A stretch of DNA of 64,000 nt from Phycisphaerales bacterium (GTDB lineage Bacteria; Planctomycetota; Phycisphaerae; UBA1845): the NCBI GenBank assembly GCA_020852275.1, contig JADZBE010000020.1, positions 124,001-188,000 of the forward strand, written 5' to 3'. Made by a program: the position numbers and the translations under genes. This document shows positions 1-64,000 of this stretch, piece by piece (position 1 is the first letter of the stretch; the number at the start of each line of letters is the position of its first letter). The notes beneath the pieces are model-generated. The model was given only the letters and a program-made list of their open reading frames with translations, searched no databases and had not been told where the DNA came from.

Positions 1-1
1 T

Positions 2-205
2 GAGCAGTTGCCTGACGACTGCGAGTGGAGCGGCATGCCGCTGGCGCGCTGGCCTCAATGGCTTATCGACGGGCAGCCGCGGCCCTCATCACAGCGCCAG
101 ACCTTCACGACGTGGAAGCACTACACAAAGGACTCGCCGCTCGTGGAGTCGGGACTGCTGGGTCCGGTGATGTTGCGGTCGGGCGTTCGCGTGGAGGCGA
201 AGTAG
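2..205 (+). CDS. C-terminal end of a glycoside hydrolase (cut by left edge)
   Basis: Open reading frame entering from the left edge; codons run from base 2 (GAG CAG TTG CCT) to a TAG stop at 203-205, so about 67 residues are visible. The tail contains TFTTWKHYTKDSPL followed by SGLLGPVML. This resembles the extreme C-terminus of large multidomain glycosidases of the GH106/GH2 sugar-binding type, where a Ser-Pro-Leu...SGLLGPV ending closes the last beta-sandwich. The TTG at base 8 is an internal Leu, not a start. No catalytic residue is in the window, so the family call rests on the tail only. It converges with the MATE gene on the other strand. Confidence 0.5.
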   Translation, partial: EQLPDDCEWSGMPLARWPQWLIDGQPRPSSQRQTFTTWKHYTKDSPLVESGLLGPVMLRSGVRVEAK

Positions 206-235
206 CGGCCCGGCAAGCCGAAGCAGCCGCAGAGC

Positions 236-1759
236 CTAGACCCGCGTCCTCGTCCACCGTCCCGGGAGATAGATGCACGTGGCGGCCAGGGCGCGCCAGG
301 TCATGTCGGAGAACATGCCGACCCATGCGCCAGGGAGGGCGCCGTGCCGCACGATGCCGAAGTAGTAACCCAGCGGCAGGCGGATCGCCAGCATTCCCAC
401 GGCAGTGATGAGCAGAGGGAGCCTTGTGTTCCCCGCGCCGCGCAGCGCGCCGATGTACACGATGGAGATCGCCAGGCACGGCTGAAAGAAAGCGAGCGTG
501 CGGAACGGACCCGCGCCGACGTCATGCACCAGCGGATCGCGCGCCGCCATCACGCGGAAGATCGGATCCGAGAAGACGTAGAAGAAGACAGCCGCGATGA
601 GGATGAGCATGCCCGATTGCAGGACGCCCTCGTGCCCCGCGCGCCGCGCCCGGTGAATGTCGCGCGCGCCGAGCGCCTGCCCGACGATGGTGGCGGTGGC
701 GGTGGCCCATGCCAGCGCGGGCAGGTAGCTGAGGCTCTCGATGCGCACGGCGATGATGTGCGCTGCGTACATGGCTTTGCCTGGGGCCCCTTCCGCCAGC
801 TCTGAGATGATCCGCAGGAACATGAACTGCCCGAACCACATGATCAAAGCGTCCACCGCCGCGGGCAGGCCGATGCGCAGCAGGCGGCGCATCGTCTCGC
901 CCTCCACGCGCAGCGAACCGTGCCCCAGCTTCAGCCCCATGCGCCCGCGGAGCATGACGAAGAGCGCCATCGCGGCGCCGCACCACCGTGCGATGACCGT
1001 CCCGGTGACAATGCCGTTGACGCCCATCTCGGGAAACGGACCGGTCCCATGCACCAGCGCCCAGGAAATCGACATGTTCAGGACGTTCATGACGGCGTAG
1101 ATGAGCATCGGCGTGCGCATGTCGCCGGCGCCGCGCAGCGCCGCGCCGGTGGCGAGCATCACGCTGACGGCCGCGTAGCCGAGCGAGTCGTAGCGCAGGA
1201 AGTCGATGGTGATCGCGCCCGCTTCGCCGGTCATGTTCTGCCACGCGGCGAACCACGGCGCGGAGCCGGCCAGCGCGACGGCGACCAGCAGGCCGGTGCA
1301 GACGGCGAGCATGATGGATTGATTGCAGACGCGATCGGCGCCCGCGAAATCGCGGGAGCCGACGTGCCGGGCGACCAGCGCCGTCGTGCCCACGGCCACG
1401 AGGGAAAACAGCAGCGTGGCGAACCAGCTTACATACGCGGCGAGTCCCACGGCGTTGGTCGCGGTGGTGTTGATCTGCCCCGCGAGGTACACGTCCCACA
1501 TGCCGACGCAGGCGTTGAGGAGCTGTTCGCCAAGCACGGGGAGCGCGAGGACGAACAGCGTGCGCCGCAGGTCGCCGGACGTGACGGCATCGACCTGCCC
1601 CAGCGATGCCACGGAACTTGCGCCTTCGCCGTCAGCCATGGTGTAGGGGTGCGCCCGCAGGAGCGCACCCTCCGTCCGCACTGTAGGGCGCGCGACGCAC
1701 ACGGTCAAAACGCGCCGGTCTGTTCGCGCGTCGTCACTTTCAGCACGGTCGTTCTCCAT
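236..1759 (-). CDS. MATE family multidrug/metabolite exporter
   Basis: 507-residue polytopic membrane protein with about 12 predicted hydrophobic segments in two homologous halves, the size and plan of MATE (multi-antimicrobial extrusion) antiporters, which use Na+ or H+ gradients to export cationic compounds across the inner membrane. Family-like stretches include LPVLGEQLLNACVGMWDVYLAG near the first helix, the inter-helix segment GAALRGAGDMRTPM, and its second-half counterpart GALRGAGNTRLPL. The first 50 residues are polar and not family-like; an internal ATG at 1639 (MADGEGASS) is an alternative start, and neither has a clear Shine-Dalgarno sequence. It is divergent from the kinase gene at 1996. 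Substrate unknown. Confidence 0.85.
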   Translation of the reverse strand: MENDRAESDDARTDRRVLTVCVARPTVRTEGALLRAHPYTMADGEGASSVASLGQVDAVTSGDLRRTLFVLALPVLGEQLLNACVGMWDVYLAGQINTTATNAVGLAAYVSWFATLLFSLVAVGTTALVARHVGSRDFAGADRVCNQSIMLAVCTGLLVAVALAGSAPWFAAWQNMTGEAGAITIDFLRYDSLGYAAVSVMLATGAALRGAGDMRTPMLIYAVMNVLNMSISWALVHGTGPFPEMGVNGIVTGTVIARWCGAAMALFVMLRGRMGLKLGHGSLRVEGETMRRLLRIGLPAAVDALIMWFGQFMFLRIISELAEGAPGKAMYAAHIIAVRIESLSYLPALAWATATATIVGQALGARDIHRARRAGHEGVLQSGMLILIAAVFFYVFSDPIFRVMAARDPLVHDVGAGPFRTLAFFQPCLAISIVYIGALRGAGNTRLPLLITAVGMLAIRLPLGYYFGIVRHGALPGAWVGMFSDMTWRALAATCIYLPGRWTRTRV

Positions 1760-1995
1760 GACTCACCGGACGAGAGAGGGCGCTGGTCCGCGGGTGTGGA
1801 CCCGCGCCGCCCACAGGCTGAAATGCCGTGCAGCGGGAGCCTGAGTGTATGCTCAGCGCAGCGGGAGCTTGGGGGTATGGCTGCGCGCGAGTACGATCCC
1901 GCTCGCGTCAGGATGGCTCGCAAGGTCGGTCAAGTTGCAAGACCGGTCCCGCTGCGTGCAACCGCGCCCGGGAGCGCATTCTGAATGAGACCGGC

Positions 1996-4900
1996 ATGAG
2001 CGACGCTTCGCCTGACAAGCTTCGATCCGATCGCATCGCGCGCGTGCAGGACGTCGTGCGCGACACGATGCAGCGGCGCGCGCGGGGAGAGCGTCTGCCC
2101 GACGACGTGGTCATCGCGGCCCATCGCGAGCTGATGCCGGAGCTTGGCGCGGCGCTGGCAAGCCTCGCTGTTGAGGCGACGCAGGCTCTTCCCCTCGCCG
2201 GTGGAAAAGCGCCCGCGACACGTCCCGCGGCCGGGGCTGCGAGCGGCGAGGGCGGTTCCTCCGCGATCAACTTTGGCGGAAGATCGGCGGCGCACGGCGC
2301 GCGTGCGGCGGACGCATCGCGCTGCGGAGGGGCAGACGCCTCCAGCGGCAGCGCCGCGGACGCCTCCGGCAGCAGCGCCGCGCCGGCCGATATGACGATT
2401 GCGCTGGGCCCGCGCCATCAAACAACGCGGTCGTCGCCCTCGGCAAGCGAATCCAGCGTGCCGCCCGAAGTCCGCGCGCTCATCCCCGGCTACGAAATCC
2501 TTCAGGAAATCAGCCGCGGCGGGCAGGGCGTCGTGTACCTGGGCATCGAGCAGGCCGCCAAGCGCCGCGTGGCGATCAAGCTCCTGCTCTCCGGCGCGTC
2601 GGCGTCGGACGTCATGCGGCGCCGCTTCGAGCGCGAGATCGAGCTGGTCGCGCAGCTTAAGCACCCGAACATCATCTCCATCTACCATTCAGGCGAAACG
2701 TGCGACGGCCGGCAGTTCTACGTGATGGACTACGTGGAGGGTGTGCCGCTGGATCGCTACGTCCGTGACCGGCAGCTCGGGCTTGAGCCGACGCTGTCCT
2801 TGCTCATCGATGTGTGCGAAGGCATTCAGTACGCGCACCAGCGCGGCATGATCCACCGCGACCTCAAGCCCGGCAACATTCTCGTGGAGGAAGCGGCGGG
2901 CGACGTGGGGACGTCGCGGATCGGCGCTGCCGGGACGTCGCGGATCGGCGCTGCGGCCTCGGCGCCTCAAGCCTCGATGAGCGGCATGCCGGTGCCGCGC
3001 ATCCTCGATTTCGGACTGGCCAAGCTCGTGGACGCGCCGGCGGATCGCATGGTGTCGATCAGTCAGGAGGTCGTGGGGACGCTGCCGTTCATGTCGCCGG
3101 AGCAGGCCACCGGGCGGCAGGACGAGGTGGACACGCGCACCGACGTGTACGCACTGGGCGTGATGATGTACTGCCTGCTCACCGGCGAGTACCCGTACAC
3201 GGTCGTGGGCAGCCTGCTCGAAGTGGTGCAGAACATCACGGACACGGCGCCGATGCCGCCGATCAAGAAGTGGCATGCCTCGCCCAACGGGCTGCGACGG
3301 AAGATGTCGAGGCAATGCCCGTTTGACGAAGACGTGCAGACGATCGTGCTCAAGGCGCTGGCGAAGGAGCCGGACCGGCGCTACCAGAGCGCCGGGGATC
3401 TCGCCCGGGATTTGAGGCGATATCTTGCGGGAGCGGCCATCGAAGCCCGCGCCGACAGCGGCTGGTACGTGTTCCGAAAAACCGTGCGGCGCTACCGGTT
3501 CGGCCTGGGCGTCGCGGCGGCGTTCATGCTGCTGATCGCGGGATCAGCCGTCGCCCTCTGGTTCATGTACCGCCAGCAGGGCGTGCTGCTGACCGAAGTT
3601 AAAACGCAGAAGGAGCGGGCCTTCGAGTCGCAGAATGCGGCCGAAGTCGCCGGTGAGAAGGAGAAGACCGCGCGCGGAATCGCGGATGAACGGGCGATTG
3701 AAGCCCAGCGCCAAGCGTATCTCGCGTCCATCGGCGCGGCCGACGCGGCGCTGCGTGCGGGCGACGTCCTCGCGGCGAGCCGGCGGCTGGAGCTTTCGGC
3801 GGAGCCGCTTCGGGGCTGGGAATGGCGGCACCTGATGACGCTCGTGGACCGCAGCACGGCGACGCTTGCCGGCGCCAACGCGGCCGCCCACGACGTGACC
3901 TTCACGTCGGAAGAGTCGCTCGCCGCCGCGGCGTACGCGGACGGCTCGATCGTGGTCACGGACATGCGCACGCGCACGCCGCGTTCGACGTACAAAGCCC
4001 ACGATGGCGAGGCGACGTGCGTGGGCTTCAGCCCGGATCGAAAGCTGCTCGCGTCCGGCGGGCTGGACGGGCTGGTCGTGCTGCGCGACACGGCTTCCGG
4101 GGATGTGCTCAAGACCCTCAAGGGGCACACCAGCGGTGTCACGCGGCTGGCATTTCACCCGGACGGCGCGCTCCTCGTCTCCGCCTCGCGCGACGGCACG
4201 CTGCGCCTGTGGACCATTCCCGATGGCGCCGAGGCTGGCACGTTCTCCGGTCACGAAGGATGGGTCACGTCGCTGGACTTCAGCTCGAACGGGCAGCGCG
4301 TGCTGTCCGGCGGCATGGACGGGCGCGTCAACGTGTGGGACATCGCCACGAAGAAGGCGGTGCTGGCTTTCAGCGGTCACGCGCAGGCCGTCAACGCGCT
4401 GGCGGTCAGTCGATTCGGCGACCTGGCTGCTTCCGCGTCGTGGGGCATGATCAAGGTGTGGAACCTGTCCACGGGGCGGGAGCAGACCACGCTGCGCATC
4501 GACGGCGGCGACGTGGGCGCGGTGGCGATCAGCCCGGACGGAACGCGGGTGGCCGCGGGGTCCGCGGACGGGGGCCTGCGTCTGTACGACGCCACGACTG
4601 GATTCGAGATCAGCGTCCTGCGCGGGCACGTGGACCGCGTTCTGGCCGTTACGTTCAGCCCGGAGTTCTCGTGGATCGCCACGGCGTCGGCGGATCGCAC
4701 GGTGAAACTTTGGGATGCCGGTTCGGCCGAGCAGGGGTCAATGCCGGTGCATGCAGCGGGTGCGGGCGCCGCCGCGGTCAGCGAGGACGGCCGGCTCATC
4801 GCGCTGGCGCTTCCGCCGCGCGGCAAGGGCGAGGGTCCGGTTGCCCTGTACAACGCGCACAGCGGGAAAGTCCTGTGCGAGTTCAACGCGCATGCCGGGA

Positions 4901-5760
4901 GCCTGTCGGCGCTGGCTTTTTCCGCTGATGGCGCCACGCTCGCTACCGGCGCTTCTGATCGCCGCATCAAGCTCTGGGATGTACCGCGCCTTTGCGAAGA
5001 TGGGGAGAAAGGAAAAAGCGACGCGGCGCCGAGGGCGACGTTTGACCTTGCCGGCTCACCGATGTGCATGACGTTTTCACCGGCGCGGACCGTGCTCGCC
5101 GCGGGGCTGGAGAACGGAGACGCCGTCCTGTGCAACGTCGGTGGGGGGGGGGAGAGCGGCGCGCCGCGCGTCATGAAAGGTCACAGCGACGCCGTGGCCT
5201 CGCTGTCGTTCAACGCGGACGGAACGCTGCTCGCCACCGGCTCGTGGGACGGCTCGGTGCGGCTTTGGACGGTGGCGGATGCGCACCTTAGGGCGGAGTT
5301 GGAACCGACGGGAGGATCGAGCGGAGCGGGCGCGCCGAACGGAGCGGGCGCCGCGAGCGGGACGGTTACGACAAGTCAGCCCGGTCGAACGGACGGCGGC
5401 GGTGCGGCAAGCCGGTCGGTCCTGTCGGTTGCGATCGGTCCCGACGGAGCGAGTGTGCTGGCGGGCGGCAGGAGCGGGCGGATTACGCGATGGGACATGG
5501 CGTCGCAGCGGTCGGAGCTCCTCGCGGTGATTGGCATGGCGGATGTCATCGCGCTGAAGTTCACGCCGGACGACGGGCGTCTAGCGGCCGGGTTGCAGAG
5601 CGGCGCGGTCTGCCTGCTCGACCCGCGCACGGGCGAGGCGCTGCTGACGCTGCGCGGGCATGAGAAGCCGCTGGTGGACATGACGTTCGTGCAGGGGGGC
5701 ACGCGGCTCCTCACCACGTCCAGCGACGGCGTCGTGCGTACGTGGGAAGCCCCGCGCTGA
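1996..5760 (+). CDS. Membrane-anchored Ser/Thr protein kinase with 14 WD40 repeats
   Basis: 1254-residue protein. Residues 1-165 are low-complexity Ala/Ser/Gly. A Hanks-type kinase domain starts near residue 166 (glycine loop SRGGQGVVYLG, then VAIKLL), with catalytic loop HRDLKPGN at 287-294 and DFG at 338. One transmembrane helix lies near 502-525, followed by a short coiled coil. The region from about residue 630 contains 14 WD-type blades by my count, enough for two seven-bladed propellers. Kinase-TM-WD40 fusions are common in planctomycetes; the propeller is expected to face out of the cytoplasm and bind partners, but its target is unknown. I chose the ATG at 1996 because upstream residues look non-coding. 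Two oddities are listed separately: a 24-bp duplication inside the kinase domain and a G10 run in the propeller. Confidence 0.93.
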   Translation: MSDASPDKLRSDRIARVQDVVRDTMQRRARGERLPDDVVIAAHRELMPELGAALASLAVEATQALPLAGGKAPATRPAAGAASGEGGSSAINFGGRSAAHGARAADASRCGGADASSGSAADASGSSAAPADMTIALGPRHQTTRSSPSASESSVPPEVRALIPGYEILQEISRGGQGVVYLGIEQAAKRRVAIKLLLSGASASDVMRRRFEREIELVAQLKHPNIISIYHSGETCDGRQFYVMDYVEGVPLDRYVRDRQLGLEPTLSLLIDVCEGIQYAHQRGMIHRDLKPGNILVEEAAGDVGTSRIGAAGTSRIGAAASAPQASMSGMPVPRILDFGLAKLVDAPADRMVSISQEVVGTLPFMSPEQATGRQDEVDTRTDVYALGVMMYCLLTGEYPYTVVGSLLEVVQNITDTAPMPPIKKWHASPNGLRRKMSRQCPFDEDVQTIVLKALAKEPDRRYQSAGDLARDLRRYLAGAAIEARADSGWYVFRKTVRRYRFGLGVAAAFMLLIAGSAVALWFMYRQQGVLLTEVKTQKERAFESQNAAEVAGEKEKTARGIADERAIEAQRQAYLASIGAADAALRAGDVLAASRRLELSAEPLRGWEWRHLMTLVDRSTATLAGANAAAHDVTFTSEESLAAAAYADGSIVVTDMRTRTPRSTYKAHDGEATCVGFSPDRKLLASGGLDGLVVLRDTASGDVLKTLKGHTSGVTRLAFHPDGALLVSASRDGTLRLWTIPDGAEAGTFSGHEGWVTSLDFSSNGQRVLSGGMDGRVNVWDIATKKAVLAFSGHAQAVNALAVSRFGDLAASASWGMIKVWNLSTGREQTTLRIDGGDVGAVAISPDGTRVAAGSADGGLRLYDATTGFEISVLRGHVDRVLAVTFSPEFSWIATASADRTVKLWDAGSAEQGSMPVHAAGAGAAAVSEDGRLIALALPPRGKGEGPVALYNAHSGKVLCEFNAHAGSLSALAFSADGATLATGASDRRIKLWDVPRLCEDGEKGKSDAAPRATFDLAGSPMCMTFSPARTVLAAGLENGDAVLCNVGGGGESGAPRVMKGHSDAVASLSFNADGTLLATGSWDGSVRLWTVADAHLRAELEPTGGSSGAGAPNGAGAASGTVTTSQPGRTDGGGAASRSVLSVAIGPDGASVLAGGRSGRITRWDMASQRSELLAVIGMADVIALKFTPDDGRLAAGLQSGAVCLLDPRTGEALLTLRGHEKPLVDMTFVQGGTRLLTTSSDGVVRTWEAPR
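2908..2955 (+). repeat. 24-bp tandem duplication inside kinase gene
   Basis: Two adjacent 24-base copies (2908-2931 and 2932-2955), identical except for the last base, each encoding GTSRIGAA. They lie between the catalytic loop HRDLKPGN and the DFG motif, so they add eight residues per copy to a kinase-domain insertion without breaking the frame. Confidence 0.9.
5143..5152 (+). other. G10 homopolymer inside WD40 coding region
   Basis: Ten consecutive G bases inside the kinase gene, encoding a Gly-rich linker between two WD blades. A one-base change would truncate the protein after about blade 10. Long mononucleotide runs are slippage-prone, and this one could be a phase-variation site or simply a tolerated linker. 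Confidence 0.8.
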
Positions 5761-5826
5761 AGCCCCGCCGCTCCGCCTGGAAGGCGCCGTGCTGCTGCCG
5801 TGCCGGGGGGAAGTGCCGCCGCGCGA

Positions 5827-7167
5827 TCACCCCCGAATCACCCAACCGATCAGCTCGCTGAACTTCGGCGCCTTGCCCTGCGACAGCAGGCCGATGCGGA
5901 ACACGCGCCCGGCCGCGAACACGCACGCCGTCGTCGAAGCGAGCACCAGCACCATCCCCAGGATGGGTTGCCACAGCGGAATCCCCGGCGGGACCGCCAT
6001 GCGCACCAGCATCAGCATGGGCGTGGCCGGCGGGAACAGCGAGGCGATCACGGAGAAGCTCGCGGCCGGTTCCTTGACGACGTTCACCCACAGGAAGAAG
6101 GGGATCATGATGACGAGCATCATCGGGGTGATGAGGTTCTGCGCCTCCTTGAGGTCGTTGACCGCCGCGCCGACGGAGATGAACAGCGAGCCGTACATCA
6201 GCACGGCGAGGCACTGGAAGACAATGAACCACACAATGAGGTGGGACGGAAACAGGCCTCCAAACCCCGTGTACTTCAGCGCGTACAAGGCCCCGGCGAA
6301 ATAAAACGTCACGATGACCAGAGACACGCCCACCGTTCCCAGCAGCTTGCCCATCATGATCTCGAACGGCGACGCGCACGCCACCAGCACCTCCGCGATG
6401 CGCTGCATCTTCTCCTCGAGGACGCTTTGCAGCAGCGGCTGTGCGGTGATCATCACCACCATGAACATGAGGATCAGCATTCCGAACGGCAGGAAGAAGC
6501 TCGCCAGTTCGTTGGTTTTCTCGGCGGCCTGAAAGTTGCCGGCGGCGTCGCGCGTGACGAGTCCGAGGTTCTCCACCCACACCGGCGTCAACGCCTTCAT
6601 GACCATGCCGGTGTCAAGGTTCAGCGATTTGAGCCGCTGCTCATGCGCCATCTTGGAGATCGATCCGCGCAGCCAGTTGTGCACGTCGTCGTAGGTGGGG
6701 TTGTTGCTGTGGTAGGCGACCGCGGCTTTAGAAGGCGCGTCCTTCGGCGCGGGATCAAGCACTTCGGGAGGCACGATAAAGAAGGCGAACAGCTTGCCCG
6801 CGCGGACCCGGTCTGAAAGCTCCAGGGTCTGCGCGCGGAGCGCTTCGGGCGTCGCCTCGGCCGGGGGAGGCTCGACCGTCACCACGAATCGCGGACGCAC
6901 TTGCTTGCGCGACTCGCCCTCGCCCTGGAAGATGTCGCTGGTGTTGCGCCGCTGCGCCTCGGCCAGCAGGCTTTCGGCGAGTTTTCCCGTGCAATCCACG
7001 ATGGCGACGTGCTTGTCCTTCACGTCCACTTTGTCGCGCAGCAGCATCTGCACGGCGATGCTGCCGAACATGAAGATCGGCATCATGATCAGCGAGACGA
7101 AAAACGTCCGCGTGCGGATGGCGGCCTTGAACTCGCGGACGGCGATGACGATGGTCTTTCGCGTCAT
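5827..7167 (-). CDS. ABC-2 type exporter permease (NatB-like)
   Basis: 446-residue membrane protein with one N-terminal helix, a large extracytoplasmic domain (about residues 40-235) and five or six C-terminal helices. This is the plan of ABC-2/NatB permeases (e.g. the Bacillus Na+ exporter NatAB). The segment around EEKMQRIAEVLVACASPFEIMMGKLLG is the typical cytoplasmic coupling region of the family. It lies 12 bases downstream of the ATPase gene on the same strand, so the two form an operon and probably one exporter. Substrate cannot be read from sequence; Na+, an antibiotic or a lipid are all possible. Confidence 0.85.
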   Translation of the reverse strand: MTRKTIVIAVREFKAAIRTRTFFVSLIMMPIFMFGSIAVQMLLRDKVDVKDKHVAIVDCTGKLAESLLAEAQRRNTSDIFQGEGESRKQVRPRFVVTVEPPPAEATPEALRAQTLELSDRVRAGKLFAFFIVPPEVLDPAPKDAPSKAAVAYHSNNPTYDDVHNWLRGSISKMAHEQRLKSLNLDTGMVMKALTPVWVENLGLVTRDAAGNFQAAEKTNELASFFLPFGMLILMFMVVMITAQPLLQSVLEEKMQRIAEVLVACASPFEIMMGKLLGTVGVSLVIVTFYFAGALYALKYTGFGGLFPSHLIVWFIVFQCLAVLMYGSLFISVGAAVNDLKEAQNLITPMMLVIMIPFFLWVNVVKEPAASFSVIASLFPPATPMLMLVRMAVPPGIPLWQPILGMVLVLASTTACVFAAGRVFRIGLLSQGKAPKFSELIGWVIRG

Positions 7168-7179
7168 GGGTGGATGCTC

Positions 7180-8118
7180 TCAGCGGGTGCGGGAAACTGC
7201 GGTGTCGGACTGCGCCTCGGCCGGCTCGGGGCGCGCGATGCGGATGAAGATGTCATGCAGGGTCGGACGGGCGACCTCGAAATGGGCCACGCGGCCCTTC
7301 CGCATCAGCGTCTCCAGCACGCGCTGCGAATCCGCGCCCGGCGCCATGCGCAACTCTTGCAGCCGCCCGAAGTCGGTGACGTGATCCACGCCCGGCAGAC
7401 CGCCGAGACTTTGCCCGTTGCCTTCCACGCGCACGCGCAGCGTGTCGTAGCCGTACTGCCCCTGGATCGACTCCATCGTCCCGTCGAGCACTTTGCCGCC
7501 CTTGTAAATCATGAAGATGAAGTCGCACATCTTCTCGGCCATGGCCATGTCGTGCGTCGAGAAGATCACGGTCGCGCCGGCTCGCCTTCGCTCCAGAATG
7601 GCCTCGCGCAGATCCTCCGTGCTGACGGGGTCCAGCCCGCTGAACGGCTCGTCAAGGATGAGCAGGTCGGGCGCATGAATGACGGCGGCGATGAACTGGA
7701 TGCGCTGGCTCATGCCCTTGGAGAGCGCTTCCACCTTCTTGTCCGCCCATTCGGAAAGACGGAGGCGCTTGAGCCAGTCGCGGATTGGACCTTTGAATTC
7801 CCTGCGCCCGTGGATTTCCAGGAAGAACTGGAGCAGGTCGCGGACCTTCATTTTCTTGTACAGCCCGCGCTCCTCCGGCAGGTAGCCGATGCGGTGGTTG
7901 GCCGCGGCGCTGTGCTCCTCGTCGAAGACGCGGATGGCGCCGGAGCCGGGGTCGGGGTAGTAGATGCGCATGATCATGCGCAGCGTCGTCGTCTTGCCCG
8001 AGCCGTTGGGTCCGATGAACCCGTAGATCGAGCCGGCCGGGACGCTGAGCGTCAGATCGTCCACCGCCCGGCAACCCTTGAAGGTCTTGGACACGCGGAC
8101 CAGTTCAACCGCATTCAT
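7180..8118 (-). CDS. ABC transporter ATP-binding protein (NatA-like)
   Basis: 312-residue ATPase. Walker A is GPNGSGKTTT, the signature is LSKGMSQRIQF (MSQ replaces the canonical GQ), Walker B is LLILDEPFSGLDP, and the switch His lies in STHDMAMAEKM. A C-terminal extension of about 90 residues contains an FExARPTLHDIFI-like ending typical of the DrrA/NatA/CcmA-type exporters. The ATG at 8118 (MNAVELVRVSKTF) fits the domain start; the longer frame adds 20 implausible residues. First gene of a two-gene operon with the permease. Confidence 0.9.
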   Translation of the reverse strand: MNAVELVRVSKTFKGCRAVDDLTLSVPAGSIYGFIGPNGSGKTTTLRMIMRIYYPDPGSGAIRVFDEEHSAAANHRIGYLPEERGLYKKMKVRDLLQFFLEIHGRREFKGPIRDWLKRLRLSEWADKKVEALSKGMSQRIQFIAAVIHAPDLLILDEPFSGLDPVSTEDLREAILERRRAGATVIFSTHDMAMAEKMCDFIFMIYKGGKVLDGTMESIQGQYGYDTLRVRVEGNGQSLGGLPGVDHVTDFGRLQELRMAPGADSQRVLETLMRKGRVAHFEVARPTLHDIFIRIARPEPAEAQSDTAVSRTR

Positions 8119-8805
8119 GTCGAAGCTCGCCGGTGCAGGCCGGCGACGCGAAAGGGGAAAGGCGTGGACACACACCACCCGCCGATGACCCCGGAAACGC
8201 CGCCCGCCCCACGGAGTCGATCTTCGTCGGCCCCCGTGTCGGTTTCAACAGGTCCCCTGCACGGACTTGTACGCGCCGCCGCCCGTCGCGCAACAGATTC
8301 CGACGCGGGCGACCGAAAAGCCGCTCAGCCACGGATGTGCAGGCGGGAGGAGGGGGCCACAGACTCGCCGAGGCGCGCGGGGAAGGGCAACATGCTGACG
8401 AATTCGAGCGGCTGCTTTGGGCCAAAGGAAAGCTCTCGACAGGCCAAGTGACAAGCAAGATGACATGCGCCCTGCCTTGCGACGCCGACTTGCCGCGATT
8501 CGCCTGCGTGCCGCGCGCCCAACCCCATGCCTCAACCATCAAATCCGCTCCAGCCGCGCAATCTCAAATCTGCGCCATCCGCGCCATCTGCGGATCACCC
8601 TGCCTGGCTCCTCGTCCCAGGAAACTGTGATCGAATCGAAGCCTTGCACACGATAATAGGAATACGCGCTGCAGGGTGAACCGGCGCTGCACGGTGACGC
8701 CCTGATGATCGTGGTGGCAGCTCGGGTGCGCAGGTGCGCGGCAGCGCGGCTGCGGGGAGGCGGTTGTCGCGCAAGGCATCGCCACTCCCGCGGGGGCTTT
8801 TTTTC
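8119..8805. other. Gene-free interval
   Basis: About 690 bases without a convincing gene. Frames that stay open here lack recognisable domains or ribosome sites. A GC-rich stretch followed by seven T residues ends near 8804, just before the ribosome site at 8806, and could terminate upstream transcription. Promoters of the divergent ABC operon and the beta-helix gene must lie here. Confidence 0.5.
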
Positions 8806-8821
8806 AAGGAGGATCGGAATG
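8806..8821 (+). promoter_or_regulatory. Strong ribosome binding site and ATG out of frame with the downstream gene
   Basis: AAGGAGG at 8806-8812, six bases, then ATG at 8819. This is one of the best translation starts in the window, but its frame (52 codons, TGA at 8972-8974) differs from that of the beta-helix protein. A switch of frame at the G6 run 8921-8926 would join it to the hydrophobic signal peptide of that protein. Confidence 0.75.
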
Positions 8822-8860
8822 CGACACGACTCACGGAACGGGTTGGGCGTTTCTGAAAAT

Positions 8861-8883
8861 CCGATCGGGCGCAGCCCGATCGG
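8861..8883. repeat. Perfect 10-bp inverted repeat in leader
   Basis: Arms CCGATCGGGC and GCCCGATCGG separated by GCA. A tandem copy of the 11-mer TCGGCTCGGGA follows immediately (8880-8901). It sits between the strong ATG at 8819 and the G6 run at 8921. Confidence 0.85.
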
Positions 8884-8940
8884 CTCGGGATCGGCTCGGG
8901 ATCGAGGGGTAGGGAAACTTGGGGGGCGGGGATCGTCCTC

Positions 8941-10395
8941 GTGGTGGCGTTCGTCATCGGGCTTGTGCCCGTGACCCGCGCGGACACGATCAAGTACGTC
9001 GACGCCAGCATTTCCACCAGCGGCAACGGCGACAGTTGGTCCACCGCCTACAAGACGCTGACGGAGGCGGTCGACGCGGCCGGGTCGGATTGGGTCATCA
9101 AAGTGGCGCAGGGAAGCTACAGTCCGGGGACCGAGGAAGAAGATACGTTTCTGATCGACACCGACGGCGTGGAAATCTACGGCGGCTACGCGGGTTTGCA
9201 GGGGCAGGATCCGAACGCGCGCGACATCGTGGACTACGAGACAATTCTCACTGGAGTAGTGGTCGTCTCTCCGTCCATCGTGCGTGCGTGGCACGTCGTC
9301 AAGTTCACTTCCAACGTCGGCACGACCACCCTCCTGGACGGCGTTACGATCATCGCCTGCGAGGCGGACAGGCCCGACGAGCCCGATCCGCCCGTCAGCC
9401 ACGAAGCGGATCGCAATGGCGGGGGGATATGGGTGGAGAAAGGGGAACCGGTCATTTCGAACTGCACGATCAAGAACAATACGGCGGACCATTGGGGCGG
9501 CGGCGTGTATATGCAGGGAGATTTTAACGCCGCCGGCGACGATGCGGTGTTCCTCAACTGCACATTCGACAACAATACCGCCGAGGCGAACGGAGGCGGA
9601 ATGCTGGTCGATGCACGCATTGCCATCACCGACTGCGTTTTCAAGAACAATGACTGCACGGGAACTCAGACAAACTCCCAGCAGGAGAACGGCGGCGGCG
9701 GCCTGTGGATCACGCCGGGGCACGGCACCGGCTCGAACACCGTGGTGCTGGCCGGATGCAATTTCCTTGACAACACGGCCATCACCTTTGGCGGCGGCCT
9801 GGCGGTGGCGACGGCCACCGGTCCCGCGCCGATGCTGATCAATTGCCAATTTCACGAGAACGTCGCCAGCGACGGCGACAGCGCGGGCGTGGGCGGGGGC
9901 ATCTGGAGCCAGCGCCCGATGGAACTCATCAATGTGACGCTGGCGAAGAACACGTGCAGCGAAGACAACAAGGGCGGCGGCATCTTTGTGGACACCGCCA
10001 GTTGGCAATCCGAATCGCTTGTGCTTATGACCAACTGCATCCTCTGGGGCAATGAATCTACCAACCACAACAACGAGGCGGACCAGATACACTTTGACGA
10101 CGACGTGCAGGCCGAGGTGGTCAACACGTGCGTGGAAGACCTCGAAACGTGGACGGATGAACTGGACTTGAACACCGCCGTCAGTCCCAATTTCAAGAAC
10201 ATCAATTCGAATCTCATCATGGATGGAACGGACTGTGGCGGTGGGCAGTGTATTTCTTTATCCATTGATCGAGGCGACAATGGCTCGATCAGCGCCTCAA
10301 ACGACATCGGCAAGCGCACCCGCAAGATCGATCGCGATGGTGACGATGTCGTAACCGTTGACATGGGTTGCTGGGAAACCCAGTCCGGCGAGTAG
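8941..10395 (+). CDS. Secreted right-handed beta-helix protein (choice-of-anchor Q type), 5' end frameshifted
   Basis: 484-residue frame rich in short repeats of the kind GGGIW, NCTIKNNTA and GGGLAV spaced 25-35 residues apart, the signature of parallel beta-helix adhesin/pectate-lyase-fold proteins and of the C-terminal-half repeats in planctomycete choice-of-anchor-Q proteins. The N-terminus reads as a hydrophobic segment ending PVTRADT, i.e. a signal peptide lacking its charged start. The only in-frame start is GTG 8941 with no ribosome site, whereas a strong site and ATG lie at 8806-8821 in another frame; a -1 shift or one missing base at the G6 run (8921-8926) would restore a full signal peptide. 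Probably exported; ligand or enzyme role unknown. Confidence 0.8.
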   Translation: MVAFVIGLVPVTRADTIKYVDASISTSGNGDSWSTAYKTLTEAVDAAGSDWVIKVAQGSYSPGTEEEDTFLIDTDGVEIYGGYAGLQGQDPNARDIVDYETILTGVVVVSPSIVRAWHVVKFTSNVGTTTLLDGVTIIACEADRPDEPDPPVSHEADRNGGGIWVEKGEPVISNCTIKNNTADHWGGGVYMQGDFNAAGDDAVFLNCTFDNNTAEANGGGMLVDARIAITDCVFKNNDCTGTQTNSQQENGGGGLWITPGHGTGSNTVVLAGCNFLDNTAITFGGGLAVATATGPAPMLINCQFHENVASDGDSAGVGGGIWSQRPMELINVTLAKNTCSEDNKGGGIFVDTASWQSESLVLMTNCILWGNESTNHNNEADQIHFDDDVQAEVVNTCVEDLETWTDELDLNTAVSPNFKNINSNLIMDGTDCGGGQCISLSIDRGDNGSISASNDIGKRTRKIDRDGDDVVTVDMGCWETQSGE

Positions 10396-10505
10396 AGAAC
10401 TAGCGCCTTCGGAGGACCGCCGGTTGCTTGGTCAACGGCGGTCCTCCACCCATTCCACGCGGCTTCACCCGCCCATTCTATTCATTTTCCATCTGGGAGG
10501 TATCT

Positions 10506-12038
10506 ATGCGCATTGCGCCTATTCTCGTTCTTCTGACAATTACGCTCTCGATTCCAGATTCTCGGCTTGCAGCCGAAGTGATTTACGTCAATGTCAACGC
10601 CAACGGAACGGACAACGGAACTGACTGGACCAACGCACACTGTGACCTGCAAGTCGCCATCGCCCGATCCAATCCAGGCGATGAATTTTGGGTTGCAGCG
10701 GGAATGTACACCCCGACGACGACGGGAGACCGAGACATCAGTTTCCTTCCCCACGGCGGAACGGCCATTTATGGTGGGTTCGCTGGCGACGAGCTTGACC
10801 GTGATCAACGCAACCCATCCGAGAATCTGACCGTCCTGAGCGGGAACATCAGCGATTTGCAGTCGGTCTTGGATAACTCTATTCGCGTTATTCAGGTGGT
10901 AGGCTCACCGCAGACCGTAACTGTGGATGGGATCGTCATTCGCGACAGTTATAATGATCGTCACGAGGAAGATGGTCGAGGCGGCGGGATATACAATGTT
11001 GACTCAGACTTGCGGCTCGTCGACTGCGTGATTGAAGACAACTACGCAACAGGTGGGGCCGGTTTATGGAACGAAGATTCCACTCCGCTGTTGCTTAGGT
11101 GCGCGTTTCGGCGCAATCAGAATACCGCGATTACAAATTGGTCCGGCGGCAATCCGCAACTCATTGAATGCGAATTGTCGGAAAACAGTGCGTCAACCAG
11201 AGGCGGTGCCTTCAACGCACCAAGCTTCGATCACAGCTCGATCTTCGTAGCATGCACATTCATTGGGAACCATACTGTAGGGTTGGGCGGCGCATACTAT
11301 GGCTTTGGCGATCCAGTTTTTGTGGATTGCCAATTCATCGACAACAAGGCCGGCGATTACGCCGGCGTGGCCTACCTCCACGCCGGCACGGCTCGCTTTA
11401 CTAACTGCACGCTCTTCCGGAACCGCTCGGGCTTCCTCGTCGGCGGGATCATCACCCACTCCGATGAGTCCACGCCGGTGATCACCAACTGCCTGCTGTG
11501 GGGAAACACGGCCAAGCGCGGCAGTTCGCTTGAGCGTTACCAGATTGCTCTTCACGCAGGGTCGGTTAACTACTGTTGCATCGAGGGTTGGACCGGCGAC
11601 CTCGGCGGCGTCGGGAACTTTGGCGATGATCCGCGGTTCGTGGACGCCGACAAGGAGAACCTGCGTTTGCGCGACGACTCCCCGTGCGTCGATGCGGGCG
11701 ACGACTCGGCGGTGACCGAATCCACCGACCTCGACGGCAACCCGCGCATTCTCGGGGTGCGGGTGGACATCGGGTGCTACGAATCCCTCTGCCCGGCCAT
11801 CGCGGCGCTGGACCTGACGTGCACCAACAGCGGCAAGCTCAAAGTCACGGCCACCACGACCCTGCCGGAAGGCTCAACCGTCCGCTTCACCCAGCCCGAC
11901 GCCCAAGGCCGACCCAAAGCCCACCCCGCCGCCGTCAAGCGCACCGGCAAGGCCACCGCCAAGTGGCGCCCGGACACTGCCGAACCTGTCTGCATTGAAG
12001 GCTGTTCGGAGCTGTGCACAACGCAAGTTTGCCCATGA
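10506..12038 (+). CDS. Secreted beta-helix protein (choice-of-anchor Q), paralog of upstream gene
   Basis: 510-residue protein. GGGAGG lies at 10496-10501, just before the ATG at 10506. A clear signal peptide (MRIAPILVLLTITLSIPDSRLAA) is followed by V-IYVNVNANGTDNGTDW, similar to the mature start of the preceding protein (IKYVDASISTSGNGDSW). Parallel beta-helix rungs follow, then the choice-of-anchor-Q end LRDDSPCVDAGDD...DLDGNPR...VDIGCYE. A C-terminal tail of about 80 residues with four or five cysteines is extra. The two genes are probably a tandem duplication that has diverged. Likely cell-surface or secreted; no catalytic residues recognised. Confidence 0.85.
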   Translation: MRIAPILVLLTITLSIPDSRLAAEVIYVNVNANGTDNGTDWTNAHCDLQVAIARSNPGDEFWVAAGMYTPTTTGDRDISFLPHGGTAIYGGFAGDELDRDQRNPSENLTVLSGNISDLQSVLDNSIRVIQVVGSPQTVTVDGIVIRDSYNDRHEEDGRGGGIYNVDSDLRLVDCVIEDNYATGGAGLWNEDSTPLLLRCAFRRNQNTAITNWSGGNPQLIECELSENSASTRGGAFNAPSFDHSSIFVACTFIGNHTVGLGGAYYGFGDPVFVDCQFIDNKAGDYAGVAYLHAGTARFTNCTLFRNRSGFLVGGIITHSDESTPVITNCLLWGNTAKRGSSLERYQIALHAGSVNYCCIEGWTGDLGGVGNFGDDPRFVDADKENLRLRDDSPCVDAGDDSAVTESTDLDGNPRILGVRVDIGCYESLCPAIAALDLTCTNSGKLKVTATTTLPEGSTVRFTQPDAQGRPKAHPAAVKRTGKATAKWRPDTAEPVCIEGCSELCTTQVCP

Positions 12039-12099
12039 CATGGCCGTCGGTGGCGAAAGGCGACGGTCGTCAATTCCTCGAAGACGGGCATCCAGCTTC

Positions 12100-12233
12100 G
12101 TCATTTCCGTGCAGGCGGGAATCCAGCCGGTCGCCTGAGCAGGGGGGGGTGCGATACCAGCGGTTTACAAGAAGGCTCTGGACCCCCGCCTTCGCGGCGG
12201 TGACGATACCCGCGCCCGCTTGTGAGTTTGGCT
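12100..12233 (+). repeat. Dispersed double-hairpin repeat, family 1, copy A
   Basis: About 134 bases. The left hairpin lies in GTCATTTCCGTGCAGGCGGG and the right hairpin in GACCCCCGCCTTCGCGGCGG, followed by a GAGTTTG ending. Matches copies at 13861, 33420, 35934, 40101 and 53422. Confidence 0.8.
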
Positions 12234-12284
12234 GGCGCCGCTCAGGGCGGGGTTCTCACGCAGCGCGACTTGTCAGGAGGAAGC

Positions 12285-13550
12285 ATGAAACCGCGAAATC
12301 GCTGGATTCCGATCTATGTGGTGATGACGGCCTGGGCGCTGGCCGCATCGGAGCCGAAGGGGGCGGCAGTCGCATGGCAAACGGCAGGGGCGCTGCCGAC
12401 ACGGGAGGCGGCACGGGCGCAGGAGGGCGTGACGCCGGCTGCTCAATCCTCATCCCCGGCTGCTCCGGCCCCGTCACCGGCTGCTCGATCCTCGTCCCCG
12501 GAGGTCGAGTCGCTGCTTGAACCGATTCGGGCCAAACATGAAATTCCAGGGATGATCGGCGCGATTGTGAAGGGCGACGCGCTCGGGCGGATCGGGGCCG
12601 TGGGCGTGCGCAAGCTCGGCTCCCCGCAGAAGCTGACCGTCCTCGACAAGGTCCACATCGGCTCCGACACGAAAGCCATGACGGCCACGCTGCTGGCGAT
12701 GTTCGTCGAGCAGGGCAAGATCAAGTGGGGGACCACGATCGCGGAAGTGTTCCCCGAACTCGGCGAGAAGATTCACGCGGATTACCGGGGCGTGACGCTC
12801 GAGCAGTTGCTTACGCATCGCGGGGGCGTGCCCACGGACTTAGGCGCCAACGGGCTGTGGGGGAAACTCTGGGCGCACACCGGCACGCCGACGCAGCAGC
12901 GGCGCACGCTGCTTGAAGGTGTGGTGACTGTCCAGCCTGCGGCTAAACCCGGGGAGAAGTTCATGTATGCCAACGCCGGTTACGCCATCGCCGGGCACAT
13001 GGCCGAGACGCTCGCCGGAAAGCCCTGGGAATCGCTCATGCAGGAGAAACTTTTCGCACCGCTGGGCATGACGTCCGCCGGCTTCGGCGCGCCGGGAGAC
13101 GCGACGCTCGTCGATCAGCCGTGGGGACACGCGGGCAAGAAGGGGAGCCTGACGCCCATGCCGCCGGGCAAGATGGCCGACAACCCCGCCGCGATCGGAC
13201 CAGGGGGCACGGTCCATTGCAGCGTCCCCGACTGGGCAAAGTTCGTGGGGCAGCACATCATCGGCGAGCGCGGCGAGTCCACGCTGCTCAAAGGCGAGAC
13301 GTTCGCGAAGCTGCACGCGCCGGCGGCGGGGCAGGAGTACGCCTGCGGCTGGGGAGTCGCGCAGCGCCCCTGGGGCGGACGCGTGCTTACTCACGCAGGG
13401 AGCAATACGATGTGGTACTGCGTGGCGTGGGTTTCGCCGGAGAAGGGCTTCGCGGTGCTGATCGCGTGCAACTGCGCCCATGAGGAAGCGGCGCAAGGCT
13501 GTGACGAGGCCGCGGCGGGGTTGATTCAGTTGCACCTCGCGCAGAAGTAG
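12285..13550 (+). CDS. Secreted serine hydrolase of the beta-lactamase/PBP class C fold
   Basis: 421-residue protein. AGGAGG precedes the ATG at 12285. A signal peptide and an Ala/Pro/Ser-rich linker (to about residue 80) lead into a class C beta-lactamase-related domain. The catalytic S-x-x-K is SDTK at 127-130, the Y-x-N is YANAGY at 228, and the third box is HAG at 370 (HAGSN) in place of KTG. The family includes esterases, D-aminopeptidases and peptidoglycan enzymes as well as beta-lactamases; the HAG box and planctomycete context favour an esterase/peptidase, so resistance should not be assumed. Probably periplasmic. Stands alone, flanked by family 1 and family 2 repeats. Confidence 0.88.
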   Translation: MKPRNRWIPIYVVMTAWALAASEPKGAAVAWQTAGALPTREAARAQEGVTPAAQSSSPAAPAPSPAARSSSPEVESLLEPIRAKHEIPGMIGAIVKGDALGRIGAVGVRKLGSPQKLTVLDKVHIGSDTKAMTATLLAMFVEQGKIKWGTTIAEVFPELGEKIHADYRGVTLEQLLTHRGGVPTDLGANGLWGKLWAHTGTPTQQRRTLLEGVVTVQPAAKPGEKFMYANAGYAIAGHMAETLAGKPWESLMQEKLFAPLGMTSAGFGAPGDATLVDQPWGHAGKKGSLTPMPPGKMADNPAAIGPGGTVHCSVPDWAKFVGQHIIGERGESTLLKGETFAKLHAPAAGQEYACGWGVAQRPWGGRVLTHAGSNTMWYCVAWVSPEKGFAVLIACNCAHEEAAQGCDEAAAGLIQLHLAQK

Positions 13551-13567
13551 GTTGCGGTCGCACAACT

Positions 13568-13590
13568 GAGCCGCGACCGTGAGGGAGCGA
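13568..13590 (+). repeat. Dispersed 23-bp motif, family 2, single copy
   Basis: GAGCCGCGACCGTGAGGGAG plus CGA, lying 18 bases after the hydrolase stop. The same motif occurs at 19867, 19905, 29611, 29693, 32151 and 32199. The rest of the 13551-13860 interval holds nothing recognisable. Confidence 0.75.
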
Positions 13591-13860
13591 GGGTTTCCCA
13601 TTGACCGCGGGTTCTGAAGCAGTGTGTTTGAACATCGGCATTCTCGCTTCGCACATCTGCGCCTTCCGCGGACGAACTCCGTGCGCTCGATTGCATGGAA
13701 GTTCGCGGAGGAGAAACCGCGCGGCACGGGCTGATGCACTTGCCGGCCCATGAGACAAACTGGAATCATTGCTTCGCTGCCTGAGATCGCGCCGTACGGA
13801 AAGTCCGGCCAGTTCACATTCAGCAGGGAGTTATTGGGTCCGAGTTGAAAGGCGGCGCTC

Positions 13861-13988
13861 GTCATTCCGGCGAAGGCGGGTATTCAGCCGGCGGCTTCCG
13901 AGAGGCGCGGATACGGTGGTTTCCGGGGACGTCTGGCCCCCCGCCTGCGCGGGGGTGACGGTCCCCGTGCCGGGTTTCGAGTTTCAAC
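13861..13988 (+). repeat. Dispersed double-hairpin repeat, family 1, copy B
   Basis: Left part GTCATTCCGGCGAAGGCGGG, right part CCCCCCGCCTGCGCGGGGG, ending in GGGTTTCGAGTTTCAAC. It ends 23 bases before the epimerase start, so it forms that gene's leader region. Confidence 0.85.
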
Positions 13989-14011
13989 AGGCTTTGCGGG
14001 GGGATTGGCGC

Positions 14012-14938
14012 ATGCTCATCGGAATAACCGGGGCGACAGGCTTTCTTGGCCGGTACATCGTCGAGCAACTGGTCGGCCAAGGGCACCGGTGCCGGTGCTG
14101 GCATCGACCGACTTCCGATCTCGACGGGTTCGACGACCTGCAGGATTCGATCGACTGGATCCCCGGGGGGCTGTGCGACGATGCCTCGGCGAAGTCGCTC
14201 GTTCGCGGCGTCGATGCGGTGGTTCATGCAGCGCTCGATCGCGCGGGCGTTTGGCGTCGCAACGAGATGGGGGAGCTGATCGAATTCGTCGAGCTGAACC
14301 TCATCGGGACCCTCCGGCTCATCGAGGCCGCGAAGGCTGAAGCGGTGGGGCGGTTCATCTTCATATCGAGCTGCGCCGTGCATGAGGTCGTGCTGGAGGA
14401 CCGCCCGCTCGACGAGGCGCATCCCATGTGGTCGTTGACGCACTACGGCGCGCACAAGGCCGCGATCGAGGCGTTCGTGTCGAGTTTCGGGCGGGGGGAG
14501 GGGATGCCGATCTGCGCCCTGCGCCCGACGGGCATTTACGGCGTCGCGCGGCCCGTTCACGACAGCAAGTGGTACGAAGTCATCCAGAAGGTGAAGCGCG
14601 GCGAGCCGGTGGCGTCGCCCAAGGGCGGCAAGGAGGTTCATGCCGTCGACGTGGCGCGGGCGGTGAGCCTCCTGCTTGCGGCGGAAGGGATCGCGGGGCA
14701 GTCGTACAACTGCTACGATCGTTACGTGGCGGAGCAGGACGTGGCGATGATTGCGCGAGAGCTGGCGGGCAGCGAGAGCGAGATCACCCCGCTGAACAAG
14801 GGTCCGAAGCACCAGATCGACACATCGAAGCTTCGCGCGCTGGGAATGGAGTTCGGCGGCGAGCCGCTGCTGGAAAGCACGATCGGCGAGTTGTTGGAAG
14901 CGTTAGAGGGAGGAGTCGCGGGATGCGCCCTTGAATAG
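14012..14938 (+). CDS. NAD(P)-dependent epimerase/dehydratase (extended SDR)
   Basis: 308-residue Rossmann enzyme. The nucleotide-binding motif GATGFLG lies at residues 7-13 and the catalytic pair reads YGAHKAA (Y-x3-K). A Thr/Ser-rich SSCAVHE strand is also typical. The ATG at 14012 is preceded by GGGGGGA and begins directly with the Rossmann strand MLIGITG. The family acts on nucleotide sugars, dihydroflavonols or steroids; the substrate here is unknown, and no sugar pathway genes adjoin it. The following secreted protein starts 66 bases downstream on the same strand. Confidence 0.88.
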   Translation: MLIGITGATGFLGRYIVEQLVGQGHRCRCWHRPTSDLDGFDDLQDSIDWIPGGLCDDASAKSLVRGVDAVVHAALDRAGVWRRNEMGELIEFVELNLIGTLRLIEAAKAEAVGRFIFISSCAVHEVVLEDRPLDEAHPMWSLTHYGAHKAAIEAFVSSFGRGEGMPICALRPTGIYGVARPVHDSKWYEVIQKVKRGEPVASPKGGKEVHAVDVARAVSLLLAAEGIAGQSYNCYDRYVAEQDVAMIARELAGSESEITPLNKGPKHQIDTSKLRALGMEFGGEPLLESTIGELLEALEGGVAGCALE

Positions 14939-15004
14939 ATGCACTCTCAACCAGGCATTCCCGCGCCGATTCACGCCTGCTTTGCATTTCTTACGGAGTG
15001 TTCG

Positions 15005-16786
15005 ATGAACAACACAGCGTGCCGGAGTCGTTACATTTCCGCTCGGTTTCGAACCGTTCTCTTTCTGGTCGCCCTGAGCTGCGCGGTCCCCGTCGGCGCG
15101 GTCCAGGACGCCAAACCGGGCGAAGCAGCGCCCCCCAGCGCGACAACGCCCACTCCGACCCCCGCCGCGCAGGCGTCGCCGGGCGCGGGCTTGCTCGAGG
15201 TGATTCCCGCCGACGCCTGGGCGGCGATCACCTGGCGCGACATGCACGGGTTTGAACAGAAGCTCGGGCGGCTCTTCGGTCAGATCGACTTCGCACTGCC
15301 GCTGACGCCGTCACTGGGTCTGAAGGCTTACCTCAACATTTTGGAAGGCGTCAACGAAGGGGGCGACGCGGCGCTGGTCCTGCTTGCGCCCACGGGAGCG
15401 GACGCCGCTGCTGATTTCGGCGGCCGATCCGTGATCGTGCTGCCCGCGAAAGACTACGACGCCATGCTGAGAGGGCTTCAGCCTTCCGCGTCCGCGGGCG
15501 GGATCAGCCGGATCGTCATGCGCGACCAGCCGTCGTTCGCCGCCAGGAAGGGCGGCTTCGCGCTGTTTTCGGAAAAGGAGGAAGCCCTGCGGCGCGTGCT
15601 CGACGCGAAGGAGCCGCTGGCTCGAAAGTTCTCACCGCATCAGCTCGAGCGCTACGCGAAGAACGATGTGTCCGCCTGGGTGAACATGGCGTCAATCACG
15701 GCGAGCCAGGAGTTCAAGGAGTTTCTCAAGGAAGGCGGCGTGCGAGCGCTGTTCATCGACTCCTTTAAGGACTGTCGGCAGGCGCAGCTATCCATTCGGC
15801 TGGCGGAAGAGGGGCTTCACTCCGAGACGTTGTGGAGCGCCGGCCCAGGGCCCGGCGACGCGCTTGCGGGTGTAAGCGCGGGCGCGCTGCTCGCCGGGCT
15901 TCCGGCCGACGGGTACGCGGTGGCAGGGGGCATCACCTTCGCCCATCCGGCCGAGCTTCAGCAGTGGCCTGAGCTTCTGCTGGGTCTCGGAGAAAGCGGG
16001 GGGCTGCTGGATCCGGTGAAAGCCAAGCAGCTTGGAGAGGCCTACGCCTCGATCACGAAGCATGTGAAAGCGCTGCGCGTGGGGATCAACGCGGCGACCA
16101 GCGGCGGGGACGGGTTGGGGTCGATCACGCAGATCGTCGAGACGGACGGTCAGACCGACGCCGTGCTGGCGGGCATCGAGGCGTGGACCGGCGTGCTGAA
16201 GCAGGGGCCTTTCAAGGATGCGAACTTCAATGCGCTCTGGACGACCGTCGAGTTCAAGCGCGACGCCGAGACGCTGGGCGGCGTCAAAGTGCATCACGTC
16301 TCGGCGGATTGGTCGAAAATCGAGCAGGTGGACCTGCCGAAGTTGCAGGCGATTCTGGGAAAGGATGCGCCGAGGCTGCGGCTGGGCGTGGTGGGGGGGA
16401 AACACCTGCTAATCACGTTTGGAGGCGGTGCCGCGCCGTTTGAGGCGGCCGCGAAAGCCATCCAGGCGGGCGGGTCTCCGATCGCCGAGCTGGCGCCGGT
16501 TCGCAAGGCCCTGAGCTTCCTTCCCGGCGAGGGATCGGCGCGAGGGTTTCTCGATCCGGCCCAGTTCTCGCAGTTGATTCGGGCGATCGTCCGCGAGCTG
16601 GAGGGAACCGCGGACTTCGCCATGGGCGACGTGCACGATCCCATCAGCGTGCTGCTGCGCGGCGTGGGGCCGGGATCGAAGGAGTACGACGTGTTTATCC
16701 CGGTGGAAGTTGTGCGCGGGCTGAAGGAAGCGATGTTGGTCGCGCCGCCGCGGAGTCCGGCCGAGCCTGAGAAGGGTGGGGGCTGA
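15005..16786 (+). CDS. Secreted protein of unknown function (DUF3352-like)
   Basis: 593 residues. The ATG at 15005 is preceded by GGAG. A signal peptide (RFRTVLFLVALSCAVPVGAV) and a Pro/Thr/Ala linker are followed by a long alpha/beta region containing LEVIPADAWAAITWRDM near residue 70. The pattern of a secreted protein opening with a V-P-x-D/x-A-W strand, repeated at intervals, resembles the DUF3352-type proteins of planctomycetes and cyanobacteria, but I cannot assign it firmly. No enzyme motif seen. It may be cotranscribed with the epimerase. Confidence 0.75.
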   Translation: MNNTACRSRYISARFRTVLFLVALSCAVPVGAVQDAKPGEAAPPSATTPTPTPAAQASPGAGLLEVIPADAWAAITWRDMHGFEQKLGRLFGQIDFALPLTPSLGLKAYLNILEGVNEGGDAALVLLAPTGADAAADFGGRSVIVLPAKDYDAMLRGLQPSASAGGISRIVMRDQPSFAARKGGFALFSEKEEALRRVLDAKEPLARKFSPHQLERYAKNDVSAWVNMASITASQEFKEFLKEGGVRALFIDSFKDCRQAQLSIRLAEEGLHSETLWSAGPGPGDALAGVSAGALLAGLPADGYAVAGGITFAHPAELQQWPELLLGLGESGGLLDPVKAKQLGEAYASITKHVKALRVGINAATSGGDGLGSITQIVETDGQTDAVLAGIEAWTGVLKQGPFKDANFNALWTTVEFKRDAETLGGVKVHHVSADWSKIEQVDLPKLQAILGKDAPRLRLGVVGGKHLLITFGGGAAPFEAAAKAIQAGGSPIAELAPVRKALSFLPGEGSARGFLDPAQFSQLIRAIVRELEGTADFAMGDVHDPISVLLRGVGPGSKEYDVFIPVEVVRGLKEAMLVAPPRSPAEPEKGGG

Positions 16787-17010
16787 AGCTCGCCGGCAGT
16801 CTGTAGCAGTAGGCCCACTCTTTCGCCATCGCTTGCGCTTCGGGTTCAGAACCCGTAGCGCCAGCAAGGGACATCACCCGGTCCAGCAGCGACTGCGGCG
16901 GTCCACGCGGCTGCAGGCTGATCCGCGCGATCTGGGAATCTCGGCTTGCGTGCCTCCCATGACGATCGCGGCTCTTGCGCGCCTACCAAGGTGATCGCGG
17001 CTCGCTTGCC

Positions 17011-18252
17011 CTACTTGACAATCGCGCACTTCGGGAGCTTTTCCCCGAGGCGCTGGGTGGCTTCCTCAGTGATGCCCGTCTTCCGGATGACCAGCCGCTT
17101 GAGCTTGGGCATCCTTTCGAACAACTTGCACGACGCGTCCGTCAGTTTGAGGTCGTAGAGGTAGAGCTCCTCGATCGAGGCCGCCAGAGGCCCCAGTCGC
17201 GCCACGCCGGCGTCCGTCACCTTCGTGCTTGCAAGCGACAGCGTCCTCAGCGCTGTGAGCTTGCCCAGCGCCTCCAGCCCTTCGTCCCCCACGCCGGTTC
17301 CGCCGAGCAGCAGGGTCTCCAGCGTTCGAAACTCCGCCAGCACGGGCAGGCTCGAACTGCTCACCTTCGTTCCCGTCAGGTTGACTCGCGTCAGCCAGCG
17401 CAGCTTGGCGAGCTTGCGCAAGCCTTCATCCGTCAGCCCTGTCTTCGAGAAGTCGAGAATCTCGAGGCGGGTCAGCTCCGCCAGCGGCGCCAGCGCCGCG
17501 TCCGAAACGTTGCTTTCCGAAAGGTCGAGCCGCGCGAGCGCCTTCAGTGGCGTCAGTACGCGCAGTGCGTCGGACTCCGCCAGATGCTGATTCCCGCGCA
17601 GCAACAACTCTGCCAGCTTGGTTCGCTCGGCCAGGCGCGCCAGTCCGTGCCTGTCAATTTGGGTCGGAAGCTCAAGCATCTCTATCGCCTCCAACCGCGA
17701 GACCGAACTCATGCCGTCGTTTGTAACTTCCGTGTCCGCCAGCCGAAGCACGCGCAGCCGTTGCATCGGCGCAAGCAACTTCAACCCTTCGTCGCCGATT
17801 TTCGTGTGCCGCAGGTCCAGTTCCAGCAGCCCGGTCAGCGCCGCAAGATGCCTGAGATCACCGTCCTTGACGCTCGTCTGCCGCAGGGACAGTGCCTGCA
17901 GGCTGTTCGCCTTCAGGTCCGTAAGAGGGGAGAGGTCGGCCGCACCCTCCTCGGAAACCGTGAGCATGATGTCGTGGCCGGAGGGAACAAGGATCTGCCC
18001 CTTTGCGTCCGCCAATTCGTCCCAGGGAATGTCGGGTCCGGCGCCGATGGGGCGGACAAGCAGCGTGCCCAGCGAGCGGCTTTCCGAAAGGAGGAAGAGT
18101 TTGCGCGTGGGCTTGGGCGCTTCCTGGCGTGGGGGCCCAGGGCGCTGCGGCGGCTGGGCATCCTGAATCGAGGCGCCGGCTGTGGCGCAAAACGAAACCC
18201 CACACATGAAGGCGATGCGCGTTTTCAAGACTGGTCTCATGGTTGATTTCAC
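17011..18252 (-). CDS. Secreted leucine-rich-repeat protein
   Basis: 413 residues. A signal peptide at 1-28 and a Pro-rich linker precede about 11 leucine-rich repeats of 23-25 residues, e.g. LRVLRLADTEVTNDGM, LARLDLSESNVSDAAL and LRTLSLASTKVTDAGV. The T-x-V-T/S-D-x-G/A-L pattern is the cysteine-free bacterial variant abundant in planctomycetes. Likely a periplasmic or surface protein-binding scaffold. It follows tdk by 90 bases on the same strand. Confidence 0.85.
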   Translation of the reverse strand: MKSTMRPVLKTRIAFMCGVSFCATAGASIQDAQPPQRPGPPRQEAPKPTRKLFLLSESRSLGTLLVRPIGAGPDIPWDELADAKGQILVPSGHDIMLTVSEEGAADLSPLTDLKANSLQALSLRQTSVKDGDLRHLAALTGLLELDLRHTKIGDEGLKLLAPMQRLRVLRLADTEVTNDGMSSVSRLEAIEMLELPTQIDRHGLARLAERTKLAELLLRGNQHLAESDALRVLTPLKALARLDLSESNVSDAALAPLAELTRLEILDFSKTGLTDEGLRKLAKLRWLTRVNLTGTKVSSSSLPVLAEFRTLETLLLGGTGVGDEGLEALGKLTALRTLSLASTKVTDAGVARLGPLAASIEELYLYDLKLTDASCKLFERMPKLKRLVIRKTGITEEATQRLGEKLPKCAIVK

Positions 18253-18342
18253 GCAAGTCGAAGCCGATCGCGGCGCCCACTCCCGATCTTCGTCGATTTC
18301 GAAGCGCCGTCGGCACTTGCCGATCCGAACATCGCACTCCTC

Positions 18343-19002
18343 TTAATCCACCGGCGGCTCCAGCGGCGCTCGCCAGCAGGCGGCGCATCGAGGCTCAAAC
18401 GCGTCCGGCCCGCCGATGATGTCGCCGCCTACGACGGGGGTCAGGCGCTGCGTGTACTCGCCCGCGCCGCCGCAGCGCGCGCAAACGGCAGTCATCATGC
18501 GAACGCAATCCGCGGACCCGCGAAGGCGCTCAATGATCGGAAACGGCCTGCCCCAGCTTGTGCGGTCCAGCCCGGTGAGAATGACCTCCACGCCTCGGCG
18601 TCGCAACCCCTCGCACACCTCAGGCAGCCCGGCGTCGAAGAAATGCGCCTCGTCGATGCCGACCGTGGCGACGCCGTCGGGGAGGCGATCGCCAATCTCG
18701 CCGGACGCCCGCACGACCTCCGCCTCGATGCTCAGCCCTGAGTGCGTAACGATCATCCGCTGGACGTAGCGCGTGTCGCGCTGATGCTTAAACGCCGCGG
18801 AGCGACCCGGCTCGGCGCCGAGCAGGCGCCGCAGCATTCGCGTGGTCTTGCCGCTGAACATGCAGCCGAGGATCAGCTCAATCCCGCCGCTCGCGCGGGC
18901 AACGCCGCGCATCAAGCCATTCCGTGCGAATGCTCGTTGGCTCGCCTCCTCGGCCGGCATGGGTGCGGGGTTCAGCATGTCGCCATTATCTGGCGCGGGC
19001 AT
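18343..19002 (-). CDS. tdk: Thymidine kinase
   Basis: 219 residues, type II (bacterial/vaccinia-like) thymidine kinase: ATP-dependent salvage of thymidine to dTMP. The P-loop is GCMFSGKTT at 46-54, the Mg-binding motif is GIDEAHFFD, and the lid-associated Zn site is supplied by CARC and CAAC in the C-terminal part. The N-terminal 38 residues are an extra; an internal ATG (18978) could also be the start. It lies 21 bases downstream of tsaB, so probably cotranscribed with it. Confidence 0.93.
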   Translation of the reverse strand: MPAPDNGDMLNPAPMPAEEASQRAFARNGLMRGVARASGGIELILGCMFSGKTTRMLRRLLGAEPGRSAAFKHQRDTRYVQRMIVTHSGLSIEAEVVRASGEIGDRLPDGVATVGIDEAHFFDAGLPEVCEGLRRRGVEVILTGLDRTSWGRPFPIIERLRGSADCVRMMTAVCARCGGAGEYTQRLTPVVGGDIIGGPDAFEPRCAACWRAPLEPPVD

Positions 19003-19023
19003 CCGGCGGCAAGCGGGCCATGC

Positions 19024-19791
19024 TCAACGGGCAGAAAGCCCGGGGCGAAAGGGAGTCTCAGCCGACGCGCTGGCGGCAGCGTGGCGTGCCTCCCACCGCT
19101 CCTCGGCCTCGGCGCGGCGGACGTAGATCGGAACCAGAGTCCGGGGTTCGGTAAACCGACCCGCGATCGCCGCCTCGCGTCCGAGTTGCAGTACGATTCT
19201 CGCGTCCGGCGCATGCGACGCTCCCGCGGGAATCCTCAAGCCCGACGCTTCGACCACATTGCGATGCGCCTGCACCCCCTCGCCCAGCACGCCGCTGTCC
19301 CGCGGCATCGACGCGAGAAACGCCGCAGGATCGGCCTCCACGGGGGGCGCCAGCGCGACGTAGCGCTCCCCACAAAGCTGGAACGCGCACGCGTAAACGT
19401 GCTCGCGCTTCGCGTCCAGCAGGACGGCGACGTGGGAGGGGGGGGCCTTCAGGTTGATGGCGTTTTGCGCGACAGCCTCCAGCGTCGGCACGCTCACGAG
19501 TTTGACGCTCAGCGCGAGCGCCAACATCCGTGCCGTGGCCACCCCCACGCGAAGACCGGTGAAGCTGCCGGGACCGGCGGAGACGTAAACGCAGCGCAAA
19601 TCGGACGGCGCGCACCCGTGACGACGGCATAGGGCGTCGATCGTGGGTAGAAGCTGCGCTGCGTGGTTCGCCGTAACCGCGAAGGGCACAAGCTCGACGC
19701 AGTCGTTGCCCAGGCCCAGCGCCGCCGCGCCGAACTTCCCCGACGTCTCCAGCGCCAAGTCGAACTGCGGCTGTGAACGGCTCCCATTCAT
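19024..19791 (-). CDS. tsaB: tRNA t6A37 biosynthesis protein TsaB
   Basis: 255 residues, ASKHA-fold protein TsaB (YeaZ), the partner of TsaD/TsaE that supports threonylcarbamoyl transfer to A37 of ANN-decoding tRNAs. The N-terminal strand is FDLALETSGKFGAAAL, followed by the hallmark SAGPGSFTGLRVGVATARMLALAL and HVAVLLDAKREHVYACAF. Length and motif order match the family, and the C-terminal tail is slightly longer than in E. coli. First gene of a probable tsaB-tdk operon. Confidence 0.93.
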   Translation of the reverse strand: MNGSRSQPQFDLALETSGKFGAAALGLGNDCVELVPFAVTANHAAQLLPTIDALCRRHGCAPSDLRCVYVSAGPGSFTGLRVGVATARMLALALSVKLVSVPTLEAVAQNAINLKAPPSHVAVLLDAKREHVYACAFQLCGERYVALAPPVEADPAAFLASMPRDSGVLGEGVQAHRNVVEASGLRIPAGASHAPDARIVLQLGREAAIAGRFTEPRTLVPIYVRRAEAEERWEARHAAASASAETPFRPGLSAR

Positions 19792-19866
19792 ACTCCCATT
19801 CTACAACGCAATCAGGCACGCTCCAGTGCGTTGTCTGAGAACCTGTAATGTATCCGTTTGCATAAC

Positions 19867-19929
19867 GGAGCCGCGACCGTCAGGGAGCGAACGGCTGCAG
19901 GACAGAGCCGCGACCGTGAGGGAGCGAAC
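19867..19929 (+). repeat. Two direct copies of the family 2 motif
   Basis: Copies at about 19867-19890 (GAGCCGCGACCGTCAGGGAG...) and 19905-19928 (GAGCCGCGACCGTGAGGGAG...), both followed by CGAAC. They lie in the 586-base gene-free interval 19792-20377, which otherwise holds only a degenerate family 1 copy and presumably the promoters of the divergent tsaB and nuclease genes. Confidence 0.75.
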
Positions 19930-20093
19930 CGCCGTCGCTCTGTGCAGGAACCGGTTCTGCAGTCCGCCGGATGCATCAACCGTTACGAGGGCCGCTGGCG
20001 GAAGCGCGCGGCGCTTAAAAGCACGCGCCCGCGCGTCCAAACCGAGTCACCATCTGAACATCGTCTCGAAGCATGCACGACCGCATCGCGCCC

Positions 20094-20180
20094 GCCATTC
20101 CCTCGCAGGCGGGGACTGAACGGCCCGACAGCGGATGCTGGACCCCAATTGCGCCGCGGCGACGATGCGCATACCGGTTC
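20094..20180 (+). repeat. Degenerate family 1 repeat, copy C
   Basis: CCATTCCCTCGCAGGCGGGG, then a GCTGGACCCC half and a weak second hairpin. It retains the spacing of the intact copies but the right hairpin is eroded. Confidence 0.5.
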
Positions 20181-20377
20181 CAAGCCGCGCCACGGCCTGC
20201 CCCTTGACGGCCGCCCCCTGCGAAGCTACTTCTTCTCTGGATGCGGCGCGGCGAGAAACTTCTGCCCGTTGCGCCGGAGCATGGAATCAGCCGCCGGACT
20301 CTGACAACATCTATTGGAATCGAGAGTTCCTCTTGTCTTACACTGTTCGGCGCATCACACACCGTTTGACCGCCCGT

Positions 20378-21784
20378 ATGGTCAGTTGGAAGCACCCGCT
20401 CCCTTGCGGTCGCGGTTGGGTGCTGCATCATTGTCCATATCTGCGGCACCTCCGCGGCCTCCTGATAGGCGCGGCCCTCGCCCACGCGTGCGGCGCTGGG
20501 GGCGCCTGGGCCGACGACCGCCGCGCCGATCCCACCCGTCTGGTCATCATGACGTTCAACGCGGAGTTTCTCTGGGATGGCGTTGATCCGGAGGAGGGCG
20601 CCAGGGATGTGACGTTCCCGTGGAAAGGCCGGCCTGCGGAGGCGCGGGACCACATGCGCGCCGTGGCGGACATTGTGATTCAGGAGAACCCGGATATTGT
20701 AAACCTTGTGGAAGTCGAGAACCTGTCTGCGATCACGTCGTTCAACAATGAGTTTCTGGCGACGCGGGGCTACAAGCCATACCTGATTGAGGGACGCGAC
20801 ACTCACACGGGCCAGGACGTCGCTCTGCTGACGCGCATCGACCCGGAAGACACTTTAATCAGGCGGGACGAGCGCAAAGGAGTCAGCGGAGCAGTTGAAA
20901 AGTCCGTGTCGAAGCATTATATCGCCCGCATTAACGCAGGCGACTTGAAGATCTCATTCATTGGATTGCATTTGCTGGCCATTCCCAATCACACAGGTCG
21001 TCAATTTGAGCGGCAGGCCCAAGCTGACGCCATCCGTTCCATGGCCGTGGAGGAGCAGCGAGCGGGCCGGCTCCTGGTCATCTGGGGCGATTTCAACGAC
21101 TACGACGGAGCGGACGAAGCCCGCGATCATGTGAACAGCACGCCCATTACGGACGTGCTGGCGCGAATTCGGGCGATGTCTTCTGACGATCCGATGGATG
21201 ATCTGGTGAATGTTGCTGCTTTTGTTCCCAAGCCGATGCGCTACACCGCTCATTACGATGAAGATCGAGACGGTCAGGTGGACGCGCCGCGGGAATTGAC
21301 GTCGATTGATCATATTCTGGTTTCGCCGTCGCTGGCGTCCCGCATTGAAAGCGTGCAGATGCGCCATGAGCATGATCCGTTGCGAGTGTCGGATCACTTT
21401 CCGATCATGGCCGAGTTTCGTCTGACAGACGTCGGTCCGCCTGCGCCCACGCCGCCGAGCACGCCGCCGGCCACGGTGCGGATCATCGCTCTAGTTCCGA
21501 ACCCGTCCGGAGACGAGGAGCAGAATGAGCGCGTCCTGCTGCGCAACCTGAGTCCGGCCCCCGTGCGGCTTGAGGGCTGGACGTTGACCGACGAGAGCGG
21601 TGCGAAGTGGAGCCTCTCGGGATCGCTGGCGGGCGGGCAGACGCGTGAAGTGCGCCGCGCTGGACAGGCCATGGCGATGAACAACCATGGGGATACGATC
21701 CTCCTTTTTTGCGGCGGCCAACTCGTGCAGACGGTCCAGTATGGTCGAGTCGGCGAGGAGGAGACAGTTACGCCGGGTTCGTGA
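20378..21784 (+). CDS. Secreted endonuclease/exonuclease/phosphatase-fold protein with lamin-tail domain
   Basis: 468 residues from the ATG at 20378; a hydrophobic segment near residues 27-45 ending GAWA suggests export. The EEP (DNase I-like) domain shows MTFNAEFLWDG, IVNLVEVEN, WGDFNDYDG and SIDHILVS...VSDHFPIMAEF, covering the expected Asn/Glu metal ligands, the Asp-Asn pair and the catalytic His. After a Pro-rich linker the last 100 residues form a lamin-tail domain (ALVPNP...NERVLLRNLSP...LEGWTLTDESG). This EEP+LTD architecture is known in extracellular nucleases. Substrate could be extracellular DNA or a phosphoester. Upstream in-frame ATGs (from 20135) look non-coding. Confidence 0.87.
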   Translation: MVSWKHPLPCGRGWVLHHCPYLRHLRGLLIGAALAHACGAGGAWADDRRADPTRLVIMTFNAEFLWDGVDPEEGARDVTFPWKGRPAEARDHMRAVADIVIQENPDIVNLVEVENLSAITSFNNEFLATRGYKPYLIEGRDTHTGQDVALLTRIDPEDTLIRRDERKGVSGAVEKSVSKHYIARINAGDLKISFIGLHLLAIPNHTGRQFERQAQADAIRSMAVEEQRAGRLLVIWGDFNDYDGADEARDHVNSTPITDVLARIRAMSSDDPMDDLVNVAAFVPKPMRYTAHYDEDRDGQVDAPRELTSIDHILVSPSLASRIESVQMRHEHDPLRVSDHFPIMAEFRLTDVGPPAPTPPSTPPATVRIIALVPNPSGDEEQNERVLLRNLSPAPVRLEGWTLTDESGAKWSLSGSLAGGQTREVRRAGQAMAMNNHGDTILLFCGGQLVQTVQYGRVGEEETVTPGS

Positions 21785-22012
21785 GCAGTACGCGGCGAGC
21801 GCGATTCGCGGGGGAGTAAGAGTGCGCGTCATGCGCGGGAATAAGCGGCAACGCCGCGACGTTTTGCGGGAGGCATCGGTTGCCTGTCGAGCGCGGCGGT
21901 TCGGCGAAGCGCCGGATAGGGGGGACAGCGAGGCCTAACCTCGCCGGCGACAATGCAGAAGGGTGGATACGACGGGTTGTTGGGAGCAGTATTTCGGATA
22001 AGGAGAAGGAAT

Positions 22013-22639
22013 ATGCGCAAGAGGCTGATGGTGGGAATCGGGCTGAGTGTCGTGGGAGTCGCGCTGCTGGCAGGCATGTCGCCCGCCGCCGCGACGGGGA
22101 AGGGCGAAGCGCGGGCCCTGCTCGCCAAGGAGAGTTTCAAGATCGATCCCGTCCATTCGAAAACTCTGTTCCGCGTGCAGCACCTGGGGGCGGGGCAGTT
22201 CTACGGGCGGTTCAACGAGGTGGCCGGCACGATCGCCTTCGACTCGACCGGCGACGCCGGGCCGGACTTGGATGTGAGCGTGTCGATCGCCAGCGTGGAC
22301 ACGGGAACGGAGAAGCTCGACGGTCACTTGAAAAGCCCGGATTTCTTTAACGCCAAAGAGCATCCGACGATGACCTTCAAGAGCAAGACCTCCAAGAAGG
22401 TAAAGGACCGCGTCTACGAGATCAGCGGTGACCTGTCGATCCATGGGGTGACCAAGCCGCTCACCACGCAGGTGGAATGGACCGGCACGGCGGAGAAGGC
22501 GATGGGAAAGCGATGCGGCTTTGAAGCCGTCTTCACCCTCAAGCGCAGCGACTTCGGCATCAAGTACATGCTGGAAAACGGCGGGCTGGGCGACGACGTC
22601 CGCGTAATCGTATCTCTTGAAGGCGTGGTAGGGGGGTAG
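22013..22639 (+). CDS. YceI family periplasmic lipocalin-like protein
   Basis: 208 residues. AAGGAGAAGGA precedes the ATG at 22013. Signal peptide at 1-30 (MRKRLMVGIGLSVVGVALLAG). The mature domain has the YceI pattern FKIDPVHSKTLFRVQHLG, a -YGRFNEVAGTI- strand, a LDGHLKSPDFFNAKEHPTMTF core and a final LKRSDFGIKYMLENGGLGDDVRV. YceI proteins bind polyisoprenoids in a beta-barrel; their cellular role is poorly defined. Stand-alone gene. Confidence 0.93.
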   Translation: MRKRLMVGIGLSVVGVALLAGMSPAAATGKGEARALLAKESFKIDPVHSKTLFRVQHLGAGQFYGRFNEVAGTIAFDSTGDAGPDLDVSVSIASVDTGTEKLDGHLKSPDFFNAKEHPTMTFKSKTSKKVKDRVYEISGDLSIHGVTKPLTTQVEWTGTAEKAMGKRCGFEAVFTLKRSDFGIKYMLENGGLGDDVRVIVSLEGVVGG

Positions 22640-22757
22640 CGCCGCCTCTGCCTGATGGCGTTGCGATGGACTGGGCCGCGGTCGCCAAGGGGACTTCTAC
22701 GGCGTTGCCGGCGGCAACCATCCATCGCCGTGACCGTCCGGCACCGACGCGACCAAC

Positions 22758-23723
22758 ATGCTTCAACTAATTCTTCTCGGTTGTGTGCTGCCCGCCCTGT
22801 CGGGTGCGGCGCTGCTGGTGCTTGCGACGGGGATGGCGCGCTGGAGGAAGTCTCGTCGAGATCCGCCGCCCCCTGATCCGGTATGGCGGTGGACGTGGGG
22901 CGCGGCAATGACGCTCGTTCTGGGGGCGAGCCTCCTCATGCAGGAGGGCCTGCCCGACGGATCCTCCATCGCACGGTGGCACGCGATCCTCCCCGCGGCG
23001 GCGGCAACGGCGCTGGCCGGCGCCGCCTCGTCGATGTCCGCTCGTCCACGAATCGGTGCGTGCGCAGGCCCGATCGCTGCGGCCGTCGCCGTCGGCGGTC
23101 TGGCGTGGCTGCTTCCGGACATGGGGGGTATCGCCGCGATTCTGACGGTCCTTGGGGCGACGGCACTCGCCACGGCGGCGGCGGCGAGCGACCCGGCCGT
23201 CGAGGCGCGGGATTCGACCGTTGTGCCACACGATCCGACCGAGCTGCCGCGCGGCGCGAATCCCCTCGCCGCCGCAGCCCATTCCGGCGCCTTGGCTGTC
23301 GTGTTTGCGGGTCTAGCGGCCCTTTCGCTCCAAGGGCGCTTTGCCAAGCTCGCCCTGATATGTGCTGCCCTGGCAGGGTTCTGCGTCCTCGGCGCCCTTG
23401 TCTCGTTGCGGCTGCGGGTCGGCGTCAGCTCCGCAGCGCTGGTAGCGAGCACGGGCATCGTCGCCTGCTGCGCGGTCACCGGCTTTGCGTACACGGGGGA
23501 CGACGTCCCGGCGTGGTGCTGGCTCGCGGCGTTGGCGGCCCTGCCGGCGGGGAGGCGAGTCGGCTCCGTAGCGCGGGGCAGGGGTTTTTCTCGCGGACGC
23601 GCCCTGGCCGCGCAAAGCCTGGTGGCGCTGCTGCTGGCGGTCTGCGGATGGGGATGGCTGAGCCTCGCGCAGGCCCGGCAGGGCGATGCCGGTCAGGACG
23701 TCTTGGACGCCGCGTACCGATAG
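22758..23723 (+). CDS. Integral membrane protein of unknown function
   Basis: 321 residues with about eight or nine hydrophobic segments and very Ala-rich composition. There is no recognisable family motif and no clear Shine-Dalgarno sequence before the ATG at 22758. The alternation of hydrophobic helices with short charged loops (e.g. ARWRKSRRDPPPPDP) argues that this frame is real. Function unknown. Confidence 0.6.
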   Translation: MLQLILLGCVLPALSGAALLVLATGMARWRKSRRDPPPPDPVWRWTWGAAMTLVLGASLLMQEGLPDGSSIARWHAILPAAAATALAGAASSMSARPRIGACAGPIAAAVAVGGLAWLLPDMGGIAAILTVLGATALATAAAASDPAVEARDSTVVPHDPTELPRGANPLAAAAHSGALAVVFAGLAALSLQGRFAKLALICAALAGFCVLGALVSLRLRVGVSSAALVASTGIVACCAVTGFAYTGDDVPAWCWLAALAALPAGRRVGSVARGRGFSRGRALAAQSLVALLLAVCGWGWLSLAQARQGDAGQDVLDAAYR

Positions 23724-23814
23724 GGGCGCGTCCGCGGCCACGTGCCGGCGACCGACCCTCCTGCAGGCTCCTTCGCCGCTGCCAACAGGAACCGTCAAGC
23801 GCCCGGATCGGTAT

Positions 23815-23868
23815 GTCGATATTATAGTATAACGTTATGCGTGTTTACCATAATATAGGTCGGGGCCG
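23815..23868 (+). promoter_or_regulatory. AT-rich promoter region with TTATA-G-TATAA dyad
   Basis: The most AT-rich stretch in the first half of the window. It contains TTATA G TATAA within GATATTATAGTATAACG and a second TATAATAT-like run (CCATAATATAGG), ending 21 bases before the ATG at 23889. In GC-rich DNA this is a likely promoter or operator for the regulator that follows. Confidence 0.5.
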
Positions 23869-23888
23869 GGAAGCGGAGGAATACAGCC

Positions 23889-24605
23889 ATGAAGCCGAAG
23901 CATCGCACGTCAGGAAGGACCGCCGGACGGACGGGCACGGGCCGGACACGCCGGGGAAGTCATGCGGAGGGCCGGAAACCTGCCCGGCGCGTCGATCGCC
24001 CGGCAGACCGGCACCAGCGCGGGCGCAAGCCGGCCCGGCGCACGGGAAAAGCACGTCGTTCCCCGCGTTCCGCGGCGTCGGGCGGGGGGGTCGCCCTGCG
24101 CATTCACCCGTTGGGCGAAGCCGGCTGCGCCGCGGTCTGCTGGGGGCGGGCCGGCGGGCGGGTCCCATCTTTGCGGGGCGTGGGGTATGGCTGGTCTCAC
24201 GAAAGGTCCTCGGGCGCCGTCACGTCGCGCAGAGCGACCCAGCCCCGGAGAGCAGGCGGCGCCGCGCGTGGCCGTTCCGCCTGCTCCGTCGCGCCGGGCA
24301 AGCTCAACGCACCCTGGCCAGAGAACCAGGTGCGGGAGACCGCCGAGTGGGCCGCCGGTCTCGGTCATCGAATCCGGCTGACGATTCTCAAGGAGTTGGC
24401 CTGCGGAATCGCCTCCTACCAGGCCCTGTGCTCCGCGACGGGACTGACCGCCGGCCCGCTGCAACACCACGTGCGAACTCTCAGGCAGGCTGGTTTCCTG
24501 CAGACTCCTCAGCGAAACGCCTACGCCATCACCGAATGGGGTCGTGCATGCCTGTCCTTGGTTCGGGCGATGAGCGTGCTGGCAGGCCGGCATGGCAAAG
24601 CCTGA
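23889..24605 (+). CDS. Winged-helix (ArsR-like) regulator with long Arg-rich N-terminus
   Basis: 238 residues. GGAGG precedes the ATG at 23889. Residues 1-130 are a basic low-complexity region with AT-hook-like cores (GRKPARR, RGRKPARR). The last 95 residues are a winged helix: ETAEWAAGLGHRIRLTILKELACG, then ALCSATGLTAGPLQHHVRTLRQAGFL and a wing. The ordered domain resembles ArsR/PadR-like DNA-binding proteins; no metal-binding cysteine pair is evident. It may regulate its own AT-rich promoter. The start is moderately certain; the true protein could be only the C-terminal domain. Confidence 0.65.
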   Translation: MKPKHRTSGRTAGRTGTGRTRRGSHAEGRKPARRVDRPADRHQRGRKPARRTGKARRSPRSAASGGGVALRIHPLGEAGCAAVCWGRAGGRVPSLRGVGYGWSHERSSGAVTSRRATQPRRAGGAARGRSACSVAPGKLNAPWPENQVRETAEWAAGLGHRIRLTILKELACGIASYQALCSATGLTAGPLQHHVRTLRQAGFLQTPQRNAYAITEWGRACLSLVRAMSVLAGRHGKA

Positions 24606-24883
24606 TGCACACGCAAGAGTATGTGTCAACCACGTTCAGGCGTGCTTTGGCCAAGGCGGGAGGAGCCGGTCGATGGCTTGCAAGGCGAGGATCGCGGAAA
24701 ACCGGCGAAGCGAGCGGGTTGCGTGCCCGCCCCCTACCGGCGCCTCTGACGTCCTATAATGTATCTTATGTTGCACTGACCGGTGGGGGGCTGGTAGCGT
24801 TGGGACCGTTGCCCTGGCTTGCGCCGCGGGTTCGGATTGCTTGCGCTTTACATCCCAATGATCGGGCCGCGAGGCTTCGGTGC

Positions 24884-25267
24884 TCAGGGCTGACGCTTGC
24901 CTGTGGGCTGACGCTGACCCGGGCGTACCGGCGGGTTGGCGTCCGGAGCCTTCTCCGTTTCGTCGCCGGTCCGGCTGGCCATGTTCTTGAGGTCCACCTG
25001 GCTGGTGATCTTCATCTTCTTCGACTGAGCGTCGAACGAGTATGCAATCAACTTCCCTTCGCCGGTGTCGATTACATACAGCAGTTCCTCGGGGAACTGG
25101 GCGGGCGAACTTTGGACGCGGCCCACGGTGAGGATGTAGTCGCCGCCGGACGTGGTCATGCCTGCGGCGTAGGCTGGCGAATCCACGCTGTGCAGGATGA
25201 CATTGCCCACGAGAAGCACAACGGCCGTGACGGAGAGGACGCCGATGGCGAGGTTCTTATGGTCCAT
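24884..25267 (-). CDS. Small membrane-anchored protein of unknown function
   Basis: 127 residues from the ATG at 25267. One N-terminal helix (LAIGVLSVTAVVLLVGNVILH) is followed by an extracytoplasmic domain with GGDYILTVGRVQSSPAQFPEELLYVIDTGEGKLIAY. The middle motif, a strand pair around EELLYVIDTGEGKL(I)AY, is echoed in the next upstream gene (EFEMLYIADLQGRRLYAL), so the two are probably paralogs. Charged Pro-rich tail. The 278 bases upstream, back to the regulator, hold nothing recognisable. Confidence 0.7.
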   Translation of the reverse strand: MDHKNLAIGVLSVTAVVLLVGNVILHSVDSPAYAAGMTTSGGDYILTVGRVQSSPAQFPEELLYVIDTGEGKLIAYSFDAQSKKMKITSQVDLKNMASRTGDETEKAPDANPPVRPGQRQPTGKRQP

Positions 25268-25392
25268 GATGCCTGACTTAGCCTCCACGATGCCCGTTCC
25301 AGCCAAGATCGGATTCAAGTCGATCGCTCGATCAAGCCTGGCCGTGACATCCATCAATCGTTCGATTGCAGGACGACGAGACTTCAGAAGCC

Positions 25393-25728
25393 TCAAGGTT
25401 TGGCCGCGCCGCCGGCGCCGGGTGGCGGAGCAGGCGCCTCACCGCGGAAATCCGCACGCAGATCACGCACGCCAAGGAACTCCAGCGCCTTGGTCTGGGC
25501 GTTGATCGGCCCCAGCGCATAGAGCCGCCGACCCTGCAAATCGGCAATGTAGAGCATCTCGAATTCCTGTCCTGAGACGGCCGCCGTGGCGCACAGATAC
25601 CCGCGGCCGCCGCCCGCGCCCGCCTGGGCGTAGGCCGTTGGCAGCGGATCTGCAGCGAGAAGCAGCCCCAGCGCAAGGAGCAGGTTTACCCCCACGAGCG
25701 CCACGACCAACGAACGCCGGGTCAACAT
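25393..25728 (-). CDS. Small secreted or anchored protein, paralog of neighbour
   Basis: 111 residues. GGAG lies nine bases before the ATG at 25728; the longer frame upstream is not protein-like. N-terminal helix LVVALVGVNLLLALGLLLA, then GYLCATAAVSGQEFEMLYIADLQGRRLYALGPI and a Pro/Gly-rich tail. Same architecture as the gene at 24884-25267, so they form a pair of planctomycete-type small proteins, function unknown. Confidence 0.7.
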   Translation of the reverse strand: MLTRRSLVVALVGVNLLLALGLLLAADPLPTAYAQAGAGGGRGYLCATAAVSGQEFEMLYIADLQGRRLYALGPINAQTKALEFLGVRDLRADFRGEAPAPPPGAGGAAKP

Positions 25729-25793
25729 GCAAGTCATCTCCGTCGGGGCGATTGCAGGAACCACGACACACCGGGCGCGACGATCCCGCGCGA

Positions 25794-25988
25794 CTAGGAC
25801 TGATGCGACCGCTTGGGATTCATGAAGGACGGGATGCAGATGAGAATCAGGATGCCCAGCATGACGACCCACTGGAGCATGCCCTTGTCCTTGTTCGGCG
25901 GCGACCAGCGCTGCTGCGCGAAGGCGGGCAGGGTCGGCGCGAGGACCGCGAGAGAGGCAAAAAAGAGCCGAGAAACGCACGATTTCAT
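25794..25988 (-). CDS. 64-aa small secreted/membrane protein
   Basis: Short gene with GGAG before the ATG at 25988. A signal peptide (RLFFASLAVLAPTLPAFA, cleavable AxA), a short polar stretch, then a hydrophobic segment MLQWVVMLGILILICIPSF and a basic tail. It begins a run of three small membrane genes on this strand (25988 down to 24884) that may be one operon. Confidence 0.65.
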   Translation of the reverse strand: MKSCVSRLFFASLAVLAPTLPAFAQQRWSPPNKDKGMLQWVVMLGILILICIPSFMNPKRSHQS

Positions 25989-26077
25989 GAGCGCACTCCA
26001 ATCCGGCGACGGCGATGACGCAGTCCATGGCCGCACCCAGACCACCCATTCATCCGCATCCGGGCTGATTATAGGCG

Positions 26078-26611
26078 TCAACCCGCGACGGGTAAAGCGG
26101 GTCGAGCGTGCCCGAACACCGGCACCACGCTCTGCCTGAACACACGCGTCGGCATGGAGGCGGTTCCCCAGCTCGCGGAGCGTCGGCGGGAATGCTCGCC
26201 GTACACCCGTGCCGACACCGCAAGAAACGCATACTCCCGCCCGCGGAACGCATGAAAGGGGCCGAGCAGGGCAGAGGCCGGCGCCGCAGCGGTGATCCAG
26301 TACGCAAAGACGAACATGCCGGAAAAAGCGTCGCCAAAGACGCCCTCCCACGCCGACAGGCCGGCGACGTCCTCGTCCGTGACCCAGTTCTCCCAGAAAT
26401 GCCGCCCCCCCGCCAGGTCGTATGGAAACTTGCGTCCCTTCACGTCGGCGAGCCAGCCGCCGCCGCCGGGCCTGTGGACCAGGAAGTCGAACGACTTCAC
26501 GGCCGACGTGGAGAACAGCGACCGCCGCTGCTCGTCCACGCGGACGTAAGGCCAGCGGTGCGCCCGCAGGGCATCCTCAAAGGCGGCCTCGTAATGGAGC
26601 GTGTCGGACAT
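26078..26611 (-). CDS. HYExAFE family protein
   Basis: 177 residues. It carries the family-naming LHYEAAFEDALR motif at residues 5-16, followed by WPYVRVDEQRRSLF, SFDFLVHRPGGGGWLADVKGRKFPY and ENWVTDEDVAGLSAWEGVFG. The family is small, found mostly in planctomycetes, and has no established function. The E...D-(F)-LV...DVKGRK arrangement looks like a PD-(D/E)xK nuclease core, which is inference. Confidence 0.85.
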   Translation of the reverse strand: MSDTLHYEAAFEDALRAHRWPYVRVDEQRRSLFSTSAVKSFDFLVHRPGGGGWLADVKGRKFPYDLAGGRHFWENWVTDEDVAGLSAWEGVFGDAFSGMFVFAYWITAAAPASALLGPFHAFRGREYAFLAVSARVYGEHSRRRSASWGTASMPTRVFRQSVVPVFGHARPALPVAG

Positions 26612-26998
26612 GGGCCTTCATCCCAGCCTTTCTTCCTGAGGTGCTGTCAATCCTAACAGGAACCATTCGAAATGGACACGATGAACAAGATGAACAGGAT
26701 AGAGATGCAAGGCAACCGCATTCTAACGTATGTCCATGAGCGAGCGCCCCGAACGAGTATGGTCATCTGTGCTTTCCGGCTGGAATCGATCGTGTGCCAC
26801 GCCGGCTGATCAAGAATAGCGCCGATTCAGGTCGCTCCATACGGTTCGGGTCACGATCCGGATCGCTCCCCTTGCTTCGCGCTCGGGCAAACGGCTCTCC
26901 AAGACGTCATAGCCTTGGCCCCCCTCACGTGCCACGCCCGGCTCCTGAGCCTGTTCCTTTTCACGATGCTCTCGCGACCCGTCAGTCCGTTCGCAAGC
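26612..26998. other. Gene-free interval
   Basis: 387 bases with no supported gene. A stretch near 26670-26705 (ATGAACAAGATGAACAGGAT) looks like a common short intergenic repeat. Open frames here lack ribosome sites and domains. Confidence 0.5.
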
Positions 26999-27475
26999 TC
27001 ACCGCGCCGGTTCGGCGTTCGACCTGGCGCGGGGCGATCTCCTGCCGCCGCCCGTCGTCATCCGGACGTGCCCCACTCGGCGTTCTCGCGGCGTCGTTCG
27101 GGCATCCGCCAAGGGCTTGCCGAGCTTGCGTTCGACGTAGGCCTCGAGCTGCGAGGCGTGCGTGAAGTAGTGATCGTAGCCGTAGTCGCCCGCCAGGTAG
27201 TCGCACTCGCCCGGCTCGTATTCGCCGCAGATCCGCGGGCGGGTTTCGTACACGCCGCACAGGTTGTCCTCGCGCAGGTTCCGGCAGCGCGCCTGGATCT
27301 GCACGTACCAGTCGCCGTCCTCCACAAACACGCTGAACCCCTCGTGCATCAGGTACCAGCGGATGTCGTCGTAGTCGCGCAGCGTCCGCGGATTATCAAG
27401 CGGCAGCGACACATACCGGCAGCAGGCCGCCGGGCACTGGGTACACAACACGCTGCCAACCACGTCGAGCTTCAT
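26999..27475 (-). CDS. YkgJ family cysteine cluster protein
   Basis: 158 residues from the ATG at 27475 (MKLDVVGSVL). Conserved cysteines occur as CTQCPAACCRY at 11-19, ARCRNLREDNLCGVYETRPRICGEYEPGECDY; this CxxCxxxCC...C...C...C set is the YkgJ/FliB-like pattern thought to bind zinc or an Fe-S cluster. The C-terminal 30 residues are basic. Biochemical role unknown. Confidence 0.88.
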   Translation of the reverse strand: MKLDVVGSVLCTQCPAACCRYVSLPLDNPRTLRDYDDIRWYLMHEGFSVFVEDGDWYVQIQARCRNLREDNLCGVYETRPRICGEYEPGECDYLAGDYGYDHYFTHASQLEAYVERKLGKPLADARTTPRERRVGHVRMTTGGGRRSPRARSNAEPAR

Positions 27476-27792
27476 GTGGCGGTGCAGTGGAACGGCGGGA
27501 CGACAAAAAGTCAAAACGTCGAAACGCCAAAACGTCGAAATCAGAACCCGTCGAGCACGCAACGACAGCTGCTTCCGAACCCCTCACACAAGTGAGTGGT
27601 ACTCCCGCAGAACCCGTAGCGCTATCGGGGGTCACGGCTTCGAGTGGCCACCTCCAAGCACCCGGCTTCCCGGTCTTGCCCTCGCTTCGTCGCTGTTCGT
27701 TTCCTTTCTATTCTCTCCTCTGCGCCTCCGCGTCTCCGCGTGAACCTTCGCCCTGTGCGTGCAACGCGCGCCGCTTTCCGTAAAATGCCCCC
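27476..27792. other. Gene-free interval with short direct repeats
   Basis: 317 bases upstream of both divergent genes. A near-perfect pair of AAAACGTCGAAA copies (27509-27545) and a CTCTGCGCCTCCGCGTCTCC stretch near 27718 are the only notable sequences. Promoters for YkgJ and rsmD are expected here. Confidence 0.5.
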
Positions 27793-28374
27793 ATGCGGAT
27801 CATCGCGGGCGCGTGGCGCGGGCGGAGGCTGGATTGGCCCAAGCATGGGGGGACTCGCCCCATGCCGGACGCGCTGCGCGAGACGCTGTTCAACATCCTC
27901 GGCTCAGTCCTGGCGGCGCCCGGCGAACTGCCCTCCATCCACGTGGCCGACCTCTTCGCGGGCGGCGGTTCCGTCGGCCTGGAGGCGCTCTCGCGCGGCG
28001 CGGCTACGTGCACGTTTTTCGAGAAGGACCGCACGGCGCTGAGCGTGCTGCGGGCCAACATGGACAAGCTCAAGGCCGGTCCCAACGCGATCATCGTTCC
28101 CGGCGACGTGTGGCGATCGCACCCTCGTGCTCCGGGCGATGCCCTGTTTGACCTTGTGTTTCTTGATCCCCCCTACGCGGATTCGCGCGACGTGTCCCCC
28201 GCGGGTCACGTCCCGCGCATCCTCGAACGTTTGGCCGCGGCGACCTCTCCTTCGAGCATGGCCGTGCTTCATCACGAGGGCGTCATCACGTATCCTGCGC
28301 AGCATTGGGCCGGTTGGCGCGTCGCCGACCGGCGGACGCTGGGCAGCCACGCGATCACCTTCTTTTCCCGATGA
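27793..28374 (+). CDS. rsmD: 16S rRNA (guanine(966)-N2)-methyltransferase RsmD
   Basis: 193 residues. The family start MRIIAGAWRGRRLDWP, the RPMPDALRETLFNIL helix, the SAM-binding VADLFAGGGSVGLEALSRGA, and the catalytic LVFLDPPY ([D/N]PPY) match RsmD, which methylates G966 of 16S rRNA in small-subunit assembly. Its TGA overlaps the next gene's ATG (ATGA, 28371-28374), indicating translational coupling. Confidence 0.94.
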   Translation: MRIIAGAWRGRRLDWPKHGGTRPMPDALRETLFNILGSVLAAPGELPSIHVADLFAGGGSVGLEALSRGAATCTFFEKDRTALSVLRANMDKLKAGPNAIIVPGDVWRSHPRAPGDALFDLVFLDPPYADSRDVSPAGHVPRILERLAAATSPSSMAVLHHEGVITYPAQHWAGWRVADRRTLGSHAITFFSR

Positions 28375-29600
28375 AACCCCGCAAGACGGATGCCCGACAG
28401 GCTTCGCTCGCCGTGCTGCGGAAGCTGCGCGACGCGGGCTTTGCCGCGCTGCTGGCCGGCGGATGCGTGCGCGACATGCTCCTGCGGCGAACGCCCAAGG
28501 ATTATGACGTCGTCACCGATGCGCGTCCGGAGCAGGTGCTCGCCCTGTTCCCGCGCGCCCGCGGCGTGGGTCAGCAGTTCGGGGTCATTCTTGTCCACCG
28601 CCTCGGCGTCAGCGTGGAGGTGGCCACGTTTCGCAAGGACTCCGCCACCAGCGACGGCCGCCGCCCGGAGCAGGTGACCTTCAGCGACGACGTGGAGGAC
28701 GCCCGGCGACGGGATTTCACCGTCAACGGCATGTTCTACGATCCGATTGCCGACCGCGTCATCGACCACGTCGGCGGGCGGGCGGACCTGGAGGCGCGGA
28801 TCATCCGCACCATCGGCGATCCTGCCCGGCGTTTTGCCGAGGATCACCTGCGCATGTTGCGGGCGGTGCGTTTCGCGGTGGCCTTGGATTTTGAGCTCGA
28901 CCCAGGGACGCTGCTCGCCATCCGCAAGCTCGCAGCCAAGCTGCGCGGCATCAGCGCGGAGCGGATCTGGATGGAGCTGGAGCGGATGCTCACTCCGCCG
29001 GGGCGAGCGCGCGCCTGGCGGCTGCTGCGGGAGACCGGACTAGCGCCGCATTTGGTCGAGGAGTGGCGCCCCCCCACCGACGAGTCGGATCGCATCGAGG
29101 TCCGACTTGCCGCGCTGCCGACCGGCGACATCAGCGCGGCGCTGGCGGCGGCCTCACTGGTTTGCGAGCGCAGCGCTGAGCAGGTCCGCCGGTTCTGCCT
29201 CAACCTGCGGCTGAGCAACGATTTGACCGACGCCGTCGCGTGGCTGGTAGCGCAGCGCGCGGATGTTCTGACCCCCGTGGCGGACGAGTTGGCGCAGCGG
29301 CGGATCTGGCGCGCGCATCCCCTGTGCATGGACCTGCTGGAACTCGCACGGACCGAGTGCATGACCCAGCGCCGATCGCTGGAGCGCTGGCAGGAAGTGT
29401 CGGCCGCCATCCAGGCCCTCGATCCGGTCAACGCCACCCCCCCACCGCTGCTGACCGGAGACGATCTGACCGCCGCCGGTTATGCTCCCGGTCCGGCGTT
29501 CGGCCGCGTGCTCAGCGCTGTGTATCGCGCGCAACTCAATGAGACGATTCGAACGCCGAATGACGCGATGCTGCTGGCGCGCGAGATGCTCGGTTCATGA
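28371..29600 (+). CDS. CCA tRNA nucleotidyltransferase / poly(A) polymerase family protein
   Basis: 409 residues. The class II nucleotidyltransferase core carries LLAGGCVRDMLLRRTPKDYDVVTDA (GG...DxD catalytic aspartates), the FRKDSATSDGRRPEQVTFSDDVEDARRRDFTVNGMFYDP motif, and the RNA-binding RRFAEDHLRMLRAVRFA. Bacterial CCA enzymes and poly(A) polymerase I share this core; the basic/C-terminal tail of PAP I is absent and the size fits either, so I leave the symbol blank. Overlaps rsmD by four bases. Confidence 0.9.
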   Translation: MKPRKTDARQASLAVLRKLRDAGFAALLAGGCVRDMLLRRTPKDYDVVTDARPEQVLALFPRARGVGQQFGVILVHRLGVSVEVATFRKDSATSDGRRPEQVTFSDDVEDARRRDFTVNGMFYDPIADRVIDHVGGRADLEARIIRTIGDPARRFAEDHLRMLRAVRFAVALDFELDPGTLLAIRKLAAKLRGISAERIWMELERMLTPPGRARAWRLLRETGLAPHLVEEWRPPTDESDRIEVRLAALPTGDISAALAAASLVCERSAEQVRRFCLNLRLSNDLTDAVAWLVAQRADVLTPVADELAQRRIWRAHPLCMDLLELARTECMTQRRSLERWQEVSAAIQALDPVNATPPPLLTGDDLTAAGYAPGPAFGRVLSAVYRAQLNETIRTPNDAMLLAREMLGS

Positions 29601-29610
29601 AGAACACAAC

Positions 29611-29715
29611 AGAGCAGCGCCCGTAAGGAAGCGGTTCTCGCGATGGGGCAATCGGGGCGATGCGCCGCTTTACGGGTGCGGCGCAGCACGTGCGCTTCCT
29701 GACGGGCGCGGCTCT
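29611..29715. repeat. MITE-like element with 23-bp terminal inverted repeats of family 2
   Basis: The left arm at 29611-29633 and the right arm at 29693-29715 pair over 23 bases with two mismatches; the inner 17 bases (GCGCCCGTAAGGAAGCG and CGCTTCCTGACGGGCGC) differ once. The spacer is 59 bases. It begins 11 bases after the polymerase stop. The arm sequence is the family 2 motif. Confidence 0.75.
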
Positions 29716-29816
29716 GACGGAGTCGTCGATACGGGTCGCCTTGGCTGATTCAACCGGCATTGCGTTGCGTTGCATCCGCTCGCAACGCCGATCCGGCGTG
29801 GAGTATGGAGAAGCAC

Positions 29817-32099
29817 ATGCACACGTGTTTGTGGATGGCGATGGTCTTCGCAATGCCGGTCGATGAAGGCGCCATTCCCCGTCCGGAGCATCCGCGCCCC
29901 GACCTGCAGCGCGAGGCGTGGCTGAATCTCAACGGTCCCTGGGACTTCGCGGAAACCGACGATTCCGCCGACGAGTCGTTTTTGACGCGCGAGGAATGGC
30001 CCGACAAGATCATCGTCCCCTTCTGCCGCGAGTCGAAGCTGTCGGGGCTGCAGCGCAAGGGCTTTGTCAAGCATGTCTGGTACCGCCGCACGCTCGCCAT
30101 TCCAAAGGAATGGACGGGCAAGCGCGTGCTGCTGCACATCGGCGCGTGCGACTGGCGGACGACGGCATGGCTGGACGGGGTGCTCCTCGGCGAGCACACC
30201 GGCGGCAACGTGCCGATCACATGGGAACTGAAGGACGTCCAGCCCGGCGCGACGCACACTCTGGTCATTCGCGCGTTCGACGACACGCGCAGCGGCCTGC
30301 AGCAGCTCGGCAAGCAGTCCGACCGCGAGGACAGCTACGGCATCTTCTACACGCGAACCACGGGCATCTGGCAGACCGTCTGGCTGGAGGCCGTGGGGAC
30401 CAGCTTCATCCGCGATTTCAGCGTGGCCGGCGATCCCGCGGCGGGCGTGGTCACGTGCACGACGAACGTGGACGGCCCGCTGACCGGCCTGGACTTGCGC
30501 ATCGACGTCTTCGCGGGTACGGAGAAAGTCGGTTCGTCCACCCGTGCGGTGCGGTCGCTGGCAACCGTGCAGCCGATCGAACTGACCACGAAGCACGCAT
30601 GGTCGCCGGACGATCCGTTCCTCTACACGGCGAAACTCTCGCTCCTTGCCAAGGACTCCGTGCGCGACGAAGTGGCGACGTATTTCGGTCTGCGGAGCAT
30701 CGACATCCGTGGGCGCCAGTTCCTCATCAACGGCAAACCCGTCTATCAGCGCCTGGTGCTCGATCAAGGCTTCTACCCCGACGGCGTCTGGACCGCACCG
30801 ACCGACGACGCCCTGCGCCGCGACATCGAGCTTTCCAAGGCCGCGGGGTTCAACGGCGCCCGCCTGCACCAGAAGATCTTCGAGCCGCGGTTCCATTACT
30901 GGGCGGACAAGCTCGGCTATCTCACCTGGGGCGAGACGCCCAGCTTCGGCGCGAACTATGAGAAGGCCGAGGTCGCCCTGCCCGTCGTGCATGAAGCCGT
31001 GGAGTTCATCCGCCGAGATCGCAACCATCCGTCGATCATCGGCTGGTGCCCTTTCAACGAGACTCCGCCGCAGGCCGGTCCGCTGCAAAACGTGGTTTAC
31101 GAGATGGTCAAGACGCTGGACCCAACGCGCCCGGTGATCGAGACCAGCGGCTGGGTCAAGAGCCATCCCGATCCTGACGTGGACTGCCGGCACGACTACA
31201 CGCAGGACGGCGCGGCGCTGGGGGCCAACTGGGCGTCGATCGGCGACGCGGCGCAGTACCCGCCGCAGTACGGCATCGCCGACATCGACCGCCCGTTCTT
31301 CCTCAGTGAGTTCGGAGGCATCGGCTGGATTCCCGAAGGCAAGCAGGGCTGGGGTTATGGGCAAAGTCCCAAGACCCTCGACGAGTGGTACGCGCGCTAC
31401 GACGGGCAGTTGAAAGCCGTGACGGAGAACCGCTTCATGTTCGGCTACTGCTACACGCAGCTCACCGACGTGGAGCAGGAGTGCAACGGCATTTATTATT
31501 ATGATCGTTCGCCGAAGTTCGACATGGCGCGCGTCCGCTCAAGCTCCGCGCGTCCCGCGGCGTACGAAAGCAGTCCTCCAAGATTTGAGGCGCCCGCGCG
31601 AGTGCAGTGGCGCACGCTTGTCCGCGCCGCCGTGGACCCCGGCGAGCCGACCGACTGGCGATATACGACGGAAACGCCGAAGACCGAAGCCTCTAGTTCC
31701 ACGGCGCCCGACTGGTCGCAAGCCGATTTCGACGACAGTGCATGGACCGCCGGCCGGGGCGGCTTCGGCAGCAAGGCGGGATGGGAGTCGCGCATCCGCA
31801 CCGCGTGGGCGACGCCGGACATCCGCCTGCGGGCGGTGTTTGATTTCGACCGCCCGACTTTCGGACGCGCGGTCGTGATGATGCACTACGACAACGCCAC
31901 CGAGGTGTTCGTCAACGGCGTCGAGCTGCTTGGGCTCACCGGCTGGAACGACACCTACGCCGCTTTCGACGTGACGGAGAAACTCCGGGCGGCGCTGCGC
32001 TCGGGACGCAATGTGATCGCCGTTCACACGCATCAGGACACGGGCGGGCAGTTCATCGATCTTGCACTGCTGACTTCGGGCGCGCTATTGGAACCCTAG
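29817..32099 (+). CDS. Glycoside hydrolase family 2 beta-glycosidase
   Basis: 760 residues. The N-terminal jelly-roll has RPDLQREAWLNLNGPWDF; an Ig-like domain follows, then a TIM barrel. The acid/base is E415 (CPFNET after RNHPSIIGW) and the nucleophile E498 (LSEFGGIGW). The family covers beta-galactosidases, glucuronidases and mannosidases; this one retains the catalytic residues but substrate cannot be called. The last 190 residues are a beta-sandwich module (FDRPTFGRAVVMMHYDNATEVFVNG). The ATG at 29817 is preceded by GGAG; 29805 is an alternative. Its N-terminal hydrophobic segment MHTCLWMAMVFAMP may be a weak signal peptide. Confidence 0.9.
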   Translation: MHTCLWMAMVFAMPVDEGAIPRPEHPRPDLQREAWLNLNGPWDFAETDDSADESFLTREEWPDKIIVPFCRESKLSGLQRKGFVKHVWYRRTLAIPKEWTGKRVLLHIGACDWRTTAWLDGVLLGEHTGGNVPITWELKDVQPGATHTLVIRAFDDTRSGLQQLGKQSDREDSYGIFYTRTTGIWQTVWLEAVGTSFIRDFSVAGDPAAGVVTCTTNVDGPLTGLDLRIDVFAGTEKVGSSTRAVRSLATVQPIELTTKHAWSPDDPFLYTAKLSLLAKDSVRDEVATYFGLRSIDIRGRQFLINGKPVYQRLVLDQGFYPDGVWTAPTDDALRRDIELSKAAGFNGARLHQKIFEPRFHYWADKLGYLTWGETPSFGANYEKAEVALPVVHEAVEFIRRDRNHPSIIGWCPFNETPPQAGPLQNVVYEMVKTLDPTRPVIETSGWVKSHPDPDVDCRHDYTQDGAALGANWASIGDAAQYPPQYGIADIDRPFFLSEFGGIGWIPEGKQGWGYGQSPKTLDEWYARYDGQLKAVTENRFMFGYCYTQLTDVEQECNGIYYYDRSPKFDMARVRSSSARPAAYESSPPRFEAPARVQWRTLVRAAVDPGEPTDWRYTTETPKTEASSSTAPDWSQADFDDSAWTAGRGGFGSKAGWESRIRTAWATPDIRLRAVFDFDRPTFGRAVVMMHYDNATEVFVNGVELLGLTGWNDTYAAFDVTEKLRAALRSGRNVIAVHTHQDTGGQFIDLALLTSGALLEP

Positions 32100-32131
32100 T
32101 GCAGTGCCTGGGGATTATCGCATGGATTGTA

Positions 32132-32220
32132 ATTCAGAGCCGCGCCCATTCAGAGCCGCGCCCGTTAAAAAGCGCATTCTGACGCTCAGAAGCGGAATCG
32201 CTCCCTGACGGTCGCGGCTT
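32132..32220. repeat. Family 2 cluster: short tandem plus inverted pair
   Basis: CAGAGCCGCGCCCATT and CAGAGCCGCGCCCGTT are tandem at 32134-32166. The second, with the inverted copy CGCTCCCTGACGGTCGCGGC at 32199-32218, forms another hairpin of about 70 bases. A partial family 1 hairpin (GCATTCCCGCCTGCGGGAAA) follows at 32243. It lies between convergent GH2 and zinc-ribbon genes. Confidence 0.7.
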
Positions 32221-32332
32221 GGATAAGTTGCAATTCCAACTTGCATTCCCGCCTGCGGGAAAATGACGGGCGTCGCTCTTCACCCCGGACGGTCGGCGGC
32301 ACAACTGCGGCGCGGATGAACCCGAACGCCCG

Positions 32333-33328
32333 TCAAGCATGACTCGTTTCTCCGGGCGGTGGCATTGACTGCTGCTGTTGTGCCCAGATCGCGCCGGCGT
32401 AGGCCCCGTGCTCGCGGAAGGCCTTTCCCATGCGCCACACGAGGTGAAGCGACATCACGCTGAACACCAGCACGGCGAGGCCGAACAGCCCCGCGCCGCA
32501 GCCCGCGACCATGAAGCCGGCCGCCGGGATACCCGTCGTCGCGGCCGTCGTTGTCGTCGTGCCTCCCAAGGTGACGGTGCGGGTCGTGACCGGACCCACC
32601 GTCATTCCCGCCGCCGGGCCGCGCACCGCAGCGATGCTTCCCAGCGCAAGCAAGGCGACGACGGGGATGATCGTCAGCAGCAGGCTGATCCCCATGGCGT
32701 ACACCAGGAATCTCGCGCGCCGCGCGAGCGCCTCATCCGGGATGCGCAACGCAAGCTTGCGCAGGTACAAGAGTTTGGCCGCTTCTCCGATCGCCTGGCT
32801 CACGCCCGTAAGCGCCGTGCCAATAACGAGGAACACGAACAGGATGCCTCCCGTCGACGACTGCCGCGCGGTCATGCTCAGGACATTGTAACCCAAACCC
32901 AGAATGAGGCAGACGCGCACGACCCGGCGCGCGTTGATGTCCTTGTGCTCGCCGATGCCGCTGGGGTCCGGCTCCGTCAAGAGCCATGTGCCGTAAAGCG
33001 AAACCAGCCCGCCGCAGAGCATCAGCCCTTGCCCCAGCACCGGGTGAACCAACGCCGCCAGCAGACCGCCCGCCATGCCGATCACGATTCCAACCAGAAT
33101 CCCCCACAGGATGAATGACACTCCCGTGGCCAGGCGCTCAAGCCAGCGCGGATCGCAATACCTCAGAAAATCCCCATACGCCGAAAGCCCCACCGGCGTG
33201 CCACATTCCGGACAGCGCCCTTCCACCGTCAGACCGCGCAGATTGTAACCGCACCGGCGGCACGGCGTGTCATGTTCAATAGCCACTCCCGTGAAGGCAG
33301 TGTGCCCAGCGGCAGGCGAGTCGGTCAT
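32333..33328 (-). CDS. Zinc-ribbon membrane protein of unknown function
   Basis: 331 residues. AAGGAG lies just before the ATG at 33328. The N-terminal domain has CRRCGYNLRGLTVEGRCPECGTPV (CxxC...CxxC zinc ribbon), a sequence common to planctomycete membrane proteins, followed by about six transmembrane segments and a C-terminal Thr-rich loop (LGGTTTTTAATTG). Function unknown; may be a regulatory or receptor-like membrane protein. Confidence 0.8.
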   Translation of the reverse strand: MTDSPAAGHTAFTGVAIEHDTPCRRCGYNLRGLTVEGRCPECGTPVGLSAYGDFLRYCDPRWLERLATGVSFILWGILVGIVIGMAGGLLAALVHPVLGQGLMLCGGLVSLYGTWLLTEPDPSGIGEHKDINARRVVRVCLILGLGYNVLSMTARQSSTGGILFVFLVIGTALTGVSQAIGEAAKLLYLRKLALRIPDEALARRARFLVYAMGISLLLTIIPVVALLALGSIAAVRGPAAGMTVGPVTTRTVTLGGTTTTTAATTGIPAAGFMVAGCGAGLFGLAVLVFSVMSLHLVWRMGKAFREHGAYAGAIWAQQQQSMPPPGETSHA

Positions 33329-33419
33329 GAGCAGCTCCTTCTGAAGTACGCGGGCGGCAAGAATACGGCGCAGCCAGCAGGCCGTCCACATTCGCGGAGG
33401 CGAAATCGTTGCTACACCC

Positions 33420-33545
33420 TGGTCACGCCCGCTTGCGGTCCGTGGCGGAACTCGGCGCCGGATATGGGGTCCGCCACGCCCGCGCAGGCGGGGGCTCAGG
33501 GCGCGCCTGCGAACCGCTGGATTCCCGCCTGCGCGGGAATGACGG
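33420..33545 (-). repeat. Dispersed double-hairpin repeat, family 1, copy E (reverse orientation)
   Basis: Read on the minus strand it starts GTCATTCCCGCGCAGGCGGG and ends with a second hairpin and CGAGTTCCGCCAC. It lies between two minus-strand genes and outside any coding region. Confidence 0.8.
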
Positions 33546-33607
33546 CAGCCCCCCACTGTCGCAGACTCCCACTGGGGCAGACCCCCGCTGTCGCAGCCGC
33601 CCCACTG

Positions 33608-35257
33608 TCAGCGCTTTCCAGTCTCGTCGCGCTCGACTTTCAACACCCAGTTGTGGCTCAGTTTTGCGATGATCCCAAGCCGCCCCTCCTTCCAATTACC
33701 GCGCCGGCTCAGCAGATCGCGCAGCAATGGAGGACTGGACACGATGTACTCAAGGCCTTCCTCCTCAATGAACCGGTCCATGCGCCCCGTCTTCAAAGCG
33801 TCCAGCGCAGCCGCATGGGTCTTGCCGTCCAGATTGATGACGTCCCATCCGAGATAGTAGTCCAGAATGCCGCTTTCAAAGCTGCCGATCCGGCATCCGC
33901 GGGGCAGCAGTTCGCGCAGGGCAAGCGTGTCTGCATACATGCGCGGTTCATTGACCGATGGGGGCGGATCCCCGAACAATCGCACATGGCCGTCAATGCC
34001 CGCGGCGCCATAAATCGCCACCATAAACAAACAAGCAACGGCCCCCAGCCCGCGGCTTTTCGCCGCCAAACCATTGATGACGGCGTCCACCCACAGCGCC
34101 GACGGAAACACCAGCAGCACGCCGACGGGCGTCATGTATCTCCAGAACCACCAGCGACCAAAGCCCCACGTCGAATAGGCCGCGATCAGCAGAACGGCGA
34201 AGACCCACGCCGAGGGCATGGCGCGCCACAGGTTTCGCAGCCGGCGCGCATCGGGATGACCAAGCGCCAAGCGCCGATGCGCCAGCCACGCCGCGGCGCA
34301 CCATCCCGCAATCCACAAGCCCGACCACTGCGGCGCGGCGCGCAGAAATGTGTAGACAGGCTGGCTCAGCGGCGTCTCTGCAACCAGGTGAGTCAGGGCG
34401 TCCGTCGCGTGCAGCGCATAGAATGAAACCGGCGGCGCGCCCGGCTCGAAATACACCGGCGAAGCAACGGGAATTCCTTCCGTCCCATACAGTTGAGAAA
34501 TCGTGCGCGTCGCTTCGCCGCTGCTCGGAAGCATCGAGCCGCAGACGATCCAACTCCACATGAACCACGGCGCCAGCACCGCGACACACATACCTATTGA
34601 AACGGCGCAGCGCCCCAGCTCCGTCCTCGACCGGCAGCGCTGGGCCCAAGCCAACAGAATCGGGATTACAATAAAAACAAGGTCGATCCGTGCCAGCACC
34701 GCCAGCCCAAGCAGCAACCCAAACACCGCGGCGCGACCCAGCGTGACCAGCCTCCCGCCAAGCCGCGCCTGCAGGTCGCGCTCGAGCACGATCAACATCA
34801 TCAGGTTCGCAAGGCTCGTCTCCAGCCCGCACAACGCCGCGCGTGCCATGAAGCTCGATGCAACAAACAATGCTGCGCCGATCAAGCCCACCCGTGCTCC
34901 GTGCAATCGCGACAGAATCTTGTATATCCAGACCGCGCACAGAACGCCGAATGTGGAACACATCAGCGCCGAGGCAACCGTCGCATCGCCCGCATCCAGA
35001 ATCCAATACAAAGGAACGAGCAGGAAAACGAAAAGCGGTTGAAACCCATTGGTCGCCGCGCCGGCCTGCGTGATGCCCCGCCCCTCCGCAATATTCATTG
35101 CGATCTTGTGGGACATGAAAGCGTCATCGACATACAACCCCTGGCCCGTCATCGGTCCGGCATGAAGCACGAGAGCCGCGCGAACGAGGGCGGATGAGCC
35201 GAGCAGGATGCCCAGCGCGACTTTCTGAGGCGTCGTCATCTGTGACGAGGGCGTCAT
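33608..35257 (-). CDS. Polytopic glycosyltransferase-like membrane protein (GT-C/ArnT-like)
   Basis: About 549 residues with 10-12 transmembrane segments. After the first helix, VDDAFMSHKIAMNIAEGRGITQAGAATNGFQPLFVFLL has the acidic D-D motif and the loop typical of GT-C fold glycosyltransferases (GT39/GT83/ArnT) that use polyprenyl-phosphate sugars. The C-terminal 150 residues are a soluble domain with YADTLALRELLPRGCRIGSFESGILDYYLGWDVINLDGK, as in planctomycete/actinobacterial families. Sugar acceptor unknown. ATG 35257 chosen because GGGGAG precedes it; ATG 35275 is possible. Confidence 0.75.
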   Translation of the reverse strand: MTPSSQMTTPQKVALGILLGSSALVRAALVLHAGPMTGQGLYVDDAFMSHKIAMNIAEGRGITQAGAATNGFQPLFVFLLVPLYWILDAGDATVASALMCSTFGVLCAVWIYKILSRLHGARVGLIGAALFVASSFMARAALCGLETSLANLMMLIVLERDLQARLGGRLVTLGRAAVFGLLLGLAVLARIDLVFIVIPILLAWAQRCRSRTELGRCAVSIGMCVAVLAPWFMWSWIVCGSMLPSSGEATRTISQLYGTEGIPVASPVYFEPGAPPVSFYALHATDALTHLVAETPLSQPVYTFLRAAPQWSGLWIAGWCAAAWLAHRRLALGHPDARRLRNLWRAMPSAWVFAVLLIAAYSTWGFGRWWFWRYMTPVGVLLVFPSALWVDAVINGLAAKSRGLGAVACLFMVAIYGAAGIDGHVRLFGDPPPSVNEPRMYADTLALRELLPRGCRIGSFESGILDYYLGWDVINLDGKTHAAALDALKTGRMDRFIEEEGLEYIVSSPPLLRDLLSRRGNWKEGRLGIIAKLSHNWVLKVERDETGKR

Positions 35258-35339
35258 GGAATCGCAGCTCCCCATGCAGCGTTCCGTTCAGCGATGCATC
35301 GCGGGGCGCACCACCCAGCGCTCTGCGAGAATCCATTCC

Positions 35340-35852
35340 TCAGGCGGGCGATTGCGATGTCTGCCCGCCGGCCGCCCGAATCGACTCATACTCGCGCATC
35401 ACCTCGCCCAACGACTGCTGCGCCTCGAAGATGAGATTGTATTGTTGGTAGAACACCACGCAGTTGACCATCGCCGCCGCGCTCGCGGCGAGCAGATGCC
35501 ACCTCGGACCCTGAGTGCCCGACAGCCTCCACGCTCCCGTGCCCACGGCCACCGCGATGGAGAGCATCCCAAGCCCGACCAGCAGCGTGATCCGCTTCTT
35601 CGATCGGCGCAGTCGCTCGAACGGCTCGACGGAAAGCTTGCCCAGCGCCACCGCTTGATGCATGAGCTTGCCTGTGACCGCGAAATACGTGAGAACGACG
35701 GCGTGCATCATGCACCCGAAGATCGCCGTGAAGAGCGCCGCGCCGACGTGACGACGAAACCCCGCCACATCCACGGCCACAAGCCCCAGCGCGCCGGTCG
35801 CCAGGAAGAGCAGAACCTCGCTCACGGCAGTCCAGAGGAATGCTCTCGCCAT
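35340..35852 (-). CDS. Small membrane protein of unknown function
   Basis: 170 residues with four predicted transmembrane segments (LLFLATGALGLVAVDVAG, GAALFTAIFGCMMHAVVLTYF, ITLLVGLGMLSIAVAVGTG, LLAASAAAMVNCVVFY) and a polar C-terminus. No family recognised; a four-helix plan with HxxV/H residues could bind heme, but this is speculation. Confidence 0.65.
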   Translation of the reverse strand: MARAFLWTAVSEVLLFLATGALGLVAVDVAGFRRHVGAALFTAIFGCMMHAVVLTYFAVTGKLMHQAVALGKLSVEPFERLRRSKKRITLLVGLGMLSIAVAVGTGAWRLSGTQGPRWHLLAASAAAMVNCVVFYQQYNLIFEAQQSLGEVMREYESIRAAGGQTSQSPA

Positions 35853-35933
35853 ATCAACCGTCCGCGTCCCGCCGCGGCGAAGCCCGGTGGAAGTCTCTCG
35901 TTCGACGATGCGCGCCCGGCCCTGCGTCCTGCA

Positions 35934-36070
35934 GTCGGCGGTGGAACTCGCAACCGGGCATAGGAACCGTCACCCCCGCGCCGGCGGGGGTCCATTCGTC
36001 CCCGGAAAACGACTGAACCCTCGACTCGTACCAGCTTGCCGGCTGGATTCCCGCCTTCGCGGGAATGACG
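35934..36070 (-). repeat. Dispersed double-hairpin repeat, family 1, copy F (reverse orientation)
   Basis: On the minus strand: CGTCATTCCCGCGAAGGCGG, then ...GGACCCCCGCCGGCGCGGGG and GCGAGTTCCAC. Complete copy; lies between two minus-strand genes. Confidence 0.85.
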
Positions 36071-36094
36071 AGCGCGGACTTCCACCACGGCTTG

Positions 36095-36997
36095 TCATGC
36101 TCCACCGGAAGCAGCGGGCGCGGGGTCCGCCGCCGCGTCCTCCTCGGAACTCTCCGTCGCCGCGGGGCGCGGCTCGCGCATCAGTTCATCAATCCGCCGC
36201 GACGAGAACCGCGTGTTGCTCAGGTCGATGTCCTTCTCCTGCTCCAACACGCCGTGATACAGCTCCAGCGCGCGGGCGCGGTCGTGCAGGCGATAATCAT
36301 AGATCACCGCGGCCTGGAAGCGGACGGGGTGCGGCGTCTTCGGGTTCCACAGCATGGAACGCTCATACCACCGCACGGCGATCAGCTCCTGCTCCGGGAA
36401 ATACTCCTTGTGGATCTCTCCCGCGTAAAAGGCCGCGTCATCGATCTTGTCGCTTGTGGGATACAGGTTGATCACGGACTTGAACGCGTTGAGCGCCTCG
36501 AGCATCTTCTCCTGCCGGTACAGCCCGGGGATGCCGGATCCCCCCTGCTTCATCAGCTTCACCGCGCTGGCGTACAGCCGATCCGCCTCGGGAATCGAGA
36601 GCGTGGGCTTCAGATCAACCGGCGGAACTTCCGCGTCGAGCATGTAGTGGAACTGCTGCACCTTCTCCAGCCCGGCCAGCTCCGCGGCGGCCTGATCGCG
36701 CCGCGCCGTGTTTCCACCTGCCGCGTACGCATCCCGCAGCGACCGCAGCGAGGAGACATACGCATCACGGTGAGTCACCACCTCCTCCGCGAGGTCGGCC
36801 TCCTTCGCGTTGTGCAGGAAGTCCTCATCCACCTGGCGCGGCGCCAGCGTCTGCGCGACGATCACCCGATCCGCCTTGGGCGACCGACCTGACCGAAACA
36901 AGGCGTCGGTCTGACATCCCGACGCGAGCGCCAGCAAGACGGCGCAACCCCAGGCCGAGGCGCATCGAACAAATGAGTACTTGCGCGACACTTCCAT
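36095..36997 (-). CDS. TPR outer-membrane-type lipoprotein
   Basis: 300 residues from the ATG at 36997. Lipobox LASGC lies near residue 28 (AVLLALASGCQTD), so the mature protein is lipid-anchored. The body contains tetratricopeptide-like helices (LMKQGGSGIPGLYRQEKMLEALNAFKSVINLYPTSDKIDDAAFYAGEI, WYERSMLWNPKTPHPVRFQAAVIYDYRL) resembling BamD/YfiO and Tol-Pal-associated proteins, but shorter in repeat number. Role in envelope assembly is inference. A long run of C/G immediately precedes the ATG. Confidence 0.75.
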   Translation of the reverse strand: MEVSRKYSFVRCASAWGCAVLLALASGCQTDALFRSGRSPKADRVIVAQTLAPRQVDEDFLHNAKEADLAEEVVTHRDAYVSSLRSLRDAYAAGGNTARRDQAAAELAGLEKVQQFHYMLDAEVPPVDLKPTLSIPEADRLYASAVKLMKQGGSGIPGLYRQEKMLEALNAFKSVINLYPTSDKIDDAAFYAGEIHKEYFPEQELIAVRWYERSMLWNPKTPHPVRFQAAVIYDYRLHDRARALELYHGVLEQEKDIDLSNTRFSSRRIDELMREPRPAATESSEEDAAADPAPAASGGA

Positions 36998-37444
36998 CCC
37001 CCCCCCCTGCAACCTCGTCCTGTTCATCATTCGCCCTCCCGGCCGCACCCGCCTCGTCCGTCCGCGCCCGTCACGTCCCCGCGCAGCTATCGCGCCACTG
37101 CGTCTCAGTCACGCCGCTGCGCGCCAAGCCCGTCAACCCGTTCGCGCAGCGCACATCATTACAGCCTTGCCTCCCGCCACCGTCAACCGCTCGCGCGCCG
37201 CGGCGATCCGCTGCCGAAATCCATGCAGCAGGTCCGTTCCGTGACAGTATCCCCGCCGCAACGTCGCCGACCGGTTCGGGCGTTGCTCAGCGCGGAACAA
37301 GTCGCCCTCGGACGCAAGGAAAAGGAGCAGCTTGAGGCCCGGATGCAGTCCTCAATTCAGTCAGATCAGTAGCGCATCATCCTTTAGGTTGCGATGAGCG
37401 GACATGCCGTGCCCGGGTTGCTTGGTCGACCATGCTTGGCGGGT

Positions 37445-37556
37445 GGGTGGCATGCTCTCGCCGTACGCGGCGTGAGCATGTGAATCCTGCGATGCGGGTC
37501 GATGCCTCATGCGCGGGTGAGCATGGCTACCCGCTGCGCGTGAAGCCATGCCACCC
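37445..37556. repeat. Cloverleaf-like nested hairpin element
   Basis: Outer arms GGGTGGCATG (37445-37454) and CATGCCACCC (37547-37556) are perfect. Inside are CATGCTC/GAGCATG (37451-37457 with 37474-37480) closing over CGCCG-TACG-CGGCG, and CATGGCT/AGCCATG (37522-37528 with 37544-37550). It lies in the 715-base gene-free interval 36998-37712, upstream of ssrA. Confidence 0.8.
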
Positions 37557-37602
37557 GGCGCGCCGCCCTTCCTGGAATGCTGTGGCCCTGCGTCCTGAAG
37601 TT

Positions 37603-37658
37603 CGATCCCCCTGCCGCTGGATACAAGGGTCGATTCCCTTGCCGCTGGATACAGGGGA
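37603..37658 (+). repeat. 28-bp tandem direct repeat upstream of tmRNA
   Basis: Two adjacent 28-base units (37603-37630 and 37631-37658) matching at 24 of 28 positions, core TGCCGCTGGATACA. They end 54 bases before the tmRNA 5' end, so they may be part of its upstream regulatory region. Confidence 0.75.
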
Positions 37659-37702
37659 CGATCTTCGCTACCATTCTCGCAGAAGATCGCCGCGGAACCG
37701 CG
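37659..37702. promoter_or_regulatory. Two hairpins just upstream of the tmRNA
   Basis: CGATCTTC (37659-37666) pairs with GAAGATCG (37682-37689); CGCGG-AA-CCGCG lies at 37691-37702. These end 10 bases before the tmRNA acceptor stem. They could be part of a precursor leader cut by RNase P or a terminator of upstream transcription. Confidence 0.55.
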
Positions 37703-37712
37703 CGGCGACGCC

Positions 37713-38066
37713 GGGGGCGATTGGATTCGACCGGGCGTAGTGAAAGTCAGGTGGCGTGCCGAGGTCGCCGGTCGGCCTCGTTAATCAACCGGCAAACAAC
37801 TCAAATGGCAACACTTCGTATGCCATGGCTGCCTAAATAAGCGCAGCCCGCCGCGCGGACGACGCCCGCTGGTCCGCGACGGCGACACCAGCGGGCTGGT
37901 CTCGTCGCGCTAGCCGGCCGCGACGGGGTGAGAAAACAGTCGGAGGTAGGAGAAGCCGCAGCCTGTCGGCGGGCGTCGGCGGATCCGAAACTTAAAACAC
38001 CGTCTATGCACGTAGAGGCCTGTCCGTAACCGCCGCGGGACGGGGGTTCGATTCCCCCCGCCTCCA
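37713..38066 (+). ncRNA. ssrA: Transfer-messenger RNA (tmRNA)
   Basis: About 354 nucleotides. The acceptor stem is GGGGGCG (37713-37719) with CGCCTCC (38059-38065), discriminator A; CCA is not encoded. The 5' part is ATTGGATTCGACCGGGCG and the 3' part the T arm GGGGGTTCGATTCCCCC. The tag reading frame is GCA resume (37792) then AAC AAC TCA AAT GGC AAC ACT TCG TAT GCC ATG GCT GCC TAA, i.e. ANNSNGNTSYAMAA, with the usual hydrophobic C-terminal proteolysis tag. It rescues stalled ribosomes with SmpB. Confidence 0.95.
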
Positions 38067-38071
38067 TTAAC

Positions 38072-38581
38072 TCAGGAGCGTCCGGATGCGATGCAGGCCG
38101 CAGCACCGATTCGGTGATGCTGCCGCCGCGATGCCGTCAGCGCCGACAACGCGAGCAACACAGCATGAGAAGCCAGCAGCGCCCCGCCTTCCGAGCGTGA
38201 AACAGTTTTGCCGAAGGTGCGACTGATAGGCACAAGCGCGCCCGCGAGAATCCCCATGTGACCCAAGGGGATGACCAGCGCGCCATCCACGCCGGGCGGC
38301 ACGACCAATTCCACAAGACCAAAGATGGCGCCCGCATTGAACAGGCATGAGCCGATGGCATTGCCCATCGCGAGGTCCGTCTGCCCCTTGCGCACGGCCA
38401 TGACGCTCGTCACCATTTCGGGAAGCGTCGTGCCGATCGAAACAACCGTGACCCCCACCACGGCCGCGGGGACTCCCAGTGCAAGTGCCATCCCCGAAGC
38501 GCCGTCGCTGGCAAGCAGGCCGCCCAGCGACAGCAAAACCAGCCCGACGATAAGGCACATGGCGATTAAGAGCCGGCTCAT
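38072..38581 (-). CDS. C-terminal half of a Na+/Ca2+ exchanger-family protein (truncated)
   Basis: 169 residues from the ATG at 38581 (MSRLLIAMC). It contains one alpha repeat of the CaCA exchanger family: GVTVVSIGTTLPEMVTSVMAVRKGQTDLAMGNAIGSCLFN (GTxxPE and GNxxGSxxFN). Complete exchangers need two such repeats and about 320 residues; the N-terminal repeat is not found upstream in any frame and is replaced by Ala/Pro/Thr-rich linker-like sequence and a 22-bp tandem repeat. Probably a deletion remnant; a dimerising half-protein is possible. It ends 5 bases past the tmRNA 3' end, convergent with it. Confidence 0.65.
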   Translation of the reverse strand: MSRLLIAMCLIVGLVLLSLGGLLASDGASGMALALGVPAAVVGVTVVSIGTTLPEMVTSVMAVRKGQTDLAMGNAIGSCLFNAGAIFGLVELVVPPGVDGALVIPLGHMGILAGALVPISRTFGKTVSRSEGGALLASHAVLLALSALTASRRQHHRIGAAACIASGRS

Positions 38582-38836
38582 GGGGAGGCTCGCGCGAGTG
38601 GGATCGTCGCCCAGCGGATCGGAGGCGGCGGACTTTGTGACGGAGGCCGTTTTTGCCGGAGCGGGTGTGGCGTCGGCGGGCGTGGTGGAGGCGGTCGTGA
38701 CGAAGGCGGGAATATCGCAGGCAGGCGCGGCGCAGGCAGGCGGCGCTGCTGCATGGCCAGCGACAGGGAGCAGGCCATGGCGAAGGCCCGACGGAGCGGC
38801 GTTCCAGTAAATTCGCCCCCCAAAGGATGCTGAAGC

Positions 38837-38925
38837 CCACCGGCTGGAAAGCCGGTGCCCCACCCTTGGAAAGCCGGTGACCCACCCTTGGGAAGCTGCT
38901 GCCCCACCCTTGGAAAGTCGGTGAC
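38837..38925. repeat. 22-bp tandem repeat, about four copies
   Basis: Units starting CCACCCTTGGAAAGCCGGTG at 38860, CCACCCTTGGGAAGCTGCTG at 38882 and CCACCCTTGGAAAGTCGGTG at 38904, plus a variant at 38837. It lies upstream of the truncated exchanger, between it and the next gene's 3' end. Confidence 0.85.
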
Positions 38926-38995
38926 CCACCCCGAAGTGTTTTTCACCGCGGGCTGTCAAGCGGAGCAAGCGATCTTCACAGACCCTCCGCGATCC

Positions 38996-40027
38996 TCACC
39001 GACCGTCGCCGCCTTCCGCCGGAGCGGCATCGGGGTCGGTGGACTCGGCCTTGGCTTTGCCCTTCTTCCCCGATTTCTGGGACTTGTGCTTCCCGGCGCC
39101 CGATTCGGCCGGGGGCGGCGCTGTCGATCCATCCCCGCCTTCCGCGCCGGGTTCAGAATCTTCAGCACCCGGCTGTCCCTCTTTGGCGCCGGGTTGCGGC
39201 GTCTGCTTCTGGCTGCGGCCTTCCGCTTTAAGGAGGAGCTGTGCGGAGACGCGGCGCTGCGTCGGTTCGAGGACCGCGCGGATGTCGGCGCGCATCTTGG
39301 CCAGCAGCGGCGGCAGCTTGCTCTTGTCCTCTCCGAGCTTGCGGGCGTCTTCCTGGGTCTGCTTGTAGATCGTTGTGATCTGCCGGTGCTGGTCGTCGGA
39401 AAGCCCGATGCCGGCGCTGGTGATGATGTGGATGTATTCCTTGGGCAGAAGTTTCGCCCCCGCGTCCTCGTCCTTCGACATGCCGAGTTCCTCGACCAGC
39501 TTGAGGAAATCGTCCACCTGCGCGCGGGTCAGCTCCTTCTCGATGTCGGCGATGAGCGAAGAGTAGTCCGGCGAGGCCTGCGACTTGGCGGAAAGCTGCT
39601 GCTGCCGCAGTTGGGACAGGCGCTCCATGATCGACTTGAGTTTCTCCTTGTCCTTGGCCTGCTTGGCCTCCTCGGCCTGCTTCCTCAGCTCCTTGTACTC
39701 CTGCCCGTGCTCGTCCGCGAAGCTCTTCTTGTTTGTCTCTCCCTTGAGCATCTGGCCGGCGTGAGCGATGAGGATGGCGTGAATGCGCTCCTGCTGCTGC
39801 GCGGTGAGGCGGAGCCGCTCGTTCATGAGTTGCTCGAACTTCGACATCTGCTCCTTGCCGCCCAGCCCCGGCTTGTCCTCCTTGGGCAATTGGCCGGTCC
39901 GCTTGAGCACTTCCAGTTCCTCCTCCCAGCCGGGCTTGTGCGGCACATCTTGCGCCGCCGCCGACAGGCCAAGCAGGCAGGGCACCAGCAGCCTCAAAGT
40001 CCAACTCGCAGTGCGTGCAAAAGTCAT
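38996..40027 (-). CDS. Secreted coiled-coil protein of unknown function
   Basis: 343 residues. AAGGAG precedes the ATG at 40027. Signal peptide (SWTLRLLVPCLLGLSAAAQ), then a helical, strongly charged body with long heptad-like stretches (LRKQAEEAKQAKDKEKLKSIMERLSQLRQQQL), and a low-complexity acidic/basic C-terminus (PGAEDSEPGAEGG...KSQKSGKKGKAK). The helix containing LTAQQQERIHAILIAH resembles the LTxxQ motif of the Spy/CpxP periplasmic family, though the spacing is not exact. Probably periplasmic; function unknown. Confidence 0.75.
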   Translation of the reverse strand: MTFARTASWTLRLLVPCLLGLSAAAQDVPHKPGWEEELEVLKRTGQLPKEDKPGLGGKEQMSKFEQLMNERLRLTAQQQERIHAILIAHAGQMLKGETNKKSFADEHGQEYKELRKQAEEAKQAKDKEKLKSIMERLSQLRQQQLSAKSQASPDYSSLIADIEKELTRAQVDDFLKLVEELGMSKDEDAGAKLLPKEYIHIITSAGIGLSDDQHRQITTIYKQTQEDARKLGEDKSKLPPLLAKMRADIRAVLEPTQRRVSAQLLLKAEGRSQKQTPQPGAKEGQPGAEDSEPGAEGGDGSTAPPPAESGAGKHKSQKSGKKGKAKAESTDPDAAPAEGGDGR

Positions 40028-40100
40028 GGCCGACACTCCTTGCATGTGGGGCGTCGTTTCACCCCATTTCGTCGTGCTCGCGCAGGCTGCAATCCCTATC

Positions 40101-40233
40101 GTCATTCCCGCGCGGGCGGGAATCCAGTTCCGTCAATCCCCGCGGAGGCGGCATTTCAGCGGTCCAAGGGCACCCTCTGGACCCCCGCCCGCATGGGGGC
40201 GACGGCTGTCAAGCCCGGTTCCGAGTTCCACCA
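40101..40233 (+). repeat. Dispersed double-hairpin repeat, family 1, copy G
   Basis: Complete copy: GTCATTCCCGCGCGGGCGGG...CTGGACCCCCGCCCGCATGG...CGAGTTCCACC. It fills much of the 508-base gap 40028-40535; the remainder holds nothing recognisable. Confidence 0.85.
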
Positions 40234-40535
40234 CGGTCTCCCAAGAGTAACGTGCCGCGCAGGCAGCTATTGTCAGCGGGAACAAGCCTGCCGGGAAGCG
40301 CCCGCCGCGGGATCCCATTCGGCAGTCTGGGAATCGGCAGCGTGGCGTCGTATCCCGGGGCGTGGTTTGGAGGAGCCTGGCCGGGTTATGGCGAGGCTCA
40401 CGTCACGAATTCCGGCGCAGGCCAGGCGGAGGTCAGGTTTGATGGTCGCGCGGCTCCGCGTCTGAGGCCCCGTATCGCTCCCAGGCCAACCCGTGCCCGC
40501 CGGCAGGTCAGGGCACAATCTCTCTGCGGTGCCGC

Positions 40536-41480
40536 TCAGACGCCGCACAAGGCCGAGCCGCTGGCGTGTCTCGCCAGGCATGCCTCGGCGCATTGGCGGC
40601 AGACCCCGCTCGCCGTGTCCCAGCCGTCGCGCCGCTCCACCAGGATTCGCACAAGGCGACGGCCCGCCTCGGACTGGAGGTCGAACCAGTCGAACGTGGA
40701 GAAACCGCACAGCGTGCAGGGCGACCCGAGCGTCTCTCGAAGGTCTCCGCCGCCCGCGTTCGATTCTTCCCAGCCGGGCAGGCGACGCGGATCCTGTGCC
40801 ATGGCCATGAGCGCGGAATGATCGAGCTTCGCCGGCGCCCACAACGCCTCGAACGCCGCGACCGGCGGATTGAATCGCCCGCCGAACGACCGCAGGAACC
40901 CGTTCCGCAGCGCCGTCTTTCTACCGCCCGCGATGTGACCGGCGGACGTCAGGCGGCTCTCCACATAGACGTTCCACATGACGTGATAACGATCGCGGAC
41001 GAGGTTGTCCTGGGGGGACTGGCCGGCCAGGTCGGCGGCGCGATATTGAAACGCCGGGTCCATCATGTCGGCCACATGCTGCAGCTCGCGGCGCATTTCA
41101 TCTCGGCAGGGGTCGGGGTCGGCCAAGTGCTCGGGTGTAAGCTGAACCAGGACGGTGCGCGTGGCAGAAGGGTCGTCGTCACGCTGATACAGCTCGATGG
41201 ACTCCTGCCTGGCCCGCGCCGCCTGCCGGACGAGGCATCGATCGGCTTTGCCGGCGACAATGGGCTGCTCCGCCAGCAGATCTTCGACAAAGCGGTTCAG
41301 GCCAAGCTGCTGGAACATCTCGGCATAGGCCTGGTGAAATCTCGCGTCGCGGGCCGTTCCCGCAGGGAGCAGGTAGAGCGGGTCAAGCACGGCGTGAACG
41401 GCGGGTTCGAGCTGCGGCTCGACGCGGACGCGGTGAAAAACGGCCAGTTCGATGAGGCGCGGGTCGTATTCAAACTTCAT
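40536..41480 (-). CDS. Uncharacterised protein with C-terminal Cys4 motif, end of the nxr-like block
   Basis: 314 residues. A GGAGGAG site precedes the ATG at 41480. Cytoplasmic (no signal peptide). The body is helical (HRVRVEPQLEPAVHAVLDPLYLLPAG, RQAARARQESIELYQRDDDPSA). The C-terminal 60 residues hold CTLCGFSTFDWFDL and CRQCAEAC, a CxxC...CxxC arrangement suited to one zinc or an Fe-S cluster. I do not recognise the family. Lying 18 bases after the TorD-like gene in the molybdoenzyme block, it is a candidate maturation or redox accessory protein. Confidence 0.75.
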   Translation of the reverse strand: MKFEYDPRLIELAVFHRVRVEPQLEPAVHAVLDPLYLLPAGTARDARFHQAYAEMFQQLGLNRFVEDLLAEQPIVAGKADRCLVRQAARARQESIELYQRDDDPSATRTVLVQLTPEHLADPDPCRDEMRRELQHVADMMDPAFQYRAADLAGQSPQDNLVRDRYHVMWNVYVESRLTSAGHIAGGRKTALRNGFLRSFGGRFNPPVAAFEALWAPAKLDHSALMAMAQDPRRLPGWEESNAGGGDLRETLGSPCTLCGFSTFDWFDLQSEAGRRLVRILVERRDGWDTASGVCRQCAEACLARHASGSALCGV

Positions 41481-41498
41481 GTCGGGCGCTCCTCCCGC

Positions 41499-42311
41499 CT
41501 AGTCGCGGTCCATGCCGAGCTGCACAAGGCGATCGCCGCCGCCCGGCACGTTTTCCTCGATGCCGCACGAGAATTCAACATCTTTCTCCGGATCGCGCGG
41601 GCAGACTTCAAGGAACGACGGACCCGTCGGAGCCTGGACGCGCCGGCACTCGCCTTCCAGAAACGACAGCAGCAGGCCTGCCGCCGCGCCGTAGAACGAG
41701 CGACCGTCCGCCTCGATGACGCGACGTGCGAAGGACGGCGCCCACCGTCCCAGGTGCTCGGTGAGAAACTCGCGCTCGGCATCCGCCACCACTTCGGCGC
41801 CGGCGGCGAATCCGCGACGAACGGCTTCCGCGGCGCGCGTTCCCAGAATCGCCATGAACTCGCACTCCACGCTCACATGGTCGATGCGCTCGGACGTCGC
41901 GTCGGCGAGCTGCAACCCGAAGGCGTTGTAGAAACCCGAAATATCCGCGAGCTGCGGGGATTGCTGGACGATGTCCTGCTTGCCGTACTCCATCTCATAG
42001 GAGGGACATCGACCGTGTGCCGTGTGGCCAAAGAGCCGCTGGAAATCCTCGCGCAGTCGATCCAGCGCGTCCTGCGGCTGATCCGCGGCGCAGATGGAAG
42101 TGAAGGCGTCCTCAAGCTCGCCAATCAGCCGGGACAAAGAGGCGTCCAAGTCCGCCGCCGTTTTCCGCACGTACACCCACCGCAATGGATCGTCCAGGAG
42201 CTTGCAGAGGTCCTCGTCGGGATAGCGAAACACGTTCGCCAGCAGCGCATAGACGGCGCCGCGCGTCTCCGCCCGTTGGGCTTGAATGTCCGTCGTTTGG
42301 TCCGTGCTCAT
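41499..42311 (-). CDS. TorD/NarJ-type molybdoenzyme chaperone
   Basis: 270 residues, all-helical. GGGAG precedes the ATG at 42311. The motif CPSYEMEYG with surrounding ...VYALLANVFRYPDEDL at the start and LQLADATSERIDHVSVECEFMAIL in the middle fits the TorD/DmsD/NarJ superfamily, which holds the apo catalytic subunit until the molybdenum cofactor is inserted and guards its Tat signal. It immediately follows the nxrB-like gene, as expected for a specific chaperone of the NxrA-like subunit. Confidence 0.9.
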   Translation of the reverse strand: MSTDQTTDIQAQRAETRGAVYALLANVFRYPDEDLCKLLDDPLRWVYVRKTAADLDASLSRLIGELEDAFTSICAADQPQDALDRLREDFQRLFGHTAHGRCPSYEMEYGKQDIVQQSPQLADISGFYNAFGLQLADATSERIDHVSVECEFMAILGTRAAEAVRRGFAAGAEVVADAEREFLTEHLGRWAPSFARRVIEADGRSFYGAAAGLLLSFLEGECRRVQAPTGPSFLEVCPRDPEKDVEFSCGIEENVPGGGDRLVQLGMDRD

Positions 42312-42444
42312 CGCAGTTCTCCCATGGAGGCCGAACTCGGCGCCCGGCCCCCGCCCCGACTGCGTCTTGCAGCTTTGGTTGCGTGCTTCAATTCCATCAA
42401 GCCGTCAGCAGCGGTTTCCTGCATCTCGCTCGCCGACAGTTCCC

Positions 42445-43722
<1,278 letters not shown>

Positions 43723-43867
43723 AGCCATTCCTCCGAATATGCCGGGGTAATCCCCTGCTTGCCCGCGGCCGCCAGGGCCGCAATCCCAATGACTGATGAC
43801 AATCCTTATCCCTGTCCGAGCAACGCTGTAACGCATCCAGCCGCGACCGCGGCGCCGCTTACGTGGC

Positions 43868-44455
43868 TCAGCCCACGCCGAAGGCCTGCTTGCGCAGCGA
43901 GTCCGCCAGCTTCAGGTACCGCTCATGCTTACCCGGGTCGCCATTGTGCTGCTCCGCCCGATCGAACGCCTCGATCATGGCCTTCTGCTGTGCTTCGCTG
44001 AGCATCTGGTCCGCCAGGTTGAACAACACGTCGTCTTCCTTCTGAATGTGGAATCGCAACATGCTGATGTAATCGCCGGCCGCCGTCTGAACCGCGGCGA
44101 CGGCGGCAGGCTCGCCGCCGGCCGCGCCGTCGAGGTTTTCGGATACGCGCTTGAGCAGGCGGCGACCCTGTTCATGCTCATTCAACATGCATCCAATCGG
44201 ACCGCCGTCCTTCGGGACGCCGGCGGCCTCAAGGACGGGAAACAGCTCGTCCTCTTCTTTATGGTGATGGCATCCGTCGGCGAAGTTGCGGAAGAAGTCC
44301 AGGGCGCTTGTAAAGAAAGCCTTGTCAATGCGGCCGGAGCGAAGCATCTGCTCCACCGAATCGAGCACACCTTCAATCACGCGATGTTCGTCTTTAAGAA
44401 TCTGCGTCGCCCTCGAGGCGACGGTTGAGCCATGACATGAGCAGCAGTGTGACAT
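43868..44455 (-). CDS. Hemerythrin HHE-domain protein 1
   Basis: 195 residues. GGAG lies eight bases before the ATG at 44455. Iron ligands read in order H-RVIEGV, H-HHKEEDELFP, HEQGRRLL and HIQKEDDVLF, the two HHE cation-binding motifs of a di-iron hemerythrin. It begins with a Cys/His cluster MSHCCSCHGS, which formally matches CxxCH but lacks an export signal. Bacterial hemerythrins bind O2 or NO and may detoxify or sense them. It lies between nxrA and nxrB in the same direction, so it is probably in the operon. Confidence 0.9.
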   Translation of the reverse strand: MSHCCSCHGSTVASRATQILKDEHRVIEGVLDSVEQMLRSGRIDKAFFTSALDFFRNFADGCHHHKEEDELFPVLEAAGVPKDGGPIGCMLNEHEQGRRLLKRVSENLDGAAGGEPAAVAAVQTAAGDYISMLRFHIQKEDDVLFNLADQMLSEAQQKAMIEAFDRAEQHNGDPGKHERYLKLADSLRKQAFGVG

Positions 44456-44476
44456 TGTTGCATCTCCGGTTGCAGT

Positions 44477-44797
44477 CTATTCAAGCACGGGCAGTCCCAG
44501 TCCGCCGGGCTGCATGGTTGTTTCCAGTCGTCCGCGGGCAAGCGGGCCCCACTTGGCCACCTCTTCATCAATCATCGCGCGGATGACGCCCTCTCCCAGC
44601 ACGCGCCGCGCCAGCGACGGGCCGGCAAACTCGTCTCCGAGGAATATCTGTTGGATCCTGTCCGCATCGAACCCCAGTCTGGCGTATTCCTCAATGAAGC
44701 AGCAGGCCATGTCCTTCATGGCTTCATCGTCGTCCGTTTCCACGCCGACGCCGTGCAGCGTCAGCGGATCCGTCGGATCAGGATCGTCATACGGCAT
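44477..44797 (-). CDS. 106-aa protein of unknown function in the nxr-like block
   Basis: GGGGAGG precedes the ATG at 44797. Acidic, cytoplasmic (MPYDDPDPTDPLTLHGVGVETDDDEAMKDM...), with LARRVLGEGVIRAMIDEEVAKWGPLA near the end. Its start overlaps the preceding hemerythrin's 3' end by 11 bases, a coupled arrangement. I do not recognise the family; similar small proteins accompany DMSO reductase-family operons, but I cannot state a role. Confidence 0.7.
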   Translation of the reverse strand: MPYDDPDPTDPLTLHGVGVETDDDEAMKDMACCFIEEYARLGFDADRIQQIFLGDEFAGPSLARRVLGEGVIRAMIDEEVAKWGPLARGRLETTMQPGGLGLPVLE

Positions 44798-45347
44798 GGG
44801 CGGTCCTCCCCAAGTCCGGGCACGGCGGCGTCGGCAGCCGCAGCAACATGCCCTTGTCGTCGAACTGATCGAGCATGGGATACAGATGCGTCTGCTCGCG
44901 CAGATTGTGGTGCTCGAGCACGTGCTTGAGCAGCCGCTGCCGTTCTATCACGGTCACCAGGTCGCGCGACGCCAAGGGTGCCTGCAGCCGCTCAAAGAGG
45001 CCGCTGAACTCACCGAGCAGTTTGCGGATGCGGTCATGTTCGGCACGAAACACATCCACGCCGCCTCCCACCGGGGGATCCGGCATGAGGGCGTAAACCG
45101 GGAGGAGCTGATCATCCTCGATCTGCATGTGATCAAGCAACGCGTCGCGGAACGCGAAGAATCTCTCCTTCGCCTCCAGCACGCGGCCCTCGACCAGAGC
45201 GTCCTGATGCGCGGCGAACGCTTCGTCCAGAACGTCATGCGCCCCCACCATCGCAACATACGCATTGCTGCGCAACCGGGGGGCCGACTCGTGAGCACAC
45301 GAGTGTGTTCCTCGGCATGAGCAGTGGTGTTGTGTCGCAGTGGTCAT
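44787..45347 (-). CDS. Hemerythrin HHE-domain protein 2
   Basis: 186 residues. Ligands: HDVLDEAFAAH, HMQIEDDQLLPVY, EHDRIRKLLGEF and HHNLREQTHLYPMLD (HHE motifs). Like its neighbour at 43868 it starts with a Cys/His-rich patch (HHCSCRGTHSCAH). It follows nxrA by 68 bases and overlaps the 106-aa gene by 11 bases. Probably an O2/NO-binding di-iron protein, by family only. Confidence 0.88.
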   Translation of the reverse strand: MTTATQHHCSCRGTHSCAHESAPRLRSNAYVAMVGAHDVLDEAFAAHQDALVEGRVLEAKERFFAFRDALLDHMQIEDDQLLPVYALMPDPPVGGGVDVFRAEHDRIRKLLGEFSGLFERLQAPLASRDLVTVIERQRLLKHVLEHHNLREQTHLYPMLDQFDDKGMLLRLPTPPCPDLGRTAHAV

Positions 45348-45415
45348 GGCCCCGTGCTCGTTATGAACCTCCCAGATCGTTGCGTCCGGGCGTCACCCGA
45401 CTCCAGATCGCCCCC

Positions 45416-48400
45416 TCATCCTTCCTCGATGATGTCATCCGTCTTGGCGCCGTATTCGCCCAGGAACCCGCCGGCGAGATACCGCTGCATGATGTCGCTC
45501 TCGCCGCCCGGGCTCATGCCCGTCGTCGCCGCCGACCAGATGCCCTTGCCGCCCAATCCGCCGTCTTCGGCTTTGACCACGCGGACCAGCGTTTCTTTGG
45601 GAACGGTGTTGACCGCATGATTGTCGGCCTCGCCGCCGAAGATGAATCCCATGAACACCTTGGCCTTGTGAAAAAGCGTGTCCGTCTGGTGCATGGGCAT
45701 GTGCCAGTTGCGCGTCACGCTCTGCTGCGAGCCGTAGCGCAGGTTGGCCTGATACCCGTCATCGCTTAGCGCCCGCCCGTCTTTTCGGGTTGCCTGGGCC
45801 TTGACGCTTTTCTCGGTGGCGACATAGGGCGCGTGCTTCATCATCACCGTGCTGTACGGGTAGGCCGGATTGTATGTCACGCGCAACATGCAGCGGGCGA
45901 CTTTGTAGAACGGGTCACTGGGATCCGCGCCGCGGTAAGGTCGGTCGGCAGGATTGGCGTCCACATATACGTAGTCGCCGTTGTTGATGCCGAGATCCCT
46001 CGCGGCCTGCGGATTCATGTGGAGCTGATGCTCGCCGACATAGGGCGCTCTGCGGTCCGTGCGGTGCGGATCGCCGAAGTTGCTGTCGTACATCATGTGC
46101 CAGTCCACGTTGCTCCAACTGCTGTGGACGCGATGCCGCGTCTTGGGCGTGATGCAATAGAAGCTAAAACCGCGCTTCCAGAGAAAGTTCTGCGATTTCT
46201 TCACGTCCGGCCAAGACATCTTGATGTTTCGGACGGTGCGCTCGTCCCAGTGCTCTGCATCGGGCGAGATGCCATAATCGTCCGGGCGAATGTAGGGATT
46301 CGTGGAAACAATGGCATTCGGCAGGAACGGAGTGGCCTCCGGCGCCTCGCGGTGGACGATGAAGTTCTCGCCGTATTCAATGGCCTCAGGCACGTCCGAG
46401 TACGCGTGCAGGCGACCGGTGTCCGTGTGGAACGGCTGATCCTCGTGGATCTGCTCCCAGAAAGGAATCCGCGGGTAGGTGCGGAACAGCATGAGCGCCG
46501 CCCCCGGCGTGCCGTACTTGCCCGCCATGATGTCTTCCAGCTTGTAGCCGGCGGTCGTCGTGCAGGTGTCAAGCAGGCGCTGGATGTAGATCGAGCGTTT
46601 ACCCTCCAGCTCAAACTTGAAGTACTCGGCGAATCGCTTGTCCTTCGTTTCCTCCGTCATCGCCTTGGCGATGCCCGCCAGGATTGAAAGATCGTCCTTG
46701 GATTCGAAGATGGGCTTGATGCCGCCCTTCCATATCTGAAGGAATGGGTTGGAGCAGGAGGCGGTCATTTCCAGATCCTGAAACTCGACCCAACTGTTGG
46801 CCGGCAGACCGATGTCGGAATACTGCACCGACGCCGTCATGACGATGTCCTGCGCGATGATCATTTCAATCATCGGGTTGACGTTTTTAAACATGTCATA
46901 GCAGTGCTTGGCGTTGTTGAAAAGATTGACGTTGGTGAAATGCAGGGCCTTGGTCGGCGTCGGCATATGCGTCTTGCCGGTAAAGCACTTGTGGCCGTAC
47001 TTGGGAGTCTCCACAAGCAAGGGCCGATCGCCGTGATTCCAGTAGGCCGGCTCTTCGTCCTTGCAATAGCCGTGTGCCTTGACGTCCTTGCCGGCCGCCT
47101 TCTCGTCGAGGTTCGGCTCAAACGGATCCTCGGCCACCCAGCCCTTAAAGCCGGGACCGGTGATCTTGCTGCCCTGAAAGAGCGCGGCCTTGTAGTTGCC
47201 CGCCCAGGTGTGGCATCCAGCGCCGGGGCGCCCGATGTTTCCAGTCAGCATCAGGGGCAGGTAGGCGGCGCGATTGGCTTCCGTTGCGTGGAACCAGTGG
47301 TTAATGCCCTCGCCCTGGTGAATGGCGACGGGACCCTTGTTCTTCGTCGTCTCCCAGATGTCCTTGGCCAAGCGCTCGATCATTTCCTTCGGGCAATGCG
47401 TCATTTCCGCGACGCTGTCGAGTCCGTAGTCCTTCAAGTGGATTTGATAAAGATGCCAAAGCGTCGCCACTTCCACTTCTCTGCCGTCAACGAGCTTGAT
47501 CTTCCATGTGCCGTCGAGAGCGGGATCGTGGCTCTCCGCCTTCTTGCCGACGTCGTCGCGAGTCAGCGCCACAGGCTTGTTCGACTTGGAATCCCAGATG
47601 ACTCGATCGCCGATCTTCTTCTGCTGCTCCTCCGTGAGCCCCTGCACCTTGTAGCTGACGCCGTCCTTGGACATGGCGCTCTTGTAATCGGGGAACACCT
47701 CGTCGGCGCGGAGGCGTTTGAGGTTGTCCAGCCTGACCAGCAGCGGAAAGTCAGTGAATGTCTTGACAAATTTCTCGTCGTACCACTTGTTGTCGATCAT
47801 CAGACGCGTAATGCCCAGCCAGAGCGAGGCGTCGGTGGCGGGACGGATCGGCATCCAATAATCAGCTTTCGTGCTCGGCGCGCCGTACTCAGGCGCAATG
47901 ACCACAATGCGGCCGCCGCGCTCCATGCACTCAATGAACCAGTGGGAGTCCGTAAGCTTGTTCTCCACGAGGTTCTTGCCGTCCATGATGATGAGCTTGG
48001 AGAACCGCAGGTCGTTGAAGTCGCAGTCGGACGCCTGAAGTCCGTGGACCCACGGATGCCCGGGCGCCTGGTCGCCGTGCCAGGTGTAGTTGCTCCAGTT
48101 GCGTCCGGCCTTGGCCTCCTCCGGCTTGACGCCTCGAACGATGGTGTCAAGGATCGCCATGGAGTTGTTAAGGCGATAAATGCCATACTTGCCCATGACC
48201 CCAAGGAGACCCATGCCGCCGCGCATCTTCAGCGTGCGGGTCCCCGCGCCGCCCATGTCGGCGATCATCTCTTCAGGATATCCCTGCTTTTTGAGTTTCT
48301 CCGCGCCCTCCTTGCCGCTGTAGCGCTTGGCGATGGAGACGTAGGCCTTGGCAATGTACTTGAAAATCTCATCCCAGCCGATGCGGACGTGGACGTCGCT

Positions 48401-48904
48401 GCCGCGGCTGTCGAACTTGAACTTGGAGCGATTATTGTCCGCGTCAAGGTCGGGAAAGCCCGCATCCGCCCAATCTTTCCAGCCCTTGCGCACGATCGGG
48501 TACTTCAGGCGATAAGGGCCATACACGATGCGATGGAAGGTGTAGCCCTTTGCGCATTGGCGCGGGTTCCAGTTGGCCGTGGCCTTGTTGCCATAGAGAT
48601 CGGAATAGTCCTGGTAATTGTATTGGGCGCCCATGCGCGTGATCACGCCGTTGCGCAGGTAGGCCTGAACGCGGCAGGCGTGCGTGTCGTTGGGGGAGCA
48701 GACCCAACTGAATTTGCTGTCATAGGCGAACTGGTCACGGTAAATCTTCTCCCAATCCCGCGCCGGATACCCCGCCAGAGGGTTGCCAACATCTGGACGA
48801 GACGCCAGCGACTTGAGCGGCCAACCCAACGTGCCCGCGGCGCCCACGGCCGCACTGCTCGTGACCAGAAAATCCCGCCGTGTCTGACCCTTCATTTCGC
48901 TCAT
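45416..48904 (-). CDS. nxrA: Nitrite oxidoreductase-like catalytic subunit (Mo-bisMGD, Tat-exported)
   Basis: 1162 residues; AGGAG precedes the ATG at 48904. The twin-arginine signal RRDFL at 9-13, with a hydrophobic stretch to about residue 34, puts the enzyme in the periplasm. The N-terminal [4Fe-4S] site reads C69-x3-D73-x3-C77...C117; the putative Mo ligand is Asp278 in YTWHGDQAPGHP, the type II DMSO reductase pattern. From memory it resembles NxrA of Nitrospira and anammox bacteria throughout (CSPNDTHAC, NPRQCAKGYTFHR, RYSGKEGAEKL, FVENKL-like ENKLTDSHW). NarG is cytoplasmic with different cluster ligands, so this is not NarG. Nitrite oxidation and nitrate reduction are both possible; related enzymes also reduce chlorate or selenate. 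Confidence 0.93.
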   Translation of the reverse strand: MSEMKGQTRRDFLVTSSAAVGAAGTLGWPLKSLASRPDVGNPLAGYPARDWEKIYRDQFAYDSKFSWVCSPNDTHACRVQAYLRNGVITRMGAQYNYQDYSDLYGNKATANWNPRQCAKGYTFHRIVYGPYRLKYPIVRKGWKDWADAGFPDLDADNNRSKFKFDSRGSDVHVRIGWDEIFKYIAKAYVSIAKRYSGKEGAEKLKKQGYPEEMIADMGGAGTRTLKMRGGMGLLGVMGKYGIYRLNNSMAILDTIVRGVKPEEAKAGRNWSNYTWHGDQAPGHPWVHGLQASDCDFNDLRFSKLIIMDGKNLVENKLTDSHWFIECMERGGRIVVIAPEYGAPSTKADYWMPIRPATDASLWLGITRLMIDNKWYDEKFVKTFTDFPLLVRLDNLKRLRADEVFPDYKSAMSKDGVSYKVQGLTEEQQKKIGDRVIWDSKSNKPVALTRDDVGKKAESHDPALDGTWKIKLVDGREVEVATLWHLYQIHLKDYGLDSVAEMTHCPKEMIERLAKDIWETTKNKGPVAIHQGEGINHWFHATEANRAAYLPLMLTGNIGRPGAGCHTWAGNYKAALFQGSKITGPGFKGWVAEDPFEPNLDEKAAGKDVKAHGYCKDEEPAYWNHGDRPLLVETPKYGHKCFTGKTHMPTPTKALHFTNVNLFNNAKHCYDMFKNVNPMIEMIIAQDIVMTASVQYSDIGLPANSWVEFQDLEMTASCSNPFLQIWKGGIKPIFESKDDLSILAGIAKAMTEETKDKRFAEYFKFELEGKRSIYIQRLLDTCTTTAGYKLEDIMAGKYGTPGAALMLFRTYPRIPFWEQIHEDQPFHTDTGRLHAYSDVPEAIEYGENFIVHREAPEATPFLPNAIVSTNPYIRPDDYGISPDAEHWDERTVRNIKMSWPDVKKSQNFLWKRGFSFYCITPKTRHRVHSSWSNVDWHMMYDSNFGDPHRTDRRAPYVGEHQLHMNPQAARDLGINNGDYVYVDANPADRPYRGADPSDPFYKVARCMLRVTYNPAYPYSTVMMKHAPYVATEKSVKAQATRKDGRALSDDGYQANLRYGSQQSVTRNWHMPMHQTDTLFHKAKVFMGFIFGGEADNHAVNTVPKETLVRVVKAEDGGLGGKGIWSAATTGMSPGGESDIMQRYLAGGFLGEYGAKTDDIIEEG

Positions 48905-49061
48905 GATTCGGCTCCTGAGGATTGCGGACCGGGTCTGACTCTGCGACCCGTCCCGCCGACTCCTGGCCTTTACAAGCAGATCTCAAGGCCCCGGAAGTGT
49001 TTCTTGCGAATTCAACTGGATCGAACGCGGACCTTTCAAGCGAAGCGCCGCGCCCCGCCGG

Positions 49062-50828
49062 TCAATCGATGACCAGTTTCTGCCAGATGCTGATGTTCTT
49101 CTTGCCGTCGCGGTCGCCCATGGCGCCATTCCAGATGGCAAACGAGACGGGGATGTAATCTCCCCGCTTGAAGAGGCGCTCATCCTGCTCGCCGTGTTCG
49201 TGCGGCAGCTCCATCGTGCGCTGCAACTGCACCGTCCAGACGCCGCGATCGTACACAGCCTGACCTTGGACAATCTGCAGTTCCGAGGGCTTGCCGGAAA
49301 GCGTTCCCGGACCCTTCGCCACCAGGCATTCCACCGGCGTCTTGAGGTTCGAATCCGCAACGAGATTGCCCGCGCCCCACGCGGTGATGAACAGCGGATT
49401 GTGCTCCGTAAGCGCGGCATGGTTGGGACGATCCACCGCGAGCAGATCCTTCGTGTCGTAGGCGGGTTGCGGGTAATGGTCCACTGCTCGATCGGGGAAC
49501 GCAGCGTCGACGTCCTGGTATCCACCGGCGATATTAGTTTGCCGGTCGGCTTTCCACATCCAGATGTTCACGCCGCCGCGGTCGCCCGGACTGCCCATGT
49601 AGAACGGCGGATCGCTGGTCAGGGAGAACTGCAGCGCCACCGCGTCGCGGAACTCATCCTGCTTCACCGCGCGGTCGTCCTTCGTTGGGTCCAGCCAGGA
49701 CATGCGGATGGCCAGCTCTTTCTCATTGTGCAGCGCCTGAACGATCACGCCCTCCACGCGCTGCTCCTCCCACCACAGGGGCGTCATGCCCACATACAGC
49801 GGTCTGGCCTGCTCCCAAGAGGCGTCGGTCGGGCTTGCCGGCAGCATGCCGTACGTATTCGCTGCGACGAGGATTCCCTGATGGAGCTGGGCGCGATCCT
49901 GCGCGCCCGCGCGGGCGAGCGACTGCACGTAGTGAACGAGATTCCAGATGTCCTCCGGCGGGAAGGCCGTGTCATAACCGGGCATCGGCGTGCCGCGCAG
50001 ACCCTTGGCAATGCGGCAGTAGAGCTGGTGCCCTTCCATGCCGCCCTTGAAGATGCCGTTGACGAAGGACCGCGGCGGAACGGGGTAGCCTTCCGCATCG
50101 AACTTCACGGCCTCGGGCACCGGGTGACCATCAACGCCATGGCAGCTCGCGCAGCCTTCCAGGTAGATCTTGCGGCCGCGGAACCAGTGCAGATCGTCGA
50201 AGGAAGGCTCGGCGGCAATCGCCACGGCCGGACCCGCCTGGGTGCGCTCAACGATCAAGGCGTCAAGCTCAGCGTTCTTCATCTTGCCTTCGGCAAGGTC
50301 CTTTGCGAATTTTTCGCGGATGCCCTCCACATGGAGCTGCCGAACAAACTTGACCAGCGCCAGCAAGTCCGAGTTGGGAAGGTGGCCCCAGGGAGGCATC
50401 GCCGATCCGGGCATGCCCCTGCTGATCGTGCGGAGAAGATCCTCGTCGGACGGGATAAGGTTCGCGGTGGTGGCGAGCTTGAAGTCGCCCTGCTTGAAGT
50501 TCCTGGGACGGGGGTTCATGAGGTAAGCGAACTTGCCAAGCCCGTCGCCCTGTTCGCCGTGACAGATGGTGCAGTACTTGGCGAAAAGCTGCGAACCGCG
50601 CGCGAGGACCGGATCGTTCTGGACCTGCGCCTCCGGGGCCGCCGGCCTGCTCTCCACCGTGGCGGTGGGCTTCTTGTCCTGCTGCGCGGAACCGGCGGTC
50701 GACTGGCGCGCGGCGGTTTCATCTCCGCTGCGGGCGCGAGCTTCCGCTGCCGGCGCCGCGCAACCCGCGACCATCAGGAAAACGCCCAACATCGCGCATC
50801 GTATGATGCCTGGCCGAAAACGCTTCAT
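49062..50828 (-). CDS. nxrC: Lipoprotein fusing two cytochrome c domains to a heme-b gamma subunit (NxrC-like)
   Basis: 588 residues from the ATG at 50828, whose ATGA overlaps the Rrf2 stop. A lipobox VAGC at 20-23 anchors it to a membrane. Cytochrome c domain 1: CTICH at 86-90; domain 2: CASCH at 226-230 with a distal MPGYD. From about residue 325 an ethylbenzene-dehydrogenase-like heme-b domain follows (LYVGMTPLWW...LAIRMSWLDP...WKADRQTN...AWGAGN). In the type II DMSO reductase family the gamma subunit binds heme b and is usually separate; fused c hemes would carry electrons directly to or from the membrane. The longer 626-residue frame is an overlap artefact. Confidence 0.85.
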   Translation of the reverse strand: MKRFRPGIIRCAMLGVFLMVAGCAAPAAEARARSGDETAARQSTAGSAQQDKKPTATVESRPAAPEAQVQNDPVLARGSQLFAKYCTICHGEQGDGLGKFAYLMNPRPRNFKQGDFKLATTANLIPSDEDLLRTISRGMPGSAMPPWGHLPNSDLLALVKFVRQLHVEGIREKFAKDLAEGKMKNAELDALIVERTQAGPAVAIAAEPSFDDLHWFRGRKIYLEGCASCHGVDGHPVPEAVKFDAEGYPVPPRSFVNGIFKGGMEGHQLYCRIAKGLRGTPMPGYDTAFPPEDIWNLVHYVQSLARAGAQDRAQLHQGILVAANTYGMLPASPTDASWEQARPLYVGMTPLWWEEQRVEGVIVQALHNEKELAIRMSWLDPTKDDRAVKQDEFRDAVALQFSLTSDPPFYMGSPGDRGGVNIWMWKADRQTNIAGGYQDVDAAFPDRAVDHYPQPAYDTKDLLAVDRPNHAALTEHNPLFITAWGAGNLVADSNLKTPVECLVAKGPGTLSGKPSELQIVQGQAVYDRGVWTVQLQRTMELPHEHGEQDERLFKRGDYIPVSFAIWNGAMGDRDGKKNISIWQKLVID

Positions 50829-51271
50829 AATTGCATCCCCTTGTGGATCCCGGCCTCCCATTCCAGAGGCGCGGAGAATGCGACGTCGAGAATCGACGTG
50901 GTCCTGAGGAACTCCTGATAACATTCGCGAACGGCCCGCCATCTCTCGTGACCCGGACAGGGGTCGTAGTCATTGCATTCGGCGTGCCGAAAGGGACACG
51001 GGCGCTGCTGGGAGAGGAACGGCTCGAAGGGCGTGAGCACCTCGATCAGCGTCGTCATCTCCGGGCTGCGCGTCATGCGGAATCCGCCGCCTTTGCCTCG
51101 CGTTGCTTCGAGCAAGCCTGCCCGCACCAGGTCGCCCAAAATCTTGGACAGATACTTGGGTGGAATGCCCGTGCTCTCCGCGACCTGTCGCCCCGGCACG
51201 GGCCACTCATCCTCGTGCTGAGCGAGATAAACGGCAGCCCGCAATGCGTACCGGCCGGTGCGTGTGATCAT
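50825..51271 (-). CDS. Rrf2-family transcriptional regulator, likely Fe-S
   Basis: 148 residues from the ATG at 51271 (MITRTGRYALRAAVYLAQHE). Winged helix with TGIPPKYLSKILGDLVRAGLLEATRGKGGGFRM and three cysteines C92, C99 and C105 (CPFRHAECNDYDPC), the number and placement of the cluster ligands in IscR/NsrR-type Rrf2 proteins. It overlaps nxrC by four bases (ATGA), so it is translated with the operon and probably controls it in response to NO, O2 or Fe-S state. Upstream ATGs would add 43 implausible residues. Confidence 0.88.
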   Translation of the reverse strand: MITRTGRYALRAAVYLAQHEDEWPVPGRQVAESTGIPPKYLSKILGDLVRAGLLEATRGKGGGFRMTRSPEMTTLIEVLTPFEPFLSQQRPCPFRHAECNDYDPCPGHERWRAVRECYQEFLRTTSILDVAFSAPLEWEAGIHKGMQL

Positions 51272-51302
51272 CTCGGCTCCTGGCCCGAAGCAGTGGAGGA
51301 TA

Positions 51303-51350
51303 TATCTATCCGAATATCGACTCTTGTCAAGCGAGAATTCCTCAGAATTC
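51303..51350 (-). promoter_or_regulatory. Candidate rrf2/nxr promoter with overlapping dyad operator
   Basis: On the minus strand TTGACA (51330-51325), a perfect -35 hexamer, is followed after 16 bases by TAGATA (51308-51303). Immediately upstream is GAATTC-N4-GAATTC (51335-51350), a perfect 6-bp dyad with a four-base spacer. The distance to the rrf2 start (51271) is about 32 bases. Rrf2 autoregulation would fit; binding is inferred. Confidence 0.55.
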
Positions 51351-51571
51351 GGGAAGAATCTACTGAAATAGGGCACATCACCCACACCAACAAGCAACAA
51401 GTCACTATGTACAGTGACAGTTGTTTCAACCTCTGCCAGACTGCGTCAACAGACTCATTTCGGTGCGTACACGGCGGCCTCCAGCGATCAACCAGGGCGA
51501 TCAACGAGCAATCTTCGGGACCCGAAGCCCAAGCGAGGGCGTCCACAGACCTTCGGCTCGATGCGGGCAGA

Positions 51572-53377
51572 TCAGGGAGCTGCCTGCGGGTCGGCAGCGG
51601 ACGTCCGGACGAGGTGCTGCTGGAAAGCTGCGATCTGTGGGTCGTTCGGATTGAGCGTTGCGGCCTGCGAGATTTCGCGTTCGGCCTCTGCGGACTTGCC
51701 GGTCATGGCCAGCCCGACGCCGAGGTTATAGTGCGCGTCGGCTGAATCCGGCGCGAGGACAACCGCGCGCCGCAGGTGCGCGAGGCCCTCGCTTATGGCG
51801 CCTTGTTCGAGCAGCAAGGAACCCAGCTCCAGGTGGACATGGGCGTTGGCGGCATCCAGTCGAAGGGCTTCGCGAAGGTGGCGGATCGCGGGAGAAGCGC
51901 GGCCCTTGCTGATCTCGATCGACGCCGCCGCGCAGTGCAGCTTGCCCAGAGGCGCGATCACCGCCGGAGTCGTAAACAGTCCCCAGCGATCAACGGTTTC
52001 CACGTGGCTCAGCGCGGAGGCAATCTGCGGCGCGAATGATTCCAGATGGACGCTCGCGTCGCCGTCGATGTTGCGACCCAGAGCATGCACCTCTCTCATT
52101 CCCTGCCACGCGTGATAGCAAATCCATCCGCTGTGGATCGAAGCAGCAACGGCGACGAGGAACACGGCGGCGAACAGCACGCCCGCGGGCCGCGTCCGCC
52201 CCTCGACCTTGAGCATCCACCGGTTGAAACGCGCGGTCGGCCGGGTCGCCATGCGCCCAGCGACGACCGTCATGTAGCCCAGGATGATCCCGAAAGAGAT
52301 GCTCAGGAAGAACGGGACCCGTCCATACAACCCCCGGTAGATGAAAACGCCGGCCAGCAGCAGAATCACCAGCATGCCTTCTTCCCACGGCGTGAAGTCA
52401 TACCGGCGGCGCACGGGGACATCGTCCCGCACTTTGTTCATCCAACCGGGCCGGCCGAATCCGAAGCGCACGGCGTCCTCCGGACAGACGCTGACGCAAT
52501 CCAGATCCTTGAGGCACGCTGAATCCACCACCATGCCGTATCGTTGAAGCTCCTCGCCCACGCGCACGTGCGAGGTGCAGACGGACGTGCACAGCCCGCA
52601 GTCGCCGCAGGACTTGACGAGTCGGATGCGCCCCGGGCTGATCTTGTCCGCGACGCGGAACACGGCGCCGTAGGGACAGCCGTACGTGCAGAAGCTGCGT
52701 GAGCCGAGCACATAAACGACCAGAAAACCGCAGACGAAGAACGTCAGCAGCGCGATGCCCGGTCCCGGCAGATTGCGCCAGAAATTCTCGGTCATGAACG
52801 AGGCCCACCCCTGAGCGTCCGTCGTGGTGTGCAGGGTGGGAAACGCCGTCCCCGTCATGGCGCGCTCGATGGCGGGCCATGCGAACATGTACGCCGCGAC
52901 GACGAACGGGGCGAGCATCAGCGTGCGGCTGCGGACGGCCTTGGGCCGGATGCCGACTTTTCCGAGCAGCCACGCGCACAGATCCTGCAGCGCAAGAATG
53001 TGGCAGCCCCACGAACAGAAGAACCGACCCAAGATGCTGGTTGCGAGGACGGCGACGAGCATGAACAGGAAGCCGGCCGTGACGATGCCCAGCTCGACGG
53101 TGTACACGACTTCGTTGAGTTCAAGCGGGGCGAGCGTCCTGCCGGCGATCAGCCAGTGCGTAACATGCGCGGCCATCAGGACATAGACCAGCGCGAGCGT
53201 GGCGGCGCGCCAGCGAGCGAATCGCGACTTGTGCGCATCGTGTGCGGCGCCGTCATCCTGCGGGATCTCAGCGATGGACGGGGTATCGAGGATCGGCAGC
53301 GTCTGCTTGCCGGCGCCCGACCCGCGCCGGCGCGAGCCAGCTTTCGACGGACTCTGTTGCTCCTGCTTCGTGCGCAA
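51572..53377 (-). CDS. NapH-like membrane polyferredoxin with C-terminal TPR domain
   Basis: 601 residues with a TTG start (53377) and GGAAG upstream; the first in-frame ATG lies inside the first transmembrane helix. About five helices with membrane motifs C121SWGC125 and C230TYGC234P, a [4Fe-4S] site C257-x2-C260-x2-C263-x3-C267, and a second site in which Asp291 stands where the second Cys would be (C288...C294-x3-C298). The tail (about 490-595) holds three TPR units. NapH/CcoG-like proteins pass electrons from quinol to periplasmic acceptors. It lies upstream of rrf2-nxrC in the same direction, so may feed the enzyme. Confidence 0.85.
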   Translation of the reverse strand: MRTKQEQQSPSKAGSRRRGSGAGKQTLPILDTPSIAEIPQDDGAAHDAHKSRFARWRAATLALVYVLMAAHVTHWLIAGRTLAPLELNEVVYTVELGIVTAGFLFMLVAVLATSILGRFFCSWGCHILALQDLCAWLLGKVGIRPKAVRSRTLMLAPFVVAAYMFAWPAIERAMTGTAFPTLHTTTDAQGWASFMTENFWRNLPGPGIALLTFFVCGFLVVYVLGSRSFCTYGCPYGAVFRVADKISPGRIRLVKSCGDCGLCTSVCTSHVRVGEELQRYGMVVDSACLKDLDCVSVCPEDAVRFGFGRPGWMNKVRDDVPVRRRYDFTPWEEGMLVILLLAGVFIYRGLYGRVPFFLSISFGIILGYMTVVAGRMATRPTARFNRWMLKVEGRTRPAGVLFAAVFLVAVAASIHSGWICYHAWQGMREVHALGRNIDGDASVHLESFAPQIASALSHVETVDRWGLFTTPAVIAPLGKLHCAAASIEISKGRASPAIRHLREALRLDAANAHVHLELGSLLLEQGAISEGLAHLRRAVVLAPDSADAHYNLGVGLAMTGKSAEAEREISQAATLNPNDPQIAAFQQHLVRTSAADPQAAP

Positions 53378-53421
53378 GTTCAGCTTCCGATCGCCGCCTG
53401 TTCAGGACGAATGATGAAGCT

Positions 53422-53550
53422 CGTCATTCCCGCGCAGGCGGGAATCCAGCCGGCCTGCGACGAGGCGAGGATTCAGTGGTTCTGCAAAGCAGACTGGACC
53501 CCCGCCTGCGCGGGGGTGACGGTCCTCATGCCTGGATTCGAGTTTCACCG
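53422..53550 (+). repeat. Dispersed double-hairpin repeat, family 1, copy H
   Basis: The clearest copy: GTCATTCCCGCGCAGGCGGG at the left, GGACCCCCGCCTGCGCGGGG at the right, ending CGAGTTTCACC. It fills the short gap between the NapH-like gene and the multiheme cytochrome gene, so it could act as a shared structural element in the transcript. Confidence 0.9.
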
Positions 53551-53557
53551 CGGACGG

Positions 53558-55414
53558 CTACGGCCGCCGCATCGCGCGACGCAGCGCGGCGCGGTCGTCG
53601 CGGTCCACGCCGTTGTCGCCGTCGAAGTCCATCCAGCCGCAAGGCGCCGGCAGCTCGCGGCCGCTTGCTCCCAAGCAGGCGTCCATGGCGCGGCGATCCA
53701 GCCGGTCGAGGTCGCCGTCGCCGTCCGCGTCGCCGCGCATGAAGCCGGCGAACTCGATCGTGCCCTGCGTCATGAGTATCGGCGGGCCTTTGTCGGTGGT
53801 GAGCCACAGGTCGTGCAGGGTTTCGCCCCAGTGGTCCGTGTGGTTCCCATCGCGCAGCGCCTCGATGTAGTGCCGCGTGACGGTCTGATAGTAAACGCGG
53901 ACCTCCGCTCGCACCGCGTCCGGCGGAATCCAGTACGGCGTATCATCCCAATACTGTCCGTCGGCATAGGTGCAGCCCACCGCGGGCGCGCCGGCTTCCT
54001 CATACTTCGCGTTGTTGAAGCCGCGCGGCGGGATGCGGTTGTCCTTGACGATCACGTCCGCCAACGCCATGTGCGTGGTGATGCCGGGCGGATACCCGGT
54101 GGCCTCGGACATGGCCTCGCTGAGACCCACATGCATCTCGTACACGTCGGTGGATTCCTCATCCAGCTCCGCCTCGTCGGCGTCGTAGTGGCCGTATTCT
54201 CGGAGCAACCCGCCATCCGAGCCGAATAGCCGGACGTTGACCCACACGCGCCGGCCCTCGATGTGCCCGGTCGGCAGCTTGTGCCCGGATTCGTTGATGA
54301 CGCGCGTCACCAGCGTTCCGCCTTCCTGCCGCAACTCCAGCGTGGCAGCGCGCTCCAACATGTCCAAAGCCTTGTTGCGACCCGCGCGGAGTGCGGCCTT
54401 GTCCACGGAGTCGTCGTCCTTGTAGTACTCGGCGATGATGTCCAGCACCCATGCGGACGCGCCGGCGAAGTCGTGCACGGCGAGGTCCGAGCGCGAGGAG
54501 CTGTAATACGAGGCCTGTCCCGCCGCCCGAGGCATGTGGCAGTCCTGACAGCAAGCGACGACCGACACGCCGTCGCCGCCGAACCGCCCGTTCATGTCCA
54601 CACCATGCTCCGCGAACTCGCTGAGCTTCCATTCCGTGTAGGTGCGCTCCAGCGGAAAGAGGTGCTGCGGATCGGTGTCGTCCGTGGGTTGGTCAATCTC
54701 GTTGAACTTGTACGTGCCGTCGGGCAGGCGGTTCAGCGTGACGTTGCCGACGTCATGGCAGGTTCCGCAGAAGTTCCCGGAACGGAAGAACTTCGACGGC
54801 ACAACGGAATGGAACGATTCCGTGTCGTCGCGCGGTCCGCGGCGAAGCCCCGTCGGATCCAGCACGAACATCGCGTTGCCGTAGTGCTCGGGGACTTCGG
54901 CCAGCCCTCCCAGCACGCGCTTGTCCTCGTCCGGGCTGAACCGCGAGTCGTAGATCGGATCGGCCATGCTGTGGCAGAAGTGGCAGGCGACGCCCTCGCG
55001 GTCGAAGTCGTCCAGCGTGCTGCCATCCGTGTCGTAGGCGTGGCCCGTGACGAACGACATCGGCACGTGGCAGCGCATGCAGAAGTAGCCGACCTTGTCC
55101 ACGTCCTGATTGGCCGTGGTCATCTGGGCGTAAAAGAGCGGATCGCGCCCGGCCTGCCCCATGAGGCTGCCCGTCCAGGTGGTGTAAGGCTCGGTCTTTC
55201 GCTCGAACAGTCCGTGACATTCGGCGCAGTAGACGGAGGTCTTGATGGCGCTTGCGGGCACGTCGCCGACTTGCGTGCCGGGCAAGTGGAAGTCCTCGAT
55301 GGTGGTGGGCACGACGGCCGCCCCCGCCAGCCCGGTGAGCACCAGACCGCAGATGACGACCCAACATCGTCTGGAGCGGACCTTCGACACAGCGCGCTTG
55401 CTTGATTCGACCAC
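53558..55414 (-). CDS. Pentaheme c-type cytochrome with C-terminal dockerin
   Basis: 618 residues from a GTG at 55414, chosen because GGGGGGAGG lies seven bases before it; the longer frame upstream is not protein-like. Signal peptide near residues 15-33. CxxCH motifs: CAECH 63, CMRCH 112, CHFCH 144, CGTCH 216, CQDCH 289, in a cytochrome c554-like arrangement. A later region contains a metal-site-like pattern (RVINESGHKLPTGH). The last 60 residues are a dockerin: loops DADGDGDLDRLD and DFDGDNGVDRDD. A multiheme cytochrome carrying a dockerin could dock on a cohesin-bearing surface protein; I see no cohesin in the window. Electron carrier role for the nxr-like enzyme is inference. Confidence 0.83.
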   Translation of the reverse strand: MVESSKRAVSKVRSRRCWVVICGLVLTGLAGAAVVPTTIEDFHLPGTQVGDVPASAIKTSVYCAECHGLFERKTEPYTTWTGSLMGQAGRDPLFYAQMTTANQDVDKVGYFCMRCHVPMSFVTGHAYDTDGSTLDDFDREGVACHFCHSMADPIYDSRFSPDEDKRVLGGLAEVPEHYGNAMFVLDPTGLRRGPRDDTESFHSVVPSKFFRSGNFCGTCHDVGNVTLNRLPDGTYKFNEIDQPTDDTDPQHLFPLERTYTEWKLSEFAEHGVDMNGRFGGDGVSVVACCQDCHMPRAAGQASYYSSSRSDLAVHDFAGASAWVLDIIAEYYKDDDSVDKAALRAGRNKALDMLERAATLELRQEGGTLVTRVINESGHKLPTGHIEGRRVWVNVRLFGSDGGLLREYGHYDADEAELDEESTDVYEMHVGLSEAMSEATGYPPGITTHMALADVIVKDNRIPPRGFNNAKYEEAGAPAVGCTYADGQYWDDTPYWIPPDAVRAEVRVYYQTVTRHYIEALRDGNHTDHWGETLHDLWLTTDKGPPILMTQGTIEFAGFMRGDADGDGDLDRLDRRAMDACLGASGRELPAPCGWMDFDGDNGVDRDDRAALRRAMRRP

Positions 55415-55831
55415 AGATGAGCCTCCCCCCTGATTGACCACGGAAACGGATCGCCGACCCCGCCATCTCGCAGCAGGACTCGGACGAGTCCGGCATATTA
55501 ACGCGACATAAGGACGTATTTGTAGTTTATATCGTTCGCGGTACCGAATCAAGGCGGGGATGCGGCGCGATTTGCCCGGTGGATTATCGCCTGGGAATGG
55601 GCACTCGCTGCCAAGCCTCGATCTGATCGGACTGGACGCGCCCAACTCATGCCTACGAACGGCCGGCCGACGCTCCCGCCCTTGCGCCGCGGGCCGGGTT
55701 ACCAGGAACGGGAGACGAGGCTCCCTTCATGCATGGACAACGCCGATGCGGCGAAGGCGCCCTGTGCATCCCGGATGCCGCGCTGCGAGACTGAATCGTA
55801 TGCGGGATCCGCTCTCAAAGCAGGCTCAGCT
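55415..55831. other. Gene-free interval with AT-rich promoter-like stretch
   Basis: 417 bases. Only notable: an AT-rich segment near 55497-55540 (CATATTAACGCGACATAAGG and TTTGTAGTTTATATCG), in contrast to the GC-rich surroundings; it is placed to be the promoter of the minus-strand cytochrome gene. No convincing gene. Confidence 0.5.
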
Positions 55832-56320
55832 TCAGGCTACTTCTCCCGCAAGAGTGAGAACGCGGTCCAGGACGGAGGATGATATTCGGAAGCTGAGCTC
55901 AGTCTTCAGCTTGGCGATCAGCGGTTTTACGTCCCCGATCAAGCCGCGATGCTTCGCCTGGACAAGCAGCCCAAGCACCCCGAGCGGAGCCAGTCCCAGC
56001 TCCTTTGCGACGGCGCGGCCTGCTCTTTCGTCAATCAACACGGCATCCGGCCGGACTTCCACCGCCAGCGCCAGCGCCTCTGCTTCCCCGGCATGTAGAC
56101 GCTCGCAGAGCTTGTGAACGAGGTGCGGATCGGCGGGTGAGCGAACCTCGAAACACGGTGAAGCCAGAAGCTGAGTGGCGATGGATGCGTACCCGAAAGC
56201 GGCGAATTCCGCGACCACAGAAGGGGTAAGGAGGACATTTACGAACAGCTTTTCAAGGCAGGGCATGAGTCGCAGATGCGACAGACAGACAAGAGGCGAA
56301 GTGTCGCTGACTACAACCAC
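55832..56320 (-). CDS. PIN-domain toxin (DUF3368 type)
   Basis: 162 residues. PIN fold with conserved acidic residues: MVVVSDTSPLVCL (D6), ERLHAGEAEALALA (E) and AVLIDERAGRAVA (D). DUF3368 proteins are PIN-like RNases paired with UPF0175 antitoxins. The gene starts three bases after the antitoxin stop, forming a type II toxin-antitoxin operon. All expected catalytic acidic residues appear present. Confidence 0.88.
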   Translation of the reverse strand: MVVVSDTSPLVCLSHLRLMPCLEKLFVNVLLTPSVVAEFAAFGYASIATQLLASPCFEVRSPADPHLVHKLCERLHAGEAEALALAVEVRPDAVLIDERAGRAVAKELGLAPLGVLGLLVQAKHRGLIGDVKPLIAKLKTELSFRISSSVLDRVLTLAGEVA

Positions 56321-56323
56321 GGG

Positions 56324-56569
56324 TTAGTTGTCGAGTTTCCGCAGCACTGCTTCGTCGTCCCTCAACTCGTCAAGCGTCGGGCGGTAGACGGCGATGCCGC
56401 GCGCGCGAAGTTGCGCTTCGATCTCGGCTCGCGAAAGGCCAGCCAACCGAGCCGCTGTAAAGAGGTCAAGCCGATCGCCGTCGAAGAGACGGCAAGCGAA
56501 CTCGATCAGCGCCTCTCGCTCCGTAAGCCCGGCTTGGCTTAGGATGTCATCAGGAAGTGAGATCGTCAT
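56324..56569 (-). CDS. UPF0175 family antitoxin
   Basis: 81 residues from the ATG at 56569: MTISLPDDILSQAGLTEREALIEFACRLFDGDRLDLFTAARLAGLSRAEIEAQLRARGI. The UPF0175 helix-turn-helix-like core binds promoter DNA and the PIN toxin. The longer frame upstream (to 56740) is not protein-like. First gene of the antitoxin-toxin pair. Confidence 0.88.
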   Translation of the reverse strand: MTISLPDDILSQAGLTEREALIEFACRLFDGDRLDLFTAARLAGLSRAEIEAQLRARGIAVYRPTLDELRDDEAVLRKLDN

Positions 56570-57189
56570 GCTGTGATTATACACTGCCGCCCTTGAAGCG
56601 GGAGGGCAAGTCAATCCAGCGGGGTCATTTCGGTTGCGAGGAACCTCTCGGGAGCTGCCTTGGCGCTGCCTCGGTTTAGCACCGCGACACGAGGATGAAG
56701 ACTCCCGCGCAGAAAAATGCGGCGACGGTTTTTTTTTCATCCTCCCCCCCAGGAGGGGGATTGGGGGGAAGGGTGGTTCGCCGGGGCATCCGCATGCGTA
56801 CCAGACGCACCGTTACAACCGGCGAAGGCTAGTGGACGACAGGACGTGCAAGAATATGCCTCGAAACGAACTCGCAAGATCCCAAACTTGCTGCGAACAT
56901 GGCAATCGTCTAGGCATCGCTTGATTCGAGCCGATACATTCCGTACCATGTAAAAGAAGGCGAACCCACACGCCGCCGCCACCTGTTTATCAGACAGGGC
57001 GCACGCGCGTGTGAGTTCAAAGAGAGATGGCCGTCGATCGTTGATCGACGTGCTGCCTAGCGACGCCAGTACGCCTACTTCAACCAGGACGCACTGGCGT
57101 CGCCTTTTGGGCAACGCCCGCCGGGACGCTTCGGCAGCACCGATACGACGTGGTGCGCCCGGCAGCGGCTATTGTCCGATCCCGATGGA
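56570..57189. other. Gene-free interval with G/C homopolymers
   Basis: 620 bases with no supported gene. A run around 56730-56775 has T8, C7-C8 and G-rich tracts (GGAGGGGGATTGGGGGGAAG) that could form G-quadruplex or slippage sites. Two stem-loops (57033-57049 and 57060-57103) are listed separately. Confidence 0.5.
57033..57103. repeat. Two adjacent stem-loops
   Basis: GTCGATC-GTT-GATCGAC (57033-57049) and a perfect 11-bp stem GCGACGCCAGT (57060-57070) with ACTGGCGTCGC (57093-57103) over a 22-base loop. They lie 87 bases downstream of the winged-helix gene's stop on the minus strand, so they may belong to its 3' untranslated region or encode a small structured RNA. Confidence 0.7.
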
Positions 57190-57600
57190 TCATTCGGATT
57201 CACCCCCCTTCGCTAAAAAGAGCTTGTCGTTGCGAACTTCGATCTTCAGACCTTTTTTGAGGGTGTACAAGGTCGCGTGGAGGTTTCGGCGAACGTCGCC
57301 AGCCCGCGAGTCTACTCGGTCTTTCAGGGCTTCGATCAAATCCGAACTGGAACAGCCCGGATGGTTGGCGAGGTAGTCGAGCACTGCCGCTTTCGGCGGC
57401 TTGCGCTCGCTCGCCACCGGTCCGCTTTTCCTTTCAGCAAGCTCGATAAGACCAGACAACACCCTAACCTCCGACTCTAAGGCCGCGCGTTCGGCCTGGA
57501 AATCGGCGAGCTTTCCATCTACGATGCCGATCCGCCGACGGGCATCGTCCAATCGTTGTTCAACCAGATTCAACGGGATGGTCCGTGCGTTTTCGTTCAT
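57190..57600 (-). CDS. Coiled-coil winged-helix protein of unknown function
   Basis: 136 residues. A predicted coiled coil (residues 10-55: LVEQRLDDARRRIGIVDGKLADFQAERAALESEVRVLSGLIEL) followed by a winged helix (AAVLDYLANHPGCSSSDLIEALKDRVDSRAGDVRRNLHATLYTLKKGLKIEVRNDKLFLAKGG). Resembles a small DNA-binding regulator; no partner gene adjoins it. GGAGAGG-like sequence precedes the ATG at 57600. Confidence 0.75.
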   Translation of the reverse strand: MNENARTIPLNLVEQRLDDARRRIGIVDGKLADFQAERAALESEVRVLSGLIELAERKSGPVASERKPPKAAVLDYLANHPGCSSSDLIEALKDRVDSRAGDVRRNLHATLYTLKKGLKIEVRNDKLFLAKGGESE

Positions 57601-58165
57601 TTGAAACCTCTCCGGTCGATAGTATCGCCTTCCCGTCCGAATAGCAAATCCTGGATTGAACGTTGCGCGGCACCGAACAATCCATCAATCTCGCCCTCAA
57701 TTATCTCAGCAGCCCCTGCAACTGTCAAACTAGCCGTAGGGGTGTCAGCATGGAGACATCAATACATGGGATAGATGGAATGACGGCACCCAACAGGGGA
57801 CAACTGGTACACCGGGACGTGAGGTTGACCAAAGCAAAACGGAAGTGTAGGGCAGCGCGTAAACACATGCAGGAAAACAGATTGCGCCGAAACGACGGAT
57901 ATCGCCATCGCTACGGACTGGCATATCACACACATTTCTCACGTGTATACATATCATACGAGTATCATGGTGTCTGATAAAGAGTCTCGCACATCAACTC
58001 CACACAGTGCGGAGGGCGGGAGAAGCCCTCCCCCTGCCCCCTCCCGGGGGGAGGGGGAAGGGGGGGAGAAGAGGCTGTGGCTTGCTTCTGAGGGGCGGAT
58101 TTGGGGTTCCAGCCGCCTTTGAGGTAGCCTGCGCCTCCTGCAGGTCCAAAGCAGCGGAGGTTGGG
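57601..58165. other. Gene-free interval
   Basis: 565 bases. A 104-codon frame at 57663-57977 lacks a ribosome site and domain. From 58013 a hairpin-forming stretch CCCCCTCCC-GGG-type (58034-58065: CCCCTCCCGGGGGGAGGGGG) precedes the thioredoxin-fold gene. No gene supported. Confidence 0.5.
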
Positions 58166-60448
58166 ATGGTTTGCTTCCTGCTTGCGAGCGCATTAGCGAT
58201 GAATCCAGTCGGGGCACAAGAAGCGAACTCGCCAGCGCAGTCCTCGCCGGCCCACGCAGCGACGGCGCAGTCGTCTCCTGCGCCCGCAACCTCCGAGCAT
58301 CCAACGCCCGGTCGGCGCCCGCTCCCCTCCGCCGAGGCGATGCGAGCGCTGCCTCCGGACGGCGGGCCGGAGTTCAACCGGCTGGTGTTCGAGAAAAGCC
58401 CGTACCTGCTGCAACATGCGTCCAATCCGGTGGACTGGTATCCGTGGGGCGAAGCGGCGTTCGAGCGTGCGCGGCGGGAGGACAAGCCCATCTTCCTCTC
58501 GATCGGCTACTCGACGTGCCACTGGTGTCACGTTATGGAGCACGAGTCGTTTGAGAATGAGGAGGTCGCGGCGCTGCTGAATCGCGACTTCGTCTGCATC
58601 AAGGTGGATCGCGAAGAGCGCCCCGACGTGGACTCGGTCTATATGAGCGTCTGCCAGGCGATGACCGGCGGCGGCGGCTGGCCGCTCACCGTGCTGCTGA
58701 TGCCGGACAAGAGGCCGTTCTTTGCCGCGACTTACATTCCGCGCGAGGATCAGTTCGGGCGCAAGGGGATTCTGCGTTTCGTGCCCGAGATCGCGGAAGC
58801 ATGGCGCACGCACCGCGCGGACATCGAAGGCTTCGCCAGGCGGGCGACCGAGCGCGCCGCCGCCTCGCCCAAGGGGGAATCAGGCAGCGTCAACGCCGAC
58901 GTGCTCATCCAGGCGGCAAGGCAACTGGCCGGGCGCTTCGACGCGCAGCGCGGCGGGTTCGGCGACTCCCCGAAGTTCCCCACGCCGCACCACCTCACGT
59001 TCCTGCTTCGCGCGTGGAAGCGCTCGGGCGACGCCGCCGCGCTGCACATGGTGGAGAAAACGCTCAGCGAGATGGCCTCGGGCGGCATCTACGATCACGT
59101 CGGTTTTGGTTTTCATCGTTACTCCACGGACGCCGACTGGCTGGTGCCGCACTTTGAGAAAATGCTGTACGACCAGGCTCAGCTCGTGATCGCGTACTCG
59201 GAGGCGTTCGCGGCCACGGGCAAGCCGGAATACGCCCGCACGGCGCGGGAGATCATGACGTATGTGCTGCGCGACATGACCGCGCCGGAGGGCGGCTTTT
59301 ACAGCGCCGAGGACGCGGACAGCGAAGGCGTCGAGGGCAAGTTCTACGTGTGGACGCGCGACGAGCTGGTTTCCATTCTGGGCGAGACCGACGCGGACTT
59401 CGCCCGGCAGGTGTGGAACGTGCTCCCGGAGGGCAACTTCACCAATCCGCATACGCCGCCGAACACGAACATTCTTCACCGCACGCGCAGTCCAGCCCAA
59501 CTGGCGGAGGGCATGGGCATCAGCGAGTCGGACTTCCTGCAGCGCATCGAGGGGGTCCGGCAGAAGCTCTTTGCCGCGCGGGTGCGCCGGATTGCCCCGT
59601 ACAAGGACGACAAGATCCTCACCGACTGGAACGGGCTGATGATCGCGGCGGCCGCGGTGGCGTCGCGCACGTTGGATCAGCCGGAGTACGCCGACGCCGC
59701 CCGTCGGGCGGCCGATTTCGCGCTGGACAAGCTGCGCGACCCGCGTGGTCGGCTGCTGAAGCGATATCGTGCGGGGGAGGCCGGACTGTCGGCGCATCTG
59801 GAGGACTACGCGTTTCTGATCTGGGGGCTGATCGAGCTGTATGAGACGACCTTCGAGGCACGCTACTTGGAGGAGGCCGTAGCGCTGCAGCGGATGCAGC
59901 TTCTTCATTACTGGGACCCAACGGGGGGAGGGTTCTTCCTTACGGCGGGCGATGGGGAGGCGCTGATTGCCCGGCCGCGCGAGGTTTACGACGGCGCGCT
60001 GCCTTCCGGCAACTCGGTTTCGCTGACCAATCTCCTGCGGCTGTCGCGGATGACGGGCGAGCCGGAGTTCGAGAAGCGTGCGTCGCAGCTCACGCAGGCC
60101 TTCGGAGGCAGCATCGGCCGCGCGCCGGTGGCGTACACGCACTTCCTCTGCGGGGTGGATTTCGTCGAGGGGCCGGCGCATGAGGTTGTGATCGTGGGGC
60201 GCCCCGGCGCGGACGACACGCGCGCGATGCTCGATGCGCTGCAGAAGCAGTTCCTGCCCAACGTCGTGGTGCTGCTGCGACCGGACCAGGCCAACCCGCC
60301 TCCCATCTGCCGGATCGCGCCCTTTACTTTGAACCAGACGGCCTCGGCGGGCCAAGCGACGGCCTACGTGTGCCGCAACTTTTCGTGCAACGCGCCGACG
60401 ACGGATCCGGCGAAGATGCTTTCACTTCTGGGCGTCAGCGCAGAATGA
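58166..60448 (+). CDS. Thioredoxin-fold (SSP411/YyaL-type) secreted protein
   Basis: 760 residues from the ATG at 58166, with GGAGG five bases upstream. A signal peptide-like start [20 protein letters not shown]. The DUF255/thioredoxin-like domain carries the hallmark [16 protein letters not shown] with CHWC at 118-121; the rest is an (alpha/alpha)6 barrel with repeated features of the SSP411/YyaL family (e.g. [12 protein letters not shown]-type [18 protein letters not shown]). These proteins are widespread but poorly characterised; a redox or carbohydrate-related role is suggested. The longer frame upstream to 58007 is unlikely. Confidence 0.9.
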
Positions 60449-60466
60449 ACGACCGTTTGCGGGGGG

Positions 60467-60492
60467 CACGGGTCCGCAGCAGCGGACCCGTG
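60467..60492. terminator. Perfect 11-bp stem-loop after the thioredoxin-fold gene
   Basis: Arms CACGGGTCCGC (60467-60477) and GCGGACCCGTG (60482-60492) with loop AGCA, 19 bases downstream of the stop. A strong stem without a U-tract, so it may be a transcript-end structure rather than a classic intrinsic terminator. Confidence 0.65.
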
Positions 60493-60687
60493 GGACGAGG
60501 ACATGAGCATCGGTTCTTGAACCTCCACCGCCTGGCGAGTACGCCAGACCGTGCCGCCCACGCGTAGGGAACGAAGGCCAGAGCGTGCCCCCCCACCGGT
60601 CGACCGAGAATGCTGCCTTGTGTGGCTGAGTCTATCCCCGGTCGGTTATCATGCCGGCGCAAGCGGGTGTCATTAGGAGAAGCTTAC

Positions 60688-62076
60688 ATGTTGCCGACGA
60701 ACGATCGAATGAACGAGGCAGCGTCCCATGACCGAAGGGAGTTTCTCCGGCTCGGCGCCATCGGCGGCGTAAGCTCGCTCGTGGCCGCGTTGAACCTCCC
60801 CGGCTGCGCGACGACGGGCGCTCGTCCGGTTGCCGGACCTCGGTCGCCGCTGACCGCCCCACCCATGCCGCGCGTGCGCATGGGCTTCGTCGGCGTCGGC
60901 GGGATGGGGTCGCACCATGTGCTCAACTGCTTCCTGAAGCTCGAGGGCGTCGAGATCAAGGCCGTCTGCGACATCGTCCCGGAGAAAGTGAAGCGGATTC
61001 AGGACGAAGTCGAGAAGGCCGGTCAGCCTCGCCCGGCCGCTTATGACCGCGGACCGCGCGATTTCGAACGGCTGTGCGCGGAGCAGGACCTGGACCTCGT
61101 ATTCACCGCGACGCCCTGGGAGTGGCATGTGCCCGTGTGCGTCGCGGCGATGAAGAACGGCAAGCACGCGGCCACTGAGGTCCCCGCGGCGGTCACGCTC
61201 GATGAATGCTGGGAGCTGGTCGAAACGGCCGAAAAGCAGCGGAAACACTGCGTAATGATGGAGAACTGCTGCTACGACCGGGCGGAGATGCTGACGCTGA
61301 ACCTCGTTCGCAAGGGGCTTCTGGGCGAGGTGCTGCACGGCGAATGCGGCTACCTTCATGACCTTCGCGGCGTGAAGTTCAGCACGGACGGGGAGGGGCT
61401 GTGGCGGCGGGCGCATTCGCAGACGCGCAACGGAAACCTGTACCCGACGCACGGGCTGGGTCCCATCAGCCAGTGCATGAACATCAACCGCGGCGACCGC
61501 TTCTCGCATCTCGTGTCCATGAGCGGCCCGTCCCGCGGAATGCAGCTCTATCAGAAAGAGCACCTCAAGCCCGACGACGCGCGGCGGAGCGAGACCTACA
61601 AGCTGGGCGACATCAACCTCACGCTCATTGCGACCGCGCTGGGCCGGACGATCTACCTCATGCATGATACGAACCTGCCGCGCCCTTACAGCCGCATCCA
61701 CATCGTGCAAGGCACGCGGGGGCTGCTGGAGAAATGGCCTGAGCGCGTGTACATCGAGGGTCGCAGCCCGAACGACGACTGGGAGAAACTCGACAAGTAC
61801 TTCGAGGAGTTTGAGCATCCGCTGTGGAAATCCGAGGCGGTTAAAAAAGCCGCCGGCGGTCATGGCGGCATGGACTTCCTCGAAGATTACCGGTTGATTC
61901 AGTGCCTGCGCGCCGGCGCGGCAACGGACATGGACGTGTACGACGCGGCCTCGTGGAGCAGCATCTGTGCGCTGACGGAAAAAAGCGTGGCGGGTCGAAC
62001 CCGACCCGTGGATGTGCCCGACTTCACACGGGGGCGCTGGCAGGATCGCCAGCCGCTGGGGATCGTGGAAGGCTAG
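60688..62076 (+). CDS. GH109-type NAD-dependent glycosidase (Gfo/Idh/MocA fold)
   Basis: 462 residues from the ATG at 60688, with AGGAG upstream. Tat-type signal RREFLRLGAIGGVSSLVAAL at the N-terminus, ending near a Cys (LPGCATTG), so it may be a lipoprotein. Rossmann motif GVGGMGSHHV. Several stretches resemble GH109 alpha-N-acetylgalactosaminidases as I recall them: TPWEWHVPV, LDECWELVET, YLHDLRGVKF, NGNLYPTHGLGPI and FTRGRWQDRQP. GH109 enzymes cleave by transient NAD oxidation at C3. Substrate is inferred from family similarity only. Confidence 0.85.
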   Translation: MLPTNDRMNEAASHDRREFLRLGAIGGVSSLVAALNLPGCATTGARPVAGPRSPLTAPPMPRVRMGFVGVGGMGSHHVLNCFLKLEGVEIKAVCDIVPEKVKRIQDEVEKAGQPRPAAYDRGPRDFERLCAEQDLDLVFTATPWEWHVPVCVAAMKNGKHAATEVPAAVTLDECWELVETAEKQRKHCVMMENCCYDRAEMLTLNLVRKGLLGEVLHGECGYLHDLRGVKFSTDGEGLWRRAHSQTRNGNLYPTHGLGPISQCMNINRGDRFSHLVSMSGPSRGMQLYQKEHLKPDDARRSETYKLGDINLTLIATALGRTIYLMHDTNLPRPYSRIHIVQGTRGLLEKWPERVYIEGRSPNDDWEKLDKYFEEFEHPLWKSEAVKKAAGGHGGMDFLEDYRLIQCLRAGAATDMDVYDAASWSSICALTEKSVAGRTRPVDVPDFTRGRWQDRQPLGIVEG

Positions 62077-62157
62077 GCGCGGCGACGTTTGATTCCAGAG
62101 CCTGCCGGACTATCATTGTGCCAGGCGGAAAGCACGGGAACTTCAGGAGTGCCACGG

Positions 62158-64000
62158 ATGGCCGATCAGACTTCGAGAATGCTCTCGCCGCTGCCGGGCG
62201 AACCGCAACTGGGCTTTGAGTTCTCCATGCCGCGCAGCAGACCTTCCGAATATTCCACGTCGCATAGCGAGTCCCCCGACGCAGGCGCGCTCCCATCTTC
62301 GCACAGATTTCCGAACCCGAATCGCGAGCGAGGGAGTGATTCATGCGCGCACGCCGAAGCCACAGAAGAGTCCGCCGCCGCCGCATCCCGCGCTCCGCGA
62401 CGCACGTCGCCTCCCCGCCGCGGGGCCACCGCCGAAAGCATGGCCAAGCAGCAGCGCGAGATCTCCGTTTCCGAGTTTTTTACCAAGAACCGCCACCTTC
62501 TCGGCTTCGACAACAAGCGCAAGGCCCTGCTGACCACGGTGAAGGAGGCGGTGGACAACAGCCTCGACGCCTGCGAAGAGGCCGGCATTCTGCCCGAGGT
62601 GGACGTGCGCATCGAGCAGACCGATGAAGATCGCTTTCGCGTTACCGTGCGCGACAATGGACCGGGCATCGTCAAGAACCAGATTCCCAATGTCTTTGGC
62701 AAGCTGCTCTACGGGTCAAAGTTTCACCGCCTGAAGATGTCGCGCGGGCAGCAGGGGATCGGGATCAGCGCGGCCGGAATGTACGGCCTGATCACAACCG
62801 GCAAGCCGATCAAGATCATCAGCCGCACAGGTCCGCGTGCCGAGGCGCATGTCTACCGGCTCGCCATCGACACGCAGAAGAACAAGCCCGACATCATCAG
62901 CGAAGACACGGTCGAGGTGGATTGGCCCCACGGGACGGAAGTCAGCATCGAGCTGTCCGCCACCTATCAGAAAGGGCGCGCCAGCGTTGATGAGTATCTC
63001 GAACTGGTGGCCATCGCCAATCCCCACGCGCGCATGATGTATCACCCGCCGGGCCAGACGGCCGTTGAGTTTCCGCGCGCCACGGAGGAGCTTCCGCGCG
63101 AAACCAAGGAAATCAAGCCGCATCCGCACGGCATCGAGCTGGGCATGTTGATGAAAATGCTCAAGCAGACCGAGTGCAAGAAGCTCGGCGCGTTTCTCCA
63201 GACGGAGTTCTGTCGCGTCAGTCCGGGCGGCGCGGGCGATATTTGTGAGAAAGCGGGACTGACAACCGCAACGTGGGTGAACGCACTGGAGCCTCCGCAG
63301 ATCGAAAAACTGTATCGCGCGTTGCAGGAGGCGAAACTCAAAGCGCCGCCCACGGACTGCTTGGCGCCGATTGGCGCGGAGGGCATCCTCAAAGGGCTTC
63401 TCAAGGAAATCAAAGCCGAGTTTTATACCGCGACGACGCGCGATCCGGCTGTGTACCGCGGCAACCCCTTCCAACTGGAAGTTGGCATTGCCTACGGCGG
63501 AGAATTGGGGCGCGATCCGCAAGAGGCGGCCGGCGCGGCACTGGCGGAAGGCGGGCGAAACAGCGACGACGACGAGGTGCAGACGCGCGTGATCCGCTAT
63601 GCCAACCGCGTTCCCTTGTTGTATCAGCAGAGCGGATGCGCGCTGTACAAGTCCGTCGTGGACATGACGTGGAACAACTATGGTCTGTCGCAATCGCGCG
63701 GCGCGCTGCCGCGCGCGCCGATGCTTGTGCTCATTCACATGGCGAGTGTATGGGTTCCGTTCACGTCCGAGGGCAAGGAGGCGATCGCCGATTATGATGA
63801 GATCCGCAAGGAAGTGAAACTCGCGCTCTCCGAGTGCGGGCGCAAGCTCAACACGCTGCTGAAGCGCAAGCGGACCCGCGCCCAGTTCGCCAACCGCCGC
63901 AACGTCTTCACCCGCTACATCGACGAAGTCGTCGAGGCCACCCGCGCCATGACGCGCGTCAACAAGGACGACCTCCGCGCCGCCCTCATCAAGCTTTCCA
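62158..64000 (+). CDS. top6B: DNA topoisomerase VI subunit B (3' end beyond right edge)
   Basis: About 614 codons visible and no stop before the edge. AGGAG precedes the ATG at 62158. Residues 1-94 are a Ser/Pro/Arg-rich extension; from residue 95 the archaeal start MAKQQREISVSEFFTKNRHL appears, then the GHKL ATPase motifs: EAVDNSLDA (E130, N134), RDNGPGI, and GKLLYGSKFHRLKMSRGQQGIGISAAG. The central helix-two-turn-helix and transducer regions follow. Partner of the A subunit (Spo11-like), probably encoded downstream. Topo VI is typical of archaea and plants; bacterial cases are rare. A second ATG (62440) at residue 95 could be the true start, but has no clear ribosome site. Confidence 0.93.
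   Translation, partial: MADQTSRMLSPLPGEPQLGFEFSMPRSRPSEYSTSHSESPDAGALPSSHRFPNPNRERGSDSCAHAEATEESAAAASRAPRRTSPPRRGATAESMAKQQREISVSEFFTKNRHLLGFDNKRKALLTTVKEAVDNSLDACEEAGILPEVDVRIEQTDEDRFRVTVRDNGPGIVKNQIPNVFGKLLYGSKFHRLKMSRGQQGIGISAAGMYGLITTGKPIKIISRTGPRAEAHVYRLAIDTQKNKPDIISEDTVEVDWPHGTEVSIELSATYQKGRASVDEYLELVAIANPHARMMYHPPGQTAVEFPRATEELPRETKEIKPHPHGIELGMLMKMLKQTECKKLGAFLQTEFCRVSPGGAGDICEKAGLTTATWVNALEPPQIEKLYRALQEAKLKAPPTDCLAPIGAEGILKGLLKEIKAEFYTATTRDPAVYRGNPFQLEVGIAYGGELGRDPQEAAGAALAEGGRNSDDDEVQTRVIRYANRVPLLYQQSGCALYKSVVDMTWNNYGLSQSRGALPRAPMLVLIHMASVWVPFTSEGKEAIADYDEIRKEVKLALSECGRKLNTLLKRKRTRAQFANRRNVFTRYIDEVVEATRAMTRVNKDDLRAALIKLS

Follow-up and report, generated by a model that had tools for sequence, protein, structure and literature searches.

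A diheme cytochrome/heme-b fusion protein as the probable gamma subunit of a Kuenenia-type nitrite oxidoreductase in non-anammox Planctomycetota

Results

The window, which is the whole 64,000-nucleotide stretch of DNA that was analysed, encodes on its minus strand a protein that joins a lipoprotein-type signal peptide, two cytochrome c domains, and an ethylbenzene-dehydrogenase gamma-like (EB_dh) heme-b domain in a single chain. We think it probable (about 75%) that this fusion is the gamma subunit, the equivalent of NxrC, of a periplasmic Kuenenia-type nitrite oxidoreductase/nitrate reductase, where it would dock on NxrB and provide a three-heme electron path. We favor this reading because the gene lies beside nxrA, the heme-b ligands are conserved, and the genome holds no other gamma gene. 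The features, in window positions, are as follows.

40536..41480, minus strand: 314-aa CxxC...CxxC protein without a family
41499..42311, minus strand: TorD/NarJ-type chaperone for the Mo subunit
42445..43836, minus strand: nxrB-like iron-sulfur subunit, 463-aa ORF
43868..44455, minus strand: hemerythrin-domain protein between nxrA and nxrB
44477..44797, minus strand: 106-aa protein without a known family
44787..45347, minus strand: second hemerythrin-domain protein
45416..48904, minus strand: nxrA-like catalytic Mo subunit, Tat signal, 1162 aa, Kuenenia NXR-A type
49062..50828, minus strand: fused gamma subunit (predicted), 588 aa, with lipoprotein-type signal peptide, two cytochrome c domains, and EB_dh heme-b domain
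49098..49766, minus strand: EB_dh domain, residues 355-577
49596-49598 and 49098-49100, minus strand: heme-b ligand candidates M411 and K577 within the EB_dh domain
49917..50180, minus strand: cytochrome c domain 2, residues 217-304, CASCH 226-230, axial Met candidate M282
50343..50606, minus strand: cytochrome c domain 1, residues 75-162, CTICH 86-90, axial Met candidate M144
50760..50771, minus strand: lipobox VAGC, residues 20-23, predicted lipidated Cys23
50825..51400, minus strand: Rrf2-family regulator, 4-bp overlap with the fusion gene

The fusion gene is one open frame with a single terminal stop and zero internal stops; the first-pass annotation had its coordinates right and gave no strand. 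The start at 50828 shares 4 bp (ATGA) with the stop of the upstream Rrf2 gene, and AAGGGG lies ∼8 bases ahead of it. The Rrf2 regulator, which has a Cys-rich stretch and is translationally coupled to the fusion gene, also precedes the fusion at most of the closely related orthologous loci, and it may sense NO or redox state.

The N-terminus consists of a basic/hydrophobic signal and a lipobox (LMVAGC, Cys23), followed by a low-complexity spacer to about residue 70. The first-pass annotation proposed that the lipobox anchors the protein in the membrane, and the VAGC motif is indeed present in the window protein. As a conserved defining trait of the fusion, however, the lipobox fails: its strict form occurs in only 10 of 30 close orthologues and a loose form in 18 of 30, and two of the three same-genus orthologues have none. 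Lipid attachment to the membrane is thus a plausible prediction for the window protein that varies by lineage and is not general.

Each of the three domains scores above its curated Pfam cut-off, and in one frame, as had been proposed for a polypeptide carrying CTICH, CASCH, and a heme-b domain. EB_dh (PF09459) matches residues 355-577 with 81.1 bits against a cut-off of 33.3 (E 1.6e-22), Cytochrom_C matches residues 217-304 (E 1.5e-19), and Cytochrome_CBB3 matches residues 75-162 (E 1.1e-18); the two cytochrome models each have two matching stretches in the protein. With TIGR03477, the model for the heme b subunit of type II DMSO reductases, the fusion reaches 115.5 bits, which is below the cut-off of 169.85 and counts against the gamma-subunit reading.

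The heme-b ligands of Kuenenia NXR-C are Met155 and Lys305 (PMC8387239). These residues (7b04 chain C) align with M411 and K577 of the fusion, the Met/Lys pair that the first-pass annotation had suggested looking for. Among 67 fusions, the Met is kept in 66 and the Lys in 65, and both CxxCH motifs, M144, M282, and K577 are invariant in 23 aligned fusion sequences. The AF2 model of the fusion has a mean pLDDT of 66.9, with residues 437-490 poorly modelled. The first four matches in a fold search with this model are NXR-C (two chains, 7b04_C/O, target TM 0.62-0.64), the diheme protein of the Kuenenia HAO-like complex Kustc0457/Kustc0458 (6h5l_B, TM 0.79), and EbdC, the gamma subunit of EBDH (2ivf_C, TM 0.76). 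In the model, the last cytochrome helix ends at residue 305 and the first EB_dh strand begins at 319; confidence is low over residues 307-314. This leaves a short linker of about ten residues.

The known proteins each resemble one part of the fusion. Kuenenia stuttgartiensis NXR-C (kustd1704) has the EB_dh fold and the corresponding ligands and works with the same type of NxrA, but it is a soluble protein of ∼320 aa that has no c-heme domains, and its acceptor cytochrome is a separate protein (PMC8387239). EbdC has the fold and Met/Lys heme-b ligation in common with the fusion but lacks c hemes and belongs to an enzyme with another substrate. The 6h5l chain B matches the diheme half (E 6.3e-36 by sequence) and is a separate protein without EB_dh.

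The setting of the gene agrees with its having been placed next to NxrA/B. The fusion lies 158 bp upstream of a Kuenenia-type nxrA, and nxrB and torD lie further downstream. The window NxrA aligns end to end with Kuenenia NXR-A (7b04, 1733 bits) and retains the Tat signal and the Mo and FS0 (3Cys/1Asp) ligands; the equivalents of the active-site and FS0 residues C67, N70, D71, C75, C115, and D275 are all present. Relatives of nxrB match from residue 39 of the 463-aa ORF, and an internal Met is the likely start. Judged by these sequences, NxrA and NxrB are predicted to form a periplasmic nitrite oxidoreductase of the Kuenenia/Nitrospira type, running in either the nitrite-oxidizing or the nitrate-reducing direction.

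The source genome is 97% complete in 43 contigs, and the fusion is its only EB_dh gene; we found no second EB_dh gene and no separate NxrC or gamma gene in it. Among other NarG-type Mo enzymes, we found only a formate-dehydrogenase-like one and a weak third match. The genome encodes an octaheme HAO-like protein, an aa3 oxidase (CoxI, II, III), and a cbb3-like ccoNO. The first-pass annotation suggested that the fusion could replace soluble cytochrome partners, but the aa3 CoxII itself lacks a cytochrome c domain, and electron delivery may still depend on a mobile carrier. A diheme lipoprotein-like cytochrome precedes the cbb3-type ccoNO (L125 178-1374, C13 of the source genome) and is 27% identical to the diheme half of the fusion. 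RuBisCO, NrfA, and NirK were not found in the source genome, which therefore gives no sign of the RuBisCO route to autotrophy.

The fusion is not rare, since dozens of independent assemblies carry the same architecture. A contig search returned 22 fusion loci, of which 20 are from Planctomycetota MAGs (58-73% identity), one is from a Hydrogenedentota contig (L023, 37%), and one is from a further planctomycete (35%). Near full-length matches occur in 28 of 100 relatives. In 19 of these 28, no separate EB_dh gene was found, and the extra EB_dh loci that were fetched from fusion-bearing relatives have no nxr genes beside them. After removal of duplicates, the fusion stands directly upstream of nxrA on the same strand in 36 distinct loci, nearly always within 160 bp. 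In the nxrA tree (46 loci), 41 loci have the fusion only (L105 among them, whose NxrA is very divergent), one anammox locus has both forms, and four loci with a more distant NxrA have a plain EB_dh gene. Non-anammox Planctomycetota fusions (L003-L022, L024, and others) share with the window protein the three domains, the ligands, and the site directly upstream of nxrA; the close loci also share the Rrf2 gene, the 106-aa ORF, nxrB, and torD. They vary in the lipobox and in the length of the N-terminal spacer, and in the lineages of L092 and L094 the fusion is placed after nxrB/torD. In other planctomycetes, three loci (L138, L139, L140) combine a second type of NxrA, which is more distant (38-39% identity), with a plain EB_dh gene, and in L138 and L139 a separate c-type cytochrome gene lies beside it.

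Three loci (L084, L085, L144) appear to be anammox loci, as inferred from the similarity of their NxrC and NxrA to those of Kuenenia. Their clusters contain nxrA, a 314-aa protein homologue, torD, nxrB, and a plain nxrC, and ∼4-5 kb away they encode a diheme/EB_dh fusion of 529-540 aa. Like the window protein, this fusion places c heme sites and an EB_dh heme-b domain in one chain within an nxr cluster, and its diheme half also matches 6h5l_B (E 9.5e-55). Unlike the window protein, it has a C-terminal transmembrane helix and a separate NxrC alongside, and the two are only ∼26-29% identical overall. The helix is absent from the window fusion and from 59 other fusions. In the EB_dh tree, the anammox fusion groups with anammox NxrC (support 0.95) and not with the window protein; the tree was rooted only with a partial EbdC sequence, leaving the root uncertain and the order of fusion versus fission not fixed. 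The mean conserved-column agreement of the fused EB_dh domain, compared with anammox NxrC versus the anammox fusion, is 0.45 versus 0.42, a small gap that favors neither.

Discussion

If the fusion is the gamma subunit, its EB_dh domain would bind heme b via Met411 and Lys577 and dock on NxrB, with the linker of roughly ten residues tying it to the two class-I cytochrome c domains. During nitrite oxidation, electrons released at the Mo centre of NxrA would travel along the Fe-S clusters of NxrA/NxrB to heme b and then over the two c hemes; the acceptor beyond them, reached directly or via another cytochrome, could for example be the aa3 or the cbb3-type oxidase that the source genome encodes. 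The N-terminal lipid would keep the complex at the membrane, a task that a signal or anchor helix might take over in relatives without a lipobox.

The same complex may instead run in reverse, drawing electrons from the cytochrome c pool through its diheme domain and acting as a periplasmic nitrate reductase. This alternative concerns direction only and leaves the role of the fusion unchanged; we regard it as a genuine possibility, if somewhat improbable. Kuenenia NXR works in both directions in vitro (PMC8387239), and Thermogutta terrifontis, a planctomycete with an NxrA-type enzyme of this clade (PMC10732223), grows with nitrate (PMC5673643). The lack of a detectable RuBisCO gene points the same way. 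The two terminal oxidases of the source genome speak for oxidation, as does the absence of NrfA and NirK, although the octaheme HAO-like protein could consume nitrite.

A second alternative would make the fusion a planctomycete alt_NxrC, that is, an auxiliary membrane-bound electron carrier fed by a true NxrC or by NxrB and not a structural gamma subunit. For Nitrospina gracilis, alternative forms of NxrC have been described that combine a heme-b domain with 1-3 cytochrome c sites (PMC3578206). In Nitrospira moscoviensis, the 66.8-kDa alt_nxrC_2 is a diheme protein that has a signal peptide and one transmembrane helix, which was proposed as an anchor (PMC6606698). Going by these published descriptions alone, the window fusion resembles alt_NxrC in joining c-type hemes to an EB_dh domain, and its domain order is that of the anammox diheme/EB_dh protein, which coexists with a separate NxrC. 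We nevertheless consider an auxiliary role unlikely. No separate NxrC coexists with the fusion in the source genome, and most of the fusion-bearing relatives likewise have no other EB_dh gene. The C-terminal helix that is found in the anammox form and in the N. moscoviensis protein is missing here, and the anammox form falls apart from the window protein in the tree, the uncertain root notwithstanding.

Separate NxrC and separate diheme cytochromes do occur elsewhere, but a frame error or mis-assembly that merged two such genes has practically no chance of explaining the fusion, which keeps the same domain order in a single frame in 22 independent contigs and many further loci, at 58-73% identity and in relatives at 35-37%; the possibility of a frame error at the domain boundaries, raised in the first-pass annotation, is thereby excluded, and so is a chance occurrence.

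That annotation also took the fusion to be novel and expected few homologues. The database check found many, to a large extent the very case that it had named as counting against novelty, namely the same fusion in NXR clusters. Fusions of c-heme and heme-b domains near nitrite oxidoreductases are already known, and the architecture in itself is not new: it is standard in nxr clusters of non-anammox Planctomycetota and modified in anammox bacteria, and alt_NxrC has been published (PMC3578206, PMC6606698). What is new is that the nxr clusters of these non-anammox planctomycetes have no separate NxrC and that the fusion, without the C-terminal membrane helix of the anammox form, is their only gamma candidate. 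NxrA-type genes of Planctomycetota, including those of Phycisphaerae from the Oslofjord tunnel, have been reported as belonging to possible nitrite oxidizers, with the gamma subunit undescribed (PMC10732223); the OFTM isolate names of two of our loci (L007, L012) follow the style of that study. In the literature searched, whose coverage excludes most subscription journals, we found no paper presenting the fusion as the only gamma subunit in Planctomycetota. The fusion bears on whether non-anammox planctomycetes oxidize nitrite, an ability that has so far been inferred from genomes only.

The electron acceptor of the NXR gamma subunit is unsettled for both nitrite oxidizers and anammox bacteria, and alt_NxrC has had no agreed role since 2013. 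Chicano et al. inferred that electrons from NXR reach nitrite reductase directly or through an unnamed shuttle (PMC8387239). The diheme protein of the Kuenenia HAO-like complex has been described as the redox partner of an HAO-like protein that was proposed to reduce nitrite (PMC6423088). A heme-b domain and a diheme cytochrome in one chain, with no second gamma candidate, would predict what this acceptor is, and the planctomycete fusion of NXR-C-like and 6h5l_B-like parts is an argument, though not proof, for the diheme protein as the partner of NXR-C. It is conceivable, though doubtful, that the covalent b/c/c three-heme conductor is the only NXR gamma in non-anammox Planctomycetota and perhaps the older form, from which anammox NxrC and its membrane-anchored copy derive; if so, the electron acceptor of anammox NXR-C would be a diheme cytochrome resembling 6h5l chain B. 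The fusion-bearing lineage offers a simpler complex for purification.

Several neighboring genes recur with the cluster. The 106-aa ORF, which has no Pfam or NCBIfam match, recurs between nxrA and nxrB in most nxr clusters of non-anammox planctomycetes, with 41-63% identity in the close ones, and possibly encodes an undescribed accessory protein. The two hemerythrin proteins that flank it occur in only part of the related loci. Conservation of the 314-aa CxxC...CxxC protein extends to anammox clusters, where a counterpart with 26-27% identity occupies the kustd1701 position. Upstream of the Rrf2 gene, also on the minus strand, lie a NapH-like/TPR ferredoxin protein (51572-53377) and a multiheme cytochrome (53558-55645), a pair that recurs near nxr clusters in L018, L020, and L103.
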